Shown in pieces: positions 1-28,875 of a stretch of DNA of 28,875 bases. Position numbers and translations under genes: made by a program. Every line of letters starts with the position of its first letter. The first letter of the stretch is position 1. Below the pieces are notes generated by a model, which was given only the letters and a program-made list of their open reading frames with translations, did not search any database and had not been told where the DNA came from. Origin of the DNA: a virus; IMG/VR virus record IMGVR_UViG_3300044591_000714, positions 1 through 28,875 of that record, one strand, 5' to 3'.

Positions 1-1
1 C

Positions 2-295
2 CTAGCCTACTGGCTGGGAACCAACCCGAAGGAAGCTGATCGCATTTCCCGCTTGGCACCTCTTTTGCAGGCCCGAGAGATTGGGAAGATTGAGGCCAAA
101 CTTGGCTCCAATCCTCTTGTGAAACCGACTACGTCTGCGCCTGCGCCTATTTCGCCTGTTACCGCACGCACCAGTGGAAGCCCGTCCTACGACACGACTG
201 ATCCTCGCTCGACGAAGACCATGACTGATTCGCAGTGGATTGAAGCTGAACGTGCTCGGCAGATGAAAAAGCTGCAAGCACAAATGAACCGCTAA
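2..295 (+). CDS. Probable head scaffolding protein, C-terminal part (5' truncated)
   Basis: The frame is open from the first bases of the window to a stop at 293-295, so only the last 97 residues are seen. The visible part starts with a helical segment (AYWLGTNPKEADRI, then LLQAREIGKIEAKL), continues with a Pro/Ser/Thr-rich linker and ends in a charged helix (WIEAERARQMKKLQAQMNR). A charged helix at the C-terminus is typical of phage scaffolding proteins, which bind coat through it. It lies 21 bases upstream of a P22-type coat gene, the normal scaffold position. Assignment rests on position and helical, charged composition; no catalytic motif is visible. It could also be another head assembly factor. 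Confidence 0.6.
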   Translation, partial: LAYWLGTNPKEADRISRLAPLLQAREIGKIEAKLGSNPLVKPTTSAPAPISPVTARTSGSPSYDTTDPRSTKTMTDSQWIEAERARQMKKLQAQMNR

Positions 296-316
296 AACTT
301 TGAAAGGACCGCCGAA

Positions 317-1525
317 ATGGCTAATAGCATTCTTACCATTGACATGATCACCCGGAAGGCTCTCGAAATCCTCGAGAACAACCTAGTGCTCACCCGTAAC
401 GTGAACCGTCAGTACGACGACAGCTTTGCTGTTGAAGGTGCCAAGATTGGTTCGACCCTGCGTATCCGTCTGCCTGACCGCGCTCTGGTCACCGACGGCG
501 CCGCCCTGCAAGTGCAGGACGACAACGAGCAGTTCACCACTCTGACTGTGTCTTCGCAGAAGCACATCGGCGTGAACTTCACGTCTGCCGAACTGACCAT
601 GCAGTTGGACGACTTCGCAGAGCGTGTTTTGAAGCCTCGTATCAGCCAGTTGGCCTCCAGCATCGATGCTGACGTGGCAAACAGCTTCAAGTACATCGGC
701 AACACCGTTGGCACCCCTGGCACCACGCCCGCCACCTCGCTGGTTCTGCTGCAAGCCCAGCAGAAGCTCAACGAGAACGCTGCTGTGATGTCGCCTCGCT
801 ACGCCACCGTCAACCCGGCTGCTAACGCTGGTTTGGTTGAAGGCATGAAAGGTCTGTTCAACCCCACCGACACCATCAGCAAGCAGTTCAAGAACGGCAT
901 GATGGGCACTGGCGTGCTGGGCTTTGACGAGATCAACATGTCTCAGTCGATCAAGCAGTTCACCACCGGCTCGCGTGACGCTACTGGCGGCTCGACCTCT
1001 GCCGCTGTGACCGCTGAAGGCGCTACCTCCATCGTCATCACCGGCGCTGGTGCGAACGACACCATCAAGCTCGGCGACGTGTTCACCGTGGCTGACTGCT
1101 ACGCTGTGAACCCGCAGACCCGTGAGTCCACTGGTTCGCTGTTCCAGTTCGTTGCTGCTGCTGACGTGACCCTGAACGGCTCTGGCGCCGGCACCGTTAC
1201 CGTGTCCCCAATGTACTCGGCCAACCACGCGCTGGCTACCGTTGACGTTCTGCCGCAAACCGGCAAGGCCGTCGTGTTCGTGGGTGCTGCTTCCAGCCAG
1301 TACGCTCAGAACTTGGTGTACCACAAGGATGCGATCACCTTCGCCACCGCCGACCTGCTCCTGCCGCAAGGTGTGGACATGGCCGCTCGCGCCGTTCACA
1401 ATGGCATCAGCCTGCGCGTTGTCCGTCAGTACGACATCAACAACGACCGTATGCCCTGCCGTATTGACGTGCTGTACGGCTACAGCGTGATTCGTCCTCA
1501 GATGGGCGTTCGCCTCTGGGGCTGA
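317..1525 (+). CDS. Major capsid protein, P22 coat family
   Basis: This 402-residue protein forms the icosahedral shell. The N-terminus (MANSILTIDMITRKALEILENN, then a conserved YDDSFAVEGAKIGSTLRIRLP region) matches the P22 coat protein family, an HK97-fold coat with an extra inserted domain. The middle holds a Gly/Ala/Thr-rich beta region and the end has the VVRQYDINNDRMPCRIDVLYG segment common in this family. Length is close to the family norm of about 400-430. A purine-rich ribosome site (AAAGGA at 302-307) sits 9 bases before the ATG. It lies between the scaffold end and small decoration-like genes and is followed by a hairpin terminator. Codon use is strongly biased to C/G third positions, as expected for an abundant protein. 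Confidence 0.93.
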   Translation: MANSILTIDMITRKALEILENNLVLTRNVNRQYDDSFAVEGAKIGSTLRIRLPDRALVTDGAALQVQDDNEQFTTLTVSSQKHIGVNFTSAELTMQLDDFAERVLKPRISQLASSIDADVANSFKYIGNTVGTPGTTPATSLVLLQAQQKLNENAAVMSPRYATVNPAANAGLVEGMKGLFNPTDTISKQFKNGMMGTGVLGFDEINMSQSIKQFTTGSRDATGGSTSAAVTAEGATSIVITGAGANDTIKLGDVFTVADCYAVNPQTRESTGSLFQFVAAADVTLNGSGAGTVTVSPMYSANHALATVDVLPQTGKAVVFVGAASSQYAQNLVYHKDAITFATADLLLPQGVDMAARAVHNGISLRVVRQYDINNDRMPCRIDVLYGYSVIRPQMGVRLWG

Positions 1526-1531
1526 TTGAAT

Positions 1532-1547
1532 GGGGGCTTCGGCCCCC
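1532..1547 (+). terminator. GC hairpin after the coat gene
   Basis: Six-base-pair perfect stem GGGGGC/GCCCCC closed by a TTCG tetraloop, 6 bases after the coat stop codon. No clean U-run follows directly (TTCTACACATTTATTTT), so it may be a partial terminator or an mRNA-stabilising 3' hairpin. Confidence 0.7.
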
Positions 1548-1578
1548 TTCTACACATTTATTTTGAAAGGATTTCATC

Positions 1579-1986
1579 ATGGCTCTCCCTAATGGCGCAG
1601 GTGGTTATCAAGTCGGCGACGGTAACTTGACCGAGGCACAACTCACCGTACAAACTATTCCCGCAACCTTGACCGGCGACACTACGTTGACCGCTGCTCA
1701 AGTGGCTGTTGGTCTGGTTGTGTGCAACAAAGGCAGCGATGCCACGCTGACCGTGACGCTGCCCGCCGCAGCGTTGCTCGACGCGGCTGTCCCCAGCGCA
1801 AAGGTTAACTCCGCTTTTGAGCTGACCATTTGCAACAACAACAACACCGGATCATCGTCTACCGTTCCCGTTACCACGGGCACTGGTATCACGATCTTCG
1901 GGTCTGTTACCGTTCCACGCTTCGGTGCCCACACGTACCGTTTCGTGCGTACTGGCGAAGCAGCTTACTCGGCGTTCTTGAAGTAA
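1579..1986 (+). CDS. Small beta-rich virion protein, possible capsid decoration protein
   Basis: 135 residues, acidic to neutral, rich in Thr, Val, Ala and Asn, with no membrane segment or catalytic motif. Alternating hydrophobic/Thr stretches (ATLTVTLPAAALL, FELTICNNN, GITIFGSVTVPRFGAHTYRFV) suggest an all-beta fold. The start is supported by GAAAGGA about 8 bases upstream. It lies between two hairpin terminators directly after coat, where many phages carry decoration or head-fibre proteins. The pattern of a TVTLP strand followed by an N-rich turn also occurs near the C-terminus of the fibre-like protein at 4984, which may mean a shared fold. I do not recognise a named family; the role is inferred from position. 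Confidence 0.7.
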   Translation: MALPNGAGGYQVGDGNLTEAQLTVQTIPATLTGDTTLTAAQVAVGLVVCNKGSDATLTVTLPAAALLDAAVPSAKVNSAFELTICNNNNTGSSSTVPVTTGTGITIFGSVTVPRFGAHTYRFVRTGEAAYSAFLK

Positions 1987-1991
1987 ATAAT

Positions 1992-2013
1992 GGGGGCTCC
2001 GGCCCCCGTTTTT
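1992..2013 (+). terminator. Rho-independent terminator
   Basis: Stem GGGGGC (1992-1997) and GCCCCC (2002-2007) with a TCCG loop, followed by GTTTTT. It sits 5 bases after the stop of the preceding gene and overlaps the ribosome binding region of the next one. The stem is identical to that at 1532-1547, which suggests duplication or a common role in tuning mRNA levels of abundant virion genes. Confidence 0.8.
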
Positions 2014-2025
2014 AAAGGAAACACT

Positions 2026-2439
2026 ATGTCCTCCAATACCAAACCAATTGGTGTGGCTTTTGAAGACCAGAACATCATTGGGTCTGACTCAGTGCTGTCT
2101 GGTGGTGAGCTGGGCTACACCGCAGAAGCGAGTGGTACGGTCACGCAATTGACTGACAAATCGACGGGCGTGACCTTGAACAAGTCCGCTGGTCAGATTA
2201 CGATGAACAACGCCGCTCTGGCTAACGCCACGAACGTCTCGTTCACGCTGACCAACAGCACTATTTCGGCCAAAGACGTTGTGGTGTTGAGCGTGTCTTC
2301 CGGTGCCACTGCTGGCGCCTACAACTGCTGGATTTCTGGCAAGGCTACTGGAAGCTGCACGATCACCCTACGCAACCTTTCGGGCGGTTCGCTGTCCGAG
2401 GCCGTGGTGATCAACTTTGCGATAATTCACGTACAGTAA
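2026..2439 (+). CDS. Small beta-rich virion protein (decoration or head-fibre type)
   Basis: 137 residues. The ATG at 2026 is chosen because AAAGGAAA lies just upstream, whereas an earlier in-frame start at 1990 would fall inside the terminator hairpin. The protein carries a strongly beta, Thr/Ser/Asn-rich pattern (GTVTQLTDKSTGVTLNKSAG, SFTLTNSTISAKDVVVLSVSSG, GSCTITLRNLSGG, VVINFAIIHVQ). I recall this sequence type as common in phage structural clusters, sometimes labelled head fibre or decoration protein, without a proven role. It is flanked by terminator-like hairpins on both sides, as if expressed as an independent abundant unit. Confidence 0.75.
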   Translation: MSSNTKPIGVAFEDQNIIGSDSVLSGGELGYTAEASGTVTQLTDKSTGVTLNKSAGQITMNNAALANATNVSFTLTNSTISAKDVVVLSVSSGATAGAYNCWISGKATGSCTITLRNLSGGSLSEAVVINFAIIHVQ

Positions 2440-2445
2440 AACCGA

Positions 2446-2470
2446 ACGGGGCCGACAATCTCGGCTCCGT
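2446..2470 (+). terminator. Hairpin terminator with 10-bp stem
   Basis: ACGGGGCCGA (2446-2455) pairs with TCGGCTCCGT (2461-2470), with one G-T pair and a CAATC loop. It follows the stop codon at 2437-2439 and is trailed by TTCTAC, so the U-tract is weak. Confidence 0.65.
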
Positions 2471-2478
2471 TTCTACAC

Positions 2479-2658
2479 ATGCCCGTAATCTATCTCACAC
2501 ACCCAGTCCACGGCGCTAAGGTTGCGACGATAGACTTGGAAGCCGATTTGGATGTCCAAAACGGCTGGTCAAGATACAATCCAGAAATTGTGGAAACCGC
2601 GCCGGAGCCAGAACTGGTTGTGCGGCGCGGGCGGCGCAAGAAGGACGAAGAGGAATAG
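2479..2658 (+). CDS. Small hypothetical phage protein before the gp4-like adaptor
   Basis: 59 residues from ATG 2479 to TAG 2656-2658, one base before the next gene. The N-terminal half (MPVIYLTHPVHGAKVATIDLEA) has the look of short phage proteins in head-completion clusters that contain a THP.HG.KVA motif. The C-terminal third is highly charged: an acidic Pro/Glu stretch, then RRGRRKKDEEE. Tight spacing and strong codon bias support a real gene. No ribosome site is obvious, so translation may rely on the hairpin-proximal leader. No function can be assigned; a small head or neck accessory protein is the likeliest guess. Confidence 0.65.
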   Translation: MPVIYLTHPVHGAKVATIDLEADLDVQNGWSRYNPEIVETAPEPELVVRRGRRKKDEEE

Positions 2659-2659
2659 C

Positions 2660-3391
2660 ATGACGACCTACACCGCAGGCGAACAGATTAACCGGGCGCT
2701 TCGGTTGTTGGGCGTTTTGGCTGAAGGAGAAACTCCGTCTGCGTCGGTGTCGCAAGATGCTTTGATGGCGCTAAATCAGATGGTTGATTCGTGGTCAACC
2801 GAGCGACTGGCTGTTTTTGCCACCATCGACCAGATCGTCAACTGGCCGACCGGCTCTATCAACGAGACTCTTGGCCCCAGCGGTTCGCTGGTACGCCTGA
2901 ACGGCACTGCTGTACGCCCGATTCTGGTGGACGACGCCACCTACTTCAAAGACCCCGGCACTGGCGTGTCGTACGGCATCAAGCTGATCAATCAGCAACA
3001 GTACGACGGCATCGCTGTCAAGACTGTGACCTCGACTTTTCCGCAGGTGATGTTTGTAAACAACACCTACCCGAACTTTGACATCTTTATCTACCCGCGC
3101 CCGACGCGGCTGCTGGAGTGGCACTTCATCAGCGTCCAAGAGTTGACGCAGCCGGCTAATCTGTCCACCCAGATTCTGTTCCCGCCAGGCTACCTGCGGG
3201 CGTTCACCTACAACTTGGCCTGCGAGATCGCGCCAGAGTTTGGCGTCGAACCAAGCCCCCAGGTGCAGCGCATTGCGATGTACAGCAAGCGCAACTTGAA
3301 GCGCATCAACAACCCGGACGATGTGATGTCGATGCCGTACTCGCTAATCGCTACGCGGCAGCGGTACAACATCTACGCCGGAAATTTTTGA
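2660..3391 (+). CDS. P22 gp4-like packaged-DNA stabilisation protein (head-tail adaptor)
   Basis: 243 residues from the ATG at 2660; longer in-frame starts upstream would overlap the preceding small gene. In P22, gp4 binds under the portal after packaging, seals the head and gives the platform for gp10 and tailspikes. Family features seen are the N-terminal ALRLLGVLAEGETPSA..DALMALNQMVDSW segment, a central YFKDPGTGVSYGI / NTYPNFDIFIYPRP region, and a C-terminal helical part with FPPGYLRAFTYNLACEIAPEFG. Somewhat longer than P22 gp4 itself (about 166 residues) but typical of wider family members. It is followed by the gp10-like gene, as expected for a neck/tail module. Confidence 0.85.
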   Translation: MTTYTAGEQINRALRLLGVLAEGETPSASVSQDALMALNQMVDSWSTERLAVFATIDQIVNWPTGSINETLGPSGSLVRLNGTAVRPILVDDATYFKDPGTGVSYGIKLINQQQYDGIAVKTVTSTFPQVMFVNNTYPNFDIFIYPRPTRLLEWHFISVQELTQPANLSTQILFPPGYLRAFTYNLACEIAPEFGVEPSPQVQRIAMYSKRNLKRINNPDDVMSMPYSLIATRQRYNIYAGNF

Positions 3392-3393
3392 TC

Positions 3394-3555
3394 ATGGAGT
3401 TCACTTTTCGCTCTCGTCCCTTCGAAGTGTGCGTGCGTCTTGGCCGCGTATACGACTTGCTGGAGGAGCGGTTCTTGGGTTCCGCTATCAACGTGCGCGT
3501 CGGCAAAACTGTTTGGACTACCGGTAAAGGCTTGCAAAGGATAGGTCAAGCATGA
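3394..3555 (+). CDS. Small hypothetical protein between gp4-like and gp10-like genes
   Basis: 53 residues, MEFTFRSRPFEVCVRLGRVYDLLEERFLG and a basic C-terminal region. The ATG lies 2 bases after the preceding stop and the TGA overlaps the ATG of the gp10-like gene (ATGA), a typical coupled arrangement that supports translation. A basic mini-protein of mixed alpha/beta character; no motif is recognised. Its position inside the neck/tail operon suggests a virion-assembly accessory role, but this is inference only. Confidence 0.65.
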   Translation: MEFTFRSRPFEVCVRLGRVYDLLEERFLGSAINVRVGKTVWTTGKGLQRIGQA

Positions 3556-4991
3556 AAACGCCGATCCTTGGCTCGACCTATGTGGCTCGCAGCGTCAACG
3601 CTGCGGATGCCCGCATGGTCAACCTGTTTCCCGAGATCGTGCCCGAGGCGGGCAAGGAGCCGGCGTTTCTAAACCGCGCCCCCGGCCTGCAACTGCTCAA
3701 CTCGATTGGCACTGGCCCGATCCGTGGTTTGTGGGCCTTCTCGCCGCAGGACGGCACCGGCTTTGTGGTGTCGGGCACCCAGTTGTACAAGATCAACAAC
3801 AGCTACACGCCGACGCTGTTGGGCACCGTGGCAGGCGCCGGCCCGGTCAGCATGGCCGATAACGGCACCCAGCTCTTCATCGCGGCCAACGGCCCGAGCT
3901 ACATCTACAACAACACGACCAACGCCTTTGGACAGATCACCGACCCGGACTTTCCTGGCGCAGTGACCGTAAGTTACTTAGACGGCTACTTTGTCTTCAA
4001 CGAGCCGAACAGCCAAAGGCTGTGGATTACGGCGCTGCTTGACGGCACGTCGATTGACCCGCTGGAGTTTGCCAGCGCCGAAGGCTCGCCCGACGGATTG
4101 GTGGCTGTTATATCCAACTTCCGCGAGGTGTGGGCCTTTGGCACCAACTCAATTGAGGTTTGGTCTGACACGGGCGCAACGGACTTCCCGCTCCAGCGCA
4201 TCCCTGGTGCGTTCAACGAGTTGGGCTGCGCCGCGCCCTACTCGATTGCCAAGATGGACAACGGCCTGTTCTGGCTTGGGCGCGACCGACGCGGTCAGGG
4301 CATCGTCTACCGGGCCAACGGCTACGCCGGCCAGCGCATCAGCACCCACGCCGTCGAGTGGCAGATTCAGCAGTACAGCGACCTGTCGGACGCGGTTGCG
4401 TACACCTACCAGCAAGACGGTCACAGCTTCTATGTGCTAATCTTCCCCACGGCCAACACGACCTGGGTGTACGACGTTGCCACCCAAGCCTGGCATGAGC
4501 GGGCTGGCTGGAACAACGGCGAGTTCACCCGACACCGCAGCAACTGCCAGATGGCGTTCAACAACAAGGTAGTCGTCGGCGACTACGAGAACGGCAACAT
4601 CTACGCCTTTGATCTGGAAGACTACTCGGACAACGGCAGCATCCAGAAGTGGCTGCGGTCGTGGCGGGCGCTGCCTACTGGCGCCAACAACCTCAAGCGC
4701 ACCGCGCAGCACAGCTTGCAACTCGACATCGAGGCCGGCACTGGCTTGAACTTGGGCCAAGGCAGCGACCCCGAGGTCATGCTGCGCTGGTCGGACGATG
4801 GTGGTCACACATGGTCCAACGAGCACTGGGCGCAGATCGGCAAGATCGGCGAGTACTATCGCCGGGTGTTCTGGCGGCGCATGGGCATGACCCTGAAGCT
4901 GCGCGACCGCGTTTATGAGCTATCGGGCACCGACCCCGTGAAGATCAGCATCATGGGCGCAGAGTTGATTCTGAGTCCAACGAATGCTTAG
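3552..4991 (+). CDS. P22 gp10-like packaged-DNA stabilisation protein (tail hub)
   Basis: 479 residues, the usual length for the gp10 family (about 470). It starts with the conserved segment MKTPILGSTYVARSVNAADA followed by MVNLFPEIVPEAGKEPAFLNRAPGL. Repeated beta-propeller-like blades follow (GTQLYKI, GTQLFIAANG, YLDGYFVF, VWAFGTNSIEVW, GLFWLGRDRRGQGIVYR). In P22, gp10 hexamers form the tail hub that joins gp4 to the needle and tailspikes and helps retain DNA. The C-terminal third, with RWSDDGGHTWSNEHWAQIGKIGEY and RRMGMTLKLRDRVYEL, is a strong family hallmark. It overlaps the next gene by 8 bases, so the two are likely translated together. Confidence 0.92.
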   Translation: MKTPILGSTYVARSVNAADARMVNLFPEIVPEAGKEPAFLNRAPGLQLLNSIGTGPIRGLWAFSPQDGTGFVVSGTQLYKINNSYTPTLLGTVAGAGPVSMADNGTQLFIAANGPSYIYNNTTNAFGQITDPDFPGAVTVSYLDGYFVFNEPNSQRLWITALLDGTSIDPLEFASAEGSPDGLVAVISNFREVWAFGTNSIEVWSDTGATDFPLQRIPGAFNELGCAAPYSIAKMDNGLFWLGRDRRGQGIVYRANGYAGQRISTHAVEWQIQQYSDLSDAVAYTYQQDGHSFYVLIFPTANTTWVYDVATQAWHERAGWNNGEFTRHRSNCQMAFNNKVVVGDYENGNIYAFDLEDYSDNGSIQKWLRSWRALPTGANNLKRTAQHSLQLDIEAGTGLNLGQGSDPEVMLRWSDDGGHTWSNEHWAQIGKIGEYYRRVFWRRMGMTLKLRDRVYELSGTDPVKISIMGAELILSPTNA

Positions 4992-5694
4992 CCCAACCCC
5001 GCCAATCATTACGCCCCCACGGGTGCCGCTGGTTGACCCGCGCACGGGGCTGATCAGCCGGGCTTGGTACTTGTTTTTCCTGTCGCTCAACAACGCGGCC
5101 ACGGCGATCATTGACGACTCAGGCATTACGTTTAGCGCCGAGTCAACAATTGCGTCTGTTGACGCTGCGCTTCAGGCAGTCAACCAAGAGTTGCAGACGC
5201 TGCCGCCCGCACTTGACTTGAGCGATGAGTTGGTCAAGTTGATTGACGCAGCGACGTTGGCAGACTGCTGCTCGGCGTTGGTGTCGCAGGTTGCCGAGTT
5301 GCAAAAGCAGATTGACGCGCTGCAAGTTCAGCCCATCGTTGATGCCGGCGCGATCAATGCAGCGATTGCTGCGCTGTCCAGCGCCCCGGCAACGTACACC
5401 GCCGACTTCTCGGTGGCCGCTACGAATGTCTGGATTATCAACAACAAGTCCGGGTCATCCTGCACCGTGACGCTGCCAACGGCCAGCATCAGCGCCGGGC
5501 GAGTGCTGTACTTTCAGAACTACCAGGCCCAGACGCTGGTGTCAGCGTCGAGCAACGTAGTGCCTTTGGTCGGCGGCTCGGCCACCACGGCGATCTTGGA
5601 GGCCGTAGCTGGGGCAAACGCCACCTTGGTTTCCGATGGAACAAGTTGGATAATGACGCAATACTCGTCTAACAACTCTTTGCAATTGGAGTAA
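4984..5694 (+). CDS. Tail fibre/needle-like protein with N-terminal anchor motif
   Basis: 236 residues. The N-terminus (PPRVPLVDPRTGLISRAWYLFFLSL) is a motif I recognise from many phage fibre-like proteins encoded right after gp10-type genes, likely a virion anchor. A central Leu/Asp/Gln-rich region (about residues 50-115: AALQAVNQELQTL, VSQVAELQKQIDALQ) predicts a coiled coil. The last 100 residues are beta-rich (YTADFSVAATNVWIINN, CTVTLPTAS, WIMTQYSS). Anchor, coiled-coil shaft and beta tip fit a trimeric needle or short fibre that could contact the host. There is no enzymatic tailspike domain. It overlaps the gp10-like gene by 8 bases. Confidence 0.7.
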   Translation: MLSPTPPIITPPRVPLVDPRTGLISRAWYLFFLSLNNAATAIIDDSGITFSAESTIASVDAALQAVNQELQTLPPALDLSDELVKLIDAATLADCCSALVSQVAELQKQIDALQVQPIVDAGAINAAIAALSSAPATYTADFSVAATNVWIINNKSGSSCTVTLPTASISAGRVLYFQNYQAQTLVSASSNVVPLVGGSATTAILEAVAGANATLVSDGTSWIMTQYSSNNSLQLE

Positions 5695-5697
5695 ACC

Positions 5698-6033
5698 ATG
5701 ACCGTTTCAGTCAAAGTCCTTGTTCCGGCCAAAACGGTCGAGAACAGCCAAACCACCCAGTACACCGCGACTGGCGTGACGACCATCATCGACAAGTTCA
5801 CCGCGACGAACTACAGCGCCAGCGCTGCGACGATCAGCGTCAACCTCGTCACGGCGGCAGGGTCGGCCGGCAACCAGAACTTGATCACCAAGACCAAGAC
5901 GCTTCAAGCGTCCGAGGTGTACACCTTCCCCGAACTGGTGGGCCAGGTGCTTGGCATCGGCGACTTCATCAGTACAATCGCTGGAACTGCCAGCGCCATT
6001 AACATGCGCGTCAGCGGGCGCGAAGTGACGTAA
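5698..6033 (+). CDS. Small hypothetical virion-associated protein
   Basis: 111 residues starting 3 bases after the fibre-like gene; GGAG overlapping that gene's end serves as ribosome site. The composition is Thr/Ala/Val/Ser-rich with regular beta strands (MTVSVKVLVPAKTVEN, TIIDKFTATNYSASAATISVNLVTAAG, NLITKTKTLQASEVYTFPELVG). No membrane segment, signal peptide or catalytic motif is visible. I recall similar proteins as conserved unknowns in phage structural operons. Its position between fibre and ejection genes suggests a minor tail or tip component, but there is no direct evidence. Confidence 0.65.
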   Translation: MTVSVKVLVPAKTVENSQTTQYTATGVTTIIDKFTATNYSASAATISVNLVTAAGSAGNQNLITKTKTLQASEVYTFPELVGQVLGIGDFISTIAGTASAINMRVSGREVT

Positions 6034-6043
6034 GGAGCCTGAC

Positions 6044-6796
6044 ATGAGTTTCGGTAGACTACTTGGCGCAGCCGGCGGCTTTTTACTTGGAGGCCCGGCT
6101 GGCGCTATGCTGGGTATGGGTGTAGGTGGCGCTGCTGAAGAAGCCCTTGGCGGCGGCGAAACCGGCGCGATCAGGGACGCGGCGTCAGCGCAAGGTGCGG
6201 CGTCTGACCGCGCTATCGCGCTGCAGCGCGAGATGTTCAACAAACAGCTTGAGCTACAAGAGCCGTACCGCAAAGCTGGCGAGCAGGCGCTCAACAAGTT
6301 GATCCCGCTGGCGACCGAATACACACCGTTCGGCATGCAACAGTTCCAAGCTGACCCTGGGTATGCGTTCAGGCTGTCCGAAGGCCAGAAGGCGCTGGAG
6401 CGTTCGGCTGCGGCTCGTGGTGGTTTGATGTCAGGCGCGACCGGCAAAGCATTGACGCGGTTCGGCCAAGATTTTGGCTCGCAAGAGTACACCAATGCTT
6501 TCAACCGCTACCAAACCGAGCGGGCTGCGCGGCTTAACCCGCTGCAATCGCTGGCCGGCGTTGGTCAGACTGCGTCCAACACGTTGGGCAGCAACGCCGG
6601 CGCGTTCGGCCAAAATTTAGGTGGCATGTATATGGGCCAAGGCAGCAATACGGCCAATGCTTTGTTGGCTGCTCAACAAGCCCGATCATCGTCTTACGGC
6701 CAATTAGGTAGCGCCCTCGGCAAGTATCTGGGTGGCGCTGGCAGCTTTGGCGGTGGTGGTCAGATGGACGAGCTGCGCGGCTACGGCGTGTTCTGA
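6044..6796 (+). CDS. P22 gp7-like DNA ejection/transfer protein
   Basis: 250 residues with a good ribosome site (AAGGAG before ATG 6044). The N-terminal 35 residues form a glycine-zipper-like hydrophobic stretch (LLGAAGGFLLGGPAGAMLGMGVGGAA), suited to inserting into the host envelope on ejection. The middle carries a motif set I know from phage DNA transfer proteins: LQEPYRKAGEQALNKL, then FQADPGYAFRLSEGQKALERSAAARGG, then GQDFGSQEYTNAFNRY. The C-terminus is Gly/Ser/Gln-rich and disordered. First of three consecutive ejection-type genes, matching the P22 order of 7, 20, 16. Probably an internal virion protein released with DNA to form a channel. Confidence 0.75.
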   Translation: MSFGRLLGAAGGFLLGGPAGAMLGMGVGGAAEEALGGGETGAIRDAASAQGAASDRAIALQREMFNKQLELQEPYRKAGEQALNKLIPLATEYTPFGMQQFQADPGYAFRLSEGQKALERSAAARGGLMSGATGKALTRFGQDFGSQEYTNAFNRYQTERAARLNPLQSLAGVGQTASNTLGSNAGAFGQNLGGMYMGQGSNTANALLAAQQARSSSYGQLGSALGKYLGGAGSFGGGGQMDELRGYGVF

Positions 6797-6809
6797 TAAG
6801 GACTAAATT

Positions 6810-8507
6810 ATGGCAGTCAACTTCAACGTCTTACGCCGTGAAGGCCCGATGAACCTTTATGAAGGGTTTGAGCAAGGGCAGCAGGCCGCTGCTCAAAACG
6901 CTCTGGCGCAGCAAAAGATGGCGCAAGAGCGCGATTTGATGTCTATGCGCCGCCAAGAGTTTCAGGCAAATCTTGAATCTACTCAAGCGGATCGCAGGCG
7001 CAAAGCGGTGGCTGAAAAAACGGCAATGTTCCGCGATAGGGTGCTTAGGGCACCTACGCCGCAGGCCGCGCGTGAACTGGTTCGGCTGCAACATTCTGAC
7101 CCTGATCTTGGGCCTGTGATACAGCAGTTCGGCTCGCTTGATCAAGACTTGGCCGACATTCCAGACGATCCAACAGGGTTTGAAAGTTGGCGCCAACGCG
7201 AGGCGATGGGTGCGGCTGAGTTTATTAAAAGCCAAGCGTCTGAGCGAGGGTTCCAAGCCCTTTTGGCAAGAGCTAGAGGTGGTCAGCCCCCGGCTGCTGC
7301 ACCTACTCCCGCACCCGTGGGTGAGGTTGTTGCAGAGCCAATAGCCGCGCCTAGAGGCGTCATGCGCGAGATCGCGCCCGGCGGCGCTGTGGGTGCGGAA
7401 GCGCCCCTCACTCGGGGTGAGCCTGCGTTTGTTAACACTCTCGCGCCTGCTGCTGCGCCGACTGTAAACGCGATGGTTGGTGGTGGCAGAACGCCCGCGC
7501 AAATCCGCGCTGAGATTGATGTTTTGAACACAGATAAATTTTCAAACGACCCTCGCGTTGTGCGGGAGATTCAGACACTGCAAAAAGAATACGCAGCCGC
7601 GCTGCGGGTCGATCCGTCTGAGCTTCGCACTATGCAAGCGCTGGGTTATCCGCTTACGCAAGAAGGATATGCGTCCTTTCGCGCAGCGCAAATGCGTGAA
7701 CAAGCGCCGCCCGCGCTTGTGCCAATTCTGCAAAACGGCAGACCAGTCCTTGTGCCGCGTGAACAAGCCGTTGGACAGACGCCGTTCAGCCCGACGTCTG
7801 TGCAAGTGTTGGGTATGGGGCCGCAGCGCGAAGCGGCGGGTCAGAAGGCGCCCGCAGGCTACCGCTTTACGCCGTCTGGCGATCTTGAGCCTATCCCTGG
7901 TGGGCCGGCTTCGCCTAGCCTAAACCCGAAAGACATCCAGAAACGCGAAGCGGCGTTCCCGCAGGCTACGCAGGCGGTCAGCGGTTTTGAAACCAAATCG
8001 GAACAGTTCATCAAAGAACTTGAGCGCTTGCGGGACGACCCTGGGCTTAACCAGATAACTGGCCCCATTTTTGGCCGCACACCTAGTGTGAGCCGCGAAG
8101 GCAGTCGGGCGCAAGCGCTGTACGACAAAATTTTTGCCAAGGGCGGCTTTCAAGCGCTGCAAGACATGCGCGAAGCATCCAAGACAGGCGGCGCGTTGGG
8201 CAACGTGTCAAACGAAGAGGGTCGTCGTCTTGAGAAATCTATCGTCGGTGGGCTTGACCGCACGCAAAATATTGCGGATGTTCAGCAAGGCATCAACGAC
8301 CTGATTGACGAAATTCGCACATCAAAGTCGCGGGTGCGTGAGGCGTACGATACAACTTATGAGTACCGCGCACAGCGCGGCGCAAGTGGCAGCGCGCCTG
8401 CCGCAAAGCAGATGTCGCCCCAAGACAAACAAGCGTTAGACTGGGCAAACAGCAATCCGAAAGATCCTCGGGCAGCGCAAATCAAGGCACGTTTGGGAGT
8501 CCAATAA
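6810..8507 (+). CDS. Internal virion/DNA ejection protein
   Basis: 565 residues; AAGGA upstream supports the ATG at 6810. Residues about 20-80 are a long Gln/Ala/Arg-rich helix (EGFEQGQQAAAQNALAQQK, then MRRQEFQANLESTQADRRRK), followed by a Pro/Ala-rich linker and further helical regions. The C-terminus ends QALDWANSNPKDPRAAQIKARLG, a tail I recognise from phage internal virion proteins. No transglycosylase motif is visible. It shares a TAATG junction with the following gene, implying coupled translation. By analogy with P22 gp20/gp16 it would be packaged in the head and ejected into the host. Family assignment is by architecture and context, not by a firm domain match. Confidence 0.65.
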   Translation: MAVNFNVLRREGPMNLYEGFEQGQQAAAQNALAQQKMAQERDLMSMRRQEFQANLESTQADRRRKAVAEKTAMFRDRVLRAPTPQAARELVRLQHSDPDLGPVIQQFGSLDQDLADIPDDPTGFESWRQREAMGAAEFIKSQASERGFQALLARARGGQPPAAAPTPAPVGEVVAEPIAAPRGVMREIAPGGAVGAEAPLTRGEPAFVNTLAPAAAPTVNAMVGGGRTPAQIRAEIDVLNTDKFSNDPRVVREIQTLQKEYAAALRVDPSELRTMQALGYPLTQEGYASFRAAQMREQAPPALVPILQNGRPVLVPREQAVGQTPFSPTSVQVLGMGPQREAAGQKAPAGYRFTPSGDLEPIPGGPASPSLNPKDIQKREAAFPQATQAVSGFETKSEQFIKELERLRDDPGLNQITGPIFGRTPSVSREGSRAQALYDKIFAKGGFQALQDMREASKTGGALGNVSNEEGRRLEKSIVGGLDRTQNIADVQQGINDLIDEIRTSKSRVREAYDTTYEYRAQRGASGSAPAAKQMSPQDKQALDWANSNPKDPRAAQIKARLGVQ

Positions 8508-10138
8508 TGGCTTTTGATCCGGATGCGTATTTGGCGCAAAAACCCGCTGCACCGCCAGCCGCGTTTGACCCTGACGCGTACTTGCAAGCCACAGCAGCAA
8601 ACATTCCTGGCCCCCGCCGCACAGGAGCCCGCGCCGATCAGATTCCCGGCTACGGTGGCCCTGTGCCTGCTGCTACCGCGCCTGTCTCAACAGCGCCCGC
8701 GTCGCTCACTGAAAGACTGCTTGCGCCGTTAGAAACTGGCGTTGCGTTGACGACGGGCGCAATCACCGCGCCTGTTGTTGAAGGCGCTAAGATATTGGGC
8801 ACCTTGACCAGCGGTCAATTTGGCACGCAAGCCGGCATTCGTGCTGGCGAAGCAACTGGCCGGCGCGTACAGCAGTTCTTCCGGCCGGCTCTTAGCCCTA
8901 CGGCGCAGGCTCAGACTGAAGCAGTTGGCAACGCTTTGGCAGCTACTGGTCTGCAAGGCGTACCGCTAAACATGATGGGCGACATTGCTACGCTTGCGCG
9001 CCCGGCAGTCCAACAAGTTGCGCCAGTTGTTCAGGCGCCTATTCAAGCGCGGCAGCAGCGCGTTCAGCAACAGCGCGTTAAAGAAAGCGAATTAAACGCA
9101 CCTCGCATTGACGCGGCCAAAGACGCTTTGGAGTTGGGGTTGGCTCTTGATCCGGCCATTTCTGCGCCCAGCGCCACCACGCGCCTTAAAACGGCGGCGG
9201 TCGGCTCTGTTGGACTGCAAGGCAACCTCTCTAAGATCAACTTGCCTCAAGTAGCAAAAGTCGCTCGTGAAGATTTGGGCCTGCCTGAAACAATTAAACT
9301 TGACGCCAAGGCTTTTGAGACCGCTCGCAGTCGCCCTGAAATTAGCGGTGCGTATGACAAAGTGCGGGCCATTCCTCGCGTAGTGGCAGATGACGCCGTG
9401 TTGAGTGAACTTGACGCATTGCGCGTTCCGGCTGCAATTGGCGATACCGGCCAAGCTGCCGCAGTCAATAGTTTTCTTGATGTAGTTAAGCAACAAATGC
9501 AGGCTGGCGCGAACGGCAAAGTTGCGCTGGACAGCATTCGCCAACTGCGACGCGACGCTCAGGCTATTTACAACCGGCAATCGGCAGGCGTTAACCCGCC
9601 GTCGCCGGCCGAGATAGCCAAGGCCGACGTGACGATGGGTGTGGCAAATGCAATTGAAAAAGCTATCGAAAACAGCATCACTGACCCTAAGTTGGTAACT
9701 GATTTCCGCAACGCCCGCACGGCGCTGGCGCGTACATACGATTACGAGCGCGCCACTAATCTGGCGACCGGCGTCGTAGACCCGCAAGCACTGGCGCGGT
9801 TGGCCGCTGAAGGCAAGCCGCTATCGGGCAAGTTGCAAAAACTGGCTAACGTAGCTGCTAACTTCCCTGAGGTCACGCAAGGCGGTGTCGTTCGCGAACC
9901 AACATGGCGCGAAAAGCTCACTCGCTCTAGCGCCGGCGGCACCGTAGGCGCGCTTGTTGGCTCGCCCTTTGGCCTGCCTGGCGCTATTGTTGGCGGCGGC
10001 GCAGGTGCTGCGGTTGGCAATGTGGCGTCCGGTGTAGCTGCGCGTCGCATGGCTTCGCCCGCATATCAGCGTGCTAACGCCTTGCCGCCCGACTATCGCC
10101 CTGTTCCAATGGACAACCAGAACAAACTTGCCCCTTGA
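8507..10138 (+). CDS. Internal virion/DNA ejection protein with glycine-zipper C-terminus
   Basis: 543 residues, the largest ejection-type protein. The first 26 residues contain a tandem repeat of FDPDAYL (residues 3-9 and 20-26, 17-residue period), a short motif common at the N-terminus of such phage proteins. Ala/Gln/Arg-rich helices follow (about residues 165-190 APIQARQQRVQQQRVKESE) with a folded helical centre. Near the C-terminus a Gly-rich hydrophobic zipper (GGTVGALVGSPFGLPGAIVG, then GGGAGAAVGNVASGV) could span a membrane. The order and sizes resemble the P22 ejection protein set. Translation is coupled to the upstream gene by overlapping stop/start. No lytic transglycosylase motif is evident. 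Confidence 0.65.
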   Translation: MAFDPDAYLAQKPAAPPAAFDPDAYLQATAANIPGPRRTGARADQIPGYGGPVPAATAPVSTAPASLTERLLAPLETGVALTTGAITAPVVEGAKILGTLTSGQFGTQAGIRAGEATGRRVQQFFRPALSPTAQAQTEAVGNALAATGLQGVPLNMMGDIATLARPAVQQVAPVVQAPIQARQQRVQQQRVKESELNAPRIDAAKDALELGLALDPAISAPSATTRLKTAAVGSVGLQGNLSKINLPQVAKVAREDLGLPETIKLDAKAFETARSRPEISGAYDKVRAIPRVVADDAVLSELDALRVPAAIGDTGQAAAVNSFLDVVKQQMQAGANGKVALDSIRQLRRDAQAIYNRQSAGVNPPSPAEIAKADVTMGVANAIEKAIENSITDPKLVTDFRNARTALARTYDYERATNLATGVVDPQALARLAAEGKPLSGKLQKLANVAANFPEVTQGGVVREPTWREKLTRSSAGGTVGALVGSPFGLPGAIVGGGAGAAVGNVASGVAARRMASPAYQRANALPPDYRPVPMDNQNKLAP

Positions 10139-10140
10139 TC

Positions 10141-10362
10141 ATGGACTACCAAATCCTCTTCAACATCGCCGTCGCCATCGCTGGGTTCTTCGGGGGCTGG
10201 ACACTCAACCGCATCTACCAAGCCATCGATCGGCTCGACGCTGACGTGCGCCAGATGCCGACGCACTACGTCGCTCGTGACGACTACCGCGCCGACATGG
10301 CCGACATCAAGTTGATGCTGGGGCGCATCTTCGACAAGCTCGACAACAAGGTAGACAAATGA
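10141..10362 (+). CDS. Small membrane protein of the lysis cassette
   Basis: 73 residues: one N-terminal membrane helix (ILFNIAVAIAGFFGGWTL, about residues 5-22), then a charged amphipathic tail (DRLDADVRQMP, RDDYRADMADIKLMLGRIFDKLDNKVDK). The ATG at 10141 is chosen; a TTG at 10135 would overlap the previous stop. There is no clear ribosome site, so it probably relies on coupling with the stop at 10136-10138. Single-pass topology with a long helical tail could fit a holin-like or inner-membrane spanin-like role, but no outer-membrane partner is seen. Its stop overlaps the start of the next membrane gene. Confidence 0.65.
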   Translation: MDYQILFNIAVAIAGFFGGWTLNRIYQAIDRLDADVRQMPTHYVARDDYRADMADIKLMLGRIFDKLDNKVDK

Positions 10363-10598
10363 TTGCAAAAGACAAACTGCTGCACCTAGGCATGGGCGTT
10401 GGCTCGACCATCGTCTTTGGCGCGGTCCACTTCCTATCTGTAGGCTGGGCCGTTGCCATCGGGGGCATCGTGTTCGGCATCTTCTACGAGTTCCAACAGT
10501 GGTATCGTAAAGAAGGTCAGCCTGACGTTTGGGACGCCATAGCGACCGCGCTGCCTGGCGTTGTTGCTGGCGTGGCTCTGGAACTGCTGAAGGTGTAA
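10359..10598 (+). CDS. Small polytopic membrane protein, possible holin/antiholin component
   Basis: 79 residues. It starts with a KDKLLHLGMGVG motif, then two or three hydrophobic helices (STIVFGAVHFLSVGW, AVAIGGIVFGIFYEFQ, AIATALPGVVAGVALELL) with a polar WYRKEGQPDVWDA loop. The DKxxH start with a later KE..D..D loop resembles small VanZ/DUF2279-like membrane proteins often found in phages, but I am not certain of the family. ATGA overlap with the upstream gene. Location two genes before the lysozyme suggests a lysis-timing or membrane role. Confidence 0.65.
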   Translation: MIAKDKLLHLGMGVGSTIVFGAVHFLSVGWAVAIGGIVFGIFYEFQQWYRKEGQPDVWDAIATALPGVVAGVALELLKV

Positions 10599-10600
10599 GT

Positions 10601-11017
10601 ATGTCAGACCAAGACCTGAACCACGAACTCGCGCTTATCAAAGAGCAGGCCAAAGTTGAGCTGAGCAGACTGCAAGCGCAGAGCACCGCCAAAGAAGTTG
10701 CCGGTAAGGCGATTGGTGAAAGCGGCCTCTTCTACATCACGCTGATCATCGTGATCGGCGTCGGCTCCAGCGTAGTGCTGGAGAATGAGAAGATCGCCGC
10801 CGTTATGGGCCTGCTGGGCGCCGCTTTGACCGCGCTGATCAGTATGCTCAACGGCATCGCTGGCGCAAACACCAAACAAGAGAAGCCCGAGTTTGAGGTC
10901 ATGAAGCAACTGATCGACAAGCTCGACCGCCTTGAGCAGCCCATGCGCGTTGACGTTGAAGGCGACAAAGTCACTGTTCGCAAGGGTGATGACGTTGTCA
11001 CCACGAAGAAGGAGTGA
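10601..11017 (+). CDS. Holin-like membrane protein
   Basis: 138 residues from ATG 10601, two bases after the preceding stop. A charged N-terminal helix (NHELALIKEQAKVELSRLQAQS) is followed by two membrane helices (about residues 44-60, FYITLIIVIGVGSSVVL, and 65-88, IAAVMGLLGAALTALISMLNGIAG) joined by a short polar turn. A charged C-terminal cytoplasmic region ends in EGDKVTVRKGDDVVTTKKE. Two helices with charged ends is class II holin topology. It lies in a run of four membrane-protein genes before the endolysin. Which of them is the actual holin cannot be decided from sequence. Confidence 0.65.
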   Translation: MSDQDLNHELALIKEQAKVELSRLQAQSTAKEVAGKAIGESGLFYITLIIVIGVGSSVVLENEKIAAVMGLLGAALTALISMLNGIAGANTKQEKPEFEVMKQLIDKLDRLEQPMRVDVEGDKVTVRKGDDVVTTKKE

Positions 11018-11019
11018 GC

Positions 11020-11505
11020 ATGGACTGGCTTAAACAGATCGCGCCCACCGTTGCCACCGCGCTAGGTGGCCCGCTAGCCGGCATGGCTGTGTCGGCTATC
11101 TCCAAAGCCATCGGCGTGGACGAGGACAAGGTCCAAGACATGATCTCCAGCAACAAGCTAAGTGCCGATCAAGTGGCGCAGCTAAAGTTGGCCGAGATTG
11201 AGCTTGCCAAGCAGGCGCAAGAACTTGGTCTGAACTTTGAAAAGCTGGCCGTGGAAGACCGCAAGTCTGCACGGGAGATGCAGGCCACGACCCGCTCGAT
11301 GATGCCGCCAATTTTGGCCGGTGCAGTCACCATCGGGTTCTTTGGCATCGTGGTGATGATGTTCTTCAACCAAGTAGACAGCAACAACCCGGCGATCTTG
11401 ATGATGCTGGGGTCGCTGGGCACCGCTTGGACGGGTATCATTGCCTACTACTTTGGCTCGTCTGCCGGCTCTCAAGCCAAAACAGAAATGATGGCGAAAA
11501 AATGA
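11020..11505 (+). CDS. Holin, resembling the 3TM gene-transfer-release holin family
   Basis: 161 residues. ATG 11020 has a strong AAGGAG five bases upstream; the earlier GTG at 11014 would fall inside that site. The N-terminal part (PTVATALGGPLAGMAVSAISKAIG), the helical acidic middle (DQVAQLKLAEIELAKQAQELGLNFEKLAVEDRKSAREMQ) and two C-terminal membrane helices (ILAGAVTIGFFGIVVMMFF and ILMMLGSLGTAWTGIIAYYFG) match the pattern of Holin_3TMs proteins. These permeabilise the inner membrane to release endolysin. Its TGA overlaps the lysozyme ATG, the tightest coupling in the cassette, making it the best holin candidate. Confidence 0.75.
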   Translation: MDWLKQIAPTVATALGGPLAGMAVSAISKAIGVDEDKVQDMISSNKLSADQVAQLKLAEIELAKQAQELGLNFEKLAVEDRKSAREMQATTRSMMPPILAGAVTIGFFGIVVMMFFNQVDSNNPAILMMLGSLGTAWTGIIAYYFGSSAGSQAKTEMMAKK

Positions 11506-12014
11506 AACACAATTGGGAAGAAGCGCTCAAGCACATCCTCAAGTACGAGGGTGGTTACGTCAACCATCCTGCCGACCCTGGCGGCATGACTAACCTAGGA
11601 GTGACTAAACGTGTCTGGGAAGATTGGTCCAATGGTGCTGCCACCGAAGCCGACATGCGCTCGCTCACGCCTGATATGGTTGCGCCGCTGTATAAGAAGC
11701 GTTACTGGGATGTCGTTCGCGGTGATGAGCTTCCTTCTGGTGTTGATCTGTGCGTTGTTGATTGCGCCGTTAATGCTGGTCCTGGCCGGGCTGCTCAGTT
11801 CCTCCAGCAAGCCGTAGGCGTCCCAGTTGACGGGCAGATCGGCCCCAAGACGTTGGCCGCTGTAACGGCCATGCCCGCCGATGAACTCATCGAGAAGTTC
11901 TGCGATCTGCGAGAGGCTCACTACAAGAGCCTGTCCACCTTCGCCACCTTTGGCAAAGGCTGGATGCGCCGACTGGACTCGGTTGAGGCCGAATCCAAAA
12001 CGCTAACGGCGTAA
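11502..12014 (+). CDS. Endolysin, GH108-family lysozyme
   Basis: 170 residues from ATG 11502, which overlaps the holin stop. The N-terminal domain has the glycoside hydrolase 108 signature KYEGGYVNHPADPGGMTN followed by LGVT, with Glu16 of the EGG motif the expected catalytic acid. MAPLYKKRYWDVVRGDELP and VDLCVVDCAVNAGPGRAAQFLQQ continue the family. The C-terminal part (GVPVDGQIGPKTLAAV) is the PG_binding_3 type peptidoglycan-binding segment. It would cut the glycan backbone of the host wall at lysis. There is no signal peptide, so it depends on a holin. It converges with the minus-strand operon and overlaps the last gene of that operon by 12 bases. Confidence 0.92.
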   Translation: MKHNWEEALKHILKYEGGYVNHPADPGGMTNLGVTKRVWEDWSNGAATEADMRSLTPDMVAPLYKKRYWDVVRGDELPSGVDLCVVDCAVNAGPGRAAQFLQQAVGVPVDGQIGPKTLAAVTAMPADELIEKFCDLREAHYKSLSTFATFGKGWMRRLDSVEAESKTLTA

Positions 12015-12182
12015 CAAGTCCCGATAGGCGTTAATCGCCGTCTTCAGGTCTTGGCGCAGGTGCATGATCTCGTCCTGCTGCTCTTGCATCTTTGCGTAGG
12101 CGTCCTGCGCGAACTTTGCCAGCGTCGCTGGCTGCCAGCTTTGGAAGTCTGGCGCGTTCTTCTGTGAAAAATCAGTGCTCAT
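12003..12182 (-). CDS. Small coiled-coil protein, last gene of the left minus-strand operon
   Basis: 59 residues read from 12182 to 12003. Sequence MSTDFSQKNAPDFQSWQPATLAKFAQ followed by a predicted coiled coil (AKMQEQQDEIMHLRQDLKTAINAYRDLLRR). The start overlaps the stop of the zinc-ribbon gene (ATGA). Its end overlaps the lysozyme 3' end by 12 bases on the opposite strand, so the operons converge with no room for a terminator. No function is recognised. Confidence 0.65.
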   Translation of the reverse strand: MSTDFSQKNAPDFQSWQPATLAKFAQDAYAKMQEQQDEIMHLRQDLKTAINAYRDLLRR

Positions 12183-12535
12183 TGTTGCGCTCGTGTGTTG
12201 CTTTGATACGCAGGTATCCCCGCCCGCCGACCTATGGTGCTGATCATGTTATCACTAAGGCCAAATGTTTTGGCGATCACAAAATGCTTTTCGCCAGTAC
12301 GCATCATGTTCAGGATTTGCTCATTGCGTGCGTGCAGTTTTTGCTTTTTACGGATGCTTTTAATGTGCGGAAGAAGATACTTTTTTAGCGTCTCTTCTAG
12401 CCCGTCATCTATCTCATAGGTAAAAAACTTCAGCCCGCACTGGCCGCAACCGCGCCGCCGCCGCATAACTAGCGCGTCATGCTCTGTCCGAGAGTCCAAA
12501 ACGGATGTCTTGCACCCACACTGCACGCACTTCAC
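12179..12535 (-). CDS. NrdR-like zinc ribbon fused to a helix-turn-helix: putative phage regulator
   Basis: 118 residues. Residues 1-41 look like the zinc ribbon of NrdR: Cys3-x2-Cys6 and Cys30-x2-Cys33, with VLDSR and RRRRGCGQCGLKFFTYE between and after them. Bacterial NrdR continues into an ATP-cone that senses nucleotides; here that is replaced by a basic helical linker (about 45-75, LKKYLLPHIKSIRKKQK) and a helix-turn-helix-like segment (about 78-105, ILNMMRTGEKHFVIAKTFG then LSDNMISTIGRRAG). This suggests a DNA-binding regulator that borrowed the ribbon without nucleotide sensing. ATGA overlaps join it to both neighbouring genes. The ribbon assignment is confident; targets are unknown. 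It may act on phage promoters or host nrd genes. Confidence 0.7.
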   Translation of the reverse strand: MKCVQCGCKTSVLDSRTEHDALVMRRRRGCGQCGLKFFTYEIDDGLEETLKKYLLPHIKSIRKKQKLHARNEQILNMMRTGEKHFVIAKTFGLSDNMISTIGRRAGIPAYQSNTRAQQ

Positions 12536-12723
12536 TTTGCCTCCGTTGCGCGGCGTAGGTACGACGTCAGACGCTTGATCTTAACGTCGTAGTACTTGCA
12601 CATGGACTCAGCGTATTCGTGCGCTGACTGAGCCTCTAGCAGCTTGCGCTTGGCCTCTTCCAACTCTTTGAGCGCCAGCGTCTCGGCGCTTGGCGGCAAA
12701 AATACTTTGAAAATCTTGTTCAT
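12532..12723 (-). CDS. Small hypothetical phage protein with charged helix
   Basis: 63 residues, MNKIFKVFLPPSAETLALKE leading into a long charged helix (ELEEAKRKLLEAQSAHEYAESMCKYYDVKIKRLTSYLRR), probably a coiled coil. Start and stop overlap neighbouring genes by 4 bases each, a strong sign of a real operon member. No family role is known to me; small helical proteins of this kind are frequent beside phage helicase/nuclease genes. Confidence 0.65.
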   Translation of the reverse strand: MNKIFKVFLPPSAETLALKELEEAKRKLLEAQSAHEYAESMCKYYDVKIKRLTSYLRRATEAK

Positions 12724-12902
12724 TTGATTGCTTCCTTCAGTAGTTCCACTCGTTCCCGCGCTGCGCGCAGCATGGTGTAGCGCTGGTGCAGGCGCTCCAA
12801 GAACGTCACGCGCTTGGCGCCTTGGCGTTCAATCTCAAGCAGCGCCAGCACCTCATCCTCGGTCAGCATGTTTAGCTTTTTGTTTAGCTCGCGCCAGTTC
12901 AT
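12720..12902 (-). CDS. Small hypothetical helical protein
   Basis: 60 residues, MNWRELNKKLNMLTEDEVLALLE followed by RVTFLERLHQRYTMLRAARERVELLKEAIK. It is all-helical and has a GGAG-type ribosome site (GGAGAAGAAAG) ahead of the ATG. The 5' end overlaps the 3' end of the upstream small gene by 50 bases in another frame, and its stop overlaps the next start by 4. The N-terminal EDEVLALLEIER pattern suggests a compact helical bundle. No function is recognised. Confidence 0.65.
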   Translation of the reverse strand: MNWRELNKKLNMLTEDEVLALLEIERQGAKRVTFLERLHQRYTMLRAARERVELLKEAIK

Positions 12903-13029
12903 CTTTCTTCTCCAGTTGTTCGAGTGATTTTTTTAGCCGCTCCATCAGGCGCTGCGCTTGGTTGTACTGCTTGACGGCGATGCGGAACTGCGCCTTCGTC
13001 GAGCGGATACGGTCTTTCAGGGTGTTCAT
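12853..13029 (-). CDS. Small basic helical protein overlapping two neighbours
   Basis: 58 residues from ATG 13029-13027, which overlaps the helicase stop as ATGA, to TGA at 12853-12855. Sequence MNTLKDRIRSTKAQFRIAVKQ then NQAQRLMERLKKSLEQLEKKDELARAKQK: one long basic coiled-coil helix. It overlaps the next gene by 50 bases, more than other overlaps here, which lowers confidence a little. The ATGA coupling and uninterrupted helix pattern argue that it is expressed. Confidence 0.55.
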   Translation of the reverse strand: MNTLKDRIRSTKAQFRIAVKQYNQAQRLMERLKKSLEQLEKKDELARAKQKAKHADRG

Positions 13030-14306
13030 TTCAGACTCTCCATTGCAATGTCACTGACCGCCTGCTTGCTGTGCAGCGCGGCCCATATCTTCTCATCGAC
13101 CGTCTGGTTGGCGATCATGACGTAGCACCAGACGTCGTGGCGCTGCCCGGATCGGTGCAAGCGCCCGTTGGCCTGCTCGAACAGCTCAAGGCTCCAAGGC
13201 AGGCTGAGCCAAACGATGTGGTGGCCGCCGTGCTGGAGGTTGAGCCCGTGCCCGGCGGATCGCGGGTGCAGGCATAGAAGGCGTATTCGTCCGGCGTTCC
13301 AGTCATCAATGCTGTCAACCGTTCGGGCGTGAGGGAAGCGCCGCTGTAGTTCATTGAGTTCCTCGATGAAGTTGTAGAAAACGATAGTGTTGGCCTGCTG
13401 GTTCTCGGCCAGCAACTCCTCCAGCCGGTCGAACTTGTGGCTGCTGAACCAGACTGGCTCTGGCGTGTAGACGAAGCCAGCCGCCATCTGCGAGAGCTTT
13501 TGCGTCACTACGGCGGCGTTGATCGCCACCGCAGTCGCGTCCGGAAAGCGCGTCACGAAGTCCTTCTTCATGTCCTCGTACGGCTTGCGGTCGGGCAGGT
13601 CCATCCGCACCTCGACCGTGTGCAGCGGCGGCAGCTTGTCCTTGTACTCGCCTGGCTCCAGCACGAACGTCGCCGGCTTGATCCGGGCCATAACCTGCTC
13701 CAGCGCGCCGGGGCGCGGTTGCCAGTCGTTGTAGTCCTTGTTGACGAGGTAGAAGTACTGCTGCTGGAACGCGCCCTTGCTGCGGCCTAGTAGCTTCTGG
13801 TCGATGATCTTGCACTGCCCGAACACGTCCTCAAGGCCGTTGCTGGTAAAGCTGCCGGTCAGGCCCCAGCGGATCGGGCAGTCGAGCGCCTTGGCGAGCG
13901 CCTTGAACCGAGCGCCCGACGGATTCTTCAAGCGCGTCAGCTCATCGAACACAATGCCGTCGAAGGTGCTTAGGTCTTGCTCGGCCAGCCACTGGAGGTT
14001 GTCGTAGTTGGTGACAACAACATCTGCTGAACTATTAAGGGCTGTTTTACGGTGAGTTGGCGTTCCAGTAGCAACCGCGACCGTCAGTTTAGGCGCCCAC
14101 TTGTAGGCTTCGGCAAACCAAACTGTTTGCGCTACGCGCAGCGGCGCCAGCACTAAGAACCGTGACGCATAGCCGTCTCGCATTATGTCTTGCATGGCCG
14201 TTAGCGTGATCGCCGTCTTGCCTGCGCCGACCGGCGCTAGGATCATGGCGCGGTCGTGCTCGTACAGGAAGTCAGCCGCCTGCTCTTGATAGGGTCGTAG
14301 GTTCAT
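13026..14306 (-). CDS. SNF2-like DEAD/DEAH-type helicase (superfamily 2)
   Basis: 426 residues. It begins with the Q-motif-like LRPYQEQAADFL, then Walker A APVGAGKT (residues 24-31), motif Ia LVLAPLRVAQTVW, motif II as FDEL (Asp121-Glu122-Leu) followed by LKNPSGARF, motif III LTGSF, and in the second RecA domain PRSAGHGLNLQHG and motif VI QANGRLHRSGQR. This is the compact SNF2-type helicase common in phage replication modules. It is thought to remodel or unwind DNA during replication or recombination. The next gene upstream in the operon is a VRR-NUC nuclease, a frequent partner, so the two may act as a unit on branched DNA. Motif II ends in L rather than the classical H, as often seen in phage members. 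Confidence 0.92.
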   Translation of the reverse strand: MNLRPYQEQAADFLYEHDRAMILAPVGAGKTAITLTAMQDIMRDGYASRFLVLAPLRVAQTVWFAEAYKWAPKLTVAVATGTPTHRKTALNSSADVVVTNYDNLQWLAEQDLSTFDGIVFDELTRLKNPSGARFKALAKALDCPIRWGLTGSFTSNGLEDVFGQCKIIDQKLLGRSKGAFQQQYFYLVNKDYNDWQPRPGALEQVMARIKPATFVLEPGEYKDKLPPLHTVEVRMDLPDRKPYEDMKKDFVTRFPDATAVAINAAVVTQKLSQMAAGFVYTPEPVWFSSHKFDRLEELLAENQQANTIVFYNFIEELNELQRRFPHARTVDSIDDWNAGRIRLLCLHPRSAGHGLNLQHGGHHIVWLSLPWSLELFEQANGRLHRSGQRHDVWCYVMIANQTVDEKIWAALHSKQAVSDIAMESLK

Positions 14307-14451
14307 TTTTTACCGACTCAATAAATCGTTTCAGCGCCTCGGCGTCAAACACATACTTCTCAACAAACTTGTGATAGTCCGGGTATGCGGCGCGGGTTTC
14401 GATGTTGCCGCCAGCCTCAAGCACTGCGCTCCTTAATCCACTCATTGACAT
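14272..14451 (-). CDS. Small hypothetical protein bridging nuclease and helicase genes
   Basis: 59 residues read from ATG 14451 to TGA at 14272-14274. Sequence [27 protein letters not shown] continues KFVEKYVFDAEALKRFIESVKN. It covers the otherwise empty gap between the VRR-NUC gene (35-base overlap) and the helicase (35-base overlap). The protein looks compositionally normal and helical, unlike a shadow frame. A second in-frame ATG at 14445 is possible. Function unknown. Confidence 0.5.
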   Translation of the reverse strand: MSMSGLRSAVLEAGGNIETRAAYPDYHKFVEKYVFDAEALKRFIESVKNEPTTLSRAGG

Positions 14452-14695
14452 GTTCTTTACTCCATAGACAAACGTAGTTCTGGCGCAGCCGCGCCATGTC
14501 AGATTGAAAGATCTTCTGTAGCTCGGACAGCCGACCGCCCGACGCCTTCAACTCGACGAACCATGTCTGGCCGTCGGGCAGACAGACGACGCGGTCGGCC
14601 ACGCCTCGATGCGCCGGGCTGGTGAACTTGTACGCTACGCCGCCAAAAGCTTTGACCTTGGCGACGAAGTGCTTCTCGATGGTTGACTCTCTCAT
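14417..14695 (-). CDS. VRR-NUC domain nuclease (PD-(D/E)XK)
   Basis: 92 residues. The start at 14695 ([10 protein letters not shown]) is chosen because it overlaps the upstream stop as ATGA; an earlier ATG five codons upstream is less likely. Motifs of the VRR-NUC family: [18 protein letters not shown], then [30 protein letters not shown]. The Asp of GVADR, the E-x-K of VELK and the Gln of ELQ form the PD-(D/E)XK core. Stand-alone VRR-NUC proteins are typical of phages and are structure-specific endonucleases on branched or Holliday-like DNA. Encoded beside an SNF2-like helicase, it probably serves replication or recombination intermediates. Confidence 0.9.
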
Positions 14696-15024
14696 TTTCT
14701 GTTGGGGCACTTTCTGCCTTGGTCACAGTCGTGGTTGCATGGCGGGCAAGCGAACTGAGGCCAGTCGTCGAACAGTGGCATGGGATCTTGTTCCCTTGCC
14801 GCTGCAATGGCGGCTCTAGCTTCACCCAAGCCGCGAACATCATCAGACGACGTTGGGCCAAAATTGTCCACCATGACAATGAGAGCGCCCAGCAGTTGCG
14901 CGTTTACTGCCTCCAGGCGGCGCAGTTCGGCAGCGGCTTTGCCGACATCGGCATTGATGCCGCGATATCCAAGCAGCGCGTCCAATGCCGCAGCCAGCCG
15001 CTGGGCTTCGGTTTGTTCAGTCAT
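14692..15024 (-). CDS. Hypothetical protein with C-terminal Cys-rich tail
   Basis: 110 residues from ATG 15024 (GGAGACC upstream); a longer start would overlap the neighbouring gene heavily. The N-terminal two thirds is helical ([41 protein letters not shown]). The tail carries a compact Cys cluster ([20 protein letters not shown]) with C-x2-C, C and C spacing that could bind one zinc ion. I know similar helical small proteins from phage early operons, without assigned function. Overlaps the nuclease start by 4 bases. Confidence 0.65.
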
Positions 15025-15184
15025 GATTGGTCTCCAAAACAAATGGCCCCTGCCACTCACCTATTTCAGTCACAACTCCGTGCCTGTCTCTTTTTACGAC
15101 GCGGCTTTGATAGCCGTCAGGGACATCCCGGCGTTCAAGCTCGACAGTCCCCAAAAGGTCTTTGATATTGATTAGCTCATCCAT
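15017..15184 (-). CDS. Small hypothetical protein
   Basis: 55 residues, [24 protein letters not shown] then a basic beta-like stretch ([26 protein letters not shown]). ATG 15184 has an AAGGAG-type site (TTAAGGAGCAATC). It overlaps the start of the downstream gene by 8 bases. The stretch [16 protein letters not shown] resembles short beta-hairpin repeats. No function recognised. Confidence 0.6.
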
Positions 15185-15255
15185 GATTGCTCCTTAATTG
15201 GCGGCTGGCCGGGGCGGTCAAGCGGGTTAGGAAAGGGCGGGAACGGCCAAGTCAT
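15172..15255 (-). CDS. Proline-rich 27-residue micro-protein
   Basis: ATG 15255 overlaps the stop of the first operon gene (ATGA). The product begins MTWPFPPFPNPLDRPGQPPIKE and ends at TAA 15172-15174. Micro-genes beginning MTWPFPP are something I recall from small-gene clusters of related phages. The next gene's ribosome site (AAGGAG) is embedded in its 3' end, so it may serve translational coupling, a peptide function, or both. Confidence 0.45.
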   Translation of the reverse strand: MTWPFPPFPNPLDRPGQPPIKEQSWMS

Positions 15256-15416
15256 GCGATCACCTCTTGCAGTGCAGCAATCAGTTCTTGCGCCTGCTTT
15301 TTGGTCAGCACAGTGCTGGCGCGGCCGCGCTCAATGCTGATGGTTAGCCACACGGCGTCTCCGTGCTCGTCTACCAAAATAGCTTCGGCGGGCAGTGTGC
15401 GGATGTAGTGTTCCAT
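15252..15416 (-). CDS. Small hypothetical protein, first gene of the left minus-strand operon
   Basis: 54 residues from ATG 15416 with GGAG six bases upstream; a longer frame upstream would run through the promoter. Sequence MEHYIRTLPAEAILVDEHGD then AVWLTISIERGRASTVLTKKQAQELIAAL. It reads as a small beta sheet followed by a helix, like a one-domain regulator or inhibitor. The promoter at 15441-15475 would start transcription about 25 bases upstream. No family recognised. Confidence 0.65.
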   Translation of the reverse strand: MEHYIRTLPAEAILVDEHGDAVWLTISIERGRASTVLTKKQAQELIAALQEVIA

Positions 15417-15440
15417 AGTGGACTCCAGTTGATTGATTGG

Positions 15441-15503
15441 GCCGCCATCATAGCGGGTCAAAAACTTTTGTGCAACTACTTTTTTTCGTGCTATGATGAC
15501 GGC
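15441..15503. promoter_or_regulatory. Back-to-back divergent promoters on a 14-bp inverted repeat
   Basis: Arms GCCGCCATCATAGC (15441-15454) and GCTATGATGACGGC (15490-15503) are inverted copies matching at 13 of 14 positions. Each arm contains a -10 TATGAT: 15492-15497 on the plus strand, 15447-15452 read on the minus strand. The minus -35 is TTGCAC (15475-15470) with 17-base spacing; the plus -35 is TTGTGC (15468-15473) with 18-base spacing. The two -35 boxes overlap in the centre, so simultaneous RNA polymerase binding seems impossible. These would drive the helicase operon leftward and the replication operon rightward. The symmetric arms could also bind a shared regulator. Confidence 0.65.
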
Positions 15504-15525
15504 TCAACAACTACAGGAGAGTTCA

Positions 15526-16632
15526 GTGCAACACTCAAATATAGTCGGCGGTAGCACCGCCAAGCGCGTCATCTCGTGCCCTGGCTCTGTGAAGCTGGTG
15601 CAGAAGATGCCCCCGCAGCCGTCCAGCGTCCACGCTGATCGCGGCACCATGCTGCATGACGTCATTAGCCGCATCTTGCTCGACCAAGGAGTCGTCATCG
15701 GCCAGTACAAGCACAAGGATCAACTACTGACACAGGAGCTATACGATGAGAAGATTACGCCTGCCCTGGACGCGCTCGACGAGATCGATCCCAACGGTAA
15801 CCTGGTATACGAGGTGGAGACACGCGTTGGTTTCGGCGATCTTCTGCCTGGAGTGTTTGGTAGCACTGATCTTGTTGGGCGCATTGGCAATCGTGCTCTT
15901 GTATTGGATTGGAAATTTGGCGACGGCGTGGTGGTGGATGCTGTTGATAATGCTCAGTTAATGTTCTACGCCGCAGCGGCCATGCGTACCGAGGAGTTGC
16001 AGTGGGCGTTTGACGGCGCTGACGAGATTGAGTGCGTCATCGTGCAGCCGCCTGTCGTGCGGCGCTGGGTGACGAACGTGGGCCGCATCAAGCAGTTCGA
16101 GCATGAGCTGGTGTCTGCGGTCAAGACCGCGCTGCAAGACGACGCGCCTCTGGCGCAGGGCGACCACTGCCGCTGGTGCGCGGCCAAGCCGATCTGCCCG
16201 CAGATGACCGGCGCTGTTGATCGTGCGATCAAGCAGCAGATTATCAACATGGATGTTGACACGTTGGCAAAGCATCTGCATACTGCCGACCTCTTGGAAG
16301 ACTGGATTAAAGATTTGCGTGCGCTTGCTTTTGGGCTGCTTGAGAAGGGCGCTGATGTGCCTGGCTACAAGATAGTCCAGAAGCAAGCGCGGCGGCAATG
16401 GACCGACGAGCTGGCCGCCATCAAATGGCTGGACAGCCAAGGTGTCAACCCTTTTAAAGGTGAGACTATTTCTCCAGCACAAGCGGAGAAAGAGCTCAAA
16501 AAGAGCAAGGTGGCGCTGCCCGACTTACTTGTCGTGGCAGTGTCGTCGGGCACGACGCTCGCCCCGGTGGATGATCCCCGGCCAGCGGTGCAGTCGTTCA
16601 TCGGGCTGTCAAAGGCCCTTTCTAAACTCTGA
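15526..16632 (+). CDS. DUF2800-type PD-(D/E)XK nuclease with Cas4/AddB-like Fe-S cysteines
   Basis: 368 residues. The start is the GTG at 15526, preceded by AGGAGA five bases upstream; the earlier ATG at 15493 lies inside the -10 box. Nuclease motifs of the RecB/Cas4 type: His44 in GTMLHDV, Asp115 in FGSTDLVGRI, and Asp128-x-Lys130 in LVLDWKFGDG, followed by NAQLMFYA. Cys18 (RVISCPGS) plus Cys215, Cys218 and Cys224 in HCRWCAAKPICP have the spacing of a four-Cys iron-sulphur cluster. DUF2800 proteins regularly precede a DUF2815/ssDNA-binding gene and a family A polymerase, exactly as here. Likely role: exonuclease in recombination-dependent replication. Confidence 0.88.
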   Translation: MQHSNIVGGSTAKRVISCPGSVKLVQKMPPQPSSVHADRGTMLHDVISRILLDQGVVIGQYKHKDQLLTQELYDEKITPALDALDEIDPNGNLVYEVETRVGFGDLLPGVFGSTDLVGRIGNRALVLDWKFGDGVVVDAVDNAQLMFYAAAAMRTEELQWAFDGADEIECVIVQPPVVRRWVTNVGRIKQFEHELVSAVKTALQDDAPLAQGDHCRWCAAKPICPQMTGAVDRAIKQQIINMDVDTLAKHLHTADLLEDWIKDLRALAFGLLEKGADVPGYKIVQKQARRQWTDELAAIKWLDSQGVNPFKGETISPAQAEKELKKSKVALPDLLVVAVSSGTTLAPVDDPRPAVQSFIGLSKALSKL

Positions 16633-16641
16633 AAGAAAGTT

Positions 16642-17277
16642 ATGTCAAATCTCGTAAAGTTCTCTGGCGCTAACCTGCCTTCCGTCACTTCCCTCTCGAC
16701 CGCGCTGCGCTCCATCGCCACCGATGTCAGTGCCGTGTCTACGTCCATCATCAAGATGGACCGGACCGGGCACTGGGTCTTCGGCGCTGACCAGACCGAG
16801 GCTGAGTCGGATGCAACTTGGGCGGTCAACCCCTTCAGCTTCGTCCACGGCTTCATCGCTTGGGGCGACGGCGAGGTGTTGGCTGAGAAGCTGGTGTCTG
16901 TCACCGAGCCTCTGCCTGAGCTGGAAGCAGCGCCCCCCGGCGCGAAGAAGGGTTGGGAGCCGCAGACGGGCCTGAGCCTGAAGTGCATTTCTGGCGAAGA
17001 CGCCGGCATGGAAGCGCGGTTCACGACCACCTCGGTCGGTGGCCGCAAGGCCGTGCAGGCTCTGGCTGTTGCCATCGCCACGCAAGTGGAAAAGGACCAG
17101 TCCAAGCCCGTGCCTGTCGTGAAGCTGGGCAAGGACCACTACACCCATAAGAGCTACGGTCGTATCTATACGCCCGTGTTCGAGGTGGTGGAGTGGGTCA
17201 GCATGGACGGCGAGGCTGAGGCCGCGCCTGAAGCTGAGGCAGCGCCTGCTGCTGGCCGTCGTCGTCGTGCGGCCTAA
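16642..17277 (+). CDS. Probable ssDNA-binding protein of the replication module
   Basis: 211 residues, MSNLVKFSGANLPSVTSLSTALRSI at the start, a central beta-rich region (TGHWVFGADQTE, WAVNPFSFVHGFIAWGDGEVLAEKLVSV, GWEPQTGLSLKCISGEDAGMEARFTTTSVGGRKAVQ) and HYTHKSYGRIYTPVFEVVEWV. It ends in an acidic Glu/Ala-rich tail closed by RRRRAA. The position between a DUF2800 nuclease and the polymerase is that of DUF2815-type single-strand binding proteins, and beta core plus acidic tail fits an SSB plan. I cannot confirm the exact family by eye. Confidence 0.65.
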   Translation: MSNLVKFSGANLPSVTSLSTALRSIATDVSAVSTSIIKMDRTGHWVFGADQTEAESDATWAVNPFSFVHGFIAWGDGEVLAEKLVSVTEPLPELEAAPPGAKKGWEPQTGLSLKCISGEDAGMEARFTTTSVGGRKAVQALAVAIATQVEKDQSKPVPVVKLGKDHYTHKSYGRIYTPVFEVVEWVSMDGEAEAAPEAEAAPAAGRRRRAA

Positions 17278-17295
17278 TTGAGAATAGGGGGGAAA

Positions 17296-17402
17296 GCGGA
17301 TGCTGTGCCAGAGTCAGGTCTATTGGTGACATGACTATAGGTCGTCAAGGGCTGTCATGAGCAATGCTTGCCGATCCGTGAGTTCGAATCTCACCAGACG
17401 CA
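17296..17402 (+). ncRNA. tRNA-like element (degenerate or atypical tRNA) in the polymerase leader
   Basis: A textbook T-arm is present: GTGAG (17378-17382), TTCGAAT loop, CTCAC (17390-17394). It is followed by the 7-base acceptor-like strand CAGACGC (17395-17401) and a discriminator A. Upstream, GCGGATGCTG (17296-17305) can form an acceptor 5' strand as GCG/CGC plus CTG/CAG around an internal bulge. T17306 would be U8, and CCA...TGG (17308-17310 with 17324-17326) encloses a D-loop-like GAG...GG stretch. The middle does not give a clean anticodon arm (best helix TGAC/GTCA at 17332-17347), and no CCA is encoded. Probably a decayed or non-decoding tRNA-like RNA; a tRNA-derived attachment site is another possibility. 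Confidence 0.4.
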
Positions 17403-17423
17403 GCGAGTACCCCCGCCTTTTTT

Positions 17424-20222
17424 ATGATCCTCTGGATCGACTTCGAGACGCGCAGCCGGGTAGACCTCGGCAGCAAAGGCGTCTACAACTACGCGCAGGA
17501 CATGAGCACCGAAGTGCTGTGCATGTCCTACGCCTTCGACGACGGTGAGGTCGTCACATGGCTTCCAGGCCAGCCGTTACCCGACTTCACCGGGTGCACC
17601 ATCTACGCCCACAACGCGGCGTTTGAGCGCTTAATTTTTTGGTATGTGCTTCAGCAGAATTTCGCCTTAGAGCAGTTCTACTGCACCGCCACGCAGGCTA
17701 GGGCCAATTGCGCCCCTGGCAGCCTTGAGGACGTGGGGCGCTTTGCCAGTGCGTCCATGAAGAAGGACCACCGAGGGAGCCAGTTGATCCGGCTGCTGTC
17801 CATCCCCCAAGCTGATGGCACCTTCCGCGAGGACGCGGCGCTGATGGCTGAGATGATCGCCTATTGCGAGCAGGACGTGAGGGCCATGCGCGAGATCAGC
17901 AAGGCCATGCGGCCCCTAAGCGCTGAGGAGTTGGCTGACTATCACGTCAACGAGCGCATCAACGACCGTGGCGTGCTGGTGGACGTGCCGCTTGCCAAGG
18001 CAGCGATGCGCTACGCTCACGACGAGCTGGTTGAGATCGAGGAGCGCGTGGCTGAGCTGACCGACGGCGAGATCACCAGCGTACGCTCGCCCAAGATGCG
18101 CGAGTGGGTGCTTGAGCGCGTGGGCGACGAGGCCAAGAAGCTGATGCTGGTCAAGGACAAGTATTCAATTGACAAGACTGTGCGGGCCAACTTGCTCGCG
18201 ATGGAGAACCCCGATGAGATACCGCCCGCTGTCGCCGAGGTCATACAGTGCGCTGATGACCTCTGGGCGTCGTCAGTTGCGAAGTTCAGCCGCATGGCAG
18301 ACCTGGCAGACGACGAGGATTGCCGAGTCCGTGGCGCTTTTGTCTTCGCTGGGGGTGCCGCCACTGGTCGTGCATCGAGCTATGGACTCCAAGTGCATAA
18401 CTTCACTCGCAAGTGCGCTAAGGAACCTGACGCGGTACGAACATCTATGGTCAGAGGACATAACATTGTCCCTGCCTACGGAAAACGAGTCACAGATGTT
18501 CTACGGGGAATGCTCCGGCCCGCACTGATACCGGCTAAGGGAAAGCACTTCGTCGTCGCCGACTGGTCGGCCATCGAGGGCCGCGTCAACCCGTGGCTGT
18601 CAGGCAGCGCCTTTGGCGAGGCCAAGCTGGACGTGTTCAGGCGCAAGCTGGATCCCTACAAGGTCAACGCTGCTGCGACGTACAGCGTGGCCTATGAGGA
18701 GGTCACTGGCGAGCAGCGTCAGGTCGGCAAGGTGCAGGAGTTGGCTTGCTTTGCCGCTGAAACCAAGGTCTTGACTAGTAACGGAGTCAAGGCTATAGTG
18801 GACGTTCAATTAACTGATCTTTTGTGGGACGGCCAATCATGGGTGACGCATCAGGGGGTGATATGCAAGGGAGTTCGACCAACTATCAACGTGTGCGGAA
18901 TCGAAGTAACGCCGGATCATTTGATCAAAACAAAGGCAACTTGGACGCAGGCGCAGGAAATCGTTTCAAACAAACAGTTGCTGACCCAAGCGTTGGAAGT
19001 CGGTTCGGCTTCCTTACCGTATTGGGCGTTGAGTTTCACGATCAAGGCGCCTGCCGGATGCGGCTCGTTCGTGTTCAGTGTGATTGCGGCGCTGCGCCGC
19101 ACTTGGTCTACATCCATAACCTTCTCAAAGGCAAATCGACGCGGTGCAACGTATGCGCCAAAAAATCTGCTGGCTTCTGGCGAAAAGATTTTTACAAGTA
19201 TGCCGATGCCTGCCCAGATGACGAGCACCGCCGGCGCCTGCTCAACCGGCTATCTGCTTGCAAGAACCGATGCCACAACCCCAAGGATCGAGGCTATCCA
19301 AACTATGGTGGCAGGGGGATACATCTACATGAGCCCTGGCGCACTGACAAGGCGGCGTTCCTCCGCTACGTTGTCACGCTTGATGGATGGGATCAGCCGC
19401 ATCTGGAACTCGACCGTATTGACGTCAATAAGGGCTATGAGCCGGGCAATCTACGGTTCGTTACGCGGCAAGTCAATCAGGCTAACCAACGAAAAGTCCG
19501 AGACATGCAACGGTACATCACCGAACTTGAGGCCCGTGTACGACATCTTGAACAGCGGCTCGCGCAATCGGTTTACAGTGCTGAGTGACGCCGGTCCGTT
19601 GATCGCGCATAACTGCGGGTTTGCTGGAGGTGTCGGGGCATTTGCCGCAATGGGTAGAGTGTATGGAGTTCACTTTACTGAAGCTCAAGCAAGAAAAACT
19701 GTCGACGCCTGGCGCCGCGCTAATCCGTGGGCCGTGCCGTTTTGGCAAGACCTGGAGGAAGCGTACACCCGTGCGATGCGTAACAAGGGCCATGAGTTCA
19801 GCGCAGGCCGTGTGGCGTACCTCTTTGACGGTCAGCACCTGTGGTACGCGCTGCCCTCTGGGCGCGTGCTATGCTACCCCTACGCTCGGCTGGAAAGCGA
19901 TGGGGTGACTTACGCCAAAGCATCGTGGAAGCCAGCCGCAGACGCTACAGAGTGGCCTCGCGCCCGCCTCTGGAAGGGCCTGGCCTGCGAGAACATTACT
20001 CAAGCCGCAGCCAATGACATCCTACGCCACGCCTTGCGCCAGCTCGAAATGGAGGGCGAGCAAATTGTTTTGCACGTTCACGATGAGGCTGTGGCAGAGA
20101 CTGCCGACCCCATAGCAACTACAGAGCGCATGCGCCGCGTAATGACAACGCCGCCTGCGTGGGCGCAAGACCTGCCGCTCAACATCGAAATAAGCACTAT
20201 GTCTCGGTACGGCAAAGGCTGA
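17424..20222 (+). CDS. Family A DNA polymerase precursor interrupted by an intein
   Basis: 932-residue precursor; removing the 289-residue intein leaves 643 residues, a normal phage PolA length. The N-terminal 3'-5' exonuclease has Asp6-x-Glu8 (WIDFETRS), Asn64 (YAHNAAFE) and Tyr147..Asp151 (YCEQDV). Polymerase motif A is DWSAIEGRV (Asp380). Motif B is split by the intein: VQELA before and CGFAGGVGAF after. Motif C is HVHDEAV (Asp887 of the precursor). All key residues are present, so activity should need only splicing. The start matches the family N-terminus exactly, yet no ribosome site precedes it: CCCCGCCTTTTTT directly abuts the ATG, preceded by a tRNA-like structure. It replicates the phage genome, with the nuclease, SSB-like and primase-helicase genes around it. 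Confidence 0.93.
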   Translation: MILWIDFETRSRVDLGSKGVYNYAQDMSTEVLCMSYAFDDGEVVTWLPGQPLPDFTGCTIYAHNAAFERLIFWYVLQQNFALEQFYCTATQARANCAPGSLEDVGRFASASMKKDHRGSQLIRLLSIPQADGTFREDAALMAEMIAYCEQDVRAMREISKAMRPLSAEELADYHVNERINDRGVLVDVPLAKAAMRYAHDELVEIEERVAELTDGEITSVRSPKMREWVLERVGDEAKKLMLVKDKYSIDKTVRANLLAMENPDEIPPAVAEVIQCADDLWASSVAKFSRMADLADDEDCRVRGAFVFAGGAATGRASSYGLQVHNFTRKCAKEPDAVRTSMVRGHNIVPAYGKRVTDVLRGMLRPALIPAKGKHFVVADWSAIEGRVNPWLSGSAFGEAKLDVFRRKLDPYKVNAAATYSVAYEEVTGEQRQVGKVQELACFAAETKVLTSNGVKAIVDVQLTDLLWDGQSWVTHQGVICKGVRPTINVCGIEVTPDHLIKTKATWTQAQEIVSNKQLLTQALEVGSASLPYWALSFTIKAPAGCGSFVFSVIAALRRTWSTSITFSKANRRGATYAPKNLLASGEKIFTSMPMPAQMTSTAGACSTGYLLARTDATTPRIEAIQTMVAGGYIYMSPGALTRRRSSATLSRLMDGISRIWNSTVLTSIRAMSRAIYGSLRGKSIRLTNEKSETCNGTSPNLRPVYDILNSGSRNRFTVLSDAGPLIAHNCGFAGGVGAFAAMGRVYGVHFTEAQARKTVDAWRRANPWAVPFWQDLEEAYTRAMRNKGHEFSAGRVAYLFDGQHLWYALPSGRVLCYPYARLESDGVTYAKASWKPAADATEWPRARLWKGLACENITQAAANDILRHALRQLEMEGEQIVLHVHDEAVAETADPIATTERMRRVMTTPPAWAQDLPLNIEISTMSRYGKG
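18851..18865 (+). promoter_or_regulatory. Ribosome binding site and start for the overprinted HNH gene
   Basis: AGGGGG (18853-18858) lies 4 bases before the ATG at 18863. It is within the intein coding sequence and out of the polymerase frame. The longer GTG start at 18824 has no comparable site, so the ATG is preferred. This suggests direct internal initiation on the polymerase mRNA. Confidence 0.6.
18863..19588 (+). CDS. HNH homing endonuclease overprinted in another frame inside the intein
   Basis: 241 residues from the ATG at 18863 (strong AGGGGG site) to TGA at 19586-19588. Its frame is one base behind the polymerase/intein frame, and it lies wholly within the intein. After about 43 low-complexity residues comes the phage HNH N-terminal domain: VGSRFGFLTVLGVEF, VQCDCG and RCNVCAKK (C-x-C and C-x2-C, likely zinc). 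Then comes the HNH core: NRLSACKNRCHNPKDRGYPN, YGGRGIHLHEPW, LELDRIDVNKGYEPGNLRFVTR and NQANQRKV, and a C-terminal coiled coil (ITELEARVRHLEQRLA). It is the likely homing enzyme that spreads the intein or itself. Its N- and C-terminal ends are coded by the same bases as intein blocks B and F. Normally such enzymes are fused in frame. Confidence 0.85.
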   Translation: MQGSSTNYQRVRNRSNAGSFDQNKGNLDAGAGNRFKQTVADPSVGSRFGFLTVLGVEFHDQGACRMRLVRVQCDCGAAPHLVYIHNLLKGKSTRCNVCAKKSAGFWRKDFYKYADACPDDEHRRRLLNRLSACKNRCHNPKDRGYPNYGGRGIHLHEPWRTDKAAFLRYVVTLDGWDQPHLELDRIDVNKGYEPGNLRFVTRQVNQANQRKVRDMQRYITELEARVRHLEQRLAQSVYSAE

Positions 20223-20327
20223 TATGATCTCGACAAACACGGCTAGTCTGGAAGTCATGAGCCAGACGAAAAGCGAACCTCCCGCCTGCCGTCGTTTCTT
20301 TTCTCGGAGGAATTGCGAGGGGTTTAC

Positions 20328-20822
20328 ATGAACCAAGAACAGCTTAAAGAGCTGCTGCATTACTGTCCCGAAACGGGCGTGTTTACGCGGCGGAAAAATT
20401 TTGGGCGCCATAAAGCAGGCGTAATTGTCGGGACAAAGCCCGGCAGAACTTGTAAGTATGTAACGATATATGCGGGCGGAAAGCGATATGTGGCGCAGCG
20501 GTTAGCCTGGCTATACGTGCACGGTCAATGGCCGGACGATGATCTTGACCACATAAACCGCATAAAAACAGACAACAGAATTGCAAACTTAAGGCAAGTA
20601 ACGCGATCTCAAAACATGCAAAACGTGTTGCTGCACCAACACAACACGAGCGGGCACAAAGGCGTAAGTTGGGCTGAACAGCTAAAAAAATGGCGCGTGT
20701 ATTTGTACGTGCAATACAAACAAATCCACATAGGTGTTTTTGCAAATTTTGACGATGCAGTTGCAGCGTACCACGTAGCGGCGACGCAGTACCACACTCA
20801 CAACCCGGTCACACAAGCATGA
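20328..20822 (+). CDS. Free-standing HNH endonuclease with AP2 DNA-binding domain
   Basis: 164 residues from ATG 20328, preceded by GAGGGG five bases upstream; a TTG further upstream is discounted. An N-terminal half (LLHYCPETGVFTRRKNFGRH and KYVTIYAGGKRYVAQRLAWLYVHG) leads to the HNH core LDHINRIKTDNRIANLRQVT with RSQNMQN (about 75-101). An AP2-like domain follows (GHKGVSWAEQLKKWRVYLYV and IGVFANFDDAVAAYHVAA, about 109-150). This is the classic phage HNH-AP2 homing endonuclease. It is noticeably more A/T-rich than flanking genes, a sign of recent arrival. It sits between polymerase and primase genes and overlaps the latter as ATGA, so it rides on the replication operon. Confidence 0.9.
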   Translation: MNQEQLKELLHYCPETGVFTRRKNFGRHKAGVIVGTKPGRTCKYVTIYAGGKRYVAQRLAWLYVHGQWPDDDLDHINRIKTDNRIANLRQVTRSQNMQNVLLHQHNTSGHKGVSWAEQLKKWRVYLYVQYKQIHIGVFANFDDAVAAYHVAATQYHTHNPVTQA

Positions 20823-23128
20823 CAACAAATTTCATCGACTACTTAGTGTCCCTCGCGCCAGAGGGCGAGACTTTTTTAGTTGTTAGGCAAAAGCCTGTTG
20901 GCAAGGAGTTGCAGTACCACGCCGACGGTGGCGTCAAAGCTACCTGGCCGGCGTTCCTGCCCAACAAGAAGATGGCCGAGGGCCAGTCGTGGTATGGCAA
21001 TACCGCCTCGTTCATCCTCGACCGTTTCACCGACGGCTATGCGCGCGCCAGTGCCGCCAACTGCGAGTATGTCCTGTGCATGGTGCTGGACGACGTGGGC
21101 GATCCCGTCAAGGCCCCCAAGACGCCGCCGCTGTCCCCGACCTGGGTGATGGAGACGAGCGAGGGCAGCTTCCAGTGGGGCTACGCATTCACTGAAGAGC
21201 AGCCGACCAAAGCCGAGTTTAGCGCGGCGATCACGGCCATCGCCGCTGCCGGTTACAGCGACGCTGGCGCGATCAACCCAGTGCGTAACTTTCGCTTGCC
21301 GGGGTCGGTCAACATCAAGCCCGGCCGCGACGGCTTCGCCTCGCGCCTTGTCGAGTTCCACCCCGAGCGCCAATTCACCCTCCCGCAAATCTGCGAAGCG
21401 CTCGGCGTCACCCCGCATGAGGAGGTGACCGCCTTTCGCCCGATCCGCGTGTCCGACGACGGCGCCGATGACGTGCTGGCCTGGCTGTCAGGCCAAGGGC
21501 TGGTGCTGCGTAAGCCCAACGCCGAGGGTTGGGCCGGCATCATCTGCCCCAACGAGGCGCAGCATACCGACGGCTCGCCTGAGGGCCGCTACAACCCCGC
21601 CATGCGCGCGTATTGCTGCTACCACGGCCACTGCACTGAGCTGGACTCGGGTGCGTTTTTGTCGTGGGTGGCCGAGAACGGTGGCCCGTCCCACGCCCCT
21701 GGCCTGCGCGATGAGCTGCTGGCGTCGATGATGACCGACGCCTTGAACAAGCTGCACCCCACCGAGGCGTTCCCAGACGAGGCAAAGCGCGTGATCGCCG
21801 AGGTCGAGCGCAAAGAGCTGGGCCGCACCACACGCGCCGAGTGGTACGCGAGGTTCTGTTACGTTCAAGAGGGCGACCATTACTTCGACCTGCAAGACCG
21901 CCGCGAGATCAGCCGTAGCACGTTTAACGCCCTGTTTCGCCATATCGAATGCCGGTCCCTGTTCGGCAAGAAGCCTAAGATAGAGGCGTCGTATTGCTTC
22001 GATGAGAACCGCCAAGAGATGGGCGCCCGCGCCCTGGTCGGTATCACCTACGCCGCCGGCGAGGGCGTGTTGGTGGCCCGTGACGGTGACGTGTACGGTA
22101 ACCGCTGGCGCGATGCCCGCCCGGCCATTGAGGCCGACGCTGGCGCCGACGTCGCGCCCTGGCTGGATCACTGCGCGGCGCTGGTGCCCGAGGCGTCCGA
22201 GCGCGAGCATATCTGGGACGTCATGGCCTATAAGGTCCAGCACCCGGAGATCAAGATCAACCACGCGGTCCTGCATGGTGGCGATCAGGGCTGCGGCAAA
22301 GACACCCTTTGGGCGCCGTTCATCTGGGCCGTCTGCGGCCCCCAGCTCAAGAACCGGGGTCTGCTCGACAACGACACTCTTGGGTCACAGTGGGGCTACG
22401 CGCTGGAGTCGGAGATTCTCATCCTGAACGAACTTAAAGAGCCAGAGGCCAAGGAGCGCCGCGCTCTGGCTAACAAGCTTAAGCCTATCATCGCCGCGCC
22501 GCCCGATATGCTCACGGTTAACCGCAAGGGGCTGCATCCGTACGATTCGCTTAATCGCATGTTCGTGCTGGCGTTCAGCAATGACCCGGTGCCGATCACA
22601 ATCGACAGTCAGGACCGCCGTTGGTTCTGCGTCTGGTCGTCGGCGCCTCGCATGGCGCCAGACGCCGCCGCCCGGCTCTGGGCATGGTACAAGGCCGGCG
22701 GCTATGAGGCGATCGCCGCTTGGCTGCGCGCCCGTGACGTGTCGGCGTTCAATCCCTCCGCTGCGCCAGGCTGGACGGAATTTAAAGCTAACTTGGTTGA
22801 GCATGGCATGAGCATTGCCGAGAGTTACTTGGTCGAAATGATGCGCGCGCGTCGGGGTGAGTTTGCCCGTGGGGTGGTCGGTAGCCCTTTTCATAGCCTC
22901 TGCGATCGCGTGGCGGCCTCTGCGCCGTCTGGCGTCAAAGTACCGCAGGCCGCGCTTCTGCACGCGCTTAAGGAGGCCGGCTGGATCGACTGCGGTCGGC
23001 TCAAGTCTCGGGCTAACGATGGCCGCAAGCACGTTTTCTGCGCGCCTGACATGGTCACGCATAGTAAGTCAGAACTGCGCGATTTGGTCGAGGAACCCGC
23101 ATCGCCGCTCATGGTGCGGGTCAAATAA
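20819..23128 (+). CDS. Primase-helicase (RepB-type primase plus DUF5906/SF3-like ATPase)
   Basis: 769 residues. The N-terminal 240 residues resemble RepB/AEP-type primases: VLCMVLDDVGDP (about 88-99) supplies paired aspartates and NPVRNFRLPGSVNIKPGRD the basic motif. A Cys/His cluster follows (ICPNEAQHTDG then YCCYHGHC), a possible zinc knuckle. The C-terminal ATPase has Walker A HGGDQGCGKDT (Lys494), Walker B-like ILILNELKEPE (Asn537-Glu538) and FVLAFSNDPVPI with QDRRWFCVW, the pattern of DUF5906 phage replicative helicases. It would prime and unwind DNA for the polymerase upstream. Last gene of the rightward replication operon, followed by a terminator. Asn in place of Asp in Walker B is common in this family. 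Confidence 0.85.
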   Translation: MTTNFIDYLVSLAPEGETFLVVRQKPVGKELQYHADGGVKATWPAFLPNKKMAEGQSWYGNTASFILDRFTDGYARASAANCEYVLCMVLDDVGDPVKAPKTPPLSPTWVMETSEGSFQWGYAFTEEQPTKAEFSAAITAIAAAGYSDAGAINPVRNFRLPGSVNIKPGRDGFASRLVEFHPERQFTLPQICEALGVTPHEEVTAFRPIRVSDDGADDVLAWLSGQGLVLRKPNAEGWAGIICPNEAQHTDGSPEGRYNPAMRAYCCYHGHCTELDSGAFLSWVAENGGPSHAPGLRDELLASMMTDALNKLHPTEAFPDEAKRVIAEVERKELGRTTRAEWYARFCYVQEGDHYFDLQDRREISRSTFNALFRHIECRSLFGKKPKIEASYCFDENRQEMGARALVGITYAAGEGVLVARDGDVYGNRWRDARPAIEADAGADVAPWLDHCAALVPEASEREHIWDVMAYKVQHPEIKINHAVLHGGDQGCGKDTLWAPFIWAVCGPQLKNRGLLDNDTLGSQWGYALESEILILNELKEPEAKERRALANKLKPIIAAPPDMLTVNRKGLHPYDSLNRMFVLAFSNDPVPITIDSQDRRWFCVWSSAPRMAPDAAARLWAWYKAGGYEAIAAWLRARDVSAFNPSAAPGWTEFKANLVEHGMSIAESYLVEMMRARRGEFARGVVGSPFHSLCDRVAASAPSGVKVPQAALLHALKEAGWIDCGRLKSRANDGRKHVFCAPDMVTHSKSELRDLVEEPASPLMVRVK

Positions 23129-23164
23129 CACTGCATCCGCCTTCGGCGTCTACAGAAAGAAAAA

Positions 23165-23183
23165 CCCCGGCATTGCGCCGGGG
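23165..23183. terminator. Rho-independent terminator between converging operons
   Basis: Perfect 7-bp stem CCCCGGC/GCCGGGG with loop ATTGC. Read on the minus strand it is followed by TTTTTCTTTC, a strong U-tract ending the leftward small-gene operon. On the plus strand the tail CTAAAAGG is weak, so the replication operon may only partly stop here. Confidence 0.85.
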
Positions 23184-23198
23184 CTAAAAGGCAACTGC

Positions 23199-23261
23199 CT
23201 AGAGGTCGAAGAAAACCGCTAGCAGTGCGGCGATTATGCCGCAAATCAGGATTGCTCCCAT
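23199..23261 (-). CDS. Possible 20-residue membrane peptide
   Basis: ATG 23261 to TAG 23199-23201 encodes MGAILICGIIAALLAVFFDL, a single membrane helix with an acidic end. GAGGAGG lies about 4-6 bases upstream of the start, an excellent ribosome site. It overlaps the preceding gene's end by 16 bases and is the last reading frame before the terminator. Small size makes this uncertain. Confidence 0.4.
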   Translation of the reverse strand: MGAILICGIIAALLAVFFDL

Positions 23262-23464
23262 GCCGCCGCCTCCTCGATGGCTTGCACCGTGCCGGGCGAT
23301 AGCAGGGGCAGTATGTCGATCCCGCCCACCTTGGCGCTTAGGATGTAAGCCGAGGCCGGCCATGCGGGATCTATGTCAGTCTCACGATAGCCTGGCTCAT
23401 AGTCCAGCTCACAATCAATCTCAATCTCGCCGTATCGGTATAGGTGCGAAATAGTGGTTAGCAT
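23246..23464 (-). CDS. Hypothetical phage protein
   Basis: 72 residues, MLTTISHLYRYGEIEIDCELDYEPGYRETDIDPAWPASAYI followed by LSAKVGGIDILPLLSPGTVQAIEEAAAW. It is acidic, beta-rich at the start, with a helical C-terminus. I recall phage proteins with an EIEV-type strand then YEPG and a DP.WPA motif in small early operons, of unknown function. Its start overlaps the upstream gene by 7 bases. Confidence 0.65.
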   Translation of the reverse strand: MLTTISHLYRYGEIEIDCELDYEPGYRETDIDPAWPASAYILSAKVGGIDILPLLSPGTVQAIEEAAAWEQS

Positions 23465-23799
23465 GGCAGCTTCTCAACTTCAGGGATTAAAGGGTCCAGC
23501 ATGGGCGCGGGTCGGTCGGCGTGCATATAGGACAGAATCTTGTCTTCAGCGTAGGTGCCGACAAAAAGATAGCGGTTTAGGCTGGTGTACTGGCGGATAT
23601 ATTCCGCCGTGCTCATGCCGGGCTGAAAAACGGGATAGGACCGCTTGCTGCTGTCGTGCTTGGCCTGGCCCTTTGGCCGGGTCAACTTGGCGCCCTTGCG
23701 CCCTTTGGATTTGTCGATTAGGGCCAGCAACGCGCGCGTCGGCTCGGCGTTTTCGGGTTTGACCGTGAGGGTTGCGCGATTGTGGTTGATGGTGATCAT
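23458..23799 (-). CDS. Hypothetical basic protein
   Basis: 113 residues from ATG 23799 with GGAG upstream (CTGGAGCTAACAAC); the longer frame upstream overlaps the small membrane gene and is discounted. Sequence MITINHNRATLTVKPENAEPTR, a basic stretch (DKSKGRKGAKLTRPKGQAKHDSSKRSY), then TAEYIRQYTSLNRYLF. The Lys/Arg-rich middle could bind nucleic acid. No domain recognised. Confidence 0.65.
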   Translation of the reverse strand: MITINHNRATLTVKPENAEPTRALLALIDKSKGRKGAKLTRPKGQAKHDSSKRSYPVFQPGMSTAEYIRQYTSLNRYLFVGTYAEDKILSYMHADRPAPMLDPLIPEVEKLPC

Positions 23800-23803
23800 G
23801 TTG

Positions 23804-23932
23804 TTAGCTCCAGAGAATGTCAAAGTAAGCCAGACCGAGCGCGGCCAAGGCAAGGCCGACGACAAGCGCGGCGAGGAAGTCGAGCGCGGCGCTGGCGCGG
23901 CGCACGGGGCGGGGTTGGTAGTGCTGTCTCAT
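23804..23932 (-). CDS. Small single-pass membrane protein
   Basis: 42 residues from ATG 23932, which overlaps the upstream stop as ATGA. A basic N-terminus (MRQHYQPRPVRRAS) is followed by one membrane helix (LDFLAALVVGLALAALGLAYF). Positive-inside topology predicts a cytoplasmic N-terminus. Possible inner-membrane effector such as a superinfection or host-modifying peptide; this is a guess from size and place. Confidence 0.6.
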   Translation of the reverse strand: MRQHYQPRPVRRASAALDFLAALVVGLALAALGLAYFDILWS

Positions 23933-24201
23933 GCTTTGATGTATCCATGTTCGGCCATGAATTCGGCCAGGGTTAAATTTCGGGCTTTGTAGGTGTCGCC
24001 AAACTTGGTGAAGCAAGCGTGCACCGCCTCGCCTTTGCTGTTATGGCGCAGGGGTTCGCCCACCATGAAGCTATCGCCTACCATCTTGCGAGGCGGCAGC
24101 ACTTCCAACATTTCCCAGTACATAGCTTCTGTCGTCGGAATCCATTGGTCGGGCTGCGCGTCCATAGCTGCCCACAAGTCGGACCATTCGAAAGTTTTCA
24201 T
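23929..24201 (-). CDS. Hypothetical phage protein
   Basis: 90 residues from ATG 24201, with GAGGAGG upstream supporting this start over one 20 codons earlier. Sequence MKTFEWSDLWAAMDAQPDQWIPTTEAMYWEMLEVLPPRKMVGD then FMVGEPLRHNSKGEAVHACFTKFGDTYKARNLTLAEF. The segment YWEMLEVLPPR..GDSFMVGEP is one I recall from small phage and plasmid proteins (DUF1419-like), where it has no proven role. Overlaps both neighbours by 4 bases. Confidence 0.65.
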   Translation of the reverse strand: MKTFEWSDLWAAMDAQPDQWIPTTEAMYWEMLEVLPPRKMVGDSFMVGEPLRHNSKGEAVHACFTKFGDTYKARNLTLAEFMAEHGYIKA

Positions 24202-24479
24202 GCTGCCGCCTCCTCGCGCTGGGTTAGCTGGTTGATACGGTCGCACAAGGATTGCAGGCAACCGTCATATTCTTGGAAAACAATCCCACCGCCATAGGCT
24301 TTAGTGTGGTACTTGCGCCCACCTAGGCTGTTGGCGAGCTTGCAGGCTATGGCGTAACGCTCGGACAGTCCGATGTTGGACTGCCAGCCGTGGACGTCCA
24401 GGTGCAGGAAATAACACACATGGCGAGGATTGCCGTTTATGTCGTTGCGTATGCGGGTGAAACTGCTAGGGGTGATCAT
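24198..24479 (-). CDS. Hypothetical phage protein
   Basis: 93 residues from ATG 24479 with AAAGGA upstream. MITPSSFTRIRNDINGNPRHV is followed by CYFLHLDVHGWQSNIGLSERYAIACKLANSLGGRKYHTKAYGGGIVFQEYDGCLQSLCDRINQL. The segment NDINGNPRHV..F is a recurrent phage/plasmid pattern that I recognise without a function. Probable alpha/beta fold. Coupled to the downstream gene by ATGA. Confidence 0.65.
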   Translation of the reverse strand: MITPSSFTRIRNDINGNPRHVCYFLHLDVHGWQSNIGLSERYAIACKLANSLGGRKYHTKAYGGGIVFQEYDGCLQSLCDRINQLTQREEAAA

Positions 24480-24534
24480 GATGGTCTGTCCTTTACTGAA
24501 TGATGCGCGGCGCTCGGGCCGCGCGGGTTGAAGG

Positions 24535-24747
24535 TTAGTTGGGCAAATCGAGATTACGGGCGCAAAGCTCATCATCAATCCGGAACAGCAGAGAATCAAT
24601 GTCATCAATCTGGCTGTCCAAATCTTCGCCGTTGTCGGCGCGCTCGATTAGCGCTTTGCGGTGGGCGCGTGCGTCAATATAGTGTTGGGTCAACTCAGCG
24701 TCGCTGAATTGCCCGAATAATGGATTGTGAATTGAACGAAGTGTCAT
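24535..24747 (-). CDS. Small acidic hypothetical protein
   Basis: 70 residues from ATG 24747; GGGAGCAAACGAC precedes it. MTLRSIHNPLFGQFSDAELTQHY then IDARAHRKALIERADNGEDLDSQIDDIDSLLFRIDDELCAR. It is a helical hairpin with an acidic second half. Its translation start lies in a 19-base sequence repeated at the start of the first gene of this operon (25452-25470). A strongly acidic helical mini-protein could mimic DNA, but there is no direct support. Confidence 0.65.
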   Translation of the reverse strand: MTLRSIHNPLFGQFSDAELTQHYIDARAHRKALIERADNGEDLDSQIDDIDSLLFRIDDELCARNLDLPN

Positions 24748-24767
24748 GTCGTTTGCTCCCTGGTAAG

Positions 24768-24914
24768 TTAACGGGTTGCGCGGTACGCCGCGCGAGCTTG
24801 AATGGCTGCGGTGCTGGCTGCCCAATAGGCGGCGTAGCTTGCGTCTGTCGGGTTGCGCTTGTAGGCGCGCAGGGCGCGGTCTGCGGCGCGGATTGCGGCG
24901 ATGTAGGCTTTCAT
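24768..24914 (-). CDS. Small Ala-rich hypothetical protein
   Basis: 48 residues from ATG 24914, overlapping the upstream stop as ATGA. Sequence MKAYIAAIRAADRALRAYKRNPTDASYAAYWAAST then AAIQARAAYRATR: Ala/Arg/Tyr-rich amphipathic helices. The ATGA coupling supports expression. No known function. Confidence 0.55.
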   Translation of the reverse strand: MKAYIAAIRAADRALRAYKRNPTDASYAAYWAASTAAIQARAAYRATR

Positions 24915-25114
24915 GCTGTTGCTCCGGTGTTGATGTAATGCACGGCGTCCTGAGCGCGCATCGCAAGAATGCGCCCGTCGGTGCTGTCGTCTTGGTTTGC
25001 AAGCCACTGCGCCACATAAGCTAGCTTGACGGCGCGGATGATTTCGGGAGCCAGCACAGTCTTGAAGGGGACTGCGCTAGCCTCGGCGGCTTTGGCGATT
25101 TCGACTGCGTTCAT
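24911..25114 (-). CDS. Small helical hypothetical protein
   Basis: 67 residues, MNAVEIAKAAEASAVPFKTVLAPEIIRAVKLAYVAQWLANQDDSTDGRILAMRAQDAVHYI. All-helical and mostly neutral, starting 2 bases after the previous gene stops. No motif seen; an operon member by tight spacing. Confidence 0.6.
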   Translation of the reverse strand: MNAVEIAKAAEASAVPFKTVLAPEIIRAVKLAYVAQWLANQDDSTDGRILAMRAQDAVHYINTGATA

Positions 25115-25116
25115 GA

Positions 25117-25458
25117 TTAATAGACCGACAGGCCGGTTTCGGTGTTGACGTTACGACCGGCGTTTTCCCAAATCATGCCGGCGGTGATTGAAAGATGGCG
25201 ATGCATCTCGCGCCAATGGCCGAGGCGGTCATAGTCAAGCCCACCTTCTCGGTTCTCAATAGCGCAGTCTTCGGCTACGCCAGCAAGGCTTGCGTCGACC
25301 AGCTGTAGCGCATCAAGCAGCGCAGCGTAGCGCGCCTTGTCGGCGCTTACGCGAGCTTGGACTGCGCTGCGCTGTTGCGCGGTCCAGTCGTCCTGAATGT
25401 AGATCTCAGTCGCGGCAGGCAAGCTGTCAATCCATTTGGCTAGCTGCTTAGGTGTCAT
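25117..25458 (-). CDS. Hypothetical protein, first gene of the right minus-strand operon
   Basis: 113 residues from ATG 25458 with AGGAG upstream. Sequence MTPKQLAKWIDSLPAATEIYIQDDWT, then a helical stretch (AVQARVSADKARYAALLDALQLVDASLAG) and REGGLDYDRLGHWREMHRHLSITAGMIWENAG. Promoter-proximal position under a consensus-like promoter suggests early, strong expression. No domain is recognised; candidates include takeover or anti-defence factors, by context only. Confidence 0.65.
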   Translation of the reverse strand: MTPKQLAKWIDSLPAATEIYIQDDWTAQQRSAVQARVSADKARYAALLDALQLVDASLAGVAEDCAIENREGGLDYDRLGHWREMHRHLSITAGMIWENAGRNVNTETGLSVY

Positions 25459-25470
25459 GTCGTTTGCTCC
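25452..25470. repeat. 19-base repeated translation-start block (copy 1; copy 2 at 24741-24759)
   Basis: GTGTCATGTCGTTTGCTCC occurs identically at 24741-24759 and 25452-25470. On the minus strand it is GGAG-CAAACGAC-ATG-ACAC, covering the ribosome site and start codon of two different genes. The coding sequences differ after the second codon. Confidence 0.8.
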
Positions 25471-25485
25471 TGGGTTGTTGGGGAA

Positions 25486-25518
25486 CCCTTACTGTAAGGG
25501 AATCTCTTACCTTGTCAA
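25486..25518 (-). promoter_or_regulatory. Promoter with embedded 15-bp palindromic operator
   Basis: Read on the minus strand: -35 TTGACA (25518-25513, consensus), 16-base spacer, -10 TACAGT (25496-25491). The -10 lies at the centre of CCCTTAC-T-GTAAGGG (25486-25500), a perfect dyad. It drives the small-gene operon starting at 25458. A repressor on the palindrome would block polymerase directly. Confidence 0.7.
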
Positions 25519-25645
25519 GCCCCCTAGTTGTCACGTTTGCGACATCAGAGGGTGTTTGTGGGTCATGTGTGGTTAGCGTGTGGTCAATGCGCGGGGATAT
25601 GCGTGACCCACACGTTGCCAGAAGGGAAATGGGCTTTGTGGTCAA

Positions 25646-25654
25646 TGTGGATAA
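25646..25654 (-). promoter_or_regulatory. Perfect DnaA box
   Basis: TGTGGATAA on the plus strand is TTATCCACA on the minus strand, the exact high-affinity DnaA box. It directly follows an iteron (TGTGGTCA at 25637-25644) and takes the place of the usual flanking TGTGGGC. Suggests use of host initiator DnaA at a phage origin. Confidence 0.6.
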
Positions 25655-25658
25655 TGAG

Positions 25659-25688
25659 TTGTATAGTCTAAAAGGAGATATATATACT
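25659..25688 (+). promoter_or_regulatory. Promoter overlapping a LexA box
   Basis: -35 TTGTAT (25659-25664), 18-base spacer, -10 TATACT (25683-25688, five of six consensus). The LexA box at 25687-25702 covers the end of the -10 and the expected start near 25695. The transcript would run through the iterons to the terminator at 26069-26100. Confidence 0.5.
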
Positions 25689-25702
25689 GTATATATGTAC
25701 AG
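25687..25702. promoter_or_regulatory. LexA (SOS) box
   Basis: CTGTATATATGTACAG fits CTGT-N8-ACAG and differs from the ideal CTGTATATATATACAG at one position. This is the LexA operator of gamma- and most betaproteobacteria. Its place at a promoter start site is where LexA repression works. It implies that an SOS signal releases transcription here. Confidence 0.75.
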
Positions 25703-25998
25703 CTATGGCTGCTACGCCCGCCGCCAACCCGCGCCGCGATTGCCCACATTGACCACAAACGCGTTTTTGGCTGTAACTTGTTGATTTTAAAAGGCTTTTT
25801 TGTGGGTCATTGTGGGTCAATACCATAGTCCAACAATGACCCACGCGATGACCCACAAACTGGCGCTAAAACTGTGGTCCATGTGGGCAATGGCAAACCG
25901 ATTGCCCACATGACCCACACATCCAGGTGCGCTAGCTTTCAGCCGTGCGACTGCAAACCCGTTGCCCACATGGACCACATGGACCACACGGCTGCTGG

Positions 25999-26063
25999 CC
26001 GCCCGGCCATGTGAGTGAGTGCCCGCTAACCAGGGGGGAGGGGGAGGGCCGGCGGCCGGGCGG
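25999..26063. repeat. GC-rich inverted repeat around a G-tract
   Basis: CCGCCCGGCC (25999-26008) and GGCCGGGCGG (26054-26063) are perfect 10-base inverted copies 45 bases apart. The loop contains GGGGGGAGGGGGAGGG (26033-26048), with further G-runs after it, so a G-quadruplex is possible. Located between the iterons and the small terminase gene. Confidence 0.6.
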
Positions 26064-26068
26064 TCACG

Positions 26069-26100
26069 GCAGCGGAGGGGCTGCAAACCTTTTTTATTTT
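26069..26100 (+). terminator. Terminator upstream of the terminase operon
   Basis: GCAGC (26069-26073) pairs with GCTGC (26080-26084) around GGAGGG, followed by AAACC and a T-run with one A. It would end transcripts coming from the iteron region and insulate the terminase genes. Confidence 0.65.
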
Positions 26101-26109
26101 TTGCAAAAG

Positions 26110-26118
26110 TGCTATATT
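26110..26118 (+). promoter_or_regulatory. Extended -10 promoter for the terminase operon
   Basis: TGCTATATT: TG-n-TATATT extended -10 with no clear -35. Its -10 ends 6 bases before the ATG at 26125, so the transcript would begin at or next to the start codon. No ribosome site lies in between, which suggests a leaderless or weakly initiated mRNA. Confidence 0.45.
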
Positions 26119-26124
26119 CGGCCC

Positions 26125-26568
26125 ATGTTCGAGACCCTGCCATATGAGCCGCGTCAGTTGCAAGCGACTGAGGACCGGCTGCATCGCATCTACAAGGCTG
26201 CCAAGCTCGGCCTCAAGGGCGACAACCTGGCGTTGGCCGCAGGCATGTTGCCCAAGGAGTACGCCAGGCTCAAGCAGTTTGACGAGATCGCGGAGTACGC
26301 TGAACTCAAAGGCCGCGCAGAGGGCGAGATGGAAATGAGTCACCTACTGCACGACGCCGCAGCGCAGGGCGACGCTAAGGCGGCGTTGGCGATCCTTCAG
26401 AACGTTCACGGCTGGGTAGCCAAGCAGGCCATCACAGTAGATGTGAATCAGTCGATCAGCATCACGGCGGCGCTACAAGAGGCCGAGCGGCGCGTGATTG
26501 ACGTCATCGAGAACAACCCAAGCCAAGTGCTACAACATGCAGACCACACGTTACAGCGCGCAGGATGA
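26125..26568 (+). CDS. Terminase small subunit (probable)
   Basis: 147 residues from ATG 26125. N-terminal helical DNA-binding-like region (RQLQATEDRLHRIYKAAKLGLKGDNLALAAGMLPKEYARLKQF, about 10-55), then an oligomerisation-type part containing LLHDAAAQGDAKAALAILQNVHGW, a motif common in phage DNA-packaging small subunits. The C-terminal ITAALQEAERRVIDVIEN helix may contact the large subunit. It recognises the packaging site, probably within or next to this gene; the repeats just upstream are candidates. Overlaps the large subunit gene by 32 bases. No upstream ribosome site is visible. Confidence 0.75.
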   Translation: MFETLPYEPRQLQATEDRLHRIYKAAKLGLKGDNLALAAGMLPKEYARLKQFDEIAEYAELKGRAEGEMEMSHLLHDAAAQGDAKAALAILQNVHGWVAKQAITVDVNQSISITAALQEAERRVIDVIENNPSQVLQHADHTLQRAG

Positions 26569-28069
26569 GCAGGAGCTAATGGCTCGGCTATGGAGCCCGG
26601 CCATCAAGGACAACCCGCTGGCGTTCGTGATGTTTGCCTACCCGTGGGGCGTCAAGGGCACGCCACTGGAGCACTTCACTGGCCCGCGCAAGTGGCAGCG
26701 CGAGGTGCTCGCGACTATGGCCGAGCACATCAAGAAGAACGGCGGCAAGCTGGACTTTGACGTGCTGCGCCTGGCGGTCAGTTCTGGCCGGGGTATTGGC
26801 AAGTCGGCGCTGGTCAGTTGGATCACAGACTGGATGCTGTCCACGCGCATCGGCTCGACGACCATCATCTCGGCCAACAGTGAGAGTCAGCTCCGCAGTA
26901 TCACCTGGGCCGAGCTGACTAAGTGGCTGGCAATGTCAATCAACAGCCACTGGTTCGAGGTATCAGCCACTAGGCTGATGCCAGCCAAGTGGCTGACGGA
27001 ACTGGTCGAGCGCGATCTGAAGAAGGGCACCAGATACTGGGGCGTTGAGGGGCGGCTGTGGTCGGCTGAGAACCCAGACGCTTACGCTGGCGTGCACAAC
27101 TTCGACGGCGTGATGGTGATCTTCGACGAGGCCAGTGGTATTGACGACTCGATCTGGGCGGTGACCAGTGGATTCTTTACCGAGAACACACCAAACCGCT
27201 TCTGGTTGGCGTTTTCCAACCCGCGCCGCAACACCGGGTACTTCTACGAGGCGTTTAACAGTAAGCGGGAGTTCTGGGCGTCAAAGATCGTGGACGCCAG
27301 GACGGTCGAAGGCACTGACAAGCAGGTGTATGAGCAGATCATCGCGGAATACGGGCCAGACAGCAGTCAGGCGCACGTCGAGGTGTATGGTCAGTTCCCG
27401 AACGAGGGCGACGATCAGTTCATTAGCATCGGCGTGGTCGACGACGCAATGAAACGGGCCAAGCATATGGACCAGTCGGCGCCGATTGTGATCGGCGTAG
27501 ACCCGGCGCGGTTCGGGGCAGACGCAACGGTCATCGCCGTGCGGCAGGGGCGCGACATCGTCAAGCTGATCCGGCACCGGGGCGACGACACCATGACGGT
27601 GGTTGGGCACGTCATCGACGCGATTGAAGAGTTTAAGCCGTCGCTGGTCAACATCGACGAGGGCGGGCTGGGAGCGGGCGTTGTGGACCGGCTCAAAGAG
27701 CAGCGGTTCAAGGTCAGGGGCGTGAATTTCGGCAACAAGGCCAAAAACCCCATTATGTATGGCAACAAACGGGCTGAAATGTGGGGTGATATGCGCGAAT
27801 GGTTAAAAACAGCCAGTGCGCCAAACGACAGGTTCTTGAAAAGTGACCTGATTTCGCCTAAGATGAAGCCCGATTCGCGTGGTACGATCTATCTAGAGTC
27901 CAAAAAGGACATGAAAGCCCGTGGTCTGGCCTCACCGGACGCAGCAGACGCCATCGCGCTGACGTTTGCGTATCCTGTCGCCAGCCGAGAGTATCGTGAG
28001 CCAAAGTCACACATCCGCACCGCAAGCGGGTATAGTGGCGGGGCTGTAACCAGTTGGATGGGTGCTTAA
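26537..28069 (+). CDS. Terminase large subunit (packaging ATPase/nuclease)
   Basis: 510 residues from ATG 26537. ATPase: Walker A SSGRGIGKSA (Lys89), Walker B VMVIFDEASG (Asp197-Glu198), and the coupling region WLAFSNPRRNTGYFYE. RNase H-like nuclease: Asp322 in IGVDPARFGADATV, Asp374 in LVNIDEGGLGAGVVD, Asp471 in SPDAADAIALTF. All expected metal-binding acids are present. It cuts concatemers and drives DNA into the procapsid through the portal. The DPARFGADATV motif is typical of terminases from P22-like and other headful-packaging phages, but the mode cannot be settled here. Confidence 0.95.
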   Translation: MQTTRYSAQDEQELMARLWSPAIKDNPLAFVMFAYPWGVKGTPLEHFTGPRKWQREVLATMAEHIKKNGGKLDFDVLRLAVSSGRGIGKSALVSWITDWMLSTRIGSTTIISANSESQLRSITWAELTKWLAMSINSHWFEVSATRLMPAKWLTELVERDLKKGTRYWGVEGRLWSAENPDAYAGVHNFDGVMVIFDEASGIDDSIWAVTSGFFTENTPNRFWLAFSNPRRNTGYFYEAFNSKREFWASKIVDARTVEGTDKQVYEQIIAEYGPDSSQAHVEVYGQFPNEGDDQFISIGVVDDAMKRAKHMDQSAPIVIGVDPARFGADATVIAVRQGRDIVKLIRHRGDDTMTVVGHVIDAIEEFKPSLVNIDEGGLGAGVVDRLKEQRFKVRGVNFGNKAKNPIMYGNKRAEMWGDMREWLKTASAPNDRFLKSDLISPKMKPDSRGTIYLESKKDMKARGLASPDAADAIALTFAYPVASREYREPKSHIRTASGYSGGAVTSWMGA

Positions 28070-28330
28070 ATGGCTAAAAAAGGCGTGTCTCTAAGCGTTG
28101 GACGGGGCGAGAAGCTGCCCGTCAGCAAGGGCGCGGGCCTGACAGCCAAGGGCCGCGAGAAGTACAACGCAGCCACCGGCTCCAACCTCAAGCCCCCGGC
28201 CCCAAGCCCCAAGACTAAGGCTGACGCTGGCCGCAAGGCGAGCTTCTGCGCCCGCATGGAGGGCGTCGTCAAGAACGCCAAGGGCGACGCAGAGCGGGCT
28301 AAGGCATCACTCAAACGATGGAAGTGCTAA
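28070..28330 (+). CDS. Small basic phage protein (DUF6321-like)
   Basis: 86 residues, starting on the base after the terminase stop. Very basic: KGAGLTAKGREKYNAATGSNLKPPAPSPKTKADAGRKASFCARM and AERAKASLKRWKC. I recall this motif set from widespread phage proteins encoded beside terminase and portal genes, annotated DUF6321 or hypothetical. Basic charge and structural position suggest a DNA-associated virion or packaging accessory, without proof. Confidence 0.75.
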   Translation: MAKKGVSLSVGRGEKLPVSKGAGLTAKGREKYNAATGSNLKPPAPSPKTKADAGRKASFCARMEGVVKNAKGDAERAKASLKRWKC

Positions 28331-28332
28331 TC

Positions 28333-28491
28333 ATGGCTACAAAACCCGGACTCTACGCTAACATCCACGCCAAACAGGAGCGCATCAAAGCCGGTAGCGG
28401 CGAAAAGATGCGTAAGCCTGGCTCGCCTGGCGCACCCACCAAAAAAGACTTTGTGCAGTCGGCCAAAACGGCCAAGAAAGGCAAAAAATGA
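28333..28491 (+). CDS. Small basic phage protein
   Basis: 52 residues, MATKPGLYANIHAKQERIKAGSGEKMRKPGSPGAPT then KKDFVQSAKTAKKGKK. This is a familiar short basic protein type between terminase and portal in many phages (KPGLYANIHAKR.RI..GSGE.MR..G..G.PT). It overlaps the next gene as ATGA. Role unknown; probably disordered and nucleic-acid binding. Confidence 0.75.
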   Translation: MATKPGLYANIHAKQERIKAGSGEKMRKPGSPGAPTKKDFVQSAKTAKKGKK

Positions 28492-28673
28492 GCAAGCACC
28501 TCGAACCCATCAGCAAACTCAACGCCCGTGAGCCGAAGATGTCCGGCGGCGGGATGCCTGACCGCAACAAGGAGACGTACTCCAAGATGCCGGGCATGGG
28601 CTGTCACGGCAGCATCCCGTCGGGCACCAACGTCAAGGCCACGGTTGCTAAGGTTCTGAGCAAGATCAAGTAA
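28488..28673 (+). CDS. Small hypothetical protein upstream of portal
   Basis: 61 residues, MSKHLEPISKLNAREPKMSGGGMPDRNKETYSKMPGMGCHGSIPSGTN then VKATVAKVLSKIK. Met/Gly/Lys-rich, no membrane or catalytic motif. Third of three small basic genes in the packaging operon, coupled to the previous one by ATGA and 2 bases before the portal start. Function unknown. Confidence 0.65.
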   Translation: MSKHLEPISKLNAREPKMSGGGMPDRNKETYSKMPGMGCHGSIPSGTNVKATVAKVLSKIK

Positions 28674-28675
28674 TC

Positions 28676-28875
28676 ATGGACTACACAGGAATCGCCGCTG
28701 CTGGAGCGGTCAGCGAGGGCGGCTCGGCCAAGGACAAGAGCGACTCTGAGGTGCTCTCGACGGCCCGCAGTCGCCTCGACATGGCGATTTCTGCGCTGTC
28801 TGAGTCGCGTGAAGACGAGCTGGACGACCTGCGGTTCTACGCCGGCTCGCCCGACAACCACTGGCAGTGGCCGGC
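28676..28875 (+). CDS. Portal protein, N-terminal part (3' truncated by window end)
   Basis: The first 66 residues are visible: MDYTGIAAAGAVSEGGSAKDK, a helix LSTARSRLDMAISALSESRED, then ELDDLRFYAGSPDNHWQWP. The E.R...DDLRF..G.....QWP pattern is characteristic of the P22-type portal family N-terminus. The portal is the dodecameric DNA channel at the capsid vertex that docks terminase and later the gp4-like adaptor. Only the start is in the window, so family assignment rests on this motif and on position after terminase. Confidence 0.75.
   Translation, partial: MDYTGIAAAGAVSEGGSAKDKSDSEVLSTARSRLDMAISALSESREDELDDLRFYAGSPDNHWQWP

What the first reader, a model, noticed from the sequence alone, without database searches (positions are those of the whole stretch)
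18747..19613. Polymerase intein whose homing endonuclease is encoded in a different reading frame, overprinted across it
Seen: the PolA frame contains a full class 1 intein (Cys1, TPDH, HN, Cys+1) inserted in motif B. The same DNA, shifted by one base, encodes a complete 241-residue HNH endonuclease (18863-19588) with its own AGGGGG ribosome site. Known: homing endonucleases of inteins are normally fused in frame between the splicing blocks. Here the in-frame middle looks like a meaningless shadow, yet it has no stop over roughly 170 codons. If stops fell at about 3 percent of codons, such openness would occur by chance well under 1 percent of the time. Inference: a free-standing HNH gene invaded a mini-intein and is maintained out of frame, giving separate control of splicing and homing. 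HNH ends even share bases with intein blocks B and F. I know of no described system of this form.
Basis: partly seen in the sequence, partly recalled or inferred. Interest (0 to 1): 0.93.

Follow-up and report, generated by a model that had tools for sequence, protein, structure and literature searches.

The report
Intein with endonuclease in second frame
A phage DNA polymerase gene carries a protein-splicing insert (intein) whose DNA also encodes, in a shifted reading frame, the DNA-cutting enzyme that probably spreads it; the same two-in-one layout is kept in well over a hundred other phages, including long-sequenced ones, and uses both possible shifted frames.

Summary
PolA (17424-20222) contains a class 1 intein (18747-19613). 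The same DNA, shifted, encodes an HNH protein ending at 19588. In 167 of 168 loci scanned, the intein ends share one frame, that frame has no stop, and HNH lies in the same shifted frame. Synonymous shuffling of 100 non-redundant HNH cores predicts 306±12 host-frame stops; none occur, while the third frame shows no avoidance. HNH Met codons never precede an A-starting codon (0 of 178; about 26% of codons start with A).

AlphaFold gives an ordered HINT fold (residues 1-90, 258-289) around about 160 disordered residues. Intein-less polymerases up to 96% identical exist. The window matches them up to the junction, then drops to 64% (vs 89% among empties) for 75 nt: a one-sided co-conversion footprint. 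Near-identical elements sit in divergent polymerases. A second kind (Caulobacter, APSE, streptococcal phages) uses the other alternate frame; one polymerase carries both.

Best reading: an overprinted homing intein, spliced from the host frame, with HNH translated by internal initiation. Activity is untested. Closest precedents: the ShiLan element (not an intein) and unexplained overlapping annotations in APSE-1 and SO-1.

The parts
17424..20222 (+). Family A DNA polymerase precursor ORF (932 codons) open through the intein; N-extein 17424-18746, C-extein 19614-20222
   Evidence: ORF; Pfam DNA_pol_A 1.1e-14, phrog_17 DNA polymerase 1.1e-80
18747..19613 (+). Class 1 intein in polymerase motif B: Cys1, TPDH (block B), HN (block G), followed by Cys+1
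   Evidence: AF2 HINT fold and Foldseek hits to gp41-1 and DnaX mini-inteins
18747..19016 (+). N-terminal splicing half (intein residues 1-90, pLDDT ~97)
   Evidence: HMM hit 138 bits
19017..19517 (+). Host-frame middle (intein residues ~91-257): disordered, free of stops, otherwise unconstrained reading-through of the HNH gene
19518..19613 (+). C-terminal splicing half (residues 258-289, pLDDT ~96)
   Evidence: HMM hit 57 bits
18839..19588 (+). Overprinted HNH endonuclease gene, 249 aa from ATG 18839 (conserved start); alternatives GTG 18824, ATG 18863; stop TGA 19586-19588, 25 nt before the intein end
   Evidence: phrog_374 E 2.9e-32; AF2 mean pLDDT 85
18962..19513 (+). HNH core: zinc-ribbon C-x-C...C-x2-C and DRID..GYEPGNLRF motif region, conserved across 70 relatives
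   Evidence: A6 invariant columns C81 C83 C103 C106 D192 R193 N204; HMM hit 306 bits
18819..18838 (+). Region upstream of the conserved HNH start; Shine-Dalgarno-like signal weak in the window, enriched on average in relatives
   Evidence: mean -7.35 vs -6.84 kcal/mol after host-synonymous recoding, p 2.7e-6; window itself -6.4 vs -6.6
19614..19763 (+). Probable co-conversion tract in the 3' extein (first 75 nt strongest), including the Leu to Cys change at +1 relative to empty alleles

Best explanation
This is a mobile class 1 intein whose homing endonuclease is overprinted instead of fused. SHOWN: one stretch of DNA encodes in the polymerase frame a complete HINT splicing domain interrupted by ~160 disordered residues, and in a shifted frame a conserved HNH-family protein; both frames are held by selection (the host frame only against stops in the middle, the HNH frame as a protein); the element is absent from near-identical polymerases and present at high identity in very different ones. 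INFERRED: ribosomes translate the full precursor, the intein splices itself out with the middle as a passive loop at the canonical endonuclease-insertion position, and a second start (NTG overlapping the intein's EWV codons; ATG 18839 here) yields a separate HNH protein. HNH nicks or cuts intein-less polymerase genes near the site, and repair copies the element in, taking ~75-150 bp of 3' flank with it and supplying the Cys+1 nucleophile.
For: Layout conserved in 167/168 loci, of which the HNH-only query gave 79/80 inside an intein; 100 non-redundant: 0 host-frame stops vs 306+-12, other frame not depleted; HNH-query-only subset 0 vs 186+-9.5, and HNH Met followed by A-starting codon 0/178 where 26% of codons start with A. 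Start codon signal, SD signal on average, HNH stop placed in the intein's own caTAAc 'HN' codons in 29/100. Host codon position 2 fastest and AF2 disorder only in the middle; HINT by Foldseek. Empty alleles up to 96% aa identical; one-sided flank divergence 0-75 nt 0.64 vs 0.89 among empties, ~0 difference upstream; +1 Leu in empties, Cys in window. Transfer: L162/L117 intein DNA 91% identical with unrelated-looking flanks right outside the junction, HNH 95% vs exteins 50% aa; the converse L163/L117 exteins 92%, HNH 59%. Independent second layout with HNH in the other frame, 0 stops vs 87.8+-6.4.
Against: No splicing, translation or cleavage data. The window's own SD before 18839 is no better than expected. 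The HNH family carries DR in place of the usual DH/HH, as do its free-standing relatives, so catalysis is assumed. The HNH model has no confident PDB match. The co-conversion footprint was measured at one locus only. 2 of 100 HNH cores have a premature stop, so not every copy is active.
Confidence: 0.85

Rival explanations
1. Frameshift artefact: a normal in-frame HNH intein is split by sequencing or assembly indels.
For: In the old SS3e record (L177) the frames are indeed broken by indels, showing such errors or mutations occur.
Against: The same offset with no stops in either frame recurs in more than 100 non-redundant loci from independent assemblies and isolates; an artefact would not deplete host-frame stops or constrain Met neighbours in HNH.
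Confidence: 0.01
2. HNH is made by programmed ribosomal frameshifting from the precursor, giving an N-extein/intein/HNH fusion rather than a separate protein.
For: The window kind needs a -1 shift; both products would come from one start, and overlap regions are long enough.
Against: Host-phase -1 slippery heptamers between offsets 95 and 300 occur in only 16 of 100 loci at scattered positions; a start codon at one position is selected instead, and in many loci the HNH frame is closed just upstream of it. The other kind would need +1 shifts.
Confidence: 0.07
3. The out-of-frame HNH gene is an inert passenger or decaying relic; the intein is vertically inherited.
For: Two of 100 HNH cores carry a premature stop; HNH activity unproven.
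Against: 98 of 100 HNH cores intact across deep divergence with codon positions 1 and 2 far slower than 3 (0.29, 0.22, 0.57); empty alleles, transfers between divergent polymerases and a flank footprint.
Confidence: 0.05
4. Group I intron carrying an HNH gene (as the SO-1 record says), the intein likeness being fortuitous.
For: SO-1 annotation calls it a type I self-splicing intron; HNH genes are common in phage polymerase introns (PMC3428280).
Against: No intron family match in 17400-20900 even at E <= 1; intein catalytic residues conserved and HINT fold predicted; host frame kept free of stops, which an RNA-spliced intron would not need.
Confidence: 0.01
5. ShiLan-like insertion: HNH gene inserted out of frame with no splicing, the host protein tolerating the insert.
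For: Same reading-frame relation, same HNH superfamily, insert that may also end in TAAC (PMC11855218).
Against: ShiLan lacks splicing motifs and intein fold by its authors' tests; here both are present and the insert interrupts the essential polymerase motif B.
Confidence: 0.02

Closest known systems
ShiLan domain / Pacc40 gp60 insertion (Arsenault, Gosselin, Gogarten 2025, PMC11855218)
   Same: Mobile HNH gene in an alternate frame of a phage gene, host frame free of stops, disjunct distribution; in ShiLan the stop lies in a terminal TAAC, as HNH stops lie in the caTAAc HN codons of 29/100 loci here
   Different: Authors found no intein or intron; here a complete splicing-type intein is present, in DNA polymerase, in >100 loci and in both alternate frames. 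The Pacc40 HNH lies outside a separate intein-like stretch in the same gene
Bifunctional inteins with in-frame homing endonuclease (PI-SceI, PI-MtuI type)
   Same: HINT domain, insertion at the canonical endonuclease position between blocks B and F, mobility
   Different: Endonuclease is in another frame, so the spliced intein would not contain it
Fractured genes: split inteins with a free-standing endonuclease gene between the halves (Dassa et al. 2009; known from memory, paper not held)
   Same: Separate endonuclease gene located between the intein halves
   Different: Here the two halves stay in one open frame, read through the endonuclease gene; no trans-splicing needed
Group I introns with HNH nicking enzymes in phage polymerase genes (I-HmuI, I-HmuII, I-BasI, I-PfoP3I; PMC3428280)
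   Same: HNH homing enzymes targeting phage DNA polymerase genes; three of them nick in the 3' exon, which fits a 3'-sided footprint
   Different: RNA-level splicing; the intron need not be free of stops; no intron structure here
APSE-1 P45/P46 and Sodalis phage SO-1 gp38/gp39 annotations
   Same: Overlapping polymerase and HNH genes were already listed in the records; Ent1-3 records mark the intein alone
   Different: The two halves of the story were not joined: SO-1 calls it an intron, Ent2 an intein without endonuclease

Membership tests
Class 1 intein | Cys/Ser1, block B TxxH, penultimate His and terminal Asn, Cys/Ser/Thr+1 | tested here: met
   C1, TPDH, HN, C+1 in window; C1, T55, H58, N289 invariant in 71 sequences, H288 >=90%
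Class 1 intein | HINT fold | tested here: met
   AF2 ends pLDDT ~97; Foldseek ranks 1-41 are essentially all inteins or HINT relatives (best E 1.9e-3, prob 1.00)
Class 1 intein | In-frame insert absent from homologous alleles | tested here: met
   80 empty polymerase loci, up to 96% aa identical
Class 1 intein | Protein splicing activity | not testable with these tools
   no expression data
HNH homing endonuclease | Sequence membership in HNH endonuclease families | tested here: met
   phrog_374 2.9e-32, phrog_3377 2e-22; no Pfam hit at E<0.1
HNH homing endonuclease | Catalytic HNH residues | tested here: inconclusive
   D192, R193, N204 invariant, but the usual His is Arg, as in free-standing relatives (sequences)
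HNH homing endonuclease | Cuts or nicks empty alleles and promotes homing | not testable with these tools
   only indirect: empty alleles, transfers, one-sided flank footprint
Bifunctional intein with fused endonuclease | Endonuclease domain in the intein's own frame | tested here: not met
   HNH offset +2 in 167/167 type I loci, +1 in type II; host-frame middle disordered
ShiLan-type out-of-frame HNH insertion | HNH in alternate frame with host frame open | tested here: met
ShiLan-type out-of-frame HNH insertion | No splicing domain in the insert | tested here: not met
   complete HINT blocks and fold
Fractured gene / split intein | Intein halves on separate ORFs | tested here: not met
   single open frame in all type I loci
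Group I intron | Conserved catalytic RNA | tested here: not met
   no intron family at E<=1 in 17400-20900

The most novel reading that the evidence does not exclude
Overprinted inteins are a widespread, previously unrecognised class of mobile intein: HNH genes were recruited into inteins out of frame at least twice, once in each alternate frame, producing an intein that splices from one frame and a freely diffusing homing enzyme from the other, so that enzyme dosage is set by internal initiation and not tied one-to-one to polymerase synthesis.
Probability: 0.72. Interest if true: 0.88.

Novelty: new variant of a known kind. Interest (0 to 1): 0.82.

Why it matters
Inteins are thought to carry their endonuclease as a domain of the same polypeptide. 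Here the two functions share DNA but not a frame, in more than 100 phages, including widely used Salmonella phages. It shows how an endonuclease gene can settle inside an intein without being fused, offers a testable intermediate for how inteins gain endonucleases, and is one of the cleaner natural cases of long overlapping genes in which the constraint on each frame can be measured. It also corrects annotations that miss half of the element: phages such as SETP3 and Ent1 are listed with an intein lacking an endonuclease, and SO-1 with an intron. An overprinted host-frame segment of ~160 residues that must only avoid stops is a natural example of a tolerated random linker inside a self-splicing protein.

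Tried and rejected
Sequencing indel: rejected by conservation. Group I intron: no Rfam match. Fused or split intein: rejected by frame analysis. Programmed -1 frameshift: slippery heptamers scattered, 16/100. Functional protein in the host-frame middle: rejected by position-2 rates, 4-fold divergence equal to exteins (0.63 vs 0.645, near saturation) and disorder; small composition shifts (hydrophobic 27.9% vs 27.1%) are significant but tiny and partly follow from stop avoidance. Hit between the window intein and Pacc40 gp60 (E 0.05) first suggested that the published Pacc40 out-of-frame HNH sits in an intein: it does not, the intein-like stretch is 2 kb downstream. Fetching ShiLan by a remembered accession gave another phage (Mutaforma13), so the ShiLan element itself was not compared. 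A first HNH tree had one row in the wrong frame and was redone; the AU test does not reject a single clade of all overprinted HNHs (p 0.084), so the two-origins claim rests on the tree plus the frame difference. PDB sequence search with the HNH profile gave only coiled-coil matches. Foldseek with the HNH model gave nothing confident. The bioRxiv preprint of Gosselin et al. 2025 on actinobacteriophage inteins with non-canonical architecture and Dassa et al. 2009 are not held and were not read; prior description there cannot be excluded.

Full report
CHECK OF THE OBSERVATION. The PolA ORF 17424-20222 is open for 932 codons and contains an intein at 18747-19613 with Cys1, TPDH, terminal HN and Cys+1. 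In a shifted frame the same DNA holds an ORF ending at 19588 that matches HNH endonuclease families (phrog_374 2.9e-32). The N-extein and C-extein match DNA polymerase families.

IT IS CONSERVED. tblastn of each frame separately against phage records hits the same places in Jerseyvirus Salmonella phages (SETP3, Ent1-3), Sodalis phage SO-1, EBPR siphovirus 2, Vibrio phage 97.13 and Pseudomonas phage MR14: the host frame over 289/289 residues at 28-38% identity, the HNH frame at 47-51%. Two scans of IMG/VR, one with HNH only and one with the host frame, gave 160 loci. With those from phage records, 167 of 168 have both intein ends in one frame, no stop between them, and HNH in the same shifted frame. 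Bacterial genomes (prophages of Erwinia, Elusimicrobia, Taishania and others) show the same.

BOTH FRAMES ARE UNDER SELECTION. Shuffling synonymous codons within each HNH core keeps the HNH protein and codon usage. Over 100 non-redundant loci this predicts 306+-12 host-frame stops; there are none. The third frame shows 1174 against 1198+-23. Restricting to 62 loci found with the HNH query alone gives 0 against 186+-9.5, so the result does not come from selecting loci by an open host frame. Met has no synonymous codon; of 178 Met codons in HNH cores none is followed by a codon starting with A (which would make TGA in the host frame), although 26% of codons start with A. So the host frame even restricts the HNH protein. 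In turn HNH codon positions 1, 2, 3 diverge 0.29, 0.22, 0.57, a normal protein pattern, which makes host position 2 the fastest. The host-frame middle therefore must avoid stops but is otherwise close to free. AlphaFold agrees: residues 1-90 and 258-289 at pLDDT ~97, the rest disordered; Foldseek finds mini-inteins.

HOW HNH MAY BE TRANSLATED. One NTG, overlapping the intein's xWV codons, is present at the same place in 99 of 100 loci (ATG 68, GTG 27, TTG 4, no CTG). A at the wobble base occurs 68 times against 34+-4.3 expected from extein codon usage. Where the codon is GTG an ATG two codons on is often preceded by GGGGAGGAG. Anti-SD pairing upstream is slightly stronger than after host-synonymous recoding (-7.35 vs -6.84, p 2.7e-6), although not in the window. 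HNH stops lie inside the caTAAc codons of the intein's terminal HN in 29 of 100 loci. This is best read as internal initiation; expression is inferred, not shown.

MOBILITY. Eighty polymerase loci without the intein, up to 96% identical in protein, were found. They have Leu at +1; the window has Cys. Compared with 36 close empty alleles the window is indistinguishable upstream right to the junction, then 0.64 identical against 0.89 among empties for 0-75 nt, 0.76 against 0.82 for 75-150 nt, then level again. This is what a short, one-sided co-conversion tract looks like; HNH enzymes I-HmuI, I-BasI and I-HmuII nick in the downstream exon (PMC3428280). The elements of L162 and L117 are 91% identical in DNA while their flanks lose similarity just outside the junction, with HNH at 95% and exteins at 50% aa; L163 and L117 show the reverse. 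Three insertion sites lie within a few codons of each other in motif B.

A SECOND, OPPOSITE FRAME. Caulobacter phage RLK and the APSE phages carry an intein at a second polymerase site, and Gardnerella phage AB1, Streptococcus phage Javan104 and many Firmicutes prophages one at the motif B site. In all of them HNH lies in the other alternate frame, again with no host-frame stop (0 against 87.8+-6.4 over 14 loci). L260 has one polymerase with both kinds. In an HNH tree the RLK/APSE group falls among free-standing phage HNHs (99/93 support) apart from the others, which suggests separate recruitment; a single clade is not rejected (p 0.084). L275 is a 129-residue intein of the same group without HNH, a candidate ancestral state.

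WHAT IS KNOWN. In the papers I could search, homing endonucleases of inteins are described as nested domains at one conserved position (PMC6801210). The nearest report is the ShiLan element, an out-of-frame HNH in a phage methylase with no intein or intron (PMC11855218). Records of APSE-1 and SO-1 list the overlapping HNH, and Ent2 lists the intein, but no held paper joins the two. A related bioRxiv preprint was not available.

VERDICT. The finding is real, general and, as far as the searchable literature shows, undescribed as a class. It is a new variant of a known kind: a homing intein whose endonuclease is overprinted. Splicing, HNH expression and cleavage remain to be tested.

Noticed in passing
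L260 322-4158: One 1278-codon polymerase ORF holds two overprinted inteins with HNH genes in opposite alternate frames (1669-2526 and 3001-3918).
   Followed up: yes
window 20236-20310 and 20313-20822: Near-threshold match to int-alpA RNA (RF02996, 34.4 bits vs 35.8 needed, E 1.4e-4) directly upstream of a free-standing AP2/HNH-like ORF that follows the polymerase.
   Followed up: no
L280 2502-3335 and 3756-4226; L283 2186-2563 and 2855-3697: Loci from bacterial genome assemblies with an overprinted intein plus a second intein without HNH nearby.
   Followed up: partly
L069, L163: HNH core has a premature stop while the host frame stays open: possible decay stage of the homing cycle.
   Followed up: partly
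L177 2465-3362 (Salmonella phage SS3e NC_006940.2): Frames are broken in this record so that the polymerase is annotated as three ORFs including an HNH gene; mutation or sequencing error.
   Followed up: partly
L169 3001-3213 (Mycobacterium phage Pacc40 gp60): The methylase with the published out-of-frame HNH (at 1002-1424 of the locus) also contains an intein-like N-terminal block about 2 kb further on.
   Followed up: partly
L173 (Proteus phage PM135) and L178 (Salmonella phage SP3): Further intein-like N-terminal blocks in a region between ribonucleotide reductase annotations (PM135) and in a ribonucleotide reductase gene (SP3).
   Followed up: no
window 12179-12535 (-): ORF with a Cys-rich zinc-ribbon-like start resembling NrdR/Ogr-type regulators (by eye only).
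   Followed up: no
PHROG phrog_93: This family, labelled 'endonuclease', matches the host frame through the intein (461-787 of PolA); it appears built from reading through overprinted inteins, so its name may mislead.
   Followed up: partly
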